DNA of 64,000 bases from NCBI GenBank assembly GCA_030528285.1, contig JAUMZE010000001.1, positions 186,001 through 250,000 of the forward strand, written 5' to 3'. Shown one piece after another: positions 1 to 64,000 of the stretch. Source of the DNA: Aerococcus sp. GTDB taxonomy: Bacteria; Bacillota; Bacilli; Lactobacillales; Aerococcaceae. Within the stretch, counting starts at the first letter, position 1. Each line of letters starts with the position of its first letter. The notes beneath the pieces are model-generated. The model was not told the origin of the DNA, ran no database searches, and saw nothing but the letters and a program-made list of their open reading frames with translations. The translations under genes and the position numbers were made by a program.

Positions 1-624
1 CACGTGTCCCGTCAACATCTCGTAGCCCACAATCCCCAAGGCATAGATATCCGATTGTGGCGTTGCACTGCCACCCCGAGCCTGTTCCGGAGAGAGATAA
101 TGGACGGATCCAATAATCGTATTGGTCTGGGTGATCGACGTTTCCGTAGAGATCACCGCAATTCCGAAGTCCATGATCTTCACCGTGCCATCCGGCTTAA
201 TCATGATATTTTGCGGTTTCAAATCTCGATGAATCACATAATGATCATGTGCGGTCTGCATCCCGTCCAGGATTTGAGCGAGGATCGATTGCACTTCATC
301 GGGTGCAAGCGGATTATTTTCCTTGATGTAGCGTTTCAGGTCAATCCCGTCCACATATTCCATGACGATGTAATTACCGTCCTCATTATCTCCAATATCA
401 TAGATGTTCACGATATTAGGATGGTTGAGTTCCGCAATCGAATAAGCTTCACGCTCAAATCGCCGCAATGCATTCTCATCTGAGTTCGAGTTCAGGCGAA
501 GAAATTTAATAGCGACTTCACGATTCAGAATGGGATCCAAGGCTAAATAAACGGTGGCCATACCGCCAGAACCAATATGCCGAATAATTTCATAGCGACC
601 ATCGATAATTTGTCCGGGTCTCAT
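1..624 (-). CDS. prkC: Serine/threonine protein kinase PrkC/Stk, N-terminal part (cut by window edge)
   Basis: Eukaryotic-type Ser/Thr kinase that phosphorylates cell-wall, division and translation proteins. In the family it is a membrane protein with a cytosolic kinase domain and extracellular PASTA repeats. The 208 codons here read a clear kinase N-lobe and core: a GSGGMATVY glycine loop, the VAIKFL lysine, a HRDLKPQN catalytic loop, DFG and SPEQARG in the activation segment. The membrane segment and PASTA repeats would lie beyond position 1 and are not seen. The ATG at 624 overlaps the stop of the phosphatase gene by four bases (ATGA), so the pair is translationally coupled. It is the last visible gene of the priA-fmt-rsmB-stp-prkC operon. 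Confidence 0.95.
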
Positions 625-1364
625 TCGGTTTCGCCTCCTTCTGCACGCATCAGAAGCACGGTAATATTATCAAACCCTCCTGCTTGATTTGCTCGGTCCA
701 CGAGTTCTTGAACCGCCATATTGAGGTCCGCCGTATTCTCGAGCACCCCTAAGATCTCATCATCCTCCAACATATCGCTCAAACCGTCTGAGCAGAGGAT
801 ATAGAGGTCTCCCGGGGTAATATCGACTGTACTGAAGGAGACATTCACTTCCTCAGTCACACCAATCGATTGGGTCACGATATTTTTCTGCGGATGATTC
901 CGTGCCTGTTCCTGAGTAATCATGTCACTATCGACGAGTTCTTGAACATAAGAATGATCCTTTGTCAGTTGAATCATCTCGTCCTCGTGACATTGATAGA
1001 GCCGACTATCGCCCACATGCGCCACCATACCCGTTTTACCTTGAGGGACAAAGCAGACGAGTGTGGTCCCCATGCCACTCAGATCCTGATACTTCATGGA
1101 TTGTTCTAAGACGCGTTGATTGGTAGCTTTGATGGTGGTATTGAGCCATGATTTCACATCAGCGAGGGGGCGGTGCGTCGTCTTTTCCCAGGCCACGCCC
1201 ACTTGATAGAGAGCCATCTCACTAGCGACGTCGCCCGCATTGTGACCACCCATACCGTCACAGAGCAGAAGGATCGGTTCATCGTCTTGGTTATAGAACA
1301 CCCCCGCCTGGTCTTGATTACTGTGGCGGCGTTCACCAACATCCGTTAATTGTGCAATTTCCAT
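621..1364 (-). CDS. stp: PP2C-type protein phosphatase Stp/PrpC
   Basis: Metal-dependent Ser/Thr phosphatase, 247 residues, the usual size for bacterial PrpC/Stp; it reverses phosphorylation by the adjacent kinase. Visible PP2C motifs are the N-terminal [20 protein letters not shown] (metal-binding Asp), [19 protein letters not shown], and near the end CSDGLSDML and [10 protein letters not shown]. These include the metal-coordinating aspartates. The ATG at 1364 is preceded by an AGAGGTGAAAT stretch. It lies just downstream of rsmB and overlaps prkC by four bases, the standard Firmicute arrangement. Confidence 0.97.
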
Positions 1365-1388
1365 TGTTTATTTCACCTCTTTGCCTCT

Positions 1389-2768
1389 CTATGCTGATTG
1401 ATCATTTCGTTTTTTCATGTGAGCAATGAAGAAACCATCGCTTTGAAAATAATGTGGGAGAATTTCGAGCGTTCCCATCTGTGTGAGGGCTCGATGTAGT
1501 GGGTGCGTTGAATCCACCTCAATAGGGATGAGCTCCATTTCAGGGTGGCGTTTGAGGTAACGTTTGACCACCTGCTCATTCTCCTCTGCTGTTATTGTAC
1601 AAGTACTATAAACAAAATGCCCCCCTTTTTTTAATAAAGGTGTGGCTGCCTCTAAAATTTCTAACTGGATGGTTGGCAGGCCCTTAATCTCTGATAAGGC
1701 CTTGTGATATTTCGTGTCGGGTTTCCGACGAAAGAGGCCAATTCCAGAACACGGTGCGTCCACCAAGATTCGATCAAACGACTCCGCTTCATATCGATCG
1801 AGTTGACGCGCATCCTGTTGGTGGATCGCTACCTGCTCCCTCACGCCCATCCGTTCCACGTTTGCTTGGATCTTCGGTAACTTGTTAGCTTCCATATCGA
1901 GCGCTTCCACGTGTCCCTTCTTCCCCACTGCTTCAGCGATCTGGACCGTTTTCCCGCCTGGCGCCGCACACGCATCGAGTACGCACTCCCCAAGCATTGG
2001 ATTCAGCACACTGACTGCGAGACTCGCCGCTTCATCTTGAATTGTGAAGACACCCTGTTTAAATAACTGAGACTGGGCGGGATTGCCACTAGCGACCTTT
2101 AACACGGTGGGAGCAATCGTGCTCGGTGTAGTTTGGTAGCCCTCCACCTGTAACTGGGAGATGATTGAGGTGATATCCAGATTTTTTGTTTGATTGATCC
2201 GCACATTGACCTGAGACGGTTGGGTGAGACTCTCTGCTAATTGGATGGCCTCCTCTCGTCCAAAACGTTCTTCAAAATAATTAAACCACTCAATCGGCAA
2301 ACTATCGATGAGGCAGATCCGCTCGGTGTCATCTGTTGCCACATGGTCAATGGCATCCATTATTGTTTCAAATTGGCGCATGAGATTGCGTAACACGCCA
2401 TTGACGAACCGTGAGAGTGTTTGATTCCCGCGTGTCTTTGCGATCTTAACGGCTTCATTGACGATGGCGTGCTGTGGGATATGGTCCAAATAGAAATATT
2501 GATAACTGCTGAGGGCCAATAGCTCCCACACCCAGCGTTTCACCTTGTTGGGGCGTTTGACGAGTGATTTCAATATCTCGTCCACGGTAAAGTGATATTG
2601 CATCGTCCCATACACGAGTTGTGTGAAGAGGGCATGTTCACTGTCTGGCAATCTATTTTCCTTGAGTATGGACGCTAATCCCTCATTAATAAAGACACGC
2701 CCCGACACGACGTCACTGAGGAGCTGCATCGCCTGGTAGCGAGCGGTGTGCGTCAGATTATGCGTCAT
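1389..2768 (-). CDS. rsmB: 16S rRNA (cytosine-967-C5)-methyltransferase RsmB
   Basis: SAM-dependent enzyme that methylates C967 of 16S rRNA. It has an N-terminal NusB-like RNA-binding domain (about residues 1-140; TARYQAMQLL, FVNGVLRN) and a C-terminal Rossmann methyltransferase domain. Motifs seen are DACAAPGGKT (SAM loop), DAPCSGIG and YSTCTI, carrying the two cysteines of the m5C methyltransferase mechanism. I start at the ATG at 2768, giving about 459 residues. An upstream in-frame ATG at 2822 would add 18 residues of fmt-overlapping sequence unlike the family. The chosen start overlaps the 3' end of fmt by about 11 bases. Confidence 0.95.
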   Translation of the reverse strand: MTHNLTHTARYQAMQLLSDVVSGRVFINEGLASILKENRLPDSEHALFTQLVYGTMQYHFTVDEILKSLVKRPNKVKRWVWELLALSSYQYFYLDHIPQHAIVNEAVKIAKTRGNQTLSRFVNGVLRNLMRQFETIMDAIDHVATDDTERICLIDSLPIEWFNYFEERFGREEAIQLAESLTQPSQVNVRINQTKNLDITSIISQLQVEGYQTTPSTIAPTVLKVASGNPAQSQLFKQGVFTIQDEAASLAVSVLNPMLGECVLDACAAPGGKTVQIAEAVGKKGHVEALDMEANKLPKIQANVERMGVREQVAIHQQDARQLDRYEAESFDRILVDAPCSGIGLFRRKPDTKYHKALSEIKGLPTIQLEILEAATPLLKKGGHFVYSTCTITAEENEQVVKRYLKRHPEMELIPIEVDSTHPLHRALTQMGTLEILPHYFQSDGFFIAHMKKRNDQSA

Positions 2769-3732
2769 AGCGATCACGGCTCTCGAAGACGTCACCGACT
2801 TGAATATCGCCGCTCCCTCCATTGATGAAACTGGCGATCGGCATTGGTTTCTTCCCAGCCGGTTGAATCATGTCTAACTGGAGGACAGAGCCGTCCCCAC
2901 AAGCGACTTCAAAGATTGCCGGTTTCTTCTGGATCTTGATCACTGTGCCGGGCTGTTTGGTAGTGGTTGTTTCACTCACTCGGGACTGCCACAATTTATA
3001 ACGCACGCCATCCATAATAGTATGCGCAATCGGCCAGCTATTGAATGCACGGATTTGACGTTCGATTTGTTCAGCAGTATCAGACCAATCCACCCGTTCT
3101 TGACTGCGCGTAATCGTCGGTGCAAAGGTTGCTTGGTTTTCGTCCTGTGGAATTTCGGTCAGTTCCCCGTTGAACAGGGATGGGAGAGTTGTCATCAATA
3201 ATTCCGTCCCGAGCACGCTCAACTTCTCGAACATTTTTTCGACGGTATCAGTTGGTTCAATCGGGATGGCTTGTTGCGCTAGGATATTCCCCGCGTCCAT
3301 CTGTTTCACCATCCGCATAATCGTAACACCTGTTTCTGCTTCACCGTGCCAGATCGCATAATGTACCGGCGCGCCCCCGCGATATTTCGGCAGCAAACTC
3401 GCATGGACATTAATCGCCCCATCTGTTGGCAGTCGGAGCAGGCTTTCCGGTAAAAATTGCCCAAATGCGGCTGTCACAATCAAATCCACCTGTTGTGCTC
3501 GAATGAGTTTTTTTACTTCTTCATCCCGACTGATTTTTTCTGGTTGAAAGATCGGTAAATCATATTTTAATGCCGCTTCCTTCACAGGGCTCGGCTGCAG
3601 GCGATGTTTACGCCCCACTGGCCGGTCCGGTTGTGTCACGACCCCAACAACTTCATATTTTGGGGATTGAACGAGTGCTTCTAAGGGGCCCACCGAAAAA
3701 GCCGGTGTTCCCATAAAGATTATTTTTTTCAC
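2758..3732 (-). CDS. fmt: Methionyl-tRNA formyltransferase
   Basis: Formylates the initiator Met-tRNA with 10-formyl-tetrahydrofolate before translation starts. 324 residues. The N-terminal domain begins KKIIFMGTPAFSV and contains INVHASLLPKYRGGAP with the catalytic Asn/His and the substrate-binding loop, followed by the C-terminal OB-like domain. I choose the GTG at 3732 because AAAGGAG lies seven bases upstream and the family starts at MKKIIF. A longer in-frame ATG at 3774 would add 14 residues running into priA. It sits between priA and rsmB in the same operon. Confidence 0.96.
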   Translation of the reverse strand: MKKIIFMGTPAFSVGPLEALVQSPKYEVVGVVTQPDRPVGRKHRLQPSPVKEAALKYDLPIFQPEKISRDEEVKKLIRAQQVDLIVTAAFGQFLPESLLRLPTDGAINVHASLLPKYRGGAPVHYAIWHGEAETGVTIMRMVKQMDAGNILAQQAIPIEPTDTVEKMFEKLSVLGTELLMTTLPSLFNGELTEIPQDENQATFAPTITRSQERVDWSDTAEQIERQIRAFNSWPIAHTIMDGVRYKLWQSRVSETTTTKQPGTVIKIQKKPAIFEVACGDGSVLQLDMIQPAGKKPMPIASFINGGSGDIQVGDVFESRDRYDA

Positions 3733-3748
3733 GTGAAAACTCCTTTGG

Positions 3749-6187
3749 TTAGATAAAGTGCTGTGGTTCAACATCGATCGCTAAATAAATATGCTGCAAT
3801 CCCCATTCCTGGGCCGTTTCTCTCAAGTTCGAGAGCATCTGCTGCATTCGATTGGGGTCGCGATACTGGTAGAGAATCTGGAAATAATAGCGGTTCTTCA
3901 TCCGAGCAATCGCACTCTGACTCGGGCCAATTACCCGGTCACTGCTTCCTTTCGCGTCTTCTCGTAATACTTTTGCGAGCGTCGTGGCTGCTTTGAGAGC
4001 ATCCGCCTCGTCAAAATGTGAAATAGTAAAACGCACCGTGAAGAAATACGGCGAGTAGCGGTTGAGCTTGCGATAGCGCATCTCCTGCTGGTAGAACGCA
4101 TCATAGTCCTGGTCTTTCGCTGCTTGGATAGCGTAGTGTTCTGGATTAAATGTCTGGAAAATCACACGTCCCATCTCCTCCCCACGTCCGGCACGCCCAC
4201 TCACCTGCGTCAACAGCTGAAAAGTCCGTTCCGCCGAGCGAAAATCTGGTAAATAAAGCGCCGTATCTGCATTCAACACCCCTACCAAGGTGATGTTCGG
4301 GAAATCGAGTCCCTTCGCAATCATCTGGGTGCCGAGCAGAATGTCGACTTTCTGATCTTGCACTTTCCTGAGGATCTTCTCATAAGCATTCTTCTTGCGC
4401 GTGGTGTCATTATCCATGCGTGCCACCCGATATGCAGGGAAGAGTTCCTGTAGTTCCTGCTCAACCCGTTCGGTACCTGTCCCGAAGTCACGGAGATGTT
4501 GGCCGTGGCAATTGGGGCAGCGTTGTGGAATCGGTTCGCTGTAGCCACAGTAATGGCAGCGCATCATGCGATCTTGGTAGTGGTAGGTCAATGCTACACT
4601 GCAGTTTTTACACATAAATACATGCCCGCAATCTCGACACATCACATAATTCGCGTACCCTCTGCGGTTGAGAAGGAGGGCTACCTGATGTCCCGCACTC
4701 ACTGCTTCCATAATGGCATCTCTGAGCGCTCTTGAAAAGGTATGATAGTTTTTCTTTTTATATTCTTCACGCATGTCGACCACGCTGACGGCAGGGAGCG
4801 GTTGTTGATTCGTCCGTTTTGGCATCAGCAGTAGCTCATAGCGTTGATTCTGCGCCCGTGCTCGGGATTCCAACGAGGGGGTTGCACTCCCGAGAAGGAC
4901 CGGGCAGTGATGGTAGTGTCCACGCCATTTTGCAATATTTCTCGCATCATACCGCGGATCATTCTGCTGTTTATAGGTCGTTTCGTGTTCTTCATCAATC
5001 ACGATCAACCCGACATGTTCAAACGGCGCAAAGATAGAGGAACGTGCTCCTACAACAATATGCGCACGCCCTTCCTTCATTTTACGCCACTCATCAAAAT
5101 GCTCCCCGACCGATAACCGGCTGTGCAGAACGGCTACCTCACTGCCAAAACGTGCTTTCATCTGTTCGACCATCTGTGGCGTCAAACTGATCTCAGGCAC
5201 GAGAAGAATTGCATCCTCTCCCCGTTCGCGCACGCGTTGAATCAGCTGGAGATAGACCTCTGTCTTCCCGCTTCCTGTGACCCCTTGAAGGAGGAAGGTC
5301 TGATCTTGGTGCTGGTCGATGGCTTCACTCACTCGATCATAAGCATCCTGCTGCTGCGATTGGAGAGATTTTGGTTTGGGGGTGGCATGTTCTCTATCGG
5401 CATAGGGATCGCGGTCCACAATCACGTCGAATAACTTCAGCCAGCCTTTTTCCTCCAAACGCTTGATCGTTGCCATGGAGAGCGCATATTCCTGGGTGAG
5501 GACACTGACTTTGAGGCGCTGGCCGTCGAGTGCGATCAGGATATCTAGGAGTAACTGCTGCTTCTTAGCATTTTTAGAGAGCGTGGATTTCTTCTCCTCT
5601 AGTTTAACGGCAGGGAGGAGGGGTTGGATCCATTTCTCCGTTTGTACATTTTTTTGATCCTCCACGGTGTAATGAATCCGAACCTCACCATGATCCTTCA
5701 ACTGGAGGAGCTTCTCAATCTGCCCGGTTTCTTCGGCCTCCTCCCAACTCACTTGGTCCGCCATATGAAAATAGATCTTGCGGTGTTTCAATGTGAGCTG
5801 TTCGGTCGGAATGAAATATTTGTGGTATGCCACCTTCAGCATACCTGGGAGCATGGCCTGCATCGCTTTGATCTGAAAGGTAAAAAGGGACGTCGCCATG
5901 TCACGCGCTAGGTCGAGCAACTCGGGAGTGAGGACCGGTTCTTCATCAAGGAGACGCGTGATTGGTTTGATGTCTCCCGAAAAATCGGTCTCATCTGCGA
6001 GATCCACCACAAATCCTTGAAGTTCTCGCACCCCAAATGGCACCTGCACGCGCATCCCGCACTGAATCAAGGAGCACAATGCTTCAGGAATCTCGTAATC
6101 AAAGGGATGATCAGTCTGTTGTGTTGGCACATCTACAATCACCCGCGCATACAGTGGCGGTTGGTTATTGATTAATGTCTCTGACAC
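3749..6187 (-). CDS. priA: Primosomal protein N' (replication restart helicase PriA)
   Basis: 3'-5' DNA helicase that reloads the replisome at stalled forks. About 812 residues. The N-terminal DNA-binding domain (YARVIVDVP, FDYEIP) is followed by superfamily 2 helicase motifs: GVTGSGKTEVY (Walker A), DEEHETTYKQ (DExH) and LLGSATPS. The cysteine zinc region (CRDCGHVFMCKNC, CHYCGY, CPNCHG) is inserted between helicase lobes, and QVSGRAGRG is near the end. The start is a GTG. The one at 6187 has AGGA about five bases upstream, whereas the in-frame GTG at 6199 lies only two bases after AAAGGAG, so either is possible. Confidence 0.95.
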   Translation of the reverse strand: MSETLINNQPPLYARVIVDVPTQQTDHPFDYEIPEALCSLIQCGMRVQVPFGVRELQGFVVDLADETDFSGDIKPITRLLDEEPVLTPELLDLARDMATSLFTFQIKAMQAMLPGMLKVAYHKYFIPTEQLTLKHRKIYFHMADQVSWEEAEETGQIEKLLQLKDHGEVRIHYTVEDQKNVQTEKWIQPLLPAVKLEEKKSTLSKNAKKQQLLLDILIALDGQRLKVSVLTQEYALSMATIKRLEEKGWLKLFDVIVDRDPYADREHATPKPKSLQSQQQDAYDRVSEAIDQHQDQTFLLQGVTGSGKTEVYLQLIQRVRERGEDAILLVPEISLTPQMVEQMKARFGSEVAVLHSRLSVGEHFDEWRKMKEGRAHIVVGARSSIFAPFEHVGLIVIDEEHETTYKQQNDPRYDARNIAKWRGHYHHCPVLLGSATPSLESRARAQNQRYELLLMPKRTNQQPLPAVSVVDMREEYKKKNYHTFSRALRDAIMEAVSAGHQVALLLNRRGYANYVMCRDCGHVFMCKNCSVALTYHYQDRMMRCHYCGYSEPIPQRCPNCHGQHLRDFGTGTERVEQELQELFPAYRVARMDNDTTRKKNAYEKILRKVQDQKVDILLGTQMIAKGLDFPNITLVGVLNADTALYLPDFRSAERTFQLLTQVSGRAGRGEEMGRVIFQTFNPEHYAIQAAKDQDYDAFYQQEMRYRKLNRYSPYFFTVRFTISHFDEADALKAATTLAKVLREDAKGSSDRVIGPSQSAIARMKNRYYFQILYQYRDPNRMQQMLSNLRETAQEWGLQHIYLAIDVEPQHFI

Positions 6188-6224
6188 TTGATTCCTCACG
6201 ACTCCTTTCTATTGCTTACTAGCT

Positions 6225-6254
6225 ATTATACACACCCCAAATGGTTGAGGCCAA
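6225..6254 (-). promoter_or_regulatory. Putative sigma-A promoter of the priA-fmt-rsmB-stp-prkC operon
   Basis: On the minus strand TTGGCC (6249-6254) is separated by 18 bases from a perfect TATAAT (6225-6230). It lies about 40 bases upstream of priA and downstream of the rpoZ terminator. Confidence 0.65.
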
Positions 6255-6281
6255 ACCTCCAGCCACCCTCAATCGATAGAA

Positions 6282-6316
6282 AAACCGCTATTCTGATGAA
6301 CTCCTCAAGAATAGCG
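6282..6316 (-). terminator. Rho-independent terminator after rpoZ
   Basis: Ten-base inverted repeat CCGCTATTCT / AGAATAGCGG with a 13-base loop, followed on the minus strand by TTTTTC. It separates gmk-rpoZ from the priA operon. Confidence 0.88.
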
Positions 6317-6340
6317 GCAGATGGATTTATCATTCAATTA

Positions 6341-7296
<956 letters not shown>

Positions 7297-7305
7297 TTAT
7301 CCCAC

Positions 7306-7334
7306 TTGACATCAGAACGCTTGTTCGCTAAACT
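7306..7334 (+). promoter_or_regulatory. Sigma-A promoter of the YolD-like gene
   Basis: Consensus -35 TTGACA (7306-7311), 17-base spacer, -10 TAAACT (7329-7334). A LexA-like palindrome fills the spacer. Confidence 0.85.
7314..7327 (+). promoter_or_regulatory. LexA-like SOS box 1
   Basis: GAAC-GCTT-GTTCG matches the Gram-positive LexA (Cheo box) pattern CGAAC-N4-GTTCG in both half-sites, except for the first base. It sits exactly between the -35 and -10, where bound LexA would block polymerase. Confidence 0.7.
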
Positions 7335-7344
7335 AAATCTATCA

Positions 7345-7358
7345 AGAACACCTGTTCG
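7345..7358 (+). promoter_or_regulatory. LexA-like SOS box 2
   Basis: GAAC-ACCT-GTTCG, centred 31 bases (about three helical turns) after box 1 and just downstream of the expected transcription start. Two boxes on one promoter suggest tight SOS repression. Confidence 0.65.
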
Positions 7359-7433
7359 ATTTTTAGAACACAACGCGAACAGGTTAATTGATACAAATAC
7401 CAGTACAAGAGAAAAGCGAAGGAGGTCCCACTC

Positions 7434-7817
7434 ATGCAAAATCCAACAACTATTCAAACCAAACACTGGTTTCCTTATTTCCTCAAACAGAAACACCAGC
7501 GCCCTGTGCAAAAAGACAGTGCAGCAGTCGTCACAGTGAACAATCCTACGAGCACTATGGCGCCACCTGCTGAACAATTGGCAGATCAACATTCCCTCAG
7601 CCAAGCGATTCACTATTATTATCACCAACATGCCCTCATGGCTCTCACCGTGAGTCGTCAGATGGGACCGATCACGAGTCGCGAACGACTCATTGGCTAC
7701 TTTCAGACGGATCATGTCACGCGTGGCATGCTTCAGTTCTTCGATGTTGATAATCAGGTGGAACGGCTCATTCCATGTGATACCCTCCTCACCTTCACCA
7801 TAAGCACTGAAGGCTAG
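7434..7817 (+). CDS. Small YolD-like protein, probable SOS gene
   Basis: 127 residues starting at an ATG with a strong AAGGAGG eight bases upstream. I do not recognise a named gene. The C-terminal two thirds (IHYYYHQH..., then alternating strands ending PCDTLLTF) resemble the YolD-like fold, in which a short helix is followed by a small beta barrel. YolD proteins in Firmicutes commonly sit beside SOS-induced Y-family polymerases (UvrX/YqjW type). Here no polymerase is adjacent: the gene stands alone, convergent with cls. The promoter carries two LexA-like boxes. Function is inferred only from fold resemblance and regulation. No signal peptide or membrane segment is seen. Confidence 0.6.
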   Translation: MQNPTTIQTKHWFPYFLKQKHQRPVQKDSAAVVTVNNPTSTMAPPAEQLADQHSLSQAIHYYYHQHALMALTVSRQMGPITSRERLIGYFQTDHVTRGMLQFFDVDNQVERLIPCDTLLTFTISTEG

Positions 7818-7871
7818 GTTATCCATTACGAAGAAATCAAGGGGAGGTTCTATCCACGAATAGTCTGCCCA

Positions 7872-9326
7872 CTACAACAATGGACTGAACAAGCGCGATC
7901 CGAGCTGACGGAAGCGTAAGAAGCGTGATTGTTTCTTGAAGTACGTCTTATCCATGATGGTTGTATGTTGAAGATCTCGTTCAAATTGCTCTTTGATCTG
8001 GCGGGTGAATGCCGCATCATAAACGAACGCATTCATCTCAAAATTTAACCGGAAACTGCGCACATCAAAATTGGCGGTCCCCAGACTCGTAATCCCATCA
8101 TCAATCGTGAGCACTTTGGCATGGAGGAACCCATTATCATAGCGGTAAACTTTGATCCCACACTCCAACGCTTGCTTACAATAGTACTCCGTCGCACGAT
8201 ATACAAAGGGATGGTCCGGTTTACATGGTACCATCACCTTAACATCCACCCCAGACAACGCCGCACGCTGCAAGGTTTCAAACGCTGATTCATCCGGAAT
8301 GAAGTACGGCGTCTGTAGGGTAATCGATTTTTTGGCCATACTGATCATCTTCAAATACCCCATTTTAATCTGATCAGTGTCATCTTCCGGACCACTGGAC
8401 ACCATCTGCATGGGTGTGTGCGTCGTCACCTCATTCTCTGGGAAGTAATCAAGTGTCCGGTCGCCCTCAAATTCCTGTAAGAAATTCTCATAGTGAATAT
8501 GAGCACTGGCACACCAGTCAACAATAAAGCGACTTTGGAGTGCTTGAACGGCTTCACCGATCACGCGCATATGGGTATCACGCCAATAACCGAGGGGGCC
8601 TTTACCGATATATTCCTTGGCCACATTGAATCCACCGATGTACGCCACCTTCCCGTCAATAACCACGATTTTTCGGTGATTCCGGAAGTTCGCGCGCAAA
8701 CTCTGGATCCAGTGTAGATACCCGAAGAAGGAAATCGCTTCTCCCCCTGCTTCTCGCAATGGTTTAAGGGCGCGTCGACTCAGTTTGCGACTTCCAATTG
8801 CATCATAGAGTAAACGAACATGCACCCCTGCTTGTGCCCGCTCCGTCAAGACATCGAGAATCGCTTGTCCCACTTCATCCGGAGTAAAAATATAATATTG
8901 GATATTAATATGATGTTTAGCCTGCTTCAAATCTTCAATGAGCGCGGCCATTTTTTCTTTACCGTCGTGATAGAGTTGGTAGTCATTCTTCTCCGTTAGA
9001 ATCGAGAAATTGCTGCGGTAGAGAAGTGTCATCAATTGCTGCTGGTCCGGCGAGTAATGGCTAATCGCGCATTGATTTCCATTGCGATCCACATAGGTAT
9101 CAATCAGATCAGTCATCCACATCGCTTCTTGTTCATTCAATTGAAAGATGCGCCGGTTAGAGATCCGTCGTCCAAAGAAGAAATATAAGATGAACCCAAC
9201 CCCTGGTAGCATGATCAACACTAACAGCCACGCCCAGATCGTCGAAATCGGCCGCTCTTGGCGAAAGACCGTAATAATCGCTAAGATCGTATTCACCGCA
9301 ATAAACAAACTGATAAAACTAGCCAT
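7872..9326 (-). CDS. cls: Cardiolipin synthase (two-HKD phospholipase D family)
   Basis: Membrane enzyme that condenses two phosphatidylglycerols into cardiolipin and glycerol. 484 residues, the usual length. Two N-terminal membrane segments (about residues 3-20 and 30-52, ending in FFFGRR) are followed by two HKD motifs: NHRKIVVIDGKVAYIGGFN in the middle and HAKVLTIDDGITSLGTANFD near the C-terminus. The ATG at 9326 has GAGGTAACT directly upstream. A TACAAT about 50 bases upstream could be a -10. It is a single-gene unit between a terminator and the convergent YolD-like gene. Confidence 0.95.
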   Translation of the reverse strand: MASFISLFIAVNTILAIITVFRQERPISTIWAWLLVLIMLPGVGFILYFFFGRRISNRRIFQLNEQEAMWMTDLIDTYVDRNGNQCAISHYSPDQQQLMTLLYRSNFSILTEKNDYQLYHDGKEKMAALIEDLKQAKHHINIQYYIFTPDEVGQAILDVLTERAQAGVHVRLLYDAIGSRKLSRRALKPLREAGGEAISFFGYLHWIQSLRANFRNHRKIVVIDGKVAYIGGFNVAKEYIGKGPLGYWRDTHMRVIGEAVQALQSRFIVDWCASAHIHYENFLQEFEGDRTLDYFPENEVTTHTPMQMVSSGPEDDTDQIKMGYLKMISMAKKSITLQTPYFIPDESAFETLQRAALSGVDVKVMVPCKPDHPFVYRATEYYCKQALECGIKVYRYDNGFLHAKVLTIDDGITSLGTANFDVRSFRLNFEMNAFVYDAAFTRQIKEQFERDLQHTTIMDKTYFKKQSRFLRFRQLGSRLFSPLL

Positions 9327-9402
9327 AGTTACCTCGCATTCAACTTCCTCGCTACTTGTGTCTCTTTTACTGATTGTATTTAAGCATACTTCCCACGAAA
9401 AA

Positions 9403-9432
9403 AACAGAGGTCACGCTCGACCTCTGTTTTTT
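9403..9432. terminator. Terminator between thiT and cls
   Basis: Perfect ten-base stem AACAGAGGTC / GACCTCTGTT with a six-base loop, with T runs on both strands; it ends the rnjB-thiT transcript on the minus strand. Confidence 0.9.
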
Positions 9433-9451
9433 GTTATCTATCGAGTTTCCA

Positions 9452-10054
9452 CTAATCATTCAGTAAGCGGGAACGTTCTTTTCTCGAAATATAAGGGGTA
9501 TTTTTAGGGATAAAGGCTTTGGTCATGGTGTTCAATAGGACGATTAAGATCAATAATATGAGCACCACATTCACGAGGAAGCTCCAGCTGTTCTGCTTGA
9601 GTCCTGTCATGAGCGGCATCGTCACGCTCGTATCAAAGTACTGCATGACAACGAATCGCACAATGAAGAACGCTAACACGCTCACAATCACGCCCGTCAC
9701 GAGATTCAAGTACACCGAAAACATGCGGTGATTGTGAAGTGTCCGTTGCAGGTTCCGGGCAAAATAACCCGCTAACCCCAGCATACTGGTTGCTAAAATC
9801 AACCCCACAATCTGTGCGATATGTTCTTTGGGTTGCTCGATCATAATCGCCTGCGCACATCCCAGGAGCGCCCCGCTGAAGAAACCTGGGAGCGGGCCAC
9901 GCCGCAATGCATAAAGAATCACCAGGGCGCCCCCGAACATTAAGATAATGTCCCAGGACTGAACCATCGCAGGGAACACGAACTGAACGAGGAAGGCCAG
10001 TGCTGTTAGTAACAGTCCTTCCACAAAGGTTACAATACGATCTGCTGCTCTCAC
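9452..10054 (-). CDS. thiT: Energy-coupled thiamine transporter S component ThiT (YuaJ-like)
   Basis: 200-residue hydrophobic protein with about six membrane helices. The LRRGPLPGFFSGALLG segment is the glycine-rich signature of ThiT/YuaJ thiamine-binding S components, which work with a shared ECF ATPase/transmembrane module. It lies 12 bases downstream of rnjB in the same operon. There is no room for a TPP riboswitch between them, so it is probably not thiamine-regulated here. The family's tryptophan-rich thiamine-binding stretch is not obvious, so the substrate is less sure than the fold. Confidence 0.65.
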   Translation of the reverse strand: MRAADRIVTFVEGLLLTALAFLVQFVFPAMVQSWDIILMFGGALVILYALRRGPLPGFFSGALLGCAQAIMIEQPKEHIAQIVGLILATSMLGLAGYFARNLQRTLHNHRMFSVYLNLVTGVIVSVLAFFIVRFVVMQYFDTSVTMPLMTGLKQNSWSFLVNVVLILLILIVLLNTMTKAFIPKNTPYISRKERSRLLND

Positions 10055-10066
10055 AAACGTCCCTCC

Positions 10067-11761
10067 CTAATTTTTCTTGAAATTCCGCTTCTTACGGCGC
10101 GTGGAGGCCTCCATAATCACCGGTAGAATCATCGGACGCCGCTGTGTTTCTTGGTAGAGATATTTCCCAACGGCTTCTCGGATATCACTCTTCAATGTGC
10201 TCCAATCAAATTGATCCGGTTTCGCCAATGTCTCATTGAGGACTTTAGTCGCTAAGGCTTTACTGTCTTCAATAATATCAGTGGATTGCTTCATAAACAC
10301 GAAACCACGTGAGATCACTTCCGGACCGGAGAGGATTTTTCCTTCTCCACGAGAAATCGTCGCGATCACAACGAAAATCCCATCTTCTGAGAGAATACGG
10401 CGGTCTTTGAGGACAACATTACCGATGTCGCCCACGCCACTTCCGTCGATCAAAACATTGGCTGCTGGGACACTCGCCATGAGATACATATTGCCATCCT
10501 GATAGTGGAGGACGTCCCCCTTAGCCATCAGATAGATGTGATCATCCGGAATCCCACAATCGAGCGCCAAACGCCGGTGTGCATGCATCAAGCGGTACTC
10601 TCCTGACACAGGGAAGACATATTGTGGGCGCATGAGCTGAATCATCAACTGGAGGTCTTTCGGTGTCGCGTGGCCGCTGGAGTGGTATTCCTCATACAAG
10701 TCCACCGTGCGTCCACCTGCCCGATACACAATATCCTTCGTGTCGGCCACAATCGTCTCCATCCCGGCACTCGGTGTTGTTGCGAGCATCACCAAATCAC
10801 CCGGTTGCACCGTCAATTTGCCGTGCTGCTTTTGTGCCATCTTCTGGAGGGAGATCAACGGTTCCGCGGTCGTTCCGGTTTCCAGAATGACCACCTGACT
10901 GTTCTGATAGCGGTCGAGTTCCTTCATCTTCTTGAAGAGATTCTTGGACGGAATAGTTAATTTATTGTAGCGGATTGCGACGTCAATAATCTTCTCCACA
11001 TCGTCCCCTGAGAGGAAAATATGGCGGTGCATGCGGTGTGAGACGTCGATAATCTGCTGCAGACGTAAAATATTACCTTCTGTCGCACCGACAATGATGC
11101 GTCCCTCTGCCTTCTGGAATTCCGTCGCAATCGCTTGTTCCAGTTCAATTTCTGGGGTATTACTGAATGGGCTCTCTGCCTGCTGTGATTCACTGAGGAG
11201 TGCAAGCACCCCGTCATTAGCGATTTCGTTGATTCTCTTGAAGTCCGTCTGGTAATCGGCCCCCACCGTCATATCGAATTTGAAGTCGCCGGTGTAGACG
11301 ATCGCGCCCTCATCCGTCACAATCGAAATCCCCACTGATTCAGGAACCGAGTGCGTCGTATTGAAAAATTTAACAGTGACATCATCAAACTCAATCTCAT
11401 TCGATTCATCAATCACATAGAAATCGCGGTAATTTTTCACACCGAGGCGATTACATTCCAATTTGGCGAGACTGATCGTCAGTTCCGTTCCAAAGACGGG
11501 CACATGAATTTCACGCAATAAATAAGGGAGTGCCCCAATCGCATCCGCGTGCTCATGGGTCAAGAATACCCCCGCAATTTGATCTTCGTGTTCTTTCAAA
11601 TAGGTAAAATCTGGGATCATCACATCAATCCCTAACATTTCATCCGGCGGGTAAATCAGACCGCAATCAAGAATGTAGAGCATATCATTAACCTCTACTA
11701 CATACATATTCTTACCGTCTTCACGGACACCCCCGAGCGAAATTAATTTGATATCGCTCAT
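10067..11761 (-). CDS. rnjB: Ribonuclease J2
   Basis: 564-residue metallo-beta-lactamase/beta-CASP RNase that works with RNase J1 in mRNA decay and rRNA processing. The metal-binding motif reads HEHADAIG, where catalytically active J1 enzymes have HxHxDHIG. The missing final histidine marks the J2 type, which is weak or inactive alone. Other landmarks are YTGDFKFDMT, the beta-CASP segment with SGHATPKDL, and the C-terminal RRPMILPVIMEA. The ATG at 11761 has GGAAGG upstream. It is transcribed with thiT behind a leader of about 195 bases. Confidence 0.92.
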   Translation of the reverse strand: MSDIKLISLGGVREDGKNMYVVEVNDMLYILDCGLIYPPDEMLGIDVMIPDFTYLKEHEDQIAGVFLTHEHADAIGALPYLLREIHVPVFGTELTISLAKLECNRLGVKNYRDFYVIDESNEIEFDDVTVKFFNTTHSVPESVGISIVTDEGAIVYTGDFKFDMTVGADYQTDFKRINEIANDGVLALLSESQQAESPFSNTPEIELEQAIATEFQKAEGRIIVGATEGNILRLQQIIDVSHRMHRHIFLSGDDVEKIIDVAIRYNKLTIPSKNLFKKMKELDRYQNSQVVILETGTTAEPLISLQKMAQKQHGKLTVQPGDLVMLATTPSAGMETIVADTKDIVYRAGGRTVDLYEEYHSSGHATPKDLQLMIQLMRPQYVFPVSGEYRLMHAHRRLALDCGIPDDHIYLMAKGDVLHYQDGNMYLMASVPAANVLIDGSGVGDIGNVVLKDRRILSEDGIFVVIATISRGEGKILSGPEVISRGFVFMKQSTDIIEDSKALATKVLNETLAKPDQFDWSTLKSDIREAVGKYLYQETQRRPMILPVIMEASTRRKKRNFKKN

Positions 11762-11963
11762 TTAAGCCTTCCTTTCTGTTCTTCCTTTGTTTAAGAACGG
11801 CTCGAGGTTGATTCCTGAGTCGTTTTCTTATGATCGATAAAAATCACATAAGCAACCGGCCTATGTGTGGGGCGAATGTTTCACCACTCGCTGGACTCTA
11901 GTTAAAGCCCTGTAACTGATTCATGACACGGGAGACCCCCGTAAACCGCTAATCGCTGCCCCT
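11762..11963 (-). ncRNA. Structured 5' leader upstream of rnjB (unclassified)
   Basis: About 195 bases between the predicted start (near 11957) and the rnjB ATG. Visible hairpins: GCGAGTG/CATTCGC (11872-11891) and ACGGG/CCCGT (11928-11942). No T-box, known riboswitch consensus or terminator run was recognised. It may be an autoregulatory leader; this is inference. Confidence 0.4.
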
Positions 11964-11992
11964 ATTCTAGCAAATATCCAGCCCCACCTCAA
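11964..11992 (-). promoter_or_regulatory. Promoter of rnjB-thiT
   Basis: Minus strand TTGAGG (11987-11992), 17-base spacer, TAGAAT (11964-11969). Confidence 0.7.
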
Positions 11993-12044
11993 ATCAGACG
12001 GGTATATTTTACCTAGGCGCACTCACCCACACATGAAAATCCAA

Positions 12045-12073
12045 TTGACTTCAGGCGTGGTATCCCTTACATT
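12045..12073 (+). promoter_or_regulatory. Promoter of the small membrane protein gene at 12112
   Basis: TTGACT (12045-12050), 17-base spacer, TACATT (12068-12073), 38 bases before the gene. Confidence 0.7.
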
Positions 12074-12111
12074 GAATAAGAATCAACCGTTAAATAGAAA
12101 GGAAGACTGTG

Positions 12112-12342
12112 ATGTTCCGCCAACGCCTGAAACATTTTCGTGAACAACTAACCACTGCCATTCACCGCCACCCCTATATTGCGATGATCCTCGTTCTCAT
12201 TATCGCCAATCTCGTCGGCATCCTGATCCAGAGACAAGCACTTGGTTTTGTGGATTTCAGTCGCCTCTCCACCACCCTCACCATTACCGTCCTCGCCCTC
12301 GTCGCCGTTGCTGCCAAACAACGACGGGATAAGAGGAAATAG
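12112..12342 (+). CDS. Small two-helix membrane protein, unknown function
   Basis: 76 residues from the ATG at 12112, which has AAAGGA eight bases upstream; a GTG three bases earlier is possible. A basic amphipathic N-terminus (about 24 residues) is followed by two hydrophobic helices (IAMILVLIIANLVGILI and LTITVLALVAVAA) and a basic tail RRDKRK. Both ends are predicted cytosolic. It has its own promoter and terminator, so it is monocistronic. I recognise no family. Confidence 0.7.
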   Translation: MFRQRLKHFREQLTTAIHRHPYIAMILVLIIANLVGILIQRQALGFVDFSRLSTTLTITVLALVAVAAKQRRDKRK

Positions 12343-12396
12343 TAAGTCAGTCGCTATCATTATCCCCTTCATCCTCCAATCATGCGTATCCTTTTT

Positions 12397-12423
12397 AGCT
12401 TCTTTGATGGAAGCTTTTTTATT
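12397..12423 (+). terminator. Terminator after the small membrane gene
   Basis: AGCTTC / GAAGCT stem followed by a run of six T. Confidence 0.8.
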
Positions 12424-12544
12424 TTGGAAGTAGCTGATGTATAAGAATATCTTACTTCTGTCGTTATCCCTACGTATTTCTAAAAACATTTCTCTATCGA
12501 TTTTGGTCTTATTTTGTTTTTTTGGTCAATCCGACTCTTTTTAG

Positions 12545-12574
12545 TTGATCCTTTCCTTGTATGCGCTCTATGAT
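12545..12574 (+). promoter_or_regulatory. Promoter of the small peptide-ABC exporter operon
   Basis: TTGATC (12545-12550), 18-base spacer, TATGAT (12569-12574). Confidence 0.65.
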
Positions 12575-12621
12575 AATAAATAGTAAGAGATACATACGCA
12601 TTTTCCAAGGAGCTGATTGAG

Positions 12622-12783
12622 ATGGATAAACTCTCATTACTACGCATTTTAGGGGCTATTTTACTAATTATAACGATCGTACTCTTTTTCATTCCAGTGG
12701 ATCAAGTATGGTTTCGAGCATCGATTGGCTTATTACTGATTGTGAGCCTCCTATACCAAGCTCTGAAACGGAGAGAAGAATGA
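12622..12783 (+). CDS. 53-residue membrane peptide preceding the ABC exporter
   Basis: ATG at 12622 with AAGGAG nine bases upstream. The peptide begins MDKLSLLRILGAILLI, has two hydrophobic helices (about residues 5-25 and 33-46) separated by PVDQVWFR, and ends in ALKRREE. Its TGA overlaps the ATG of the ABC ATPase (ATGA), so the two are translationally coupled. That coupling and the good ribosome-binding site make it a credible gene despite its size. Function unknown; it may be an accessory subunit of the exporter. Confidence 0.7.
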   Translation: MDKLSLLRILGAILLIITIVLFFIPVDQVWFRASIGLLLIVSLLYQALKRREE

Positions 12784-13466
12784 GAACACTTACCTTCACG
12801 AATCTCACTAAACGACGCGAACACTTCACTCTTCGCGATATTTCCTTTAGCGCACGTCCAGGTGAAATCATTGCGCTGGTAGGCCATAACGGGGCTGGGA
12901 AGACCACCCTCTTGAATCTCATCGCCGGCATTACGCCACCTGACAGTGGTACACGCCCAGCGATTGATGCGGGTGCGCTTGGCTTCATGTTTGATACGAG
13001 TTTACTGATTGATTCACTGACGATTGACGAGTATCGAGCGATTTTTCGGCGCATTTATCCTACCTGGTCCACGTCAGATTTCAATACAGCAATTGAGCGC
13101 TACCAACTTCCAACAACACAACCCATCAACGAATTCTCCAGAGGCATGCTGGTGCAACTGAATATGAGTATTCTCCTCGCCCATCAACCTGAGTATCTCC
13201 TGCTCGACGAAATGACGAGTGGGCTGGATCCTTTTATTCGTGAACAACTCCTCACTGACATCAAACAATATGTGAAGAAGAAATCAGCCATCGCGATCTT
13301 CTCCACCCACATCTTGGAGGATATCCCGCACGTGGCCGATCAACTCCTCGTCCTGGAACATGGAACGATTGCCGGCCGTAAAATGCTGGATGAGACGGAA
13401 ACCACCGCCACCATAAAAGACTTCATCAAAGAAAGCAGTGATCACAATGACTGGCTTAATGATTAA
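12780..13466 (+). CDS. ABC transporter ATP-binding protein (YtrB/PmtA-like)
   Basis: 228-residue ATPase. Walker A GHNGAGKTT, signature FSRGMLVQL (a variant of LSGGQ), Walker B LLLDEMTSGLD and a TH switch histidine (FSTHILED). The start ATG at 12780 overlaps the stop of the 53-residue peptide. It pairs with the following hydrophobic protein to form an ABC-2 exporter. The combination of this ATPase class with an ABC-2 permease resembles Ytr and phenol-soluble-modulin (Pmt) exporters, which pump out amphipathic peptides; the substrate here is not determined. No GntR regulator is adjacent, unlike many ytr/pmt loci. Confidence 0.88.
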   Translation: MRTLTFTNLTKRREHFTLRDISFSARPGEIIALVGHNGAGKTTLLNLIAGITPPDSGTRPAIDAGALGFMFDTSLLIDSLTIDEYRAIFRRIYPTWSTSDFNTAIERYQLPTTQPINEFSRGMLVQLNMSILLAHQPEYLLLDEMTSGLDPFIREQLLTDIKQYVKKKSAIAIFSTHILEDIPHVADQLLVLEHGTIAGRKMLDETETTATIKDFIKESSDHNDWLND

Positions 13467-14085
13467 AGATCTGCTGGTACTGAAGAACAACCTGCTCACA
13501 AAGAAATATTTCCTGACACTTGGATTAGGTTTTCTCGTGGCAGTTCTCTTCTTACGCCAATCACTCATGCTCATTGCGATTTTCCTGCTGTTCATCCTAC
13601 TGAATAACGTGGTGAAAGTTTTCATGGAGGATCATTATTCAGGGTGGTTGCATTTTATACAGGTAACCACCCCACTCAAAGCGCCAACGATTGTACTCGC
13701 ACGCTATCTATCGGCTGGCATCTATGCTTTGTTGAGTAATCTCGTCTTTACGTTTTTGATAGCAGACACCTTGGTCTTTACTCATAGCTTTTCTTGGCAG
13801 ACGCTTTTCACGATCGTTCCTGTGACCTTTGTGATTTCCTTGTTGTACCTGACTGTCGCCATTCCTTTTCTCTATTTATTCTTGGAGAATGGGCTCTTCA
13901 TTATGATTGTGACGCTCCTAATCATTGGGACTGCCCTTACCAAATTAACAAATATCGCATCCTTCGCGAGTGGTCATCTACTCCTATTATCAGCTAAAGC
14001 ACTCATCGCCATTATATTATTGGCTTTGATTTCTTATGGCACGTCGTTAATGATTTTTCGTGTCAAACAGACCAAAGAACAGTAA
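13447..14085 (+). CDS. ABC-2 type permease of the exporter
   Basis: About 212 residues, six hydrophobic helices with short loops, and a basic C-terminal tail (RVKQTKEQ). The pattern LKNNLLTKKYFLTLG...VKVFMEDHYSGWLHF matches the ABC-2 permease family found next to PmtA/YtrB-type ATPases. The start at 13447 overlaps the ATPase gene by about 20 bases; a GTG at 13438 is also possible. It ends the three-gene operon, followed by a terminator. Confidence 0.8.
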   Translation: MTGLMIKDLLVLKNNLLTKKYFLTLGLGFLVAVLFLRQSLMLIAIFLLFILLNNVVKVFMEDHYSGWLHFIQVTTPLKAPTIVLARYLSAGIYALLSNLVFTFLIADTLVFTHSFSWQTLFTIVPVTFVISLLYLTVAIPFLYLFLENGLFIMIVTLLIIGTALTKLTNIASFASGHLLLLSAKALIAIILLALISYGTSLMIFRVKQTKEQ

Positions 14086-14089
14086 ATAT

Positions 14090-14146
14090 AAAAGGCATGG
14101 ATTGCTTCACCTCTTACTTCTGGAGTGTTGCAACACATGCCTTTTT
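14090..14146. terminator. Terminator between the exporter operon and pnp
   Basis: AAAAGGCATG and CATGCCTTTT flank a roughly 36-base loop; U-tract on both strands. Shared between the convergent transcripts. Confidence 0.65.
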
Positions 14147-14165
14147 ATCATCTCTATTTTATGAT

Positions 14166-16292
14166 TTATTTTTCATTCTTTGGATCGGAGAGTGCCTTCA
14201 TAGAGAGGTTGATCCGGCCACGGTTATCGATTTCAATGACTTTCACTTTGACAACATCCCCGAGGTTCACGACATCTTCTACGCGGTTGGTGCGCTTATG
14301 TTGCAGCTCAGAGATATGTACGAGCCCGGATTGTCCCTTCGAAATCTCAACAAAGGCCCCGAATTTTTCAATGCGAGTGACTTTGCCTTCGTAGACTTGC
14401 CCTACCTCGACTTGGAAAGTCAACTCTTCAATAATCTCGATGGCACGTTGGATCGCAGCTTCATCATCGGAGTAGACGCTGGTTTGACCATTTTCGTCGA
14501 TATCGATCTTCACGCCGGTTTCATCGATGATCTTATTGATGGTCTCGCCACCTTTACCAATCACAACCTTGATCATATCTGGATCGATTTGGATCATCTT
14601 GATCTTCGGTGCATATGGGCTCAGGGTTTCGCGTGGTGCCTCCAACGTATTGTGGAGGTGATCCAGCAGTTCGAAACGTGCTTTCTTCGCTTGAGCGAGG
14701 GATTCGCGGAGAATGGTTTCAGTAATTCCTTTGATCTTGATATCCATCTGCAGTGCCGTAATCCCGTCTCTCGTTCCAGCCACTTTGAAGTCCATGTCCC
14801 CTAAGTGGTCTTCGAGTCCTTGAATATCGGTGAGGATGGTGTATTGGCTCAGATTTTCTTGGTTCTGGATGAGCCCCATCGCAATCCCGGCAACTGGTGC
14901 TTTGATCGGAACCCCAGCATCCATCAAGGCCAAGGTTCCTGCACAGATCGATGCTTGAGAAGAGGAGCCATTCGATTCCAAGACCTCAGCTACAAGTCGG
15001 ATCGTATATGGGAAGTCGGCTTCATCAGGAATCACACGGCTCAATGCTCGGTAACCCAATGCGCCGTGACCGATTTCACGACGTCCTGGTGAACCATAAC
15101 GGCCATTTGCCCCCACGGAATATTGTGGGAAGTTGTAGTGGTGAATAAAGCGGCGTTCGGTGTCTGGGGTTAACCCGTCCAACTTCTGTTCTTCAGAAAC
15201 CGGTGCTAAGGTGCAGGCAGAGAGCACCTGCGTTTGTCCCCGGGTGAAGAGGCCGGACCCATGGACACGTGGGAGAAGTCCGACTTCGGAACTGAGTGGA
15301 CGGATCTCATCAATTTTACGGCCATCTGGGCGCACTTTGTCATCGGTAATTAAGCGACGGACTTCATTATATTCCAGTTCATCGGCTAAATGAGCGATCT
15401 GAGCATGGAGACGGTCAAATTGTTCATCCTCCGCCCAACGCGCATCGTAAGCAGCGATCATTTCATCTTTGACGGCTTGCACGTTTTCTTCACGTTCCAA
15501 TTTGTCGAAGGTCTTGATCGCATCGACCATTTTTTGATGATACTGGGTGGTGACTTCTGCAACGAGGGCTGGGGCTGGTTCGTTAGTGTCATAGTCCCAT
15601 TTTTCTTGGCCAATTTCTTCGCGAATCTTTTCCTGGAAGTAGCAGAGTTCGCGGATGTTCGCATGCCCAAACATCAACGCTGCGAGCATCTCATCCTCAC
15701 TCAATTCCGCAGCAGAACTTTCTACCATGTTGATCGCATTTTTGGTCCCTGCCACCGTCAATTCGAGATCAGACTGGGCTTGTTGTTCAACGGTTGGGTT
15801 GATCACAAATTCTCCGTTCACGCGTCCCACATTCACACCTGCAATCGGACCGTCGAATGGAATTGGCGAAATCGTGAGGGCGAGGGAGGAGCCTAACATC
15901 GCAGCCATTTCAGAGGTGCAGTCATTATCCACGGACATCACCGTATTAATCACCTGTACCTCATTCTTGTAGCCTTCTGGGAACATTGGACGAATCGGAC
16001 GGTCAATCAAACGTGCAGTTAATGTCGCATGTTCACTTGGACGGCCTTCCCGTTTGATGAAACCACCTGGGATCTTCCCAACTGCATACATTTTTTCCTC
16101 ATAATTGACCTGTAATGGGAAGAAATCCTGTCCTTCAACGGCTTCTTTGGCACCAACAACGGCTGTCAAAACCACCGTGTCCCCGTAACGGACCAAAACA
16201 GCGGAGGTTGCCTGTTTTGCGACCTGGCCAATCTCGACCTGCAGCGGGCGCCCCGCCCAATTCATCTTGTATACTTTCTTCTCTTCCGTCAA
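14166..16292 (-). CDS. pnp: Polyribonucleotide nucleotidyltransferase (PNPase)
   Basis: 3'-5' phosphorolytic exoribonuclease of mRNA decay. 708 residues: two RNase PH-like domains (the second with [23 protein letters not shown]), then a KH domain ([12 protein letters not shown]) and an S1 domain ([20 protein letters not shown]...GLVHISEL). I choose the TTG at 16292 because GAAGGAG lies five bases upstream and the family begins with a short basic stretch before MNWAGRPL. An in-frame ATG at 16319 would give 717 residues. It follows rpsO, but a strong terminator lies between them. Confidence 0.96.
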
Positions 16293-16410
16293 TATGTCTC
16301 CTTCTTTCTCTTTGGACAAGCGAACTTACTATTCAAGGCTATATTAAAAATCAATATTTCTCACATAGCGTTGAGTAGTAAAGCGCTCATCACGTCTTAA
16401 AAACTCAAGA

Positions 16411-16442
16411 TAAAAAAGAAGAGGTTGACAAACGCCAACCTC
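16411..16442 (-). terminator. Terminator between rpsO and pnp
   Basis: Minus strand GAGGTTG / CAACCTC stem, eight-base loop, then TTCTTTTTTATC. Confidence 0.85.
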
Positions 16443-16462
16443 ATTCGTGTTATCCGTAATGC

Positions 16463-16732
16463 TTAACGGCGCAAACCTAAGCTTTGGATCAAGTTACGGT
16501 AACGCGTCACGTCCTTGTTACGTAAATAGGCTAACAAGTTACGACGGTGACCAATCTTCTTCATCAAGCCACGGTAAGAATGGTAATCCTTCTTGTGCGT
16601 CTTTGCATGGTCATTCAATTTATTGATGTCTGCAGTCAACAAAGCAATCTGAACTTCAGGAGAACCTGTGTCGCCTTCGTGTTGCGCATATTTCTCAATA
16701 ATTGCTGCCTTTTCTTCTAATGATAATGCCAT
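16463..16732 (-). CDS. rpsO: 30S ribosomal protein S15
   Basis: 89 residues, primary 16S rRNA-binding protein of the platform and of bridge B4. Signature [11 protein letters not shown] near residue 45 and the RRNLLAYLR helix. The ATG at 16732 follows AAAGGTGG at seven bases. A 10-codon upstream extension is rejected as outside the family. It has its own promoter and a roughly 80-base leader in which AGGATA and TATCCT can pair, compatible with S15 autoregulation (inference). Confidence 0.98.
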
Positions 16733-16822
16733 GATTATTCCACCTTTCCTAGTTTTTGCCATATCCTGCGTAGAACGTCGGTGAGTCGTTGAACGAAGGA
16801 TAGGTCAATCACAACATCGCTA

Positions 16823-16851
16823 ATTATAACGATCTCCTTAAATTTTCGCAA
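16823..16851 (-). promoter_or_regulatory. rpsO promoter
   Basis: Minus strand TTGCGA (16846-16851), 17 bases, perfect TATAAT (16823-16828). Confidence 0.82.
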
Positions 16852-16977
16852 GTCTTTGCCCATCATTCGCCAAAAAATTATCCGCCGTGCTAAGATACTA
16901 GAAGCCAATTAAGCTGTGAGTTTTTGCTCACTGCGTTCTGGTGAGTTGAAAATGAATACCTGGAAATGAGGATGATT

Positions 16978-17658
16978 ATGCCACAACACATCACAACCCC
17001 CAATCAAAAGCCATCTGTTATTACAACCTTGCTCTTATTAGCACCATTTCTATTTTTTCTGCTCTGGCTAATGCGGTCACCTGAGTCGCTCTACCAGTTA
17101 GACCATATGATTGGCCTCACCTTGCGCGGGGTACCGGGCTCCACGTTGAGTCAGTGGGTGGCACGTTACTCTATGCTTGGAAACAGCTATGTGATTGTGA
17201 TCGTTGCAATCATGATGGCTATCATCGTCGCATTCACCAAACATTCCTGGCGCGGTGGGTGGCTTGGATTGATAGTCGTTTTAGGCCCCGGCATCCTGAA
17301 CCCTTTCATCAAAGCCTTAGTGACGCGTCCCCGTCCCGATGTTGCCCTCCGCTTAGTCAGTGAATCAGGCTATTCCTTTCCAAGCGGGCATTCGATGGGA
17401 AGTGTGATCTTCTACGGTGCCTTGACCATCCTGATCCTCCACTATTGGCACCCCTCCCCACGTGTGAAGAAACTCTTGGCAACGGTCATGACACTCTTGG
17501 TACTGGGGATTGCCTACTCACGCCTCTATTTGAGCGTCCATTATTTCAGCGACGTCTGCGCAGGATTGTCTCTGGGGAGTGCATTTCTCTACGTGGGGCG
17601 CTTCTTCCTCCCGTATTTCGACCGTCCGATTGCATTCTTCAACCAACCTCACAAATGA
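16978..17658 (+). CDS. PAP2-family membrane phosphatase
   Basis: 226 residues with about six membrane helices. The three phosphatase motifs are present: KALVTRPRPD (C1), PSGH (C2) and SRLYLSVHYFSD (C3, catalytic histidine). Candidates include undecaprenyl-pyrophosphate phosphatase (BcrC type), phosphatidylglycerophosphate phosphatase or another lipid phosphatase; the sequence alone does not decide. The start at 16978 has GAGG six bases upstream; an ATG at 16966 is in frame. It is monocistronic with a strong terminator. Confidence 0.88.
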   Translation: MPQHITTPNQKPSVITTLLLLAPFLFFLLWLMRSPESLYQLDHMIGLTLRGVPGSTLSQWVARYSMLGNSYVIVIVAIMMAIIVAFTKHSWRGGWLGLIVVLGPGILNPFIKALVTRPRPDVALRLVSESGYSFPSGHSMGSVIFYGALTILILHYWHPSPRVKKLLATVMTLLVLGIAYSRLYLSVHYFSDVCAGLSLGSAFLYVGRFFLPYFDRPIAFFNQPHK

Positions 17659-17671
17659 TTAATTAGTTTTT

Positions 17672-17708
17672 GGGCCGCTTGTGGTTTTCTCGCAGGCGGT
17701 CCTTTTTT
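17672..17708 (+). terminator. Terminator after the PAP2 gene
   Basis: GGGCCGCTTG pairs with CAGGCGGTCC around a short loop, then CTTTTTT; it abuts the convergent tetR stop. Confidence 0.82.
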
Positions 17709-18333
17709 ATGCAGAGACGTCTTCTTGTGCCTCCGCATTCTGTTTGGTCGTCGCAATCAAGGCAACTGGTGAGAGATGTTTGGCCTCTTCAATCATCCGT
17801 GCTACTATTTCTGGATCCTCTTCGCCGCCTTTATGAATCCAGCGTTCAATAATCGTCACTGTTCCCGACAGCAATAACTCCTTCGCGTAATCCACGGGAA
17901 AGGCATGGTGGTTGATCACTAAGGTCATAGATAGATCCAATTTCTGCGCCACAAATTGTTCGAGAATCCCCTTCACCCGATCAAAGAAGGACGGATCTCC
18001 CCCATCGCTCGCCAAAGCTTCCACCAGAGCAAATTCCTCTTTCACATAGAGTAAAGCTTTGTAGATAGCAGCATAAGGAATGAGTTCGAGCGGATCCTCG
18101 ACATTCTCGGAATTAATATTGTCATTGAGGATCGTCTCCAAATCAATAATCGCACGTGATTCTAATTTTTCCATTAGGTCATATTTATCAATATAATGAA
18201 GATAAAAGGTCCCGCGGTTAATCCCGGCTTCACGGGCAACATCACTCACGGTCAAATTATCCATGCCTTTTTCATGAATCAATTTAATAAAGGCCTTTTT
18301 AATCTTAGGAAGCGTTTGTGTTCGTCGTTGCAT
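17707..18333 (-). CDS. TetR-family regulator of the divergent ABC system
   Basis: 208 residues. N-terminal helix-turn-helix: LTVSDVAREAGINRGTFYLHYIDKYDLME. The C-terminal ligand domain is of the type common in small lactic TetR proteins and the acidic tail ends QEDVSA. It is transcribed away from the ATPase/giant permease pair, with 165 bases between. That gap holds two near-identical 25-base repeats flanking a good promoter, so it is most likely the local repressor. The inducer is unknown. Confidence 0.9.
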   Translation of the reverse strand: MQRRTQTLPKIKKAFIKLIHEKGMDNLTVSDVAREAGINRGTFYLHYIDKYDLMEKLESRAIIDLETILNDNINSENVEDPLELIPYAAIYKALLYVKEEFALVEALASDGGDPSFFDRVKGILEQFVAQKLDLSMTLVINHHAFPVDYAKELLLSGTVTIIERWIHKGGEEDPEIVARMIEEAKHLSPVALIATTKQNAEAQEDVSA

Positions 18334-18379
18334 GGTAAAACATCCTTTCCTAGTTAAATCAACATCTTTTATCGATTAA

Positions 18380-18404
18380 ATCAACACATTGTTCGTTTTG
18401 CTTA
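18380..18404 (+). promoter_or_regulatory. Operator-like direct repeat 1
   Basis: 25-base repeat beginning ATCAACACATTGTTC. It matches repeat 2 at 20 of 25 positions; all five differences are transitions. It contains a quasi-palindrome CAAC...GTTG-type core. It lies immediately upstream of the -35 of the ABC promoter. Confidence 0.6.
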
Positions 18405-18433
18405 TTGTAATCCCTCGACTATGACTATATACT
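18405..18433 (+). promoter_or_regulatory. Promoter of the coiled-coil permease operon
   Basis: TTGTAA (18405-18410), 17 bases, TATACT (18428-18433), flanked by the two repeats. Confidence 0.7.
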
Positions 18434-18447
18434 TTTCTACTGTATGA

Positions 18448-18472
18448 ATCAACGTGTTGTTCATTTTGTTTA
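18448..18472 (+). promoter_or_regulatory. Operator-like direct repeat 2
   Basis: Begins ATCAACGTGTTGTTC with a perfect CAACGTGTTG palindrome; 68 bases from repeat 1 and downstream of the -10, a good roadblock position. A third partial copy (AAATCAACATC) lies at about 18356-18366. Confidence 0.6.
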
Positions 18473-18498
18473 GAATGAAGTAAGGAGGAAACAGATAA

Positions 18499-19200
18499 AT
18501 GAGCTATCTTGAAGTCAATCATAGCTACAAACGTTTTAAAACGGGTGATACCGAAATCGTTGCGAATAACGACATTACGTTTAACGTCGAACAAGGTGAA
18601 CTCGCCATCATCCTCGGAGCATCCGGGGCAGGAAAATCCACCCTGTTAAATATTCTCGGGGGAATGGAATCCAATGACGAAGGCGAAGTTATTATCGACG
18701 GAAAAAATATCGCTAACTACTCGCGCACAGAACTCACCCAGTATCGGCGTGAGGACGTGGGATTCGTATTCCAGTTCTACAATCTGGTTCCGAATCTCAC
18801 TGCCAAGGAAAATGTGGAATTAGCCTCAGAAATTGTGAAAGATGCTGCGGACGCTGTGGACACTCTCGAAGCAGTTGGGCTTGGCAAGCGGATCAATAAT
18901 TTCCCGTCGCAGCTCTCTGGTGGTGAACAGCAGCGTGTTTCGATTGCGCGTGCGATCGCCAAGAAACCAAAAATTCTGCTCTGTGATGAACCAACTGGGG
19001 CCTTGGATTATCAAACCGGAAAACAGGTCCTCCAAATTCTTCAGGATATGAGTCGTAAGGAAAATGTGACGGTCATTATCGTCACCCATAACGGCGCTTT
19101 GGCACCGATTGCGGACCGTGTGATTCGCATGCATGACGCCAAAGTCCAGAGTATTGAAGTAAACAACCACCCCGAAGATATTAAAAATATCGAATGGTAA
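18499..19200 (+). CDS. ABC transporter ATP-binding protein (MacB/LolD type)
   Basis: 233-residue ATPase of the mechanotransmission (MacB/LolD/FtsE) class. Walker [11 protein letters not shown]-loop [18 protein letters not shown], signature LSGGEQQR, Walker [12 protein letters not shown], and switch [13 protein letters not shown]. The ATG at 18499 follows AAGGAGG. It is paired with the 1318-residue FtsX-like permease 15 bases downstream and controlled by the divergent TetR. Likely role: energising conformational work of the permease on an envelope substrate rather than classical import. Confidence 0.94.
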
Positions 19201-19215
19201 TGGTGGTGACAGTAG

Positions 19216-22200
19216 ATGATACAGAAGAAAAGTTTATGGAAAGATATCTTTAAATCAATCAGTCATTCGAAGGGGCGCTTCTTATCGATTCTGGGATTGA
19301 TGCTCCTCGGGGCGTTCGCACTCGTGGGACTCCAGGTAACGGGGCCTGACATGCGCGATACCGGACGTCATTATCTCAAGGACCTCAACGTGGCAGATAT
19401 GGCCGTGATTGGGACACTCGGGATTGACGAAGAGGACCAGAAAGTAATCGATCAAGTAAAGGGTGTCAACAAGATTGAGTATGGCTATCTCAAAGACGTC
19501 ACATTGAAAGACTCCACCGATAGTTTCCGTCTCTTCTCTAAAACCGATGATATCTCACATTATGAGGTACGCGAGGGACGTCTCCCAGAAAAAGCCGATG
19601 AAGTAGCAATCAGCGCCACCTATGCGGACAAATACCATATCGGCGACACGATCGATTTCAATGAAGCCGAAGATGCGTCAGGTAATAAGGTCCTCAAAGA
19701 TCCTCATTATAAGATCGTTGGTTTCGTTTATTCCGGGGAAATTCTCTCCAGCAATAACCTCGGGCAATCAACGGCTGGGACCGGATCACTCAAGGGCTAC
19801 GGAGTGTTGACACCGGATGCTTTTGATTCCGATGTCTACATGGTCGCACGGTTACGCTTCGACGACTTACTCGATGTGGATCCTTACTCTGAGGACTACA
19901 CCAACAAACTCCAAGCGCACAAGGACGATCTTGATGACAAACTCAAAAATCAACCCAATCACCGACTCAATGCGGTGAAACAGGAATATCAAGATCAAAT
20001 TGATGATGGACAGAAGAAAATTGATGATGCGAATAAAGAGCTCGCTGATAAAGAACAGCAGCTCAAAGACGCCAAGAAACAATTAGAAGAAGGCAGTCAA
20101 AAAATTGCGGATGCCCAAGCGGAATTAACCAAACAAGTGAATAATGCACAGGGTCAAATTAATGACGGCGCCAACCAAATCGCGAATGCTAAATCTCAAT
20201 TAGCATCTGGACAGCAACAACTAGCCTCAGCGAAGCAACAGCTGAATGCAGGGGCTAAAGCCTTGGATGAACGTTGGCAGCAATTAGCGAGCGGTCAACA
20301 ACAACTGAACGCTGCAAAACAGAAACTCAATGCTTCGAACCAACAATTGAGTGCCGGGGCCAAAAAGCTTACCCAAGGACAAAATCAAATTGCCCAGGGA
20401 TATCAAGCATTAGCGGCGAGCCAACAGCAATTACAGGAGGCAGAGGGACAGATCAAACAAGCTGAACAACAATTAGCTGCTGGTCAAAAACAATGGAACG
20501 ATCAAAAAGCCAGCTATGATCAATCGAACGCTACTTTCCAGAAGAAACAGCAAGCGTATCAAAAGAATTCCGCTCAAATTGACCAGGCACAGCAAGCAAT
20601 CGATAGTAAGAAGACTGAGCTCGAGAATGGGCGTAATCAGTATAACCAAGCGATTGCGGACTTAACCAATCAGGAACAAGCTCTCCAAAAACAACTCGAA
20701 TATCCGGATTTGAAGGACGAAGAGAAAGCGACCCTCGAATCGCAGTTAAAAACGGTTCGAGAAAAATTGATGCAAACGAAGAGTCAGTTGGATAGTTTTA
20801 ACCGCGACACGTATGAACCAGGCATCCAAACCCTCCAAGAAAAGCAAAAGGAATTGGATACTAAAAAAACGGCATTAAATGAAGCCAAACAGTCCCTCGA
20901 TGCGGCTGAACAAAAATTAACGGCTGCGAAACAGAAACTGGATCAGGGCAAACAAATATTGGACAATAACCAATCCATCCTAAACCAGAAGAAACAAGCC
21001 CTCGAACAAGGGAAGAAAGACTTCCAAACCGCGCAGAATAAACTCGCGAGTGGAGAAAAAAACCTCAAACGAGAACAAGTCGCTTACCAACAAGGACTCA
21101 ATGAATACAACGCTGGGATTCAATCCTACAATGCGAATTTGAACACCTACTACGCGGGGGTTTCCGCATGGCAACAAGGAATGAACCAGCTCAATCAGAA
21201 GTCCCAAGAGTATCAAGCCAACGCCGATCGCCTGAAGACTGCAGAACAAGCCCTCGCCAATAAGGAACAGGAACTCGCCACTGCCAAGGACGAACTGGCC
21301 ACTAAGAAAGCGGATGGGGAACGCCAAATTGCTGATAGTAAGCAAACCCTCGCCGATAAACAAAAAGAATACGATGATAATAAAAAGGCCTTTGACGACA
21401 AGAAGCAAGACGCTGAGAAGGAAATTAACGACAAGCAAGACGAACTCGATGAAGCTAAAGAGGAACTCAATCATCTCTCGCTCCCAACCTATTCGATCAG
21501 CAGCCGTCGTGAAATTCCAGGTGGTGAAGGAACTCAAATCTACACCAACACCGCCAATATCGTCGATGCCTTAGCGAATATCTTCCCTATCTTCCTCTAT
21601 TTCGTGGCTGCGCTCGTTGCCTTTACCACAATGGGCCGGTTCGTGGATGAGGAACGGATCAATGCCGGGACGCTCAAAGCACTCGGTTATGACGACAAGG
21701 ACATCTTCAAAAAATTCGCCTTCTATGGTTTAACAGCAGGGCTCACGGGGACAGTGATTGGGATTGCCTTAGGACATACCTTGATCCCATCCATTGCCTA
21801 CAACGCCTACAAGGTCGGGATTACCCTTCCTAAGATTGAGTGGCATTTCCACTGGAGGATTACCCTCATTGCCCTCGTATTATCACTCCTCAGTTCGGTA
21901 CTACCGGCATGGATTGCTACCAAACAGGAACTAACGGAACGTCCAGCACAACTGCTCCTGCCGAAACCACCTGCAGCCGGCTCGAAAATCTTTCTCGAAC
22001 GTCTGCCGCACTTGTGGGGACGCATGAATTTCACACACAAAGTTACTGCGCGGAACATCTTCCGTTACAAACAGCGGATGTTGATGACGATCTTCGGAGT
22101 CGCGGGTGCGGTGGCCCTCCTGTTCACAGGGTTATCCGTTCAAAACTCCATTGGTGGGATCAATGATAAACAGTTTGGGGACATCATCCATTACGATATG

Positions 22201-23172
22201 ATCGTTGCCCAGAATGATTATTTGACTGCCGATGAGAGTAAAGAAATCAATGATCGACTCAATAGCGACCAGGTGAAAGAATACACGCCGATTCATTATG
22301 AATCCCTCACCAAAGTCGCAGGACGAAACAAAGATAAACAAGACATTAAATTACTGGTGCCAGAAGACACCAATACCTTCAAGGACTATATCTCCCTGAG
22401 AGAACGGAAATCACAGACAGCCATCAGCCTCCCTGATGACGGTGTGGTCATTAGTGAACGTCTCGCCCAATTGATTGATGCGAAAGTTGGGGAGACCGTT
22501 ACTTTCACGGATGATGAGGATCAAGAACGTGAAATGAAAGTCGCGGGCATTACCGAAATGTACATGGGGCACTTTGCCTTCATGAGTCCAACAGCCTACA
22601 GTGACACCTTCCACAAAGACTATGAAACGGACGCAGAGATGGTGAAACTCAACGATTCTTCAATGAGTAATATTGAGAAGGAAGCCTCTGCTTTTATGGA
22701 ATATACCGGCGTGCTCAATGTCCTCCAAAATACCACCTTCACGAATCTGATCGAAACGATTGTCCACTCGATGAATAAAGTGCTCCAAGTGCTCATTATT
22801 ATTGCGGGGCTACTCGGAATCGTGATTCTCTACAACCTCACCAATATCAATGTATCGGAACGGATGCGTGAGCTCTCTACGATCAAGGTGCTCGGGTTCT
22901 ATGACAAGGAAGTCACCCTCTATATTTACCGCGAGACGATCTTACTGACGATCATCGGTATCTTCGTCGGCTATGGAATTGGGGAACTCCTCCACCAGTA
23001 CATTTTGAGAGTGGTACCGCCTGAGAATATCATGTTCGATCCAACCAATGCGCCAATGAACTTCATTGTGCCAGCGATTGTGATCATCGTAATTACGACC
23101 GTGCTCGCCTTTGTGATTCACGAACGCCTCAAACGTGTCGACATGCTCGAGGCCCTCTCATCGGTCGAATAA
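19216..23172 (+). CDS. Giant FtsX-like ABC permease with about 500-residue extracellular coiled coil
   Basis: 1318 residues. TM1 is at about residues 18-38 (FLSILGLMLLGAFALVGLQV), followed by an extracellular MacB-like region to about 250. Residues about 252-752 form a very long Q/A/K/N-rich coiled coil with recurring QQQLxxAK-type heptads. Three FtsX helices follow (about 780-900), then TM5 near 950, a second extracellular domain (about 970-1175) and three final helices ending in RVDMLEALSSVE. This is the type VII ABC layout with a duplicated FtsX domain. Related large permeases occur in lactic bacteria next to TetR genes, but no substrate is established that I can name. Start ATG at 19216 after GGTGGTGA. 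Confidence 0.92.
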   Translation: MIQKKSLWKDIFKSISHSKGRFLSILGLMLLGAFALVGLQVTGPDMRDTGRHYLKDLNVADMAVIGTLGIDEEDQKVIDQVKGVNKIEYGYLKDVTLKDSTDSFRLFSKTDDISHYEVREGRLPEKADEVAISATYADKYHIGDTIDFNEAEDASGNKVLKDPHYKIVGFVYSGEILSSNNLGQSTAGTGSLKGYGVLTPDAFDSDVYMVARLRFDDLLDVDPYSEDYTNKLQAHKDDLDDKLKNQPNHRLNAVKQEYQDQIDDGQKKIDDANKELADKEQQLKDAKKQLEEGSQKIADAQAELTKQVNNAQGQINDGANQIANAKSQLASGQQQLASAKQQLNAGAKALDERWQQLASGQQQLNAAKQKLNASNQQLSAGAKKLTQGQNQIAQGYQALAASQQQLQEAEGQIKQAEQQLAAGQKQWNDQKASYDQSNATFQKKQQAYQKNSAQIDQAQQAIDSKKTELENGRNQYNQAIADLTNQEQALQKQLEYPDLKDEEKATLESQLKTVREKLMQTKSQLDSFNRDTYEPGIQTLQEKQKELDTKKTALNEAKQSLDAAEQKLTAAKQKLDQGKQILDNNQSILNQKKQALEQGKKDFQTAQNKLASGEKNLKREQVAYQQGLNEYNAGIQSYNANLNTYYAGVSAWQQGMNQLNQKSQEYQANADRLKTAEQALANKEQELATAKDELATKKADGERQIADSKQTLADKQKEYDDNKKAFDDKKQDAEKEINDKQDELDEAKEELNHLSLPTYSISSRREIPGGEGTQIYTNTANIVDALANIFPIFLYFVAALVAFTTMGRFVDEERINAGTLKALGYDDKDIFKKFAFYGLTAGLTGTVIGIALGHTLIPSIAYNAYKVGITLPKIEWHFHWRITLIALVLSLLSSVLPAWIATKQELTERPAQLLLPKPPAAGSKIFLERLPHLWGRMNFTHKVTARNIFRYKQRMLMTIFGVAGAVALLFTGLSVQNSIGGINDKQFGDIIHYDMIVAQNDYLTADESKEINDRLNSDQVKEYTPIHYESLTKVAGRNKDKQDIKLLVPEDTNTFKDYISLRERKSQTAISLPDDGVVISERLAQLIDAKVGETVTFTDDEDQEREMKVAGITEMYMGHFAFMSPTAYSDTFHKDYETDAEMVKLNDSSMSNIEKEASAFMEYTGVLNVLQNTTFTNLIETIVHSMNKVLQVLIIIAGLLGIVILYNLTNINVSERMRELSTIKVLGFYDKEVTLYIYRETILLTIIGIFVGYGIGELLHQYILRVVPPENIMFDPTNAPMNFIVPAIVIIVITTVLAFVIHERLKRVDMLEALSSVE

Positions 23173-23221
23173 CCAATTACTCAGTTCCTAAACAATAACT
23201 TTCCTCAAGACTAATAGCCTT

Positions 23222-23260
23222 AAGCGCAGTCCCCTCCAACGTGGCTGCGCTTTTGTTTTG
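23222..23260 (+). terminator. Terminator 1 after the permease
   Basis: AAGCGCAG / CTGCGCTT stem followed by TTTGTTTT. Confidence 0.8.
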
Positions 23261-23268
23261 GATCCTAA

Positions 23269-23315
23269 AAAGACCTGTTACGCCATTTCCATATGACGCG
23301 ACAGGTCTTTCGTTG
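23269..23315. terminator. Hairpin/terminator 2 between permease and aldo/keto reductase
   Basis: AAAGACCTGT / ACAGGTCTTT stem with a partly paired interior; follows terminator 1 and may act for both convergent transcripts. Confidence 0.6.
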
Positions 23316-23389
23316 TAATTGAGGTTCAGTTATTAGGAAAAGTGATTAAGATTGGCATGTTTAATTGAGAGATTAAGTTTAGGTGGGAG

Positions 23390-24256
23390 TTAGCGCTTGG
23401 TTTTCCCAAAGACAGGGAATTGCTCAAACTCCTCATAGGTGAAATGATCGATGGCTTTTAATGTCTCCATGTCGTCCTCTGTGATGGTGAAATCTACATT
23501 GGCGTTATTCGCCATATGAGCGGGATTCTCTGTTTTCGGCAGTGGAAGGAGTCCGAGCTCTAAGTCATATCGGATGGCGAGCTGGGCAATCGAGACACCA
23601 TAACGTTCAGCCATATCCTTGATCATCGGTTGATTCAACATGACCCCATGTGCGATTGGGGAATAAGCTTCTACCAAGATATCCTTATCCTGCGTGTATT
23701 GAATCAAATCGAGCGGCGTTTGCCCGATATGTGCCAAGATCTGGTTCACAGCTGGCTTCACGCTAGCGTGGTTGAGGATATTATCGAGGTCCACCTGTTC
23801 GAAATTAGACACCCCGATCACCTTCAGCTTACCTGCGTGATAGGCTTCCTCCATTGCTTTCCAGGCTTCGAGATTTCCTTCAAAGTAGTGCTCATCCTCA
23901 TAAAATTTGTCCCACGGTTTTGGACTATGGATAATCAATAAATCGATATAGTCCATCCCGAGGCGCTCCAGTGATTCATCAATGGCCTTTTTAGCTTCCT
24001 CGTAGTCCTTGATCTCAGCGGCTAATTTCGTCGTCACAAAAATCTCGTCACGTGGAATCCCGGATGCTTTGATCCCACGCCCAACGCCTGCTTCATTCCC
24101 GTACGCCTGGGCAGTATCAATGAGGCGGTATCCTGTTTCCAGCGCTTTCTTCACGCTCACCTCTGCTTGATCATCGGGAATTTCCCACGTCCCAAATCCT
24201 AGTTTAGGGATAGTGAGCCCGTTATTGAGGGGGCATGTTTCATTCAATATGCTCAT
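23390..24256 (-). CDS. Aldo/keto reductase
   Basis: 288-residue (beta/alpha)8 NADPH-dependent oxidoreductase reducing aldehydes or ketones. The catalytic tetrad is present: Asp47, Tyr52, Lys77 and His110. Signatures are GYRLIDTAQAYGNE, IGVSNF and the NADP-binding PLPKTENPAHM region. It resembles the 2,5-diketo-gluconate reductase/YtbE-type group; physiological substrate unknown. Last gene of the lysR-flavodoxin-CMD-cupin-AKR cluster, 29 bases after the cupin gene. Confidence 0.92.
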   Translation of the reverse strand: MSILNETCPLNNGLTIPKLGFGTWEIPDDQAEVSVKKALETGYRLIDTAQAYGNEAGVGRGIKASGIPRDEIFVTTKLAAEIKDYEEAKKAIDESLERLGMDYIDLLIIHSPKPWDKFYEDEHYFEGNLEAWKAMEEAYHAGKLKVIGVSNFEQVDLDNILNHASVKPAVNQILAHIGQTPLDLIQYTQDKDILVEAYSPIAHGVMLNQPMIKDMAERYGVSIAQLAIRYDLELGLLPLPKTENPAHMANNANVDFTITEDDMETLKAIDHFTYEEFEQFPVFGKTKR

Positions 24257-24285
24257 TATATCCTCTTTTCTATGTAGCGGATCAT

Positions 24286-24696
24286 TTATAATTGTGCGTA
24301 GTCCGCGTCACTGACCGGTTCGAGCCATTCTGTGGAAACCGCAGAGATCGCGATGTGGGAGAACCAACTGTCCGCTTGAGCGCCATGCCAGTGTTTCACG
24401 CTGTCCTTAGTGATCACCACGTCCCCTGATTTGAGCGCGCGTGCAGTCTGTCCCTCTTCTTGGTACCATCCATTTCCACCTGTTACGAGGAGAATCTGGA
24501 ACCCATAATGGTGAATGTGCCAGTGGTTGCGGCAGCCTGGTTCAAATGTCACATTGCCCACACTCACCGTAATATCTGGATCAGCTGCCAACATTTTGAG
24601 GTAGCTCTGCCCATCGAAATACTCTGCGTAGGCCTCGTTTTTGTCCCCTAACGGAAAGATCACACCATTTTTAACATCTTCATTTTTCACTGTCAT
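24286..24696 (-). CDS. Cupin-domain protein
   Basis: 136 residues, single beta-barrel cupin. Motif 1 GCRNHWHIHHYGFQILLVTGG supplies the metal-binding histidines and motif 2 ends in KHWHGA. The ATG at 24696 follows AAAAGGAG. A longer frame to 24768 overlaps the upstream gene and is rejected. The group is often annotated as a carboxymuconolactone decarboxylase-associated cupin and accompanies flavodoxin/AKR/CMD genes in lactic bacteria. Enzymatic activity is not established here. Confidence 0.88.
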   Translation of the reverse strand: MTVKNEDVKNGVIFPLGDKNEAYAEYFDGQSYLKMLAADPDITVSVGNVTFEPGCRNHWHIHHYGFQILLVTGGNGWYQEEGQTARALKSGDVVITKDSVKHWHGAQADSWFSHIAISAVSTEWLEPVSDADYAQL

Positions 24697-24736
24697 TTTG
24701 TTTTCTCCTTTTCTCTGTTCTAGGAAGGTAGTCTCT

Positions 24737-25063
24737 TTATTCGTCTTCTCCGTAAATTTCCTTGGCACGACTGAATGCAGACCATGCTTTTGGCCAACCG
24801 ACGTAGAAGGATAAGTGGGTAATCACTTCCGCAATTTCTTTGGTAGTGATGCCATTTTGTTTCCCGATCTTCAAATGCGCTGGTAGTTGTTCGAGATTCC
24901 CACCTGAAATCAACACAGAAATGGTGATCAGGCTCCGTTGATGCGGCGAGAGTTCTTCCTCACGGGACCACACTTCCCCGAATAATACGTCATCATTGAG
25001 TGCCGCAAATTTCGGTGCGAATTCGCCGAGATTGTCGCGGCCTGCTGTTTGTTTCTTTGCTAT
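24737..25063 (-). CDS. Carboxymuconolactone decarboxylase-like protein with non-canonical start
   Basis: About 108 residues, AhpD/CMD fold; likely a peroxidase-like redox protein rather than a true decarboxylase, since no aromatic pathway is present. The body (LITISVLISGGNLEQLP, HLSFYVGWPKAWSAF) is intact. Coding similarity clearly continues upstream of the first GTG (24973): AKKQTAGRDNLGEFAPKF then NDDVLFGEVWSREEEL, typical of the family N-terminus. No ATG, GTG or TTG precedes this in frame before the upstream TGA. An ATA (25061-25063) stands where the family Met is expected, nine bases after AGGGAG. Either ATA initiates weakly, a shortened protein starts at 24973, or the gene is inactive. 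Confidence 0.7.
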   Translation of the reverse strand: MAKKQTAGRDNLGEFAPKFAALNDDVLFGEVWSREEELSPHQRSLITISVLISGGNLEQLPAHLKIGKQNGITTKEIAEVITHLSFYVGWPKAWSAFSRAKEIYGEDE

Positions 25064-25086
25064 ATAGATCGTCTCCCTTATGCTTG

Positions 25087-25593
25087 TTAATCACTCATAA
25101 GGTGTAGCCAATCGTGAATCTCCTTGTCTGCCTTATTGGCGCGCGATCCACGCACCGCCAGTCCCCGTGTGAAATGTGCGTTGGGATAATTCTGTTTCAG
25201 GATTGTCATACTGTTCCCGATACCACTCCCCTCGTGCGTACAGAAGGGATGGATCGTGAAACAGTCTGTCTCCACACGATCGAGCCAGCTGAAAACAACC
25301 ATGGGCGGAATCCCCCATCAAATCGGATAGCCCAGATAAATATCCTGATCATTCAGTGCGCCGGTCTCTTCAACTTTTGGGCGCAATGATTGGTCCTTCT
25401 CAGTTTCAGCGAGACTCACCATCTCCTGGTAATTAGCAGGATAGGGGGTTACTGGTTTAATTTCAATCATGTGACAATCGAGCTTTTTAGCAATCTGTTG
25501 AGCCATGCGCGCGGTACTTCCGAGGACGAGCGTTTTATATTCTCCATTCACATAGTTCTCATCCGCTCGTGAAAAATAAACAACTACTGCCAT
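25087..25593 (-). pseudogene. Flavodoxin gene interrupted by an in-frame TGA
   Basis: Read through, this is a 168-residue flavodoxin: N-terminal VVVYFSRADEN, phosphate loop GSTARMAQQIAKK, then DIYLGYPI, a TGA (25318-25320), WGIPPMVVFSW and a C-terminal half ending DWLHLMSD. The family motif is GYPIWWG, so the TGA replaces a TGG tryptophan codon. Frame is kept on both sides, so this is a single G-to-A nonsense change, not a frameshift. The first 91 residues alone would lack most of the FMN site. The ATG at 25593 keeps a good AAGGAGG. Confidence 0.88.
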
Positions 25594-25612
25594 GATGCTC
25601 CTCCTTTCCCTC

Positions 25613-25657
25613 TAAAAAAGGGCTGTAACCTTTGTTCATTTACAGGTTACAACCCTT
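25613..25657 (-). terminator. Terminator/attenuator between lysR and the flavodoxin gene
   Basis: Minus strand AAGGGTTGTAACCT...AGGTTACAGCCCTT stem followed by TTTTTT, only about 10 bases before the flavodoxin ribosome-binding site. Expression of the redox genes therefore needs read-through or a promoter overlapping this hairpin. Confidence 0.8.
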
Positions 25658-25691
25658 CGATATATGCGCCAATACCTCTCATATAATGAAA

Positions 25692-26579
25692 CTATGCTTT
25701 GTTGGCACAGTCGAATCGTTTAATAAAGGCAGCCACAGTCGGCGATAAGGTCCGATTCTTCTTCCACACGAGGAGGCAGTGACTCTTTAATGCTGGTTCA
25801 AACGGAATAAAAGTGATCGCCTCGGTATTACGATCGCGAATCACACCCTCAATTCCAATCGCACTCCCAATTCCGGCTGAAACGAGCGGGAACACATTGA
25901 AACTCAAATTGAAATTCCCCACAATATTAAGTTCATCAAACGGATACCCCGCCCACTGTGAGATGAAGCGCTGAACCTCTGTCCGCTGTGCGACCATCAG
26001 GGGCACGCCACGCAAATCTTCCGGCTGACTGGCTGGCTGCTGTGCGAGAAAGGAAGACGTAGGAACGAGTAACCCCCAACGTTCCTGCCACGGGAGTACA
26101 ATTTTTTGGTAGCGCACATCATCTACGGGTTCCAATAACAACGCCACATCGAGGAGCCCTTTCTCCAGGCGATCCTTGATAATGTCACTTGCCCCGCTAA
26201 AGAGGTTGAATGTCACCTGCGGATAATCCGTCGTGAATTCCTCCAAAACCATCGCCAGCGTCTCGGAATTATCCGCCTCCACTGCACCGATCGAGATATG
26301 CCCGCTCAATAATTTGCGCTGCTGTTCACGGAAATCACGCTCCGTCTGATCCGCCAGCGTCAATAACTCCTCCGCACGATTCTTGAGGAAGAGCCCGGCC
26401 TCTGTAAGCGTGAGATGATTCTTATCACGCAGGAACAGATCCGTCCCCAAATCCTCCTCCAGTGCATGAATTTGGCGGCTCAATGTGGGCTGCGTGATGT
26501 GGAGTCGATTGGCCGCCCGGGTGATATTCCCCTCCTCTGCCACCGTTGAGAAATATAATAAATGCCGTAATTCAATCAC
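25692..26579 (-). CDS. LysR-family transcriptional regulator
   Basis: 295 residues. N-terminal winged helix-turn-helix (LRHLLYFSTVAEEGNITRAANRLHITQPTLSRQIHALEE) and a periplasmic-binding-like effector domain (SIGAVEAD..., LLEPVDD). I choose the GTG at 26579, seven bases after GGAGG, because the family begins at IELRHLLYF; an ATG 25 codons upstream is less likely. It lies directly upstream of, and on the same strand as, the flavodoxin-CMD-cupin-AKR genes and probably regulates them. Confidence 0.92.
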   Translation of the reverse strand: MIELRHLLYFSTVAEEGNITRAANRLHITQPTLSRQIHALEEDLGTDLFLRDKNHLTLTEAGLFLKNRAEELLTLADQTERDFREQQRKLLSGHISIGAVEADNSETLAMVLEEFTTDYPQVTFNLFSGASDIIKDRLEKGLLDVALLLEPVDDVRYQKIVLPWQERWGLLVPTSSFLAQQPASQPEDLRGVPLMVAQRTEVQRFISQWAGYPFDELNIVGNFNLSFNVFPLVSAGIGSAIGIEGVIRDRNTEAITFIPFEPALKSHCLLVWKKNRTLSPTVAAFIKRFDCANKA

Positions 26580-26660
26580 GGGGCTTCCTCCCTCGTTCGC
26601 TCGTTCTTGCGACAAACTGCTTCTTAGCCCTATCATATCACGGAAAATGAGCATAAAAAA

Positions 26661-26698
26661 TTTCCAGCAACAACGGGTTGGGAAATTGTTACTGGAAA
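26661..26698 (-). terminator. Terminator after the 61-residue membrane protein gene
   Basis: TTTCCAGcAACAA / TTGTTaCTGGAAA stem followed on the minus strand by TTTTTT. Confidence 0.75.
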
Positions 26699-26750
26699 TC
26701 CACTATTATTATACCGCGATTGAGGTGTTAAATACCGCTCTTTTGCCTGG

Positions 26751-26936
26751 TTATTTTTCCTGATGGCGTTTCGCGATCACATAGACCACGACCGCAGCGA
26801 CGAGAATCACACCGATCTGAATGAGGAGGCTCCCTGTATTGTGGAGACTCCCTCCGTCTGTGTAGAGACTATAGAAATATTGGACCACCGCCACAACAAC
26901 CCCCGCAATCAAGGCCTCTTTCAGCTGTTTGGACAC
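26751..26936 (-). CDS. Small two-helix membrane protein, unknown function
   Basis: 61 residues. GTG start at 26936 with AAAGGAG eight bases upstream. Helix 1 is at about residues 8-24 (ALIAGVVVAVVQYFYSL), a short loop DGGSLHNTG follows, and helix 2 is at about 35-55 (SLLIQIGVILVAAVVVYVIA), with the tail KRHQEK. Monocistronic with its own terminator. No family recognised; a holin-like or stress membrane peptide is possible but unproven. Confidence 0.6.
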   Translation of the reverse strand: MSKQLKEALIAGVVVAVVQYFYSLYTDGGSLHNTGSLLIQIGVILVAAVVVYVIAKRHQEK

Positions 26937-27112
26937 TCTATCCGCTCCTTTGTGGATGCACTTAGTATTAATAATTAGGTTTAGAGTAACATGCTAACTC
27001 TCTTTCATGCAAAGCGAACCCATTGAACAGGTACGACTTTCTCGCCTATTTTAGCGCTTTCCGTGATACAATAGATTCATGAACTCTAATATAAGAGAGG
27101 AGGAGTACATGT

Positions 27113-27943
27113 ATGCAAGTTGAACGCGTACTGAACAATAATGCCGTTCAATCCACACTGGACACGGGGGAGCAGGTGATTGTAACGGGGCCGGGTGTCG
27201 GTTTCCAAATGAAGAAGCAGGATCATATTGATGACACCAAGGTAGAAAAGGTCTTTGTGTTGAAGCAAGACGATCAGCGCATTGAGGAACTGCTCCAGAT
27301 GATTCCCGACGATATTCTGGCTGTCACCGCAGAAATCATCACCAAGGCTGAACAGAAGCTGAATCAGACCTATCAAGATTCGCTCTTCCTGGGGTTAGCA
27401 GATCATATTCATTTTGCGATTACGCGCAGTGAACAGGGGATCAACATTCACAATCCGCTCGCTTGGGACATTAAACGCCTCTATCCAAATGTGTTTAGCT
27501 TTAGTCAGCGGGCTGTTGCGATTATTGGCGATGCTCTCCATGTCACTCTGCCAGAGGAAGAAGTGGCCTCTATTGCGATTCATCTGATCAATGGCGCCAA
27601 GGAAGGCATGCAGTTGAATGAAACAATGCACATGCTGGGGATTGTACGCGACCTCCTGCATCTGATTGAACTGAAGATCGGACACCCCCTCGACATGGAA
27701 TCGTTGAGCTACAGTCGCCTGCAAACGCACTTGCAGTATTTCGCACAGCGGATCTATCATAATGACCATTATCCCACGCGCGACGATACGTTCCTCTATG
27801 AACAGGTGCAGAAAAATTATCCCGAAGCCTTTGCAATTTCGGATAGCCTCGCCCAATATGTGAAGAACCGCTATGACTACCATGTTCATCCCGAAGAACA
27901 GGTCTATCTCACTATCCATATCCAACGCTTACTAGAGGGATAA
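27113..27943 (+). CDS. BglG/LicT-family transcriptional antiterminator, orphan
   Basis: 276 residues: CAT RNA-binding domain (about 1-58; VERVLNNNAVQ, VEKVFVLK) and two PRD domains (about 65-165 and 170-276). The four PRD phosphorylation histidines are present (His100, His157, His206, His269). The conserved RNA-contact motif GRGxxF reads GPGVGF, so the usual Arg27 is Pro. No PTS or beta-glucosidase gene lies beside it, although such antiterminators normally precede their target operon. Start ATG at 27113 after GAGGAGG; a TACAAT at about 27066-27071 may be the -10. Function may be lost or act in trans. Confidence 0.9.
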   Translation: MQVERVLNNNAVQSTLDTGEQVIVTGPGVGFQMKKQDHIDDTKVEKVFVLKQDDQRIEELLQMIPDDILAVTAEIITKAEQKLNQTYQDSLFLGLADHIHFAITRSEQGINIHNPLAWDIKRLYPNVFSFSQRAVAIIGDALHVTLPEEEVASIAIHLINGAKEGMQLNETMHMLGIVRDLLHLIELKIGHPLDMESLSYSRLQTHLQYFAQRIYHNDHYPTRDDTFLYEQVQKNYPEAFAISDSLAQYVKNRYDYHVHPEEQVYLTIHIQRLLEG

Positions 27944-28358
27944 ATCGGTAACAGATAGCGTAGTTAAGGGATGTCATCTGTTATTATCAAATAACGATCT
28001 GTCTATAATATAAAATTTATGTATACTACTACAAAAAATCCAGCTGATAGAAACTCCGCACTGCTGACAGCGCGTCATTCTTCTTCAGCTGGAATTTATT
28101 TACCTTCAGATATTCAGTGGCTAGCATAAGGTGTTTACTGTACGAGAGAATAGTAATATGTGTGGATGGTGCCTCAGATGCATCTCCTGCTCTGTATCTG
28201 GCGTGCTTAACCTGCCTAATCCGTGGTTACGGGGGAAACGGATTCAGTTAGTCATTAGCGACGGACTGAGAACTTCTGAATACTTCTACGGGTGTATAGG
28301 CGTCCCATGAGATACCAAATAAAAAAGCATATACGACCGTGCATACATGCCTCTAAAT
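27944..28358. other. Intergenic region of about 415 bases without a convincing gene
   Basis: Holds a CCAGCTGA...TCAGCTGG inverted pair (28040-28092), an ATCCGT...ACGGAT pair near 28219-28243, and a TATAAT-like sequence near 28014. On the minus strand a 65-codon open stretch (28029-28226) includes a 32-codon ATG-initiated frame from 28127. It has no good ribosome-binding site that I see. It could be a structured RNA, decayed coding DNA or both. Confidence 0.35.
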
Positions 28359-28402
28359 AAAAAAATTTTCACTCCTGAAGAGATAGTTACCTCTTCAGGA
28401 AT
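28359..28402 (-). terminator. Terminator of the ribosomal protein operon after rplQ
   Basis: Minus strand CCTGAAGAG / CTCTTCAGG stem with a seven-base loop and an ATTTTTTT tail. Confidence 0.88.
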
Positions 28403-28475
28403 GAAAGAGCTAGACTTGAAATAATAATGTTATTACTTCATCATCATGACACTCAAACGTCATGCTCACAGGTAA

Positions 28476-28856
28476 TTAGACTAATTCAATGATAGCCATT
28501 GGAGCCCCATCACCACGACGAGCTTCCGTTTTTAAGATGCGAGTGTAGCCACCTTGACGACCTTCATAGCGTTCTGCTAATTCACCAAATAATTTTTGAA
28601 CAGCATTTTCGATGATGATCTTGTCTTCTTCAGCGCGAACATCAGCGATTTCATCACGCATAAAAGCAATAGCACGACGACGCGCAGCTAAATCGCCTTT
28701 TTTACCTAACGTGATCATTTTTTCAGCTGTTTTACGAACCTCTTTGGCACGGGTTTCAGTCGTAGTGATACGCTCGTTCACTAATAAATCGGTCGTTAAG
28801 TTACGTAACATAGCTTTACGTTGGGAACTTGTACGACCCAATTTACGATAACTCAT
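28476..28856 (-). CDS. rplQ: 50S ribosomal protein L17
   Basis: 126 residues, located near the polypeptide exit on the 50S subunit. Signature [18 protein letters not shown] at the N-terminus and GGYTRI near the end. Last gene of the S10-spc-alpha block, followed by a terminator. In most Lactobacillales ecfA1-ecfA2-ecfT and truA follow here; they are absent. Confidence 0.98.
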
Positions 28857-28880
28857 TGATTCATCCTCCTATCTTCGTTG

Positions 28881-29825
28881 TTATTCTTCCTCTTTTAGAG
28901 ATAAACCTAATGCGGCTAATTTATTCTTCACTTCGTCGAGTGACTTACGACCAAGATTACGAACCTTCATCATTTCTGGTTCGGTCTTGTTGATCAACTC
29001 TTCGACCGTATTGATGCCCGCACGTTTCAAGCAGTTGTAAGAACGAACAGAGAGATCCAACTCTTCAATCGTCATTTCGAGATTCTTCTCTTTCTGGTCT
29101 TCTTCTTTTTCAACCATAATTTCAGCATCACGCACTTCATTAGTTAAATCAATGAAAATGGCAAGGTGTTCGGTTAAAATTTTAGCTGCTAAACTGAGCG
29201 ATTCTTTTGGTCCAATCGTGCCATCAGTCCAGATATCCATCGTTAACTTATCGTATTCGTTGATTTCCCCGATACGAGTATTTTCAACTTGGTAATTGAC
29301 CTTTTCGATTGGTGTGTAGATGGAGTCAACTGGGATAACACCAATTGGCATACTTTCTGATTTATTGTGCTCACTCCGAACAAACCCACGTCCATTTGAG
29401 ACATGCATCGTCATATGGAAATGTGTATCATCAGAAACTGAACAAATGTGCAAATCAGGATTCATGACATCAAAATCAGCGTCTGCTGTAATATCCGCAG
29501 CTGTGACTTCCTTCGGCCCTACGATATCAATTTCAATATCCTTTTCTTCAACATCATAGAGTTTCAAGGAGAGCTGTTTAACGTTTAAAACGATCTGCGT
29601 AACATCTTCACGAACACCTTCGATAGTAGAGAATTCATGAAGAACATCATCAATCTGGATCGATGTGATAGCAGTCCCAGGTAATGATGACAACAAGACC
29701 CGACGCAATGAATTGCCTAGTGTCGTTCCGTAACCACGTTCCAATGGTTCAATGACGAATTTACCAAATTTGTTATCTTCTTGGAGTTCAACGGTTTCAA
29801 TATTTGGCTTTTCAATCTCGATCAT
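28881..29825 (-). CDS. rpoA: DNA-directed RNA polymerase alpha subunit
   Basis: 314 residues. The N-terminal assembly domain carries the conserved [19 protein letters not shown]. An acidic linker follows, and the C-terminal UP-element/activator-binding domain has [22 protein letters not shown] and the helix-hairpin-helix [15 protein letters not shown]. Between rpsK and rplQ, the standard alpha-operon order. Confidence 0.98.
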
Positions 29826-29906
29826 TCTAAGAGTTAGCTCCTTTCAAAACGTGATAAACAATGCACCTTATGCTAGACACCCAATGTCTGAATCGCGTTT
29901 TGAAAA

Positions 29907-30302
29907 TTAGACACGACGACGTTTTGGAGGACGACATCCATTGTGCGGAATAGGCGTTACATCACGAATAGAGGTAACTTCTAACCCAGCAGCTTGAAGC
30001 GCACGAATAGCAGATTCACGACCAGAACCAGGGCCTTTAACGGACACTTCAACAGTCTTCATACCACGGTCCATCGCTGTCTTAGCCGCTGCTTCAGAGG
30101 ATAATTGCGCTGCATATGGGGTAGATTTACGTGAACCTTTGAAGCCCAAAGAACCAGCTGAAGACCAAGAAACAGCATTTCCTTGCTGGTCAGTGATCAT
30201 AACGATCGTGTTGTTGAAGGTTGAATGGATATGTGCAACACCACTCTCAACGGTCGCTCTGTTACGACGTTTCCGAGACTTGTTATTTTTTGCTTTTGCC
30301 AT
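29907..30302 (-). CDS. rpsK: 30S ribosomal protein S11
   Basis: 131 residues, platform protein near the E site and the Shine-Dalgarno helix. Signatures [15 protein letters not shown] and [16 protein letters not shown] at the C-terminus, the latter containing the conserved Asn-Gly site. Follows rpsM by about 30 bases. Confidence 0.98.
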
Positions 30303-30331
30303 GTATTATTTCCCTCCTCACTATTTATAAA

Positions 30332-30697
30332 TTATTTCTTATTAGCAATTGCTTGCCCACGTTTACCTTTACGTGTACGTGCGTTGTTCTTGGTATGTTG
30401 ACCACGAACAGGCAATCCACGACGGTGACGCATTCCACGGTAAGAACCGATATCTTGCAAGCGACGAATGTTCATGTTGACCTCGCGACGCAAGTCACCT
30501 TCGACTTTGATCGTATCTACGACGCTACGGATGCGGTCTAACTCATCGTTCGTTAAATCACGCACGCGTGTATCTTCGTTAACATCCGCTTCTGCTAAGA
30601 TCTTTTTAGCAGTTGTGGTGCCGATACCGTAAATGTAAGTCAAAGAGATCACTACGCGTTTGTCACGAGGAATATCTACTCCTGCAATACGAGCCAT
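30332..30697 (-). CDS. rpsM: 30S ribosomal protein S13
   Basis: 121 residues, head protein that contacts the P-site tRNA and forms inter-subunit bridges. Starts [15 protein letters not shown]; helix-two-turn-helix ...[13 protein letters not shown]-terminal [19 protein letters not shown] tail reaching the decoding site. Lies between rpmJ and rpsK. Confidence 0.98.
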
Positions 30698-30710
30698 CTA
30701 TGCTTTCCTC

Positions 30711-30824
30711 CTAACCTTGACGTTGTTTATGTTTAGGGTTACTACAAATTACCATAACTTTCCCATTGCGACGAATGACTTTGCAGTTTTCGCACATAGG
30801 TTTAACTGAAGCTCTAACCTTCAT
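30711..30824 (-). CDS. rpmJ: 50S ribosomal protein L36
   Basis: 37 residues, [19 protein letters not shown]... ending HKQRQG. It is the zinc-binding (C+) form: Cys11, Cys14, Cys27 and His32. GAGGAGG lies upstream of the ATG at 30824. Between infA and rpsM, where it always sits in Firmicutes; easily missed because of size. Confidence 0.97.
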
Positions 30825-30852
30825 TGATTGATTTCCTCCTCTTCGCTCTTCC

Positions 30853-31071
30853 CTATTTGAAACGGTATGTAATCCGTCCCTTGGTTAAATCATAGGGAGA
30901 CATTTCTACTTTTACACGATCTCCTGGTAAGATCCGAATGTAATTGACGCGAATTTTGCCAGAGACATGAGCTAGGATTTCAAATCCGTTTTCCAATTCT
31001 ACTTTAAACATCGCGTTTGGTAACGTTTCTGTAACGGTACCTTCAACTTCAATCATATCTTCTTTAGACAA
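30853..31071 (-). CDS. infA: Translation initiation factor IF-1
   Basis: 72-residue OB-fold protein that occupies the A site during initiation. Sequence begins [12 protein letters not shown], with [20 protein letters not shown] and a C-terminal YRFK. The start is a TTG at 31071 with AGGAGG eight bases upstream; the next Met is internal to strand 1. Follows adk directly; there is no map gene between them, as is common in Lactobacillales. Confidence 0.97.
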
Positions 31072-31192
31072 AAAGGTTACCTCCTAAATTAAATGAACCC
31101 AGGAACACTACAACAACGGACATTAAAAAGTATTGGTTACAGACTCGACTAACCCACAAAGGATATCATATCAAGCGATGTAACGCAACTAT

Positions 31193-31849
31193 CTAGTCTT
31201 CGTTGAGAATATCCGCAATCGCGTTGAAGACATTCTCGATGCCAATGGTGCCATCGACTTTGTAGAGAACATCCATTTTCTCATAGAAGTCCAACATTGG
31301 TGTCGTTTGTTCCTTGTTGACAGCGAGACGATTAGCGACCACTTCTGGTTTGTCATCGTCACGTTGATGAAACTCATGTCCGCCACAGCGATCACATGTA
31401 TTTTCCACTTTAGGTGGGTTGGAATGTACATTGTAGGTCGCCCCACAGTTATCACAAATGATGCGCCCTGAGAGACGTTTCTTCAGTTCATCATCGGGAA
31501 CATCGATTTCAATCACGGCATCGAGTTTAAGATTTAAATCATCGAGAATATGATTGAGGGCTTCTGCTTGATTGATCGTCCGCGGAAATCCATCCAGCAT
31601 GAATCCTTCTTCTGGGCTGGTTTTAGCGAGACGTTCTTTCACGATCCCATTTGTGATTTCATCAGGAACTAAATTCCCTGCGTCCATGTATTCCTTGGCT
31701 TTCATTCCGAGCTCTGTACCTTGAGACATGGCTTCACGGAACATGTCACCCGTTGATACTTGCGGAATCTGGAATTCAGCTTCAATTTTTTCTGCTTGTG
31801 TTCCTTTTCCTGCTCCGGGTAACCCCATTAGGATGATATTGCGTTTCAT
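31193..31849 (-). CDS. adk: Adenylate kinase
   Basis: 218 residues; interconverts ATP + AMP with 2 ADP. P-loop [21 protein letters not shown] for AMP binding, and a LID domain with four cysteines (CDNCGATY...CDRCGG), the zinc-binding form typical of Gram-positives. The ATG at 31849 lies four bases after the secY stop; an upstream in-frame ATG at 31891 is inside secY and rejected. Confidence 0.97.
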
Positions 31850-31853
31850 GACA

Positions 31854-33170
31854 CTATTCACTCTCCAAATCTTCCTCATGAATAAATCCAACGTAACGGT
31901 GTTTAATCAGTCGTCCTTCGATCTGTTTGTAGGTATCCAATGCCACCCCAACAACGATCAATAAGCTCGTCCCACTCAATGCAATACGCTGCGGCAGGTT
32001 GAACGCATAACCAATCGCTAATGGTGCTGTGGCAATCAGCATCAAGAATACAGATCCAAACGTACTCAGTCGATTCAACAAGCTGGAGACATACCGCTCT
32101 GTTGCCAATCCTGGACGTACACTTGGAATGTAGGCCCCAGATTTCTGGAAGTTCTCGGCAATACGCTCTGGGTTAATCTGAATATGCGCATAGAAGAATG
32201 TGAACAAAATGATGGTCACCGCATAGACTGCAATCCCAGCTGGTTTTTGTAAACTGAAGACATTCGATAAAATAGTAAACCACTTAGCATCCCCATGTGA
32301 CGCCTGCAGTAACCCGAGAATGGTCTGCGGTACCATAATGAGGGAGCTAGCAAAAATCACTGGGATAACCCCAGCAGAGTTAATGCTCAGTGGCAAATGA
32401 GAACGCTGTGTTGTTACGCTTGCACGTCTAGAATAAAGCACTGGAATTCGCCGTTCTGCCTGGTTGACATACACCACGAAGGTAATGACAAACAGCATGC
32501 CGACCAAAAAGAGTGCCGCTAAACCGATGTTCGGTCCCAGTTCATCCATACCCTTCCCGACAAAGCGGTTCTGGACAAATTGGTAAAACTCTGTTGGAAT
32601 CCGGGAAACAATCCCCGCAAAGATGATCATTGACGTTCCATTACCGACCCCATTGGCAGTAATTTGATCGCCCAGCCAAACCGTAAACATCGATCCAGCT
32701 GTCATCACCAACCCAATCATCAAATAGGTCTCTAACCCTGGATGATTGATCAAACCAAACTGTGCTAATGAGTTAAAGCCGAGTGAGATAGCGATCGCTT
32801 GAGCATAAGCCACAACTACTGAAATATAGCGGGTCCACGTACTCAATTTACGCCGCCCTACTTCACCTTGCTTCGACCATTCAGTGAAGGTAGGGATAAT
32901 ATCCATCTGTAACAGCTGAACCACAATGGAAGCGGTGATGTATGGCGATACCCCAAGTGAGAGAATGGAGTAGTTCGACAACGCACCCCCACCAAATGTA
33001 TTCAGCAAACCAAACAGACCCGAGTTCGCTAAGGTATTCACCGCTTCAGCATTCACGGAAGGCACAGTGATGTGACTCCCGATCCTGAAGACAATGAGCA
33101 TCAATAAGGTAAACCCAAGTCGACTTCTAATGTCCTTGTCCCGAAAAGCTCCGGAAATCGTCTGGAACAT
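31854..33170 (-). CDS. secY: Protein translocase subunit SecY
   Basis: 438 residues, ten membrane helices; the protein-conducting channel of the Sec pathway. Recognisable features are the N-terminal RIGSHITVP, the plug/TM2 region and the cytosolic loop [15 protein letters not shown]. The ATG overlaps the rplO stop by one base (TAATG), giving translational coupling. It sits in the usual rplO-secY-adk order. Confidence 0.98.
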
Positions 33171-33610
33171 TAGATCACCTCGTAACTTCCCCCAGCAGCT
33201 TCGATCGCTGATTTAGCTGATGCTGAGAATTTTGCTGCTTTAACGGTTAATTTGCGTTCTAACTCACCATAGCCTAAGATCTTAACATCTTCGTTGGCTT
33301 TCTTAATCAAACCTTTTTCAGCAAATTCTTTTGGCGTTACAACACTTTCATCAGCAAAGACATTCAAATCTTCTAAGTTCAAGATGGTGTATTCTTTGCG
33401 GTTGATGTTCGTGAAGCCACGTTTTGGAATACGACGGTAGAGAGGTGTTTGTCCCCCTTCAAAGCCTAAACGGGTTTTGCCGCCTGAACGAGCAAGCTGA
33501 CCCTTTTGGCCACGACCGGACGTTTTTCCATAACCAGAACTCGAGCCACGTCCTACACGTTTGCGTGAATGACGGGAGCCTTCAGCAGGTTTCAATTCAT
33601 TTAATGACAT
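33170..33610 (-). CDS. rplO: 50S ribosomal protein L15
   Basis: 146 residues; the basic glycine-rich N-terminal extension ([22 protein letters not shown]) threads into 23S rRNA, and the C-terminal globular domain has [15 protein letters not shown]. Between rpmD and secY. Confidence 0.98.
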
Positions 33611-33637
33611 CTATTGGCACCTCCTTCGTTCAATAAA

Positions 33638-33820
33638 TTATTTAACTTCTTCAACAGTTAAAAGATGTGGGATCTTGTTGATCATGCCCTCAATGGCTGG
33701 CGTTTTAGTCTTTACGACTGTGCGCCCAACACGTGTTAAGCCTAATGCTTTAGCGGTTTTGATTTGGTCTTGAGGACGTCCAATGAAACTGCGACTTAAA
33801 GTAATTTTTAATTCGGCCAT
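33638..33820 (-). CDS. rpmD: 50S ribosomal protein L30
   Basis: 60 residues, ferredoxin-like small protein; [23 protein letters not shown] is the family signature. Lies between rpsE and rplO with short spacers. Confidence 0.97.
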
Positions 33821-33833
33821 TGTTGTATCCTCC

Positions 33834-34352
33834 TTAACCTAATAAATCTTCTACGGATTTTCCACGTAACTTAGCCACTTCAGCTGGTGATTTCAATTCC
33901 ATCAAGCCTTCAACAGTGGCACGAACCATGCTGATTGGTGTGTTGGAGCCAATATTCTTAGAGGTAATATCCGCAATCCCTGCGAGTTCGATGACGGCAC
34001 GAATAGCACCACCAGCAGCAACCCCAGAACCTTGTTTAGCAGGTTTAAGCAATACTTGACCACCGTCGAAAATACCAGTCACTTCATGAGGAATGGTCGT
34101 TCCGGCACGTGGCACAGTAATCATGTTCTTCTTACCATCTTCAATCGCTTTGTTGATTGCAGCTGGAACTTCGGCAGCCTTACCGGTACCAAAACCAACA
34201 TGACCATCTTTGTCACCAACGACAACTAAGGCAGCGAAACGCATACGACGTCCACCTTTAACAACCTTAGAAACACGGTTGATGGCAACTACGCGGTCTT
34301 CAATTTCGCGTTCATTAATCTTGTCTTCGGTTTGTGCTAGGTTTTGAGCCAT
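33834..34352 (-). CDS. rpsE: 30S ribosomal protein S5
   Basis: 172 residues; double-stranded RNA-binding N-domain ([22 protein letters not shown]) and C-domain with [16 protein letters not shown]. Located at the mRNA entry site and important for fidelity and helicase action. The spectinomycin-loop lysine region (KVVKGGRR) is unaltered. Confidence 0.98.
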
Positions 34353-34371
34353 AAATCTGTCCTCCTTTATC

Positions 34372-34725
34372 TTAGAATTCTAAGCCGTTTTCACGTGCTG
34401 CATCTGCTAAAGCAGCGATACGGCCATGGTATTGGTATCCGCCACGGTCAAAGACAACCTTCACGATGCCGGCTGCTTTCCCACGTTCAGCAATGGCCTG
34501 ACCAACTGCTTTGGCGTGATCCACTTTTGTTCCTTCATTGAATTCATTCGTATCAGAGGCACTAGCTAGCGTAACACCCGCTACGTCATCAATTAATTGA
34601 GCGTAGATGTGTTTATTGGAGCGAAAAACGCTCAAGCGTGGGCACTCTGCTGTTCCGTTTAAATTACGACGAATACGACCATGACGCTTTTGACGTAATT
34701 TATTTCTATCGGCTTTACTGATCAA
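34372..34725 (-). CDS. rplR: 50S ribosomal protein L18
   Basis: 117 residues from a TTG at 34725; binds 5S rRNA with L5. The family starts ISKxDKNKxRxKRH, which matches residues after this TTG, and AGGTG sits six bases upstream. A longer ATG frame from 34758 would add 11 non-family residues and lacks a better ribosome-binding site. C-terminal [20 protein letters not shown] is diagnostic. Confidence 0.96.
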
Positions 34726-34784
34726 ATTAGTCACCTCTTCTTTAATTTTATGCGGCAAGTAACGGATAATCGCTAATGAAGCGA

Positions 34785-35321
34785 TTATTTACCCGTTTTA
34801 CCTTCTTTACGTAAGATATGTTCACCCAAGTAATGAATCCCTTTGCCTTTGTAAGGTTCTGGCAAGCGGGTGGCACGAATGTTTGCTGCTAATTGGCCAA
34901 CGATGTCTTTGTCTGCACCTTTGATCGTGATATCTGTGTTAGAAGGCACTTCAATTTCGATACCTTCTGGTGCTTCGAATTCAACATCATGGGATAAACC
35001 AACATGCAGTACTAATTTTTTACCTTTTAATTCAGCACGGTATCCAACCCCGGTTAATTCCAATTTCTTTTCAAAACCGGTGTGAACCCCTTCAACCATG
35101 TTGTTGATCAAAGAACGGGTCGTACCATGCAATGAACGAGCTTCTTTACTGTCGTCTTGACGAGAAACAGTAATAATGCTGTCGTCCATGGAAATTTCCA
35201 TTTTTGGGTTGAATGTCTCAGATAATTCACCCTTAGGTCCTTTAGCGGTAACGGTGGTACCATTGATTTCAACGGTAACGCCAGCTGGAACCTCAATCGG
35301 TTTTAAACCAACACGACTCAT
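34785..35321 (-). CDS. rplF: 50S ribosomal protein L6
   Basis: 178 residues, two similar alpha/beta domains; sits near the sarcin-ricin loop and factor site. Start [16 protein letters not shown]-terminal [24 protein letters not shown] carries the conserved PEPYKGKGI. Confidence 0.98.
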
Positions 35322-35345
35322 TTAGCTACTCCTCTCTGGATAATT

Positions 35346-35744
35346 CTACCAAACGTAAGCCAACACTTCGCCACCAACGTGTTTAGCGCGTGCTTCTTTG
35401 TCGGTGATTACCCCTTCAGAGGTAGAAACAATAGCGATACCTAAGCCGTTAAGAACTTTAGGAATGTCATCGCTCTTGGCGTATACACGCAGTCCTGGCT
35501 TGGAAATACGTTTTAAATTGGTGATTACACGTTCGTTATCTTTACCATATTTCATGAAGATACGAATCACGTTTTGTTTGTCATCTTCTACGACTTCATA
35601 GCCTTTGATGTAGCCTTCATCTGCTAAGATTTGAGAAATTGCAGTCTTCATTTTAGACGCTGGCACTTCGATCTTGTCATGGCGTACCATGTTAGCGTTA
35701 CGAATACGCGTTAATAAATCTGCAATTGGATCAGTCATAACCAT
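35346..35744 (-). CDS. rpsH: 30S ribosomal protein S8
   Basis: 132 residues, primary central-domain 16S rRNA binder and translational regulator of the spc operon in other bacteria. [16 protein letters not shown] at the N-terminus and [13 protein letters not shown] near the C-terminus. Starts MVMTDP, as in many lactic bacteria. Confidence 0.98.
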
Positions 35745-35778
35745 TCAAGTATACCCTCCTTTATTAAAGAATTATTGA

Positions 35779-35964
35779 TTACCAGCTAGCCTTCTTTACG
35801 CCAGGCAATTGTCCTTCATGAGCAAGTTCACGAAGGCAGATACGGCATAAACCAAACTTACGGTATACAGAATGTGGACGACCACAACGTTGGCAACGTG
35901 TATATTCACGTGTTGAGAATTTAGCTGGACGTTTGTTTTTGTTAATCATTGCTTTCTTAGCCAA
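35779..35964 (-). CDS. rpsZ: 30S ribosomal protein S14 type Z
   Basis: 61 residues, the short zinc-binding form. Cysteines are paired as CQRCG and CRICL, with [19 protein letters not shown] as signature. The zinc-free paralogue (rpsN, about 89 residues) is not in this window. Lies between rplE and rpsH. Confidence 0.98.
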
Positions 35965-35985
35965 AATGTAAACCTCCTTAAGTTC

Positions 35986-36528
35986 TTACTTTTGGAATGG
36001 CATACCGAGCTGAGCCAGCAATTCACGTGCTTCTTCGTCGGTATCTGCTGTTGTTACTAACACAATATCCATACCGCGGACTTTGTCGACATCATCAAAG
36101 TCAATTTCTGGGAAGATCAATTGTTCGCGCACGCCCAATGTGTAGTTCCCACGTCCATCAAATGAACGTTTGCTGATTCCACGGAAATCACGAACACGAG
36201 GAAGTGAAACGGAAATCAACTTATCAAGGAAATCATACATGCGCTCACCACGTAAGGTCACTTTAGTACCGATTGGCATGCCTTCACGTAAACGGAAACC
36301 AGCGATGGATTTCTTAGCTTTCGTGATTACAGGTTTTTGACCAGCGATTAAGGTTAATTCGTTAACCGCATTTTCCAAGTTTTTAGCGTTAGCAACAGCG
36401 TCACCAACACCCATGTTGATCACGATTTTTTCAATCTTAGGTACTTGCATAGGAGAGGTGTACTCAAACTTTTCCTCTAATGCAGGGATAATTTCAGATT
36501 GATATTTTTCTAATAAACGATTAGCCAT
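35986..36528 (-). CDS. rplE: 50S ribosomal protein L5
   Basis: 180 residues; binds 5S rRNA and contacts P-site tRNA through the central protuberance. Signatures [22 protein letters not shown] and RDFRGI. Directly after rplX (two-base gap). Confidence 0.98.
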
Positions 36529-36530
36529 GA

Positions 36531-36863
36531 TTATTCTTCCTCCTCTCCGTGTTTAGTATCAATATTATTGCCCGTCTTACGCGCAACACGGCTCTTCTTG
36601 CCGTCTTCGATCTTGATCCCAATGCGCGTTTTTTCTCCGGTTTCTGGGTCTAAAATTTGAACGTTAGAAACATGAATAGGTGCTTCTTCTTCAACAATCC
36701 CACCTTGAGGATTTGCTTGAGAAGGACGCTCATGTTTCTTCACGATGTTTGCCCCTTCAACAATCACACGATCTTTTTTAGGGAAAACTTTCGTGACAAC
36801 GCCTTGTAAACCTTTGTCCTTACCGGCGATTACTTCAACTTTGTCACCTGTTTTAATTCGCAT
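36531..36863 (-). CDS. rplX: 50S ribosomal protein L24
   Basis: 110 residues; assembly initiator binding the 5' end of 23S rRNA. KOW motif [18 protein letters not shown], followed by [20 protein letters not shown]. The acidic C-terminal tail (HGEEEE) is slightly longer than usual. Two bases upstream of rplE. Confidence 0.97.
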
Positions 36864-36885
36864 CTATTGGCACCTCTCTTCTTGA

Positions 36886-37254
36886 TTAAATAACTTCTGG
36901 AGCTAAGGAAATAATCCGCATGAAGTTGTTATCACGTAATTCACGTGCCACTGGTCCAAAGATACGGGTCCCACGTGGAGTCTTGTCATCACGAATGATA
37001 ACGCAGGCGTTTTCGTCGAATTTGATGTAAGAACCATCTGCACGACGAGCCCCGCTCTTGCTGCGAACGATAACTGCCTTAACGACTTCGCCCTTCTTAA
37101 CAACGCCACCTGGTGTAGCGCTCTTTACGGTTGCGACGATAACGTCACCAATGTTAGCAGTCTTACGGCCTGAACCGCCCAAAATGCTCACTGCTAAAAC
37201 TTCACGAGCACCAGAATTGTCGGCTACCTTTAAACGAGTTTCTGTTTGAATCAT
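36886..37254 (-). CDS. rplN: 50S ribosomal protein L14
   Basis: 122 residues, five-stranded barrel at the inter-subunit face contacting the silencing factor RsfS site. [20 protein letters not shown] at the start and [13 protein letters not shown] near the end are diagnostic. Confidence 0.98.
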
Positions 37255-37280
37255 TTAACGTTTCCTCCTTCCAGCACTCA

Positions 37281-37547
37281 CTAAATCACAACAGATTTTT
37301 CAACGATTTCAACCAAACGGAAGTATTTATCCTTAGACAAGTGACGAGTTTCCATGATACGTACTTTGTCATTCAGTTTTGCTTCGTTGTTTTCATCATG
37401 TGCTTTATATTTCTTGGAATACTTAATACGCTTCTTGTACACAGGATGGAACTTGAAGGTATCTACTTGAACAACAATAGTTTTATCCATCTTGTCTGAT
37501 ACGACGCGTCCTTGCAGCATGCGACGTGGCTTACGTTCTTCTGCCAT
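37281..37547 (-). CDS. rpsQ: 30S ribosomal protein S17
   Basis: 88 residues, OB-fold primary 16S rRNA binder. [18 protein letters not shown] at the start and [17 protein letters not shown] near the end. Between rpmC and rplN. Confidence 0.98.
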
Positions 37548-37582
37548 TTGTTAATGTTCCCTCCTAACTGATTTGAAATGAA

Positions 37583-37780
37583 CTACTCAGCAAGCTCTTG
37601 TTGACGAAGAGCGGTTTTGATACGAGCGATTTGCTTCTTCACTTTACGAATTTGTGCGGTATCTTCCAATTGACCAGTTGCTAATTGGAATCGTAAATTG
37701 AATAATTGTTGCTTATACTCTTGCTCTTGAGCGTTTAATTCATCAGTGGAAAGGTTTTGTAAGTCTTTAAATTTATTCAT
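37583..37780 (-). CDS. rpmC: 50S ribosomal protein L29
   Basis: 65 residues, helical hairpin near the exit tunnel, part of the docking site for SRP and trigger factor. I start at the ATG at 37780 ([14 protein letters not shown]), which overlaps the rplP stop by eight bases; a longer frame to 37801 is rejected. [13 protein letters not shown] is the family core. Confidence 0.96.
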
Positions 37781-38204
37781 CCGATTCACCACCAATTTCA
37801 CGTTTCACAAATTTCGTACGGATCGGCAACTTGTGGGACGCAAGACGGAAAGCTTCGCGTGCTACCGATTCAGAGACACCGCTGATTTCGAACAAGATTT
37901 TACCACGTTTTACTGGAGAAACCCAACCTTCAGGAGCCCCTTTCCCGGAACCCATCCGGACACCGATCGCTTTCGATGTGTAGGATTTATGTGGGAAGAT
38001 CTTAATCCAAACCTTACCACCACGTTTCATGTAACGCGTCATCGCAATACGAGCGGCTTCGATCTGACGGTTTGTGATCCATTTTGAGTCGATGGCTTGA
38101 AGGCCGTAATCACCATAAGCGATTTCTTTACCGCCTTTAGCTTCTCCGCGCATTTTACCACGGAATTCACGTCTATGTTTTACACGTTTTGGTACTAAAA
38201 CCAC
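37773..38204 (-). CDS. rplP: 50S ribosomal protein L16
   Basis: 143 residues, near the A-site tRNA elbow and peptidyl-transferase entrance. [17 protein letters not shown] at the start and [20 protein letters not shown] in the middle. GTG start at 38204 with GAGGAGG nine bases upstream. Confidence 0.98.
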
Positions 38205-38208
38205 GTTC

Positions 38209-38862
38209 TTACGCCTCCTCTACATCAGTCACAGTTGGGAGAACTTCACCACGGAAAATCCAAACCTTTACCCCGATAATCCCATATTGGGTATCTGCTT
38301 CAACCAATGCATAATCGATATCAGCACGTAAAGTATGAAGTGGAACAGTTCCTTCAACTAAAGTTTCAACACGAGCCATATCAGCACCGTTCAAACGACC
38401 AGCTACTTGAACTTTGATTCCTTTCGCGTCGTTTGTCTTCATCGTACGGGAAATTGCTTGTTTCATTGCCCGACGGAAAGCAACACGATTTTCTAATTGT
38501 TCGGAGATACTTTCACCGACCAATTGAGCGCTGATTTCTGGTTTTTTCACTTCAACAACATTGATGTGAACGCTCTTGCCGGTGAGGGTGTTCAAGCTGC
38601 GACGTAATTTGTCGACTTCAGATCCACCTTTACCGATTACCATCCCAGGTTTCCCGGTATGGATGTTCACGTTAATTTTGTTAGCAGCACGTTCGATTTC
38701 TACTTCTGATACAGAGGCTTCAGCCAATTGGCCAGCAATGTATTCACGAATCTTTAAGTCTTCAGAAAGCGTGCTAGCATAATCTTTTTCTGCATACCAG
38801 CGTGCATCCCAGTCTTTGATAACACCGATGCGAAGGCCGGTAGGATTGATTTTTTGACCCAC
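38209..38862 (-). CDS. rpsC: 30S ribosomal protein S3
   Basis: 217 residues, mRNA entry-tunnel protein. Type 2 KH domain with [15 protein letters not shown]-domain with [19 protein letters not shown] and [10 protein letters not shown]. Four bases before rplP. Confidence 0.98.
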
Positions 38863-38866
38863 TGGA

Positions 38867-39223
38867 TTATTCCTCCTCTGCTTCTTTGACTACGATAGTA
38901 ATGTGACTCGTCCGTTTATTGATACCGGAAGCGGCACCTTTTGCACGTGGACGGAAACGTTTCATGGTTGGCCCTTCGTTAACATAAGCTTCACTAATGT
39001 ATAACTTAGAAGCATCCATGTCATAATTGTGTTCAGCATTAGCAATCGCTGAATTTAATACTTTCTCGATGATCGGAGAAGCCGAACGAGGAGTATTTTT
39101 AAGGATTGCGATTGCTTCGCCAACTGGTTTGTTACGAATGAGATCAATCACAAAACGAGCTTTGCGTGCAGTAATGCGAACAGTCTTAGCAGTTGCTCTA
39201 GCAGTCATGATTTCTTCTGCCAT
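38867..39223 (-). CDS. rplV: 50S ribosomal protein L22
   Basis: 118 residues; its beta-hairpin lines the exit tunnel where macrolides bind. Core [12 protein letters not shown], hairpin region [26 protein letters not shown] with no visible insertion or deletion. ATG at 39223 is preferred over the adjacent upstream TTG. Confidence 0.97.
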
Positions 39224-39243
39224 CAATAAATCCCCCTCTCAGC

Positions 39244-39525
39244 TTAACGAATAGATGTGGCTTTGTCAGATTTTGCATGGCCACGGAAAGTACGTGTAGG
39301 CACAAATTCACCTAATTTGTGGCCTACCATGTCTTCTTGAATGTAAACAGGAACATGTCTACGTCCATCGTGAACAGCGATCGTCAACCCAATGAAGTTT
39401 GGGAAGATCGTTGAACGACGGGACCAAGTTTTAATGACTTGTTTTTTAGATTGGTCTTGTTGAGCTTCGACTTTTTTCATTAAATGTTCGTCGACAAAAG
39501 GTCCTTTTTTAATACTACGACTCAT
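39244..39525 (-). CDS. rpsS: 30S ribosomal protein S19
   Basis: 93 residues, head protein forming a complex with S13. [18 protein letters not shown] at the start and [19 protein letters not shown] at the end are diagnostic. Confidence 0.98.
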
Positions 39526-39562
39526 ACTCTAGACTCCTTTCGTTCGATTTTAGATCTCGATA

Positions 39563-40405
39563 CTATTTCTTGTTACGACGACGGCGAACAATCAGTTTAT
39601 TGCTGCGCGCTTTGCCTTTACGTGTCTTCACGCCACGAGCAGGTTTACCCCATGGAGTTTTCTGATGTTTCAACCCAATAGGTGCTTTACCTTCCCCACC
39701 ACCATGAGGGTGATCGTTAGGGTTCATGACAGACCCACGAACGGTTGGACGTTTGCCCATCCAACGTGAACGTCCTGCTTTACCAAGACGAACGAGTTCG
39801 TGTTGTTCATTACCAACAGCACCAATCGTTGCACGGCAAGTACCTAAAATCAAACGCATTTCCCCGGAAGAGAGACGAACGAGCACATATTTAGAGTCTT
39901 GTTCGCGGCCGAGCACCTGAGCACTAGTCCCAGCTGAACGTACCAAGGCGCCACCTTTACCAGGTTTCACTTCAATGTTGTGAACCACGGTACCAACAGG
40001 AATGTTCTTGAGCATCAAGGCGTTCCCGGTTTGGATATCGACACTGTCACCAGAAACGATGCGGTCTCCAACATTCAAACCCCGTGGATGAATGATGTAA
40101 GCTTTCACACCGTCAACATAATGGATCAAAGCGATATTTGCGGAACGGTTTGGATCGTATTCGATAGCTTTTACGATACCTTCGACATTGTCATGGCGAC
40201 GTTTGAAGTCGATGATACGGTAAGCTTGTTTGTGTCCACCACCTTGATGGCGAACGGTGATGCGGCCTTGGTTGTTACGGCCAGCACGTTTGGATTGCTT
40301 ATCTAATAAGCTCTTTTCTGGTTTAGATTTCGTAATAACTGAGAAATCATAACCGGACATGTTACGACGACCATTTGAAGTCGCTTTGTACACTTTAATC
40401 GCCAC
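39563..40405 (-). CDS. rplB: 50S ribosomal protein L2
   Basis: 280 residues; essential for subunit association and near the peptidyl-transferase centre. Contains the conserved C-terminal [22 protein letters not shown] with the functionally important histidine, and [18 protein letters not shown] at the N-terminus. Confidence 0.98.
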
Positions 40406-40416
40406 GTTGATTCCTC

Positions 40417-40713
40417 CTATTCTTCGGTTTGTTCTGCTGGGAAGATATCAATAGAATCTCCTTCAGCTAACGTTACAACAGCTTTGCGACGTTTACGGGT
40501 CATGCCAGCGTAACGGCCGACACGTTTAACCTTTGGATGTACGTTCAAGATGTTAACGTTCGTCACGGTCACGTTGAAAAGTTTTTCAACAGCTTGGCGG
40601 ACGTGCGTTTTGTTAGCGCGAACGTCTACTTCAAAGGTGTATTTGTTGTCATCCATATCATCCATCGTTTTTTCGGTGATGATAGGACGCAAAATAACAT
40701 CTTCTGCGAACAT
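40417..40713 (-). CDS. rplW: 50S ribosomal protein L23
   Basis: 98 residues; at the tunnel exit, main docking site for trigger factor and [14 protein letters not shown] at the N-terminus and ...[22 protein letters not shown]. The stop of rplD overlaps its ATG by one base. Confidence 0.98.
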
Positions 40714-41336
40714 TATGCTAGCGCCTCCTCTACTTTGGAGAGTGCAGTACGGGTGATAACCACTTTATGATTGTTTTCGAGATCATAAACATTTACATGG
40801 TTTTCATCAACGAGCGTTACGTTTGCTAAGTTGCGTGCGGAACGAACTGCATTCTCGTTTTCTTTATCGATAACCACTAAGACTTTTTCGTTAGCATTCA
40901 CATTGTTTAAGACTTCTTGGAATGCTTTGGTCTTTGGTTGTTCAAATGTCAATGCATCCATAACGATGAATGCGTCATTTGCTACTTTGCGGGATAATGA
41001 TGAGCGGAGTGCTAAGCGACGAACCTTACGCGGCAATTTGTAAGCGTAAGAACGTGGCGTTGGTCCGAATACGACACCACCGCCGACCCATTGTGGGGAG
41101 CGAATAGAGCCCTGACGTGCACGACCAGTTCCTTTTTGACGCCATGGTTTTTTACCACCACCGCGAACAGCGGAACGGTTCTTAACAGCATGCGTACCAC
41201 GACGTTTAGAAGCACGTTGCATCATGATTACATCGAAAATCGCATGTTCATTTGGTTCGATAGCGAACACATCATCATTCAATTCGATTTCGCCGTTTTT
41301 GGAGCCATCTTGGTTGAATACGTTAACTTTAGCCAT
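40713..41336 (-). CDS. rplD: 50S ribosomal protein L4
   Basis: 207 residues; its extended loop lines the exit tunnel (macrolide region). The tunnel loop reads [22 protein letters not shown] without alteration at the [12 protein letters not shown] core. Between rplC and rplW. Confidence 0.98.
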
Positions 41337-41355
41337 TTAAATTCCTCCTTCCCGC

Positions 41356-41988
41356 TTATTCTGCGCTATTTGCTGTTTCAATAACGACTAACGATTTCTT
41401 CGCACCTGGTACATTACCTTTAATGAGCAGGGCGTTCTTTTCAGGTAAAACTTTCACGATTTCCAAGTTTTGGATAGTCACACGTTTGCCACCCATTTGA
41501 CCTGGCAACTTTTTGCCTCTGAGGACGCGTGCTGGATCGGAAGCCATACCCATGGAACCTGGAGCACGGTGATAGTGAGAACCGTGTGCCATTGGTCCAC
41601 GTTGCTGACCATGACGTTTGATCGCGCCTTGGAAACCTTTACCTTTAGAGGTTCCCGTCACATCAACAATGTCGCCTGCTTGGAACGTTTCCACCGTTAC
41701 TTCCTGTCCAACTTCGTACTCACCAAGCTCAACATTTCTGATTTCGCGAATGAAGCGCTTAGGAGTCGTGTCTGCTTTTTTCACATGACCTTTTTCTGGT
41801 TGGTTTGCTAATACTTCACGTTTGTCATCGAAACCTAATTGGATAGCTTCGTAACCGTCAGTTTCCAAGTTCTTCACTTGTAAAACTACATTAGGAGCAG
41901 CTTCAACAACTGTTACAGGAACAAGTTCACCGGCTTCGTTAAAGTATTGGGTCATTCCAACCTTTTTACCTAAGATTCCTTTAGTCAT
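41356..41988 (-). CDS. rplC: 50S ribosomal protein L3
   Basis: 210 residues; assembly initiator whose loop approaches the peptidyl-transferase centre. [12 protein letters not shown] at the start and GHRP-like segment [20 protein letters not shown] with the conserved HGSHYHRxPGSxG. Second gene of the operon. Confidence 0.98.
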
Positions 41989-42061
41989 GATTACACCTCC
42001 GAATTTTTATTTTTAATAATTAAATTATTAACGTGATTAATATAATAGAAGAGATCCGTCA

Positions 42062-42370
42062 TTACAGTTTAATTTCGATGTCAACACCGGATGGTAAGTC
42101 GAGTTTCATCAATGCATCAACGGTTTTGGGCGTTGGATTGATGATGTCTACCAAACGTTTGTGGGTGTGCATTTCAAACTGTTCGCGTGAGTCTTTGTAT
42201 TTATGCGTTGCGCGGATAACAGTAAAAAGGGACCGTTGTGTTGGCAATGGAACAGGTCCTGATACTTGGGCACCTGTACGTTTTGCGGTTTCAACGATCT
42301 TCTGTGCTGATTGATCCAGCGCACGATGTTCATACGCCTTCAAACGAATTCTGATCTTCTGGTTTGCCAT
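42062..42370 (-). CDS. rpsJ: 30S ribosomal protein S10 (NusE)
   Basis: 102 residues; ribosomal head protein and, with NusB, a transcription antitermination factor. [20 protein letters not shown] at the start and [18 protein letters not shown] at the end. First gene of the 29-gene S10-spc-alpha block; GAGGAGG just upstream of the ATG. Confidence 0.98.
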
Positions 42371-42543
42371 GATATTTCCTCCTCGTCAGATATTGATATA
42401 AGTGACTTGCTCCGTATAAATTCCCAACACCCCCTCATGACAATGCAACCGGGTGTGTCGCAACCTTATACATCATTGCTCACTGACTGTCCCTTACCGA
42501 TGGGCATAGCAACCCCGCAGTAAAAATGAACAGCACTCTTACG

Positions 42544-42572
42544 AGTATAGAGGAAAATGTCACTGATGGCAA
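42544..42572 (-). promoter_or_regulatory. S10 operon promoter
   Basis: Minus strand TTGCCA (42567-42572), 17 bases, TATACT (42544-42549). The leader to rpsJ is about 165 bases and can form hairpins; no consensus regulator recognised. Confidence 0.8.
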
Positions 42573-42582
42573 GGATTTTCAC

Positions 42583-42632
42583 CTAAAAAAGCGGCTAAAA
42601 TCCCGCTTTTATTGAGAATGCGCTTTCTCAAT
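42583..42632 (-). terminator. Second terminator hairpin pair upstream of the S10 promoter
   Basis: Minus strand ATTGAGAA/TTCTCAAT hairpin, then AAGCGG/CCGCTT followed by TTTTTTAGG. Backs up the tuf terminator. Confidence 0.7.
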
Positions 42633-42673
42633 CACTTTGGTTTTCTATCCCTTCCCCAGGACTCCTGAGCACA

Positions 42674-42706
42674 CAAAAAAACGATGAGGGACAAATCCCT
42701 CATCGT
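42674..42706 (-). terminator. tuf terminator
   Basis: Minus strand AACGATGAGGGA / TCCCTCATCGTT stem, short loop, then TTTTTT. Confidence 0.92.
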
Positions 42707-42734
42707 TATCTCGTCTGATCAAAATATGGATTGA

Positions 42735-43925
42735 TTAAGCGTCAATCTTAGAAACAGTACCAGCACCAACCGTGTGGCCACCTTCACGAATAGAGAAGCG
42801 TGTACCTTCTTCGATAGCGATTGGGTGAATCAATTCAACTTTCATTGTCACGTTGTCCCCTGGCATAACCATTGGCGTGTCTTCTGGCAAGTGAATGATA
42901 CCGGTAACGTCAGTTGTACGGAAGTAGAATTGTGGACGGTAGTTGTCCATGAATGGCGTATGACGGCCACCTTCTTCTTTCGTCAATACATAAACTTCAG
43001 CTTCGAAGGTAGTATGTGGGGTGATGGTTCCTGGAGCAGCTAAAACTTGTCCACGTTCGATGTGGTCACGGGTAATCCCACGCAACAAAGCACCAACGTT
43101 GTCCCCAGCTTCAGCGTATTCCAAAGTTTTACGGAACATTTCAAGACCGGTAACAGTAGTCTTAGCGGTATCTTTAATACCAACGATTTCAACTTCGTCC
43201 CCAACTTTGATGGTCCCACGTTCTACACGACCAGTAGCAACAGTACCACGACCGGTAATGGTGAAGACATCTTCGATTGGCATCAAGAATGGTTTCTCGG
43301 TGTCACGTTGTGGAGTTGGGATGTATTCGTCAACAGCATCCATCAATTTGAGGATGTTTTCTTCTTGTTCTTCGTCGCCTTCGAGGGCTTTCAAAGCAGA
43401 ACCTGCGATTACAGGAATATCGTCGCCTGGGAAGTCGTATTCAGAGAGCAAGTCACGTACTTCAAGTTCAACGAGTTCCAATAATTCTGGGTCGTCTACT
43501 TGGTCCGTCTTGTTCAAGAATACTACGATGTAAGGAACACCAACTTGGCGAGCCAAGAGGATGTGTTCACGGGTTTGAGCCATTGGACCGTCAGTAGCAG
43601 CAACAACCAAGATTGCGCCGTCCATCTGAGCAGCACCAGTGATCATGTTCTTAACGTAGTCCGCGTGCCCTGGAGCATCGATATGTGCGTAGTGACGTTT
43701 TTCTGTTTCGTATTCGATGTGGGAGGTGTTGATTGTGATCCCACGTTCTTGTTCTTCAGGTGCTTTATCGATAGAAGCGTAGTCAGAAGCAGCTTCTTTG
43801 TTGATTCCACGTTTTGAAAGAACAGTAGAGATAGCAGCCGTTAACGTGGTTTTACCGTGGTCAACGTGACCAATCGTCCCAATGTTAACATGTGGTTTGC
43901 TGCGGTCGTACATTTCTTTAGCCAT
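42735..43925 (-). CDS. tuf: Elongation factor Tu
   Basis: 396-residue GTPase that delivers aminoacyl-tRNA to the ribosome. G1 GHVDHGKT, switch I RGITI, G3 DAPGH with switch II, G4 NKTD, then domains 2 and 3 ending GAGTVSKID. Last gene of the str operon but also has its own strong promoter. Codon use is highly biased, as expected for the most abundant protein. Confidence 0.99.
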
Positions 43926-43980
43926 TGATAAATCCTCCTAATTTAAAAAGATTGCGCTGTTAATAGCATATGACAACACT

Positions 43981-44010
43981 ATTATAGAAAAGCCCGCGTG
44001 CAAAAGTCAA
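43981..44010 (-). promoter_or_regulatory. tuf promoter inside the fusA terminator hairpin
   Basis: Minus strand TTGACT (44005-44010), 18 bases, perfect TATAAT (43981-43986). The -35 lies in the descending arm of the hairpin at 43991-44046. Confidence 0.8.
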
Positions 44011-44046
44011 GAAATCTCACGGTTTCTTGCACCTTTTGCACGGACT
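43991..44046 (-). terminator. Terminator/attenuator hairpin between fusA and tuf
   Basis: Minus strand GTGCAAAAG...CTTTTGCAC outer stem with an inner GCAAGAAA/TTTCTTG stem, then GCGGGCTTTTC. Likely partial terminator within the str operon. Confidence 0.7.
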
Positions 44047-44057
44047 TCTATTCAGCT

Positions 44058-46145
44058 TTAATTATTTTTACCGTATTTCTCGATGATTTCTTCCTGAACA
44101 GACTTAGGAACTGCTTCATAATGGTCGAATGTCATTGTGAAGGTCCCACGTCCCTGTGTGCTGGAACGCAAGGTGGTTGCGTAACCAAACATCTCAGAAA
44201 GAGGTACCATGGAGTGCAATTGCAGTGCGTTTCCACGTGGTTCTTGGCCTTCGATGCGACCACGACGAGCGGAAACATGCCCCATCACATCCCCAAGATA
44301 TTCTTCTGGAACAACAACGTCTACTTTCATCATTGGTTCCAAGATCACTGGGTTAGCGGTCTTAGCAGCTTCACGCAATGCCAAGGATGCAGCAACTTTG
44401 AAGGCTGCTTCACTGGAGTCGACATCGTGGTAAGACCCATCGTAGAGACGTGCTTTAACGTCAACGAGTGGGAAGCCAGCGAGAACCCCATTTTCCATAG
44501 CATCTTTCAACCCAGCTTCAACAGATGGGATGTATTCCTTAGGCACAGCCCCACCAACGATATTGTTGATGAATTCGAAGCCGGCACCTTCTTCGTTAGG
44601 GGTGAATTCGATGTAAACATCCCCATATTGCCCTTTACCACCGGACTGACGAACGAATTTACCTTCTGCTTCCGTCTGTTTGGTGAAGGTTTCACGGTAA
44701 GATACCTGAGGTGCACCGACAGACGCTGCCACGTTAAATTCACGTTTCAAGCGGTCAACGATGATGTCCAAGTGCAACTCACCCATCCCAGCGATCACGG
44801 TTTGTCCCGTTTCATCGTCCGTTGTAGCACGGAAGGTTGGGTCTTCTTCAGCTAATTTACCTAAAGCAATTTGCATCTTGTCTTGGTCAGCCTTGGTGTC
44901 AGGTTCAATCGCTACTTCGATCACTGGTTCTGGGAAGACCATAGATTCTAAGAGCACTTCATGATCTGGGTCACACAAGGTATCCCCGGTCGTGGTGTTC
45001 TTCAAACCAACAGCTGCACAGATGTCTCCAGAGAAGACTTCATCGATTTCAGAGCGTGAGTTCGCGTGCATCAACAGCAAACGACCTACACGTTCGCGGG
45101 TGTCCTTGGTAGAGTTTTGAACGTAAGAACCAGATTGCAACGTTCCTGAGTAAACACGAACGAAGGTTAAGCGTCCAACATAAGGGTCCGTTGCCACTTT
45201 GAAGGCTAATGCAGAAAATGGTGCATCATCATTGGCACGAACTTCGATGGTTTTATCTGGGTCGTCTTTATCGGTTGCTTGGATTGGAGGTACGTCAGTA
45301 GGTGCTGGCAAGTAATCGATAACGGCGTCCAACATCATTTGAACCCCTTTGTTCTTGAACGCAGACCCACACATTACTGGGAAGAAGTCTAAGTTCAAGG
45401 TTGCTTTACGGATGGCTGCTTTCAATTGGTCAACGGTGATTTCTTCCCCATCGAGGTAAGCCATCATTAATTCGTCGTCCAAATCAGCTAAAGCTTCGAT
45501 TAAGTCTGTCCGCCATTCTTCTGCTTGATCAACGTATTCAGCTGGGATATCTTCTTCTTCGATTTGGGTTCCCAAGTCATCTTTGTAGATTTCAGCTTTC
45601 ATCGTTACCAAGTCAATGATACCGGTGAAGTTATCTTCGGCACCGATTGGCAATTGGATAGGATGAGCGTTCGCGCCTAAGCGGTCACGAATCGTATTTA
45701 CCGAATAGAGGAAGTCAGCACCAATTTTGTCCATCTTGTTAGCGAAAACAACACGTGGAACATGGTAGGTGTCTGCTTGGCGCCATACGGTTTCAGTTTG
45801 TGGTTCTACCCCGGATTGAGCGTCAAGAACCGTCACAGCCCCATCCAACACACGCAAGGAACGTTCTACTTCAACGGTGAAGTCCACGTGCCCTGGGGTG
45901 TCGATGATGTTAACGCGGTATCCCTTCCAGTGCGCAGTTGTCGCAGCGGAAGTAATGGTAATCCCACGCTCCTGTTCTTGTTCCATCCAGTCCATCTGAG
46001 AAGCACCATCATGGGTTTCACCGATCTTGTGAATACGACCACTGTAGTAGAGAACACGTTCAGTCGTGGTCGTTTTACCTGCATCGATGTGGGCCATGAT
46101 CCCGATATTTCTTGTTTTCTCAAGAGGATAATCTCTCTTTGCCAT
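44058..46145 (-). CDS. fusA: Elongation factor G
   Basis: 695-residue five-domain GTPase driving translocation. G1 [34 protein letters not shown]; domain IV with YGDVYIEF-type loop; C-terminal ...[19 protein letters not shown] start at the ATG at 46145 with AAGGAG upstream; 13 codons of in-frame extension are rejected. Between rpsG and tuf. Confidence 0.98.
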
Positions 46146-46208
46146 CTTGTTTATTACTCCTTTTCTTATGATTGAAAGTAACAACTTTTACACCGCATAT
46201 GTGGGAAA

Positions 46209-46252
46209 AGAGTTACTTCTCCATTCTTGATGTCTGACGGAAAAGTAACTCA
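46209..46252 (-). terminator. Intercistronic hairpin between rpsG and fusA
   Basis: GAGTTACTT / AAGTAACTC nine-base stem extended by TCC/GGA, with TTTTCC after it on the minus strand. Could attenuate or protect the upstream mRNA. Confidence 0.55.
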
Positions 46253-46259
46253 ATGATTC

Positions 46260-46730
46260 CTACCAGCGGAAGTGTGCGAAGGCTTTGTTGGCTTCTGCCA
46301 TCCGGTGGCTTTCTTCTTTACGACGAACAGCCGCACCGGTATTGTTAGCAGCATCCATGATTTCGCGGCTGAGGCGTAATTCCATTTCGCCTTCACCACG
46401 ACCGCGTGCCGCCGTTACCAACCAGCGTAACGCTAGGGTTTGGGCGCGATCTGGACGAACTTCCATAGGTACCTGGTAGTTCGCACCTCCGACACGACGA
46501 GCTTTAACCTCTAATAATGGTGAAACATTTTCCATTGCTTCTTCAAAGACTTCCATTGGTTGACGACCTGTTTCTTCGTTAATCATATTGAAAGCTTTGT
46601 AAGTGATTGTAGCAGCCTTTCCACGTTTACCATCCACCATCAAGCGGCTGATCAAACGGGTCACCAATTTAGATTTATAAATTGGATCTGGCAAAACATC
46701 TTGTTTAGCGATGTGTCCTTTACGAGGCAT
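46260..46730 (-). CDS. rpsG: 30S ribosomal protein S7
   Basis: 156 residues, primary head assembly protein near the E site. [21 protein letters not shown] at the start and [22 protein letters not shown] at the end are diagnostic. Second gene of the str operon. Confidence 0.98.
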
Positions 46731-46773
46731 TCATTATCCTCCTTTCATAGTTAGGATTTTTAACGTTTAATTT

Positions 46774-47187
46774 TTATTTCTTAGGTTTCTTCGTCCCGTA
46801 TTTAGAACGGCCTTGTTTACGTTCATCTACACCGGCAGTATCCAAAGCACCACGGATGATGTGGTAACGTACCCCTGGCAAGTCCTTTACACGGCCCCCA
46901 CGAATCAAGACCACACTGTGTTCTTGAAGGTTGTGACCGATACCTGGGATGTAAGCCGTAACTTCGAGTAAGTTAGACAAACGAACACGCGCATATTTAC
47001 GTAACGCTGAGTTAGGTTTCTTAGGTGTCATCGTCCCAACACGAGTACATACTCCACGTTTTTGAGGAGAGTGTGTGTGAGTCGGACGGCTCTTCATTGA
47101 GTTATAACCATAGCTCAATGCAGGTGATTTTGACTTGGATTGCGATGATTTACGCGGTTTGCGTACCAATTGGTTAATTGTAGGCAT
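46774..47187 (-). CDS. rpsL: 30S ribosomal protein S12
   Basis: 137 residues, decoding-centre protein. [13 protein letters not shown], then [18 protein letters not shown], where the lysine hit by streptomycin-resistance mutations is the wild-type Lys, and [16 protein letters not shown] with the second site also wild type. ATG at 47187 after AAGGAGGAG; a 19-codon extension to 47244 is rejected. First gene of the str operon. Confidence 0.98.
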
Positions 47188-47384
47188 CGACTTTTGCTCC
47201 TCCTTCCCTTTATGGGTTTTATTTGCTGGCCTTTCATGATCCACAGATCCGAGCGTGTCATAAAAGACTAAAATTAATCGAAACGCCGATTTTTGCGTTT
47301 CGCGTAGTTAGTGTACTTATGTATCAGTCAGCACGACTGTATTGATTCATATACAGGAATCTGCATACAAAAAGCACCTTCAAC

Positions 47385-47413
47385 AGGGTACCACCCTAAT
47401 TTTAGAAAGTCAA
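47385..47413 (-). promoter_or_regulatory. str operon promoter
   Basis: Minus strand TTGACT (47408-47413), 17 bases, TACCCT (47385-47390). The leader of about 190 bases has a strong GAAACGC/GCGTTTC hairpin (about 47277-47303). Confidence 0.6.
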
Positions 47414-47537
47414 TTTAAAATCCTGATCTTCTAAAAAATTCCTGGGTAAGGTGTGATAAATAAACTCGGCCAAGATTTATCCTCTATAAGGCCGCTGCTT
47501 TTCACTCAATCAATGCGTCTGATTCCAAACTTAGTAA

Positions 47538-48080
47538 CTAACTAATCTCTAGAGCCATATCATTTAACCTACAATCGAGTTGTCCTGTAAACCACTGCTT
47601 GTACACATTGACGATCCCCCCTGCAAAATAATTAATTCGAATGCTTACTGTTTTGGCGTTCTTAAGATCTGCTGGTATATCTGTATCTGATAGCACATGA
47701 TCAGCAAATATCTGCTTGAGTTTTTCCAAAAAATTTCCTGCATTATCCGAACGAATTAATACCTTATAAATGTCTTCATCTTTCTCTAAAAAACGACTGA
47801 TTTTCAATAAGAGCAGGGTTGGATGAGAAAAGAAATGCGAACACTCAAATTTCGTTAGCAAAATCAACATTTCCTTGATTATTTCCCTTTCGATTTCTTC
47901 AGTGACGCCTCTAACATCAGGATAATGCGCGTAGAAGGTTCCTCGATTAATATCTGCTCGTTTAGCAATATCTGTGACTGTGATTTTTGCGAGCGGTTTT
48001 TCCTGCAATAATTCCATATAGGCTTGTCTGATTAAATTTCTTGAGCGTTTAGCACTGCGATATTCCGCTTTTTGTCGCAT
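47538..48080 (-). CDS. TetR-family regulator next to the oleate hydratase remnant
   Basis: 180 residues; N-terminal HTH ITVTDIAKRADINRGTFYAHYPDVRGV, C-terminal domain of the DhaS/YbiH-like type common in lactic bacteria (FLEKDEDIYKVLIRSDNAGNF). Divergent from the truncated oleate hydratase. In intact loci TetR proteins are often adjacent to ohyA, so it may be the former ohyA regulator. It has no apparent intact target here. Confidence 0.88.
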   Translation of the reverse strand: MRQKAEYRSAKRSRNLIRQAYMELLQEKPLAKITVTDIAKRADINRGTFYAHYPDVRGVTEEIEREIIKEMLILLTKFECSHFFSHPTLLLLKISRFLEKDEDIYKVLIRSDNAGNFLEKLKQIFADHVLSDTDIPADLKNAKTVSIRINYFAGGIVNVYKQWFTGQLDCRLNDMALEIS

Positions 48081-48092
48081 AAGCCCTCCTCA

Positions 48093-48147
48093 AAATCCAT
48101 CAATCCCTTGCGATCTGTCTATTTCTGTATAAATCAAGGGAAACTGA
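48093..48147. promoter_or_regulatory. Inverted repeat between the tetR and oleate hydratase remnant
   Basis: CATCA...CCCTTG and CAAGGG...TGATG face each other across about 25 bases in the divergent intergenic space; a possible TetR operator. Confidence 0.4.
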
Positions 48148-48659
48148 TGATTGCACAATCCTTTATTGCTATCGTAATGAACGAATGTACTAGTGAAGTG
48201 ATCTTACGGGAGTTTCTCTATCATTGTGGCTTGGAAGCACAGATGGATGAGATCATTGCTCATGCGATTGCTATTTCTACTGTGATGCCTTATATTACCT
48301 CCCAATTTATGCCACGGACACTCACCGATCGCCCTGCAGTCATTCCACAAAGTAGCGCTAACCTCACCTTCATTGGGCAATTTGTCGAATTAGAAGGAGA
48401 TGTCGTCTTCACAGTAGAGACGAGTATGCGCACTGCTATGATTGCCGTTTACAAACTTTTGCACCTAGATCGTCTGATTACTTCCTTCTTTCAAAGGCAA
48501 TATGATATCCGTATGGTCAATGTAGCGCTTCACACATTACTGGGAAAAGATGAAATTGACGTTTCTGATCTACCAAAGATCAACCCATTAAAAATCCATT
48601 CGATGCAAAAGGAATTTGTGGATTTTGTGAATGCCATTCCTCCTGTCCCAGAATACTAA
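48147..48659 (+). pseudogene. ohyA: Oleate hydratase (MCRA family), C-terminal remnant
   Basis: 170 codons from the ATG at 48147 match the C-terminal third of oleate hydratase (fatty acid double-bond hydratase, FAD-dependent, normally about 560-600 residues): MNECTSEVILREFLYH, VMPYITSQFMPR, FIGQFVELEGDVVFTVETSMRTAMIAVY, QYDIRMV. The N-terminal FAD-binding Rossmann motif and substrate domains are missing; the sequence before residue 8 is unrelated. The fragment retains a ribosome-binding-like AAGGG. It cannot bind FAD as an enzyme. Likely an internal deletion joined the promoter region to the 3' end. A longer frame from 48072 adds only intergenic sequence. Confidence 0.85.
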
Positions 48660-48727
48660 AGCGAACGAACTGAAAATCAGTAATTTTTTTATAAATGCTT
48701 AGCCGGTTGTCTACGTTAATATATCTA

Positions 48728-48763
48728 AAAATAGGCCCTCTCGCATACGAGAGGGCCTATTTT
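48728..48763. terminator. Bidirectional terminator between the ohyA remnant and lysS
   Basis: Perfect AAAATAGGCCCTCTCG / CGAGAGGGCCTATTTT with a four-base loop. Confidence 0.93.
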
Positions 48764-48797
48764 GGATGACGGTATTCAATCGTTATTCGCTTTTTAA

Positions 48798-50357
<1,560 letters not shown>

Positions 50358-50434
50358 TTATGATCAAAAAATCACATCGTCCCTATCATAGCAGAAACCC
50401 AGAAACTTCCCTAGTAGTAAGATATTATTTTCTA

Positions 50435-51469
50435 TTATTTCTCGCGTGTATTCACCGCTTGACGGCGTGGGCGTTCACGTTTCGGTCTTGCTTCACGCTT
50501 TACAGTCTGTTCATGGAAGGCGGCTAAAATATCCAATGTCTCTTGGACGGATTCGGTCTCCATACATTGCACTTTAACTTTGGTCCCGCGCGGAATGCCC
50601 TTGAGGTAGTAACTCACCATGCTGCGAAATTCGTGAGTCGCTGCATAGTCTCCCTTGAGCTGGTTGAGACGTTGGAGATGATCCATTGCGGCTGAAACGC
50701 GCTCTGAACCAGTTTTTTCAGGTAAAAGTTTGCCCGTTTCGACATAGTGCACCATGCGATGGATCTGCCACGGATTCCCGAGAGAGGCACGCCCCACCAT
50801 GACGCCATCCACGTGGTAATGTTCCAGCGCATATTTGGCGTCTTCAGGAGTACGAATATCCCCATTTCCATAGAAAGGAATGTGCAACTGTTTCCCCACT
50901 GTATCGAGAATTTCCCAGTTGGCCTGGCCTTGGTATTGCTGTGCGCGCGTCCGTCCATGCATTGCAACCATGCTGGCACCAGCAGATTCGGCAGCAAGCG
51001 CATTCTCCACGGCAAACAGATGCTGATCGTCCCATCCGGTGCGCATCTTGACGGTGACCGGGAGACTCGTTGCCTGTACCACCTTCTCCACGCGACGATA
51101 GAGTTCTTCCGGATCGAGTAAAACTTTTGATCCCGCCCCACTCTTCACGACTTTGTTCACGGGACAGCCCATGTTGATATCGATAATAGCGGCTTTAGTG
51201 TTTTTCTCCACGAATTCAGCGGCTTCAGCGAGGGAGTCCCCACTCCCACCGAAAATCTGGAGCGACAGTGGCCACTCACTGTCCTCAATATGGAGCATAG
51301 AGAGCGTTTTTTCGTTTCTAAAGTGAATCCCCTGGTCTGAAATCATTTCACACACGACCAGACCCGCTCCTTGCTGTTTCACCATCGTTCGAAAGGCAGC
51401 ATTGGAGATCCCTGCCATGGGAGCCACAGCGATGGGGTTGGCTATTTCTATATTTCCTATCTTGATCAC
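50435..51469 (-). CDS. dusB: tRNA-dihydrouridine synthase (DusB type)
   Basis: 344-residue FMN enzyme that reduces uridine to dihydrouridine in tRNA D-loops. TIM barrel with VAPMAGISNAAFR, DINMGCPVNKVVKSGAGS (catalytic Cys), VKMRTGWDD, MHGRTRAQQY and FYGNGDI. The basic tail (KREARPKRERPRRQAVNTREK) goes beyond the family core and may bind tRNA. Downstream of hslO by about 22 bases. Confidence 0.96.
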   Translation of the reverse strand: MIKIGNIEIANPIAVAPMAGISNAAFRTMVKQQGAGLVVCEMISDQGIHFRNEKTLSMLHIEDSEWPLSLQIFGGSGDSLAEAAEFVEKNTKAAIIDINMGCPVNKVVKSGAGSKVLLDPEELYRRVEKVVQATSLPVTVKMRTGWDDQHLFAVENALAAESAGASMVAMHGRTRAQQYQGQANWEILDTVGKQLHIPFYGNGDIRTPEDAKYALEHYHVDGVMVGRASLGNPWQIHRMVHYVETGKLLPEKTGSERVSAAMDHLQRLNQLKGDYAATHEFRSMVSYYLKGIPRGTKVKVQCMETESVQETLDILAAFHEQTVKREARPKRERPRRQAVNTREK

Positions 51470-51491
51470 GATTCTCGTCCTTTTCCTTCGA

Positions 51492-52364
51492 TTATGCTGA
51501 TTGGATAGCTCTTAATTCATCTTCTGTGAATGTATATTTCTTACCACAAAATTGGCAGGTCACTTCTGCCCCATGATCTTCTTCAATCAATGGCGTGAGT
51601 TGATCTTTCGGGAGTGAATGAAGCCCTGCTTGGAAGCGTTCCTTGGTGCAGTCGCAGGCAAATTCAACTGGGTAATCATCGAGGAAGCGCACATTTTCTG
51701 CTCCCAGTAATTTCTCAATCATGCCTCGGGGATCGAGTCCATCCTCCAATAGTTCTGTCACCTGGGCAATTTCTTTCACAGCTTGTTCGATGCGTTCGAT
51801 CACCGCGTCCTCCGCAAATGGCAGCACCTGAATCATCCAGCCACCTGCACGCTTGATCGATTCATCGGTGTCCACCAAGGTTCCCAAGGCAACCGCAGAC
51901 GGAATCTGCTCGGACTGTGCTAAATAATAGGTAAAGTCCTCCGCGATCTCACCGGAAATGAGCGGCACCTGCCCGGTAAAAGGCTCCTCCATTCCCATGT
52001 CTTTGGTGATAGAGAGACTTCCTTGATTGCCGACTGCGCCGAAGACATCAATCTTGCCCCAATCATTGAGTGGAAGACTTACATGCGGTTGTTCTACGTA
52101 ACCTTTGACTTGGCCGTGTCCATTGGCGGTGACAATCATTTGACCGAGGGGGCCATTTCCCTGAATGCGGACGGTCAGTTGATCATCCGAATCCATTCCC
52201 GATGCCAACAACAATGCCCCGGTTAACGTCCGCCCGAGTGCTGCCGATGCATTGCTCCAGGTATCGTGGCGTTGGTGCGCCTCTTGAACCGTTTGCGTCG
52301 TATCCACCGCCATTACCCGGATCTGGTCATTGAAGGCCAAAGCTTTTACTAATTGATCTGTCAT
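51492..52364 (-). CDS. hslO: Redox-regulated chaperone Hsp33
   Basis: 290 residues. N-terminal beta/alpha chaperone domain and a C-terminal zinc centre with the four cysteines as CDC (FACDCTKERF) and CxxC (CQFCGKKY). The disulfide switch activates holdase function under oxidative stress. ATG at 52364 preceded by AAAGGAG. First gene of the hslO-dusB(-lysS) group; a TTGACA lies about 90 bases upstream with a poor -10. Confidence 0.96.
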   Translation of the reverse strand: MTDQLVKALAFNDQIRVMAVDTTQTVQEAHQRHDTWSNASAALGRTLTGALLLASGMDSDDQLTVRIQGNGPLGQMIVTANGHGQVKGYVEQPHVSLPLNDWGKIDVFGAVGNQGSLSITKDMGMEEPFTGQVPLISGEIAEDFTYYLAQSEQIPSAVALGTLVDTDESIKRAGGWMIQVLPFAEDAVIERIEQAVKEIAQVTELLEDGLDPRGMIEKLLGAENVRFLDDYPVEFACDCTKERFQAGLHSLPKDQLTPLIEEDHGAEVTCQFCGKKYTFTEDELRAIQSA

Positions 52365-52492
52365 AAATCATTGTACTCCTTTAAGTGGTCTTTCAAATGC
52401 CACTGCTCGTTGATAATATCCTCGACCATTATTCATAACCACGCCCCCGTTTGTCAAGCAAGCACCCTATTTAGGTTTCAATCTCTCCAGCA

Positions 52493-52523
52493 AAAAAGCG
52501 GACGTCTCATACATCCGCTTTTT
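52493..52523. terminator. Terminator between the FMN reductase gene and hslO region
   Basis: AAAAAGCGGA / TCCGCTTTTT stem, T runs on both strands; ends the monooxygenase operon on the minus strand. Confidence 0.88.
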
Positions 52524-52595
52524 GTTGACTGGCTCATGATTGGTAGTTCCCAAAAATAGAACACTACACTCTCAACGCTAATTATTTTTTTGTCG

Positions 52596-53165
52596 CTAAA
52601 AACCGTAACGCTCCTGTTCCTTCTTCCACACGAGTTGATAGGCTTCCGCCAGAACGAGGGTATCCTCTACTAAATCCTGAATCCGGAAGAGCACATCGTC
52701 ATTATCAATCCCACTCAGTCCAAAGTCACGATCGTTCAGATAGACATAACGTGGGACAACATTGGCTTTCATATAGCCTAAGATTGGTTTCAACTGCTGC
52801 TCAGGAATCAAGAAGTGACGATTGGATCCGGCATTGGTGATAATGCCCACTGTCTTATATTCCAGTGCCTTTTGTGGGAGGAGGTCAAATACATTTTTGA
52901 GGACGGCAGGGATGGACGCCTGAAAAATCGGTGTCCCAATGAAAATAATGTCCGCTGCCATCATCGCTTTTGCTACCTCGCCTGTGTCTCCGGGATAATC
53001 GAGATAATTCCTCCCGTCCGCAAAGATTAAATCCTTGTGGCGCAGACTGATGTAATGGAGCTCATTGCCCTCACTGTGGTCGCGTTTGAGGAGGTCATAA
53101 AGAGCAGTGGTTGCCTGCTCCGTATGTTCCCCAACGTTGGAGCCAGATAAAACTAGGATATTCAT
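52596..53165 (-). CDS. NAD(P)H-dependent FMN reductase
   Basis: 189 residues, flavodoxin-like fold: NILVLSGSNVGEHT phosphate-binding loop, FIGTPIFQASIPAVLKNVFDLLP and IITNAGSNRHFLIP (SsuE/YwqN group). Immediately downstream (nine bases) of two luciferase-like monooxygenase genes. It likely supplies their reduced flavin. Last gene of the operon, followed by a terminator. Confidence 0.92.
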   Translation of the reverse strand: MNILVLSGSNVGEHTEQATTALYDLLKRDHSEGNELHYISLRHKDLIFADGRNYLDYPGDTGEVAKAMMAADIIFIGTPIFQASIPAVLKNVFDLLPQKALEYKTVGIITNAGSNRHFLIPEQQLKPILGYMKANVVPRYVYLNDRDFGLSGIDNDDVLFRIQDLVEDTLVLAEAYQLVWKKEQERYGF

Positions 53166-53174
53166 AATAACCTC

Positions 53175-54314
53175 CTATAGTAATTCATCAATCTTCTGTT
53201 CCCATTGGTTAGGATTCTCGCGCGTGGATTTCGATGGCTTATGATCACGCGTATATTTCTTCACTGCTGGAAGAATTTCCGTTCCGATCAAGTCAAGCGT
53301 GTTCATAATTTCCTTGGTTGGAACGCCCCCAAAATCAATCTCAGCCACATAACGATCCATCCCGTAGAGTTCATATTGGTAAAGGATCTTATCAATAATT
53401 AATTGTGGATCGCCGACGTTGATGGAACTTCTGACGTCTTTTCCTTGAGCGAAGAGGCGACGATCAAAGCCTTGGCCGTTCGCCAGCATCATGCCCCGGT
53501 CAATATGTGGGTAGGCTTCGCGATAGGCCTGATCGAGGTCCTTATTCGCATAGAGGAAGCCACCTGTTGTGAGTGGGAGGTTGGTCCCATCGAAACCTTG
53601 ACGATTAGCAACCGCCCGATAAATATCAATCGAGGTCTGGAAGTAATCACTCGTCCCTCCCAAAGTCGTGATATACATCGGAAGTCCTGCTAATCCCGCA
53701 CGAATCGCAGACGCTGGAGGTCCTCCGACTGCCCGCCAGATTGGGAGACCGTGGTGTTCGTTATTGGGACGTGGAATCACCTGGGCATCTTTGAGGGGAG
53801 CACGGAATTTACCCTCCCAGTTGACGGTTTGATTTTCGTTGATCTGAAGCAACAGATTCAATTTTTCTTCGTAGAGTTCAGTGTAGTCATTGAAGTCATA
53901 CCCGAGGAGTTCGAACAAACCGAGTCTGGATGCCCGACCCGCAACGATTTCCATGCGCCCATTAGACAAGAGATCGATCGTTGCTGCATCCTCGAATACA
54001 CGCACTGGATCACTCGTACTAATGATCGTAGCGCTCGACCCGATCTTCATTTGTTTGGTTGCCTGAGCAATCGCACTGAGGATCACCATATGTGCCTGAC
54101 TCACGAAATACTCCTGGTGGGATTCCCCCACATGGAAGATATCAACGCCGGCTTTTTCTGCGATTGTTGCCATCTCAACAATTTGATGGAGTCGATCCGC
54201 TGCTGAGATGCGCTCTCCTGTATGCGGATTTGGCATGTGGTCACCTAATGTATAGATCCCAAACTCGATGCCGTCTGATGTATCAATCTTAGGTAAGATA
54301 TGTGGATTTTCCAT
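53175..54314 (-). CDS. Luciferase-like flavin monooxygenase (LLM), copy 2
   Basis: 379 residues, TIM-barrel bacterial-luciferase family needing reduced FMN and O2. FGIYTLGDHMPNP near the start, VGESHQEYFVSQAHMVILSAIA and DLLSNGRMEIVAGRASRLGLFELLG. Paralogous to the adjacent upstream gene; the C-terminal tail is about 25 residues longer and charged. Such paired LLMs with an FMN reductase occur in lactic bacteria; the substrate is unknown. Start ATG at 54314 with GGAGGAAGG upstream. Confidence 0.9.
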   Translation of the reverse strand: MENPHILPKIDTSDGIEFGIYTLGDHMPNPHTGERISAADRLHQIVEMATIAEKAGVDIFHVGESHQEYFVSQAHMVILSAIAQATKQMKIGSSATIISTSDPVRVFEDAATIDLLSNGRMEIVAGRASRLGLFELLGYDFNDYTELYEEKLNLLLQINENQTVNWEGKFRAPLKDAQVIPRPNNEHHGLPIWRAVGGPPASAIRAGLAGLPMYITTLGGTSDYFQTSIDIYRAVANRQGFDGTNLPLTTGGFLYANKDLDQAYREAYPHIDRGMMLANGQGFDRRLFAQGKDVRSSINVGDPQLIIDKILYQYELYGMDRYVAEIDFGGVPTKEIMNTLDLIGTEILPAVKKYTRDHKPSKSTRENPNQWEQKIDELL

Positions 54315-54347
54315 TTTCCTTCCTCCTCATATTATTTCTTTATTCGT

Positions 54348-55397
54348 TTATTGTTTCAGTTGGCGTTTGACAGCAGGTAGTACTTCTTCTGCGAGTAAAT
54401 CGAATGTTTCTTGGATATCCGACCATGGGAGCCCACCAAAATCAATCTCAAAGCTCAAACGATTTTGATGGAGATGTTCATATTGATAGAGCAGTTTATC
54501 AATTACAAGTGCTGGATCTCCGACATTCACGATGCTCTTAACACTCCGCCCCTGCGCAAAGGCTCGTTTGTTGAAGTGCTGACCATTCGCTAAGACAAAG
54601 CCGTGATCAATGTAACGGTAGGCAGTTCTAAAGGCGTCATCCTGATTCTTCTTCACCATCGTTAATCCGCCCGTCTGTACCGGCAGCTCCTCCAGAGTGT
54701 AGCCGGCTTCAACCCCCGCTTTTCGATAGCTATCAATGCGGTGTTTATACATATTGGTGGAACCGGCGAGATGCGCTTGATACAATCCGAGGCCTGCTTG
54801 TCCCGCCTTGATCGCAGAGGAAGCCGTATTCCCCACTCCACGATACAGAGGGAGTTTCCGCAGTGGTTTCGGATAGAGAGTCTGCTGGTGCAGGGACGAG
54901 CGATACCGTCCCGACCAAGTAACAGCCTCGGGGTGAACCAATAGTTGTTTCAAGAGTGCTAACTTCTCTTCGAAGATATCGGTATAGTCCTCTTGATCAA
55001 TTCCATACAGCTGGAATCCACCGAGACGAGAAGCACGTCCAGCCACGAGTTCCATACGTCCGTTCGACAACAGGTCAATCGTAGTCGCATCCTCATATAC
55101 TCGTACTGGATCGAGCACACTGAGCGTCGTCACGGAACTGCCGATTTTAATCCGCTTGGTCATAGCTGCCAGTGCCGCTAGAATGCTGAAATGTGACTGA
55201 CTCACAAAATATTGTTGATGGGATTCCCCAACCTGAAAAGAATCGAACCCCGCCTGTTCCGCCAGTTGTCCCAGCTTGATAATCTGGCGGAGACGTTCCT
55301 GGGGCGGGATCTGTTCATGTGTCATTGGATTTGGCATATGATCCCCCAATGTATAGAGTCCAAATTCTAAAGGCATCTCTGGATAATCTGCCTGCAT
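54348..55397 (-). CDS. Luciferase-like flavin monooxygenase (LLM), copy 1
   Basis: 349 residues; same family and layout as the next gene (EFGLYTLGDHMPNP, GESHQQYFVSQSHFSILAAL, NGRMELVAGRASRLGGFQLYG). ATG at 55397 with AAGGAGG nine bases upstream; a frame to 55430 is rejected. First gene of the three-gene operon with FMN reductase last. The two LLMs have clearly diverged, so they may form a heterodimer like LuxAB or act on different substrates. Confidence 0.9.
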   Translation of the reverse strand: MQADYPEMPLEFGLYTLGDHMPNPMTHEQIPPQERLRQIIKLGQLAEQAGFDSFQVGESHQQYFVSQSHFSILAALAAMTKRIKIGSSVTTLSVLDPVRVYEDATTIDLLSNGRMELVAGRASRLGGFQLYGIDQEDYTDIFEEKLALLKQLLVHPEAVTWSGRYRSSLHQQTLYPKPLRKLPLYRGVGNTASSAIKAGQAGLGLYQAHLAGSTNMYKHRIDSYRKAGVEAGYTLEELPVQTGGLTMVKKNQDDAFRTAYRYIDHGFVLANGQHFNKRAFAQGRSVKSIVNVGDPALVIDKLLYQYEHLHQNRLSFEIDFGGLPWSDIQETFDLLAEEVLPAVKRQLKQ

Positions 55398-55450
55398 GCG
55401 CCTGTTCCTCCTTCCGCACTCTACTGTCATTTTACTTATTGCTGCCTTTT

Positions 55451-55467
55451 GTTAGCTATTCACTAAC
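55451..55467 (-). promoter_or_regulatory. Palindromic operator at the LLM operon start
   Basis: GTTAG-TGAATAG-CTAAC, overlapping the expected transcription start just downstream of the -10. Typical of a small dimeric repressor (MarR/HxlR size); no such regulator is adjacent. Confidence 0.55.
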
Positions 55468-55469
55468 TT

Positions 55470-55498
55470 ATTGTAAGCTATAAAAGTTCACTTGTCAA
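55470..55498 (-). promoter_or_regulatory. Strong sigma-A promoter of the LLM operon
   Basis: Minus strand perfect TTGACA (55493-55498), 17 bases, TACAAT (55470-55475). Confidence 0.9.
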
Positions 55499-55543
55499 CG
55501 ATCTGTCTCTACTATTATATGATAGCGGTTTCTTTTGGACAGC

Positions 55544-55580
55544 AAAAAGCCCTCGCCCTAGGAAACACCTAAGACGAGGG
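55544..55580 (-). terminator. queT terminator
   Basis: Minus strand CCCTCG-CTTAGG...CCTAGG-CGAGGG stem followed by CTTTTTG. Confidence 0.85.
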
Positions 55581-55609
55581 TCATCCACTCATTTAAATTT
55601 AGTAATCTA

Positions 55610-56122
55610 TTAGCGACGGGTCATTTTTGCTTTGAAGTCAACAGCACGGTTTACATAGAACATAATGGGTGCAGTGATAGCGAGAATAATTGCTTCACTG
55701 AGGATTAATGTTCCATAAGTTGCCCAGAACGGCATCCCGATCATGTAAAGCTCAATCCCGACGATAAAGATCATCAGACTGAAGACGATCACATCAACAA
55801 TCAAGCGCTGTTTCATGTCTTTAGCAAAACGGTAGGCATAATCACAAATCAAGAAACTGATCAATGTATGCGCCGTCCCAAAGAAGAGGTCGAGCGCCCC
55901 TAGTCCGGTCGCAAAACCGTAGAAATTAGCGACAAACACACCGACCACGACACCCCATTTATAGCGACGGTCGAACGCATTGAGATGATTCAGTCCTTCT
56001 GAGATCCGAAATTGAATCGGGCCCCACGCTACTTGTGGCAGAATGAAGAATAATAATGCATAAATCGCAGCCACAATCGCATTAATCACGAGGACATGCG
56101 TGTTGGATTTTTGTTCAGACAT
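55610..56122 (-). CDS. queT: Queuosine-precursor ECF transporter S component QueT
   Basis: 170 residues, about six membrane helices; membrane S component that would recruit a shared ECF module to import a queuosine precursor (preQ1). Conserved QFRISEGLNHLNAFDRRYKWGVVVGVFVAN and ALDLFFGTAHTL are the QueT signatures. ATG at 56122 with GGGAGG seven bases upstream. It has a preQ1-I-like leader, supporting the substrate call. Confidence 0.88.
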   Translation of the reverse strand: MSEQKSNTHVLVINAIVAAIYALLFFILPQVAWGPIQFRISEGLNHLNAFDRRYKWGVVVGVFVANFYGFATGLGALDLFFGTAHTLISFLICDYAYRFAKDMKQRLIVDVIVFSLMIFIVGIELYMIGMPFWATYGTLILSEAIILAITAPIMFYVNRAVDFKAKMTRR

Positions 56123-56133
56123 CAAATTTCCTC

Positions 56134-56176
56134 CCTTAGTTTTTTTTACGTTGGCGGGTCACGAACAACGCCTCTC
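56134..56176 (-). promoter_or_regulatory. Candidate preQ1-I riboswitch in the queT leader
   Basis: Minus strand: GGCG/CGCC stem around a 12-base loop ending GACC, then an A-rich tail TAAAAAAAACTAAGG that runs into the ribosome-binding site. This is the layout of preQ1-I aptamers (short stem, ACC loop end, A-rich tail with CTAA/CAAG-GG). The short leader begins near a TATGAT (56177-56182). Confidence 0.5.
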
Positions 56177-56187
56177 ATCATAACGAA

Positions 56188-56215
56188 AAATTAGGCCCTT
56201 GAAAAGGCCTAATTT
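56188..56215. terminator. acpS terminator
   Basis: AAATTAGGCC / GGCCTAATTT perfect stem; minus strand continues TTTTTCG. Confidence 0.9.
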
Positions 56216-56222
56216 CTGTATC

Positions 56223-56600
56223 TCATGATTCATCTGTTCTGCTTTCGACGATGACATTGGCCATTGCATAATGATCGGTATGACTGATCGAGAGGTGGAC
56301 CACTTCCCCTGGATTCAGCCCTGCCATATGGGGTTGACCGAGCGCTGTGGTTTTAACTACCATCTCATGAAAACTCAGAGGACTCCCCCCATAGATCCCG
56401 ACGCCATATGCTTTGGCGTAGGCTTCCTTACTAGCCCAGCGTCCGGCGAGAAATTCCAGCTGGCGCTTCTCACTCGTTAATTGATCATAATCCGTTTGTT
56501 CAGAGGATGTGAGCAGTTTCTCGATAAAGCGAGGATTCATTCGTGCGTCCTTGATCCGATCGATTTCTACTAAATCGATGCCAATCCCGATAATCGCCAT
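56223..56600 (-). CDS. acpS: Holo-[acyl-carrier-protein] synthase
   Basis: 125 residues; transfers 4'-phosphopantetheine from CoA to ACP. IIGIGIDLVEIDRI at the start with the metal-binding Asp, RWASKEAYAKAYG in the middle and LSISHTDHYAMANVIVE. ATG at 56600 after GGGGGG; a 25-codon upstream extension is rejected. Follows cshA by about 10 bases. Confidence 0.96.
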   Translation of the reverse strand: MAIIGIGIDLVEIDRIKDARMNPRFIEKLLTSSEQTDYDQLTSEKRQLEFLAGRWASKEAYAKAYGVGIYGGSPLSFHEMVVKTTALGQPHMAGLNPGEVVHLSISHTDHYAMANVIVESRTDES

Positions 56601-56610
56601 AGTAACCCCC

Positions 56611-58119
56611 CTAATGGATCTTGAAATCCTTGCGTGGGACTTTCTTCTTCGGCGTGTTTTGGGTAGTCTTCTCATCCGAACGGCGGTGATGATCGTTCTT
56701 CTGATGACTGGGATGAGCAGATTTCGTCTGTTTCTTCTCGAAATGGCGCTTTTTCTTATCCGTATATTTGCCTCGGCGTGCTTTCCCTTTGTAACCTTTC
56801 TTTGGCTTCAGTGGATGATCCGGTGAGATTTTAATTTCTTGGGTATGGTCCTTGGTGAGTGCATTCAACAAGGCCGATGCCAGATCCTCACTCGTATAGG
56901 TGTCCATCAAGTAGCCGAGCGCTTTTTGATATTTCTTTGGCTCATCCAAAGCGACCAACTGCCCCACCGCATTGACTGCCTGACGCATCTGCCCGGTGAA
57001 GGCCTCATTTTGCGTAGGCGGACGCAGTGGAGAGAGGGATTCTTTGGTCAGATTCTCGATCGTCTGAAGATAGCCCATCTCGTGGTGATCCACAAAGGTA
57101 ATCGACATCCCGCCACGTCCGGCACGCCCAGTCCGGCCAATCCGGTGCACGTAACTATCCGGATCTTGCGGAATATCATAGTTATAGATATGGGTCACCC
57201 CACTAATATCGAGCCCGCGTGCTGCCACATCGGTTGCCACGAGGATAGTAATGTCCCCATTGCGGAATCGTTTCATGATGGAGGAGCGCTGATATTGATC
57301 GAGGTCACCATGGAGTCCGTCAGCCGCATAACCACGTTCAATCAATCCGCGCGACACCTCTGCCACGCGCCGTTTCGTCCGCGCAAACACAATTGCTAAG
57401 CGTGGATTATGGACATCGACAAATCGACAGAGCAGATCAAATTTTTCCCAGTCACGACAACGAGTGAAGTATTGTTTGATCGTCTGGGCCGTAAGCGTTT
57501 GGGTCTCAATCTTGACGGAAACAGGATCCGTCATAAAGTGTTCGCTGAGTTTTTTGATCTCTTCGGGCAGTGTCGCCGAGAAGAGGAGCGTCTGACGTTC
57601 CTTAGGCAGTGCACTCACAATCTGTTCAATATCATCAATAAAACCCATATCGAGCATTTCATCGGCTTCATCGAGGACCAGGGTTTCCACCCCACTCACC
57701 TTGAGAACATCGCGCTGAAGTAGATCGAGAATCCGCCCCGGTGTCCCCACCACAATCTGTGTGGGTTGCTGCAACTGGTGAATCTGACGGCGGATATCCG
57801 CTCCTCCGTACACCGTGACCACACGCAATTTCTTGTGCTGACCTAGGCGGAAGAGTTCCTGGCCGTTTTGGATCGCTAATTCCCGAGTTGGTGCAATCAC
57901 GAGGGCCTGCACGCGCTGATTACTGCGCTTTGCTTTTTCGAGCAGGGGTAATCCGAATGCAGCAGTTTTCCCCGTTCCTGTCTGCGCTTGACCGAGGATG
58001 TCATTGCCTTCTAACCCGAGTGGAATTGTTTTCGTTTGAATCGGGGTTGCTTCCTCAAACCCCATCTCATCGACCGCCCGTAGTAGCGGAGCAGATAACT
58101 GCATCTTTTTGAATTTCAT
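56611..58119 (-). CDS. cshA: DEAD-box ATP-dependent RNA helicase CshA
   Basis: 502 residues. Q motif ATPIQTKTIP, Walker A AQTGTGKT, PTRELA, GGADIRRQ, TPGRILDLL, DEAD, SAT, and lobe 2 TDVAARGLDISGV and HRIGRTGRAGR. The C-terminal basic tail (about residues 430-502) is rich in K/R/H (KKGYKGKARRGKYTDKKKRHFEKK), as in CshA. Degradosome helicase for mRNA decay and cold adaptation. Between murF and acpS, the usual lactic order. Confidence 0.96.
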   Translation of the reverse strand: MKFKKMQLSAPLLRAVDEMGFEEATPIQTKTIPLGLEGNDILGQAQTGTGKTAAFGLPLLEKAKRSNQRVQALVIAPTRELAIQNGQELFRLGQHKKLRVVTVYGGADIRRQIHQLQQPTQIVVGTPGRILDLLQRDVLKVSGVETLVLDEADEMLDMGFIDDIEQIVSALPKERQTLLFSATLPEEIKKLSEHFMTDPVSVKIETQTLTAQTIKQYFTRCRDWEKFDLLCRFVDVHNPRLAIVFARTKRRVAEVSRGLIERGYAADGLHGDLDQYQRSSIMKRFRNGDITILVATDVAARGLDISGVTHIYNYDIPQDPDSYVHRIGRTGRAGRGGMSITFVDHHEMGYLQTIENLTKESLSPLRPPTQNEAFTGQMRQAVNAVGQLVALDEPKKYQKALGYLMDTYTSEDLASALLNALTKDHTQEIKISPDHPLKPKKGYKGKARRGKYTDKKKRHFEKKQTKSAHPSHQKNDHHRRSDEKTTQNTPKKKVPRKDFKIH

Positions 58120-58150
58120 CTCAAGCTCCTTTCTCTGAGCTCATTATCTA

Positions 58151-58190
58151 AAAAAATAGTCGCTATCCATTCCTGACTATCGACTATTTT
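58151..58190 (-). terminator. Terminator between murF and cshA
   Basis: Minus strand AAATAGTCG / CGACTATTT stem with an 18-base loop and a TTTTT tail. Confidence 0.75.
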
Positions 58191-58234
58191 ACCTTGTCCT
58201 TTTTAATGCCAGTTATCTTCTCCATTAAAAAGAA

Positions 58235-58258
58235 CGGTGCATCAGGACTTGAACCTGA
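58235..58258 (-). other. tRNA T-arm-like relic downstream of murF
   Basis: Minus strand TCAGG-TTCAAGT-CCTGA is a perfect five-base T-stem with the consensus seven-base T-loop, followed by TGCACCG where an acceptor 3' strand would be. No D-arm, anticodon arm or matching 5' acceptor precedes it. A 3' tRNA fragment, possibly an old attachment site. Confidence 0.45.
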
Positions 58259-58298
58259 TAGATATACGGGAAATCTCTTCCCCCTGATTCTCCTGATT

Positions 58299-59690
58299 CT
58301 ATTGTAAGCGTAGCGCATTCACCACGTCAATCAGTCCCATCCCATGGCTCGCTTTGACGAGGATTTGATCATCTGGATGCAAGTCCTCCTTCAAATCAGT
58401 AATGAGCTGATCTTTGTCACTTGAATAATAGTGGATATGTTCAGCTGGGAAATTCTTTTTCAAGAGGGCATCTCTTAATGCGACGATTTCCGTCCCTAAG
58501 AGATAAACCTGACTGATAGATTCCGCATCAATCGTTTCCGAGACACTCGCATGTAATTCCTCACTGTAATCTCCCAGTTCCAGCATGTCCCCCAACACGA
58601 GGATCCGGCGACTGTGCATGTCTGACTCCGGCATCTGAGTAAATGTTGTGATCACGGACTTCATCGCACTTGGATTGGCATTATAGGTGTCATTCAGGAT
58701 GCTGGAGTGATCCATTCCTGCGACCCATTCCATTCGATTCGCAGACAAGTGGAAGCCGGCCAATGCTTCTTTGATAATTTCCATGGAGAGTCCGAGCGTA
58801 TAGGCAACCGCACAGGCCACGAGCGCATTCCGCACATTATGAAGACCGGCCACAGGGATCGCCATTTCCACTTCCGGCGCCATACTCGTGTAGAAGGTCG
58901 TCTTCTCTGGGGTGATATTGATGGACATCGCATAGACATCCTCCCCTTCATCGAGCCCCACACGAATGGCAGTAAATGGCAGATCCTCCCCGAGTTGTTC
59001 ACTCAGGAGCGGTTCGTCGCCTGGATAGATAAAGGTGCCATTCTCCTTCAATCCGTTTAAGATTTCGAGCTTGGCTTTGGCGATATTGGCGCGAGAGACG
59101 AGATATTCAATGTGGCTCTCCCCAATCATTGTAATGACAGCCACATCTGGCGTTGCGAGCCGTGAGAGTGTGTCAATCTCGCCAAAATCACTCATTCCCA
59201 TTTCTAACACCAAAACTTTGGTGTCTTCAGGCATGGTAAGGATCGTCATTGGCAGTCCAATTTCGTTATTGTAATTTCCCTGCGTCTTGTACACGTGGAA
59301 AGTCGCAGAAAGAGCCGCAGCGGTCATATCCTTGGTCGTCGTTTTGCCCGCTGATCCGGTGATGCCGACCACTTTTGGCTGGATCAGATTCAAATAATAA
59401 TGCGCCAAATCCTGGAGGGCCTGGAGCGTATCGTCCACCTGGATCACAATAATATCTCTCGGGGCGTCGTTCGGGTCATTCGCCCAAAAAGTCGCCTTGG
59501 CACCATGATGAATGGCATCTGTCACAAATTCGTGTCCATCTCGTTCGCCTTTGAGCGGGACAAATAGCCCACCTGTTGGTATTTCACGCGAATCAAATGC
59601 CACACTGTCGATGGTTTCGTCACGCTGCATGGACGGATAATCGATTGCCCTAACACAGCGTACAATTTCCTTGATGGTTAAGGGTCTCAT
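58299..59690 (-). CDS. murF: UDP-MurNAc-tripeptide--D-alanyl-D-alanine ligase
   Basis: 463 residues. Adds D-Ala-D-Ala to the muropeptide precursor. P-loop GITGSAGKTTTKDM, LEMGMSDFGEI, then NDTYNANPSAMKSVI and LGDMLELGDYSEELH in the C-domain. ATG at 59690, GAGGGGG upstream, four bases after the ddl stop, so the ligases that make and use D-Ala-D-Ala are coupled. Confidence 0.97.
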   Translation of the reverse strand: MRPLTIKEIVRCVRAIDYPSMQRDETIDSVAFDSREIPTGGLFVPLKGERDGHEFVTDAIHHGAKATFWANDPNDAPRDIIVIQVDDTLQALQDLAHYYLNLIQPKVVGITGSAGKTTTKDMTAAALSATFHVYKTQGNYNNEIGLPMTILTMPEDTKVLVLEMGMSDFGEIDTLSRLATPDVAVITMIGESHIEYLVSRANIAKAKLEILNGLKENGTFIYPGDEPLLSEQLGEDLPFTAIRVGLDEGEDVYAMSINITPEKTTFYTSMAPEVEMAIPVAGLHNVRNALVACAVAYTLGLSMEIIKEALAGFHLSANRMEWVAGMDHSSILNDTYNANPSAMKSVITTFTQMPESDMHSRRILVLGDMLELGDYSEELHASVSETIDAESISQVYLLGTEIVALRDALLKKNFPAEHIHYYSSDKDQLITDLKEDLHPDDQILVKASHGMGLIDVVNALRLQ

Positions 59691-59694
59691 CGTA

Positions 59695-60786
59695 TTATTC
59701 CCCCTCAAGTGCTAATGCCTCACGTTCATTGTAGCGTTCCATCGCCAAATCAATCAGTTCCGCTAAAATTTCCGCATAGGATTTACCTGTTGCTTCCCAA
59801 AGCGATGGGAACATGCTGAACTGGGTAAAGCCCGGTAAGGTATTAACTTCATTCAGATAAATATCGTTGTTGTAGGTCACGAAGAAATCACAGCGCGTGA
59901 GGCCGGCACAATCTAACGCTAAATAAGCAGAGCGTGCATAGCTTTGGAGTTGTTCCTTCAATGCGTCTGGGACCTCAGCAGGAATCTGCATTTCAACGGT
60001 ATTATTAATGTACTTCGAATCATAGTCGTAGAAGGCTTGTTGTTTCACCAATTCACCAGGTACCGATACGATCGGATTGTCATTTCCCATCACGGCGAGT
60101 TCGATTTCACGCGCATTCACGCCCTGTTCAATAATGAGGCGACGATCATACTTAAATGCTTCTTCGATCGCTGTCATCAAGGCATCACGATTGTCTGCAT
60201 AAGAAATTCCAACGCTCGATCCCATGTTCGCAGGCTTCACAAATAATGGATAAACCAGTTCACCTTCAATACGTTGGAGCGTTTTTTCTTGTTCATGCTC
60301 CCACTGGTAACGGCGAATCCAGGTAAATGGCACTTGTGGAATTTGTGCTTCACGGAATAACCGTTTGGAGACAATCTTGTCCATACCAGTCGCACTGGCG
60401 AGTACCCCACAGCCGACATATGGCACATCTAACGTTTCAAAGAGGCCTTGGATCGTCCCATCTTCGCCATTTGGTCCATGTAAGACTGGAAATGCAAGCG
60501 TATCAGGGCCCAGCACATCACTTGGCGTTACCGTCACCCCAATCGACGTTTCATATTCCGATGCGTTCCGATATTCTACTGCGTCGCCTGCCTCCATGTA
60601 GAGCGTTACATCGTCAGAGAGTGGGGCATGTTGTTCGTCTCCTGCAATCCATTCTCCATGATGATTAATATACACCGGACGTACCACATGTTCACTGTAG
60701 TCTAAGTGACGCATCACCGAGGCTGCTGTCAAAACCGAAATTTCGTGCTCAGGACTTTTTCCACCATAAATTAACGTTAGTTTCAT
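59695..60786 (-). CDS. ddl: D-alanine--D-alanine ligase
   Basis: 363 residues, ATP-grasp enzyme. YGGKSPEHEISVLTAASV at the N-terminus, HGPNGEDGTIQGLFETL and the ATP-grasp core. The active-site omega loop reads FYDYDSKYINN: the residue equivalent to E. coli Tyr216 is Tyr, predicting D-Ala-D-Ala and vancomycin susceptibility rather than the Phe-type D-Ala-D-Lac ligase of intrinsically resistant lactobacilli. Followed by murF. Confidence 0.96.
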   Translation of the reverse strand: MKLTLIYGGKSPEHEISVLTAASVMRHLDYSEHVVRPVYINHHGEWIAGDEQHAPLSDDVTLYMEAGDAVEYRNASEYETSIGVTVTPSDVLGPDTLAFPVLHGPNGEDGTIQGLFETLDVPYVGCGVLASATGMDKIVSKRLFREAQIPQVPFTWIRRYQWEHEQEKTLQRIEGELVYPLFVKPANMGSSVGISYADNRDALMTAIEEAFKYDRRLIIEQGVNAREIELAVMGNDNPIVSVPGELVKQQAFYDYDSKYINNTVEMQIPAEVPDALKEQLQSYARSAYLALDCAGLTRCDFFVTYNNDIYLNEVNTLPGFTQFSMFPSLWEATGKSYAEILAELIDLAMERYNEREALALEGE

Positions 60787-60788
60787 TA

Positions 60789-61565
60789 TTAACCTCCAAA
60801 TGATTCACTATTAAATGCGGATTCCAAACGCCATTCTTTGTGACGCGGACTATAGATCAATGTGCCTAACCGTTCAGCCTTACTCAGCTGCAGTAACACC
60901 TCATCGACACGATCTTCCGCTAGATAGATGGGAATCTCCAGTTTACCTTTGATTCTCATTTCTGATAGATCAAAGACAACCCCTTCATAGAGCAAGGGCC
61001 GTAACGCTTTGATAACACTAGGCGATGGCACGGCGACCTCATGATGACGGGTGTAGCTACTCAACGAAAAGAGTGAACGCCTGGTTTCATAGGGTTGCAC
61101 GGCATCACGCAACTGATGGGCCAACTGATAGAAGAACTCCGAGATGTGCCGGTAGTAACAGCGCATAATGTTGTTCTCCCCGGGCAGGCATACATAGTTA
61201 TTCTGCAACTTATAGAAGAACGGCGAATGCCAATGGCGATTGGTGTGCTCCAAATAGAGGAGCTCCGCAATCTCTCCCGGCGTTAACTGATGCAGAAACT
61301 CTTGGGATTCATAATCGACCCATTTGACATTGTACTTTGCGGTCTTGATCTGCTGCTGAATGAACTCATCACACGCTTGACTCCCCCGAATCACTTCGAA
61401 GCGCGTATAGTCATCAAATCCCCCGATATTTTTGGGACCGGAGAGAATGAGCACATTATTAACCGGCTGCTTCATTGCTTCCCATAAATAATGTAAACCA
61501 ATGCCACGCGTATCGACCTGATTCGTTGTGGTATCTAACAAAACGTAAATGTAGTTTTGGGACAA
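60789..61565 (-). CDS. Conserved Lactobacillales protein of unknown function upstream of ddl
   Basis: About 258 residues, cytosolic, no signal or membrane segment. Starts YIYVLLDTTTNQVDTRGIGLHYLWEAM and includes LHQLTPGEIAELLYLEH. Close homologues seem widespread in lactic bacteria, but I know no function. The start is uncertain: the TTG at 61565 lies five bases after AGAGAGGTGA, while the ATG at 61571 and GTG at 61574 fall inside that ribosome-binding site. Two bases upstream of ddl, so co-transcribed with ddl-murF; a cell-wall role would be a guess. Confidence 0.75.
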   Translation of the reverse strand: MSQNYIYVLLDTTTNQVDTRGIGLHYLWEAMKQPVNNVLILSGPKNIGGFDDYTRFEVIRGSQACDEFIQQQIKTAKYNVKWVDYESQEFLHQLTPGEIAELLYLEHTNRHWHSPFFYKLQNNYVCLPGENNIMRCYYRHISEFFYQLAHQLRDAVQPYETRRSLFSLSSYTRHHEVAVPSPSVIKALRPLLYEGVVFDLSEMRIKGKLEIPIYLAEDRVDEVLLQLSKAERLGTLIYSPRHKEWRLESAFNSESFGG

Positions 61566-61682
61566 GTCCATCACCTCTCTTTTCGCTCATTTGATCAATC
61601 AGAATTCCCGACAATGGGCTCAATCGCAATATCCTTCCATTCTTATTAGACACATGAACAGCTTTTGATTGCGATCGTTTCT

Positions 61683-61711
61683 ATTATACCTATTCTCTGG
61701 CGTAAAATGCA
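61683..61711 (-). promoter_or_regulatory. Promoter of the unknown gene-ddl-murF operon
   Basis: Minus strand TGCATT (61706-61711), 17 bases, perfect TATAAT (61683-61688). Confidence 0.6.
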
Positions 61712-61789
61712 CGCCTGATTAGGAATTTTACCATATCGCAAATAGAACGGTGAAGGGACTGTTGGAAGGTGCAAGGAACCTATAAACAA

Positions 61790-61799
61790 GGGGGGGGGG
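61790..61799 (+). repeat. G10 homopolymer next to a promoter
   Basis: Ten consecutive G one base before the -35 of the SUKH gene; a slippage-prone tract. Confidence 0.9.
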
Positions 61800-61800
61800 C

Positions 61801-61829
61801 TGGACAAAGGGCTATGAAACGCCTATACT
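61801..61829 (+). promoter_or_regulatory. Promoter of the SUKH gene
   Basis: TGGACA (61801-61806), 17 bases, TATACT (61824-61829). Confidence 0.78.
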
Positions 61830-61866
61830 CAGAAACGCTGATATCAACATTGGAGGAGGTTTATCT

Positions 61867-62550
61867 ATGACATTGATCCATTTACCTTTTCAAACGAAAC
61901 AACATACCCATCTCGCATCTACGCCCATCAAAGGAAAGATCGCTGTTCAAGATTTACCTGTTGCCTACCATAATCTCATCAACCTCTCGAGTAATGGCGG
62001 CTACACCATGGCGAGCTATCTCCCCACCAAACATAAAACGCTCGACGCAACGGATCATCTCTATGTGCCTTATATTGCCGGCCTCTATGACCATACACCG
62101 ACCGAACCTTACCTCGTCCCCAACTTGCTAGCACAGACGGATTTTTATTTCCATCAAGATGTCGGGGAAGATGAGGTAATTTTCTACGAGGATCATGACC
62201 GTGTGTTGACCTTCGATTATACGGGACTGGCAGGCTCTAACCAACCGCGCATTATCTACCATGAGTTCTCAACGGACGTGCATTTTGCGGTAGCTGCCAC
62301 CTTCCAGCATTTCCTAGACCAATTGTGCAATCACCCGGACGTCCTGCCACATCATTCCCTGGATTCATATCACCGGGCGAATGCGGCATTCCTGCATGTG
62401 GAGTCTCCGCGAGAACTGAGTCGTCTTCTCACTCATTATGCAGATCCTGCCTTGGCAGCTGACCACAAATGGTATCAGGCGTGGATTCACTATTTTTCCC
62501 ACCACGAACAAACCCTCTACCAACACATCGCAACGAACAGCCTTGACTAA
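61867..62550 (+). CDS. SUKH/SMI1-KNR4-like protein (immunity-type fold), orphan
   Basis: 227 residues; ATG at 61867 after GGAGGAGG. The region from about 43 to 155 has the SUKH pattern seen in YobK-type immunity proteins: SSNGGYTMASYLPT, LYVPYIAGLYD, PYLVPN, DEVIFYEDHDRVLTFDYTG, QPRIIYHEFSTD, VAATFQHFLDQL. Family members neutralise polymorphic toxins or act as stress factors. No toxin gene, secretion signal or LXG gene is adjacent. The histidine-rich C-terminal region (about 160-227) is unfamiliar. Own promoter beside a G10 tract. Confidence 0.65.
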   Translation: MTLIHLPFQTKQHTHLASTPIKGKIAVQDLPVAYHNLINLSSNGGYTMASYLPTKHKTLDATDHLYVPYIAGLYDHTPTEPYLVPNLLAQTDFYFHQDVGEDEVIFYEDHDRVLTFDYTGLAGSNQPRIIYHEFSTDVHFAVAATFQHFLDQLCNHPDVLPHHSLDSYHRANAAFLHVESPRELSRLLTHYADPALAADHKWYQAWIHYFSHHEQTLYQHIATNSLD

Positions 62551-62553
62551 ACA

Positions 62554-62612
62554 AAAGCCCACATCCCTGTGATTCAATCTCTTTGATCACAAGGATGCGG
62601 GTTATTTTTTTA
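62554..62612 (+). terminator. Terminator after the SUKH gene
   Basis: AGCCCACATCC...TGTGAT / ATCACA...GGATGcGGGTT stem followed by ATTTTTTT; convergent with the sortase gene. Confidence 0.85.
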
Positions 62613-62615
62613 GGA

Positions 62616-63341
62616 TTAGGCTTTATTGAAACCATCAATAATTTTCTTTTCAGCCTTGTCATAAGGGAAGGTCTTAACAAGTTTGCCTTGGACAATGTAA
62701 CGACTGACATCTGCCCCGGTCGGTGGGCACGTCTGGAGAGTAATAATCGCCTTGTCATCTTTCTTGAGGGATTCATCGACCAGATCGAGTCGCGTTGCTG
62801 GGACGAGATCCGCAAAGTAGGTCTCATATTCATAGACGGTATTCAGATCGGTGAGATAGATTTTATCACCTTTCTTGGTGTTATTCACCATATCCGTGAG
62901 CAACAGATTGGGGGCGACCGTCGACATATTGTGGAATGCGAGCGGATAATTATTCTCGCCCATTTTCTGATCAGGGTAGAACGTCCCCACCCCTGAAAGC
63001 AAGGCACTCTGACTCAAGCCTGCGATCACGGATGCCGAGGATTTCTGTTCTGGCATGTAGACCGCACCGAGGACCGTCAATTGATCCTTCCCGCTTTTGA
63101 TCCGTTCCCTCGATGCAGCGACCTCTTCTGGCGTAGCGGTTTTCACATCATTGGTTTCATACTGCTCGGTTTTGGCTTTGGCGGTATTATCCTTGATTTG
63201 ATTAGCATTATAGGCTGAAATCGACACGTCTTGCTGATTGAGCCATACTTGAACGCCGGGCACATAATGGTAAATAATCAGGGCAATCCCCACGATCATC
63301 AACACGATGCCAAACCAGCGCTTCCAATCCCATTTCTTCAT
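62616..63341 (-). CDS. srtA: Sortase A (class A)
   Basis: 241 residues; membrane-anchored transpeptidase that links LPXTG proteins to peptidoglycan. An N-terminal membrane anchor (about 9-30, FGIVLMIVGIALIIYHYV) is followed by the sortase barrel with the catalytic triad: His near 136 (FHNMST), Cys near 205 (ITLQTCPP) and Arg near 213 (SRYIVQG). No LPXTG substrate gene lies in the window, as expected for a housekeeping sortase. Convergent with the SUKH gene. Confidence 0.95.
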   Translation of the reverse strand: MKKWDWKRWFGIVLMIVGIALIIYHYVPGVQVWLNQQDVSISAYNANQIKDNTAKAKTEQYETNDVKTATPEEVAASRERIKSGKDQLTVLGAVYMPEQKSSASVIAGLSQSALLSGVGTFYPDQKMGENNYPLAFHNMSTVAPNLLLTDMVNNTKKGDKIYLTDLNTVYEYETYFADLVPATRLDLVDESLKKDDKAIITLQTCPPTGADVSRYIVQGKLVKTFPYDKAEKKIIDGFNKA

Positions 63342-63456
63342 AGTTTTAACCTCCGTTATCCGTTGAGGTTATTATGCCTGGATGAACGCTTAATTACAAG
63401 TATAACTATCTCGCTGAAATCATCAGTGATTGATTACACACCCGCCTCACAATAAA

Positions 63457-63485
63457 AGGACTCTCCCCTATTTAGGAAGAGCCCC
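63457..63485 (-). terminator. Terminator after the ABC ATPase gene
   Basis: Minus strand GGGCTCTTCC / GGGGAGAGTCC stem followed by TTTTATTG. Confidence 0.7.
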
Positions 63486-63538
63486 TCCGCATTCGATCCA
63501 TCCAGCTACAAGATTATTTCATGTGGCTCGGACCACCT

Positions 63539-64000
63539 TTATTTCTTTTCTTCCAATGCGCCATCCTTCATGACAAGGACGCGATCGCAATCCTCAATCA
63601 AACGCGTATCATGAGTCACCATAATCGTGGATTTTTGTTTTTCCTTCGTTTCCTTGGCGAGGATTTTCACTACCTCAATTGCACGATGAGAGTCCAAGCT
63701 CGCAGTCGGTTCGTCCGCTAAAATAATGGTTGGATCGGTATATAATGCACGCGCAATCGCTACTCGCTGCCGCTCCCCACCTGAGAGTTCTTCCGGATAT
63801 TTGTTCGCAAGCTTCGTAATATCCAGTTGATCAAACAGACTCTCTATCGATTGCGGGCGTTCTCCCTGTTGGAATCGATCTGCCAAGGTGAGCTGATCCT
63901 TCACCGTGAGGAACGGTACAAGGTTAGATGCCTGAAGAATGAACCCAATCTCCTTGAAACGCCGGGCTGCGCGTTCTTTTTCTTTCTGTTCACTGAACGG
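63539..64000 (-). CDS. ABC transporter ATP-binding protein (MacB/LolD type), partial
   Basis: The C-terminal 153 codons are visible; the N-terminus with Walker A lies beyond the window end. Seen are the Q-loop [19 protein letters not shown], the signature LSGGERQR, Walker [12 protein letters not shown] and a switch THDTRL. LolD/MacB-class ATPase, normally paired with an FtsX-like permease, which would lie upstream outside the window. A GTG at 63904 is internal, not the start. Confidence 0.9.

Follow-up and report, generated by a model that had tools for sequence, protein, structure and literature searches.

Predicted LexA boxes precede a conserved Aerococcus gene for a putative YolD-type barrel protein without the polymerase-inserting arm

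We examined a lone small gene of Aerococcus sp. that stands behind a pair of LexA-type boxes with no polymerase gene at its side, and asked what kind of protein it is likely to make. The gene lies in a 64-kb stretch of DNA (contig 12, positions 186001-250000; hereafter the window) of a 1.62-Mb assembly that comprises 20 contigs and is 85% complete. A candidate sigma-70-type promoter occupies 7306-7334 on the forward strand, with TTGACA at 7306-7311 and TAAACT at 7329-7334 separated by a 17-base spacer, and agrees with the consensus at 10 of 12 bases. Two exact GAAC-N4-GTTC palindromes, which we predict to be LexA boxes and assign to neither strand, overlie and follow it: box 1 (GAACGCTTGTTC, 7315-7326) falls within the promoter spacer, and box 2 (GAACACCTGTTC, 7346-7357), 31 bases further on from start to start, falls at the expected transcription start. 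A Shine-Dalgarno sequence, AGGAGG, can be read directly at 7420-7425 on the same strand, ahead of a 127-codon open reading frame that runs forward from an ATG at 7434 to a stop at 7817. The neighbours on either side, named from their open reading frames and sequence motifs rather than by library search, are a divergent gmk (guanylate kinase, 6550-7182, reverse strand, with a P-loop motif and its start placed at the ATG of MKSKGLLVV) and a convergent cls (cardiolipin synthase, 7872-9326, reverse strand). None of the open reading frames in the window places a polymerase next to the 127-codon gene. The original prediction of a lone gene for a 127-residue protein, driven by a consensus promoter with two palindromes, thus describes the locus correctly.

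A promoter scan finds two promoter-like sites in 851 bases compared with 1.4 in shuffled sequence, and so the promoter match by itself is no evidence. Likewise, the window contains two exact palindromes where 100 dinucleotide shuffles contain 1.27 on average, and 25 palindromes with one mismatch allowed where 30 are expected. At least two exact palindromes arise in 34 of the 100 shuffles, so that a count of two in 64 kb proves nothing and would suit the reading that chance palindromes happen to stand ahead of an unrelated small open reading frame. The picture across the whole assembly does go beyond chance, as the exact pattern occurs at only four sites, against 17 for its reversed control. 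Two of these are at the 127-codon gene, and a third ends 63 bases ahead of the recA start codon. The fourth, at C14:35141, lies where two convergent genes meet and is probably due to chance. The scarcity of the exact pattern beside its reversed control looks as though the box were avoided elsewhere in this genome.

Also against chance speaks the conservation of the gene and of its boxes. At E<=0.1, a search with the single protein found matches in 16 of 60 genomes, among them the source genome; two of the matches are due to chance, one (L016) having three internal stops and the other (L018) lying inside a long unrelated frame. A 14-sequence profile finds the gene in all 15 Aerococcus genomes and, within the GTDB family, matches 43 of 76 genomes at E<=0.1; matches of this profile outside the genus with E>0.01 were read singly only if a 22-sequence profile recovered them. 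The latter profile matches 73 of 395 Lactobacillales genomes at E<=0.001, representing 24 of 80 genera, a count that includes at least one off-family chance match (L209) and one canonical YolD beside a polymerase (L205), both of which were excluded from the promoter count below. Aerococcus agrisoli is a carrier of the gene. In a search of contigs the single protein gave no match, and profile A3 gave five Aerococcus loci. Motifs of gmk and cls flank the gene at all 15 Aerococcus loci, and cls also lies beside part of the more distant homologues. A gene found throughout its genus, always between gmk and cls, and also in other families of Lactobacillales is not the orphan that had been proposed. 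As judged from sequence comparison it is also under purifying selection, with dN of 0.006-0.03 against dS of 0.065-0.28 in six pairs drawn from four close Aerococcus genomes (dN/dS ~0.1).

The boxes have been kept along with the gene. We read 74 homologue promoters, 15 from Aerococcus, 15 from the next genera and 41 from more distant Lactobacillales, together with L173-L175. At least two boxes matching seven or eight of the eight fixed bases are present in 73 of the 74, where simple arithmetic predicts ~0.06 boxes per promoter in random sequence, and at least one exact box is present in 67; the sole promoter without a box is that of a distant homologue (L200). The two boxes are mostly 25-36 bases apart. 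Of 71 promoters (L173-L175 being outside this count), 47 have a box within the spacer under a strict promoter definition, and the second box of many distant homologues overruns the Shine-Dalgarno sequence. This conservation already contradicts the chance-palindrome explanation, which we regard as extremely improbable.

The boxes are of LexA type, and canonical lexA is present in 14 of 15 Aerococcus genomes; it was not found in the source genome, whose assembly is the 85%-complete one. No exact GAAC-N4-GTTC occurs at the lexA loci of those 14 genomes (L099-L112; ~1.5 kb on each side, one shorter). Both points count against the reading favoured below. Two further LexA-like matches, L113 and L116 (G000, C18:4019-4492 and C16:236762-237199), lie in open frames of ~244 residues and score under the lexA cut-off; they are possibly phage repressors.

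The family libraries do not name the protein. Scans of the single protein against Pfam, NCBIfam and PHROGs returned no credible match, a JAB match at E 0.15 being beneath the cut-off, and a PDB sequence search with the genus alignment A1 returned nothing to E 10. Across 44 members of the family, NCBIfam and PHROG models match sporadically, one or two members at a time, with a best E of 0.001. The confident match to the YolD family PF08863 that had been anticipated for 7434-7817 did not appear: the single protein is unmatched at the cut-off of 27.5 bits, the best score in the source genome is 13.1 bits at another place, and only one of the 44 family members is matched, at E 0.012. In a side observation, PF08863 also misses the three Aerococcus operon YolD proteins on which it was tried (L081, L083 and L086) despite their armed KW motif, so this operon branch of YolD seems to escape the Pfam model.

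Profile-profile comparison, by contrast with these scans, points to YolD. With hhalign, the 44-sequence family aligns to a set of 21 YolD sequences with a probability of 94.7% and a score of 46.5, and to eight Aerococcus operon YolD sequences with 95.8% and 50.0. The set of 21 consists of 15 matches from one YolD search and six sub-threshold ones from another, leaving out L140, L141, L142 and L146 and the short L145, L147 and L148 (alignment A5); the operon profile uses eight of ten sequences, L084 and L088 being omitted. Control comparisons with 36 chunks of unrelated families (DinB, UvrX, LexA and seven more) reach at most 24.9 (19.4%) and 19.1. The 22-sequence alignment scores 45.5, compared with at most 22.3 for 200 column shuffles and 16.0 for reversed columns. 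The genus-only profile (A1) is weaker, at 90.2% against the 21 YolD sequences and 39.9% against the operon YolD sequences.

An AlphaFold2 model built from the 44-row alignment has a mean pLDDT of 78.0 and a pTM of 0.58, with 69 of the 127 residues at 90 or above. The well-modelled part is a YolD/WYL-like domain (residues 52-123; 7587-7802, forward strand) in which a helix (52-65) is followed by a five-strand barrel (69-77, 80-90, 99-104, 109-114 and 118-123), and pLDDT block means are 86-98 from residue 51. A Foldseek search of viral models (BFVD) gives modest matches, one of them at E<=0.001, with query TM values mostly of 0.3-0.5, and WYL-domain proteins account for seven among the 50 matches listed. 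YolD itself is placed in the WYL-like superfamily and described as an SH3 barrel in the available text of PMC6511836. Assignment of the modelled protein to this superfamily, as a helix plus SH3/Sm-type barrel, is well supported, and the predicted fold is as expected for the proposed family. The description "YolD-like" therefore survives in the barrel and the profile similarity, and fails in the missing PF08863 match and in the N-terminal arm considered below. Taken at the level of sequence and model, the combination of LexA-type boxes with a YolD-type barrel is well supported, and we are highly confident that SOS control and a YolD-type domain go together here.

WYL- and Sm-type barrels can bind nucleic acids, and one explanation of the gene would place it outside lesion bypass altogether, as an SOS effector that acts as a brake on division or replication or as a WYL-like regulator binding nucleic acids or ligands. 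That the gene stands alone would fit such an effector, as would the lexA loci of the 14 Aerococcus genomes, where inspection of the close flanks by eye finds no YneA-like neighbour. The profile similarity of the family is nevertheless to YolD, with ten unrelated control families unmatched, and no transmembrane or LysM segment is visible by eye, nor anything else that points to division. We consider an effector of this kind improbable.

The part of YolD that the family does not share is the N-terminal arm. In its place is a low-confidence tail (residues 1-50; 7434-7583, forward strand), which is unstructured in the model with pLDDT block means of 43-63. The N-terminal part of the family scores only 5.0 and 4.8 against the two YolD alignments, whereas a positive control, the N-terminus of the 21 YolD sequences against the operon YolD profile, scores 25.7. 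A KW-type arm pattern is present in none of 44 family members, in 8 of 8 operon YolD sequences and in 7 of 21 other YolD sequences; the short, LPEH-type pattern [LMFI][SPAD]EH is found in 1 of 44, 0 of 8 and 13 of 21, respectively. In published modelling the arm is what enters YqjW/UvrX-type polymerases, and some small subunits are described as having the arm alone in common with YolD (both in the available text of PMC12926913). By these sequence comparisons the family is a YolD barrel without the polymerase-inserting arm. A clamp-binding motif in the N-terminal tail was considered and rejected, as there is no conserved Q. The S24 peptidase domain has no Pfam match in the single protein, or in the 44 members among the 25 of 28 families listed, and there is thus no sign of self-cleavage.

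Which polymerase, if any, could such a protein serve? A DinB-type polymerase is present in all 15 Aerococcus genomes, and none of the 15 dinB loci has an exact box (~1.5 kb on each side). In the source genome, where the original prediction proposed to look for umuC or uvrX homologues with the same boxes, this DinB-type enzyme is the only Y-family polymerase found, and it has no exact box nearby. A second, UvrX-like polymerase occurs in 11 of 15 Aerococcus genomes, with at least one exact box near its start at all 11 loci (L080-L090). An armed YolD follows directly at 10 of these; G014 instead has a canonical YolD apart from UvrX, under a box of its own. No UvrX was detected in the remaining four genomes (the source genome, G004, G005 and G011), all of which carry the 127-codon gene and of which two are ~85% complete, G011 is 95% complete and G005 is 99% complete. 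UvrX is also absent from the 6.6-11 kb upstream of clpB in these four, which is its place in G010 and G012; within the short flanks available, the clpB start is seen beside UvrX at 6 of 11 loci. Among carriers outside Aerococcus, 55 of the 57 tested have at least two Y-family matches, a figure drawn from carriers only and claiming no association, and G020 and G372 have one each. Every carrier tested has a DinB-type match, split in G025. DinB is common in any case. Separately, a second boxed YolD-UvrX pair (L060, L079, L096) lies on a 3.3-kb contig, C106 of G008, and possibly comes from a mobile element.

These distributions bear on a further explanation, that the protein is a true small subunit of a distant UvrX-type polymerase which the source genome no longer has or which falls in the portion that its assembly lacks. 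There is a precedent in S. aureus, where such a pairing is proposed for yolD and the distant umuC (available text of PMC6511836 and PMC11442139), and a second Y-family polymerase does accompany the gene in the 11 Aerococcus genomes and 55 other carriers just described, counts to which no background rate is attached. The N-terminal motif [RK].LF.P also tracks this operon: all 10 Aerococcus genomes in which an armed YolD follows UvrX have it, and the other five lack it (nine of 14 proteins tested, plus L040, whose KALFTP was read separately). However, kinship confounds this correlation, as one event on the dinB tree can account for it. A distant-subunit role is further difficult to reconcile with three observations: the Aerococcus UvrX has its own armed operon YolD at 10 of 11 loci, the gene persists in the four genomes where UvrX went undetected, including one that is 99% complete, and the arm modelled to touch the polymerase is absent. 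We therefore judge it unlikely, if slightly less so than the effector outside lesion bypass. The original prediction had left two options, and of these the stand-alone SOS factor is the better one; a partner polymerase encoded elsewhere, in its UvrX form, is a poor fit.

Three observations argue for a stand-alone modulator rather than a plain UvrX subunit: the arm is absent, UvrX has a separate, armed YolD, and the gene persists where UvrX is undetected. The reading towards which we lean is therefore that of a LexA-repressed, stand-alone, arm-less YolD-domain protein which modulates damage tolerance independently of UvrX; for the modulator role taken by itself we see the balance as even. From established LexA knowledge, we infer that the gene is repressed by LexA and induced by damage. 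In the undamaged cell, LexA would block the promoter spacer from box 1 and cover the start region from box 2, giving tight control of expression. Upon DNA damage, RecA filaments would promote self-cleavage of LexA and the protein would be made. Through its barrel it would then work as a small adaptor in damage tolerance, or as a modulator of it, and not as an operon-bound subunit of UvrX. We infer an action on a polymerase or on RecA, and the most likely targets would be DinB (Pol IV), whose gene has no such box, or a RecA-polymerase assembly; these are the most economical candidates because a DinB-type match occurs in every carrier tested. Where UvrX exists, the protein may compete with the armed YolD. 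A bolder and rather doubtful extension would make the barrel-only proteins, as an order-wide family, a separate Lactobacillales branch of the SOS response. With its double LexA boxes, such a stand-alone manager would either bring a constitutive DinB polymerase, or the RecA-polymerase complex, into the SOS response, or restrain UvrX mutagenesis by competing with the armed YolD.

Comparison with known systems shows where the family departs from them. It resembles YolD/YqjX (PF08863), the proposed UmuD counterpart of UvrX/YqjW, in its helix and SH3-type barrel, its profile similarity and its predicted LexA-type control, but it has no N-terminal arm, no polymerase is seen beside its stand-alone members, and PF08863 does not recognise it. 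The S. aureus yolD (SACOL1986/SAOUHSC_02144) is LexA-controlled, of YolD type and away from the polymerase gene (available text of PMC6511836 and PMC11442139). Compared by description, that protein is proposed to serve the distant umuC, whereas the present family is arm-less and occurs also where UvrX was not found. The arm-only PolY mutasome subunits described in the available text of PMC12926913 are, like the present family, variants of the YqjX/YolD small subunit, but they keep the arm and lose or replace the barrel, and the present family is their converse. UmuD has an SH3-type core, according to the available text of PMC6511836, and is proposed to hold an analogous place in the SOS response; no S24 peptidase match is listed for the present family. 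In the text available from PMC6511836 and PMC13335488, yqjX has a small effect or none and its contact with PolY2 went undetected, which leaves the role of YolD as a UmuD counterpart unsettled.

S. aureus thus already provides a yolD that LexA controls and that lies away from its polymerase; what is new is an arm-less version kept where UvrX is not found. We found no description of this arm-less family in the open-licence literature, supplements aside; a reconstruction of the Lactobacillaceae LexA regulon, again with its supplements set aside, covers 13 target operons (available text of PMC3616900). A natural barrel-only YolD with double LexA boxes, kept where UvrX is not found, separates the role of the barrel from that of the arm and offers a clean means of genetic analysis. 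A conserved gene that is nameless in Pfam, NCBIfam and PHROGs thereby also acquires a likely class of function. Elsewhere in the window, 17707-23172 encodes a TetR-type regulator, an ABC ATPase and a 1318-residue permease with a long Gln/Lys-rich coiled-coil insert, all named by eye.
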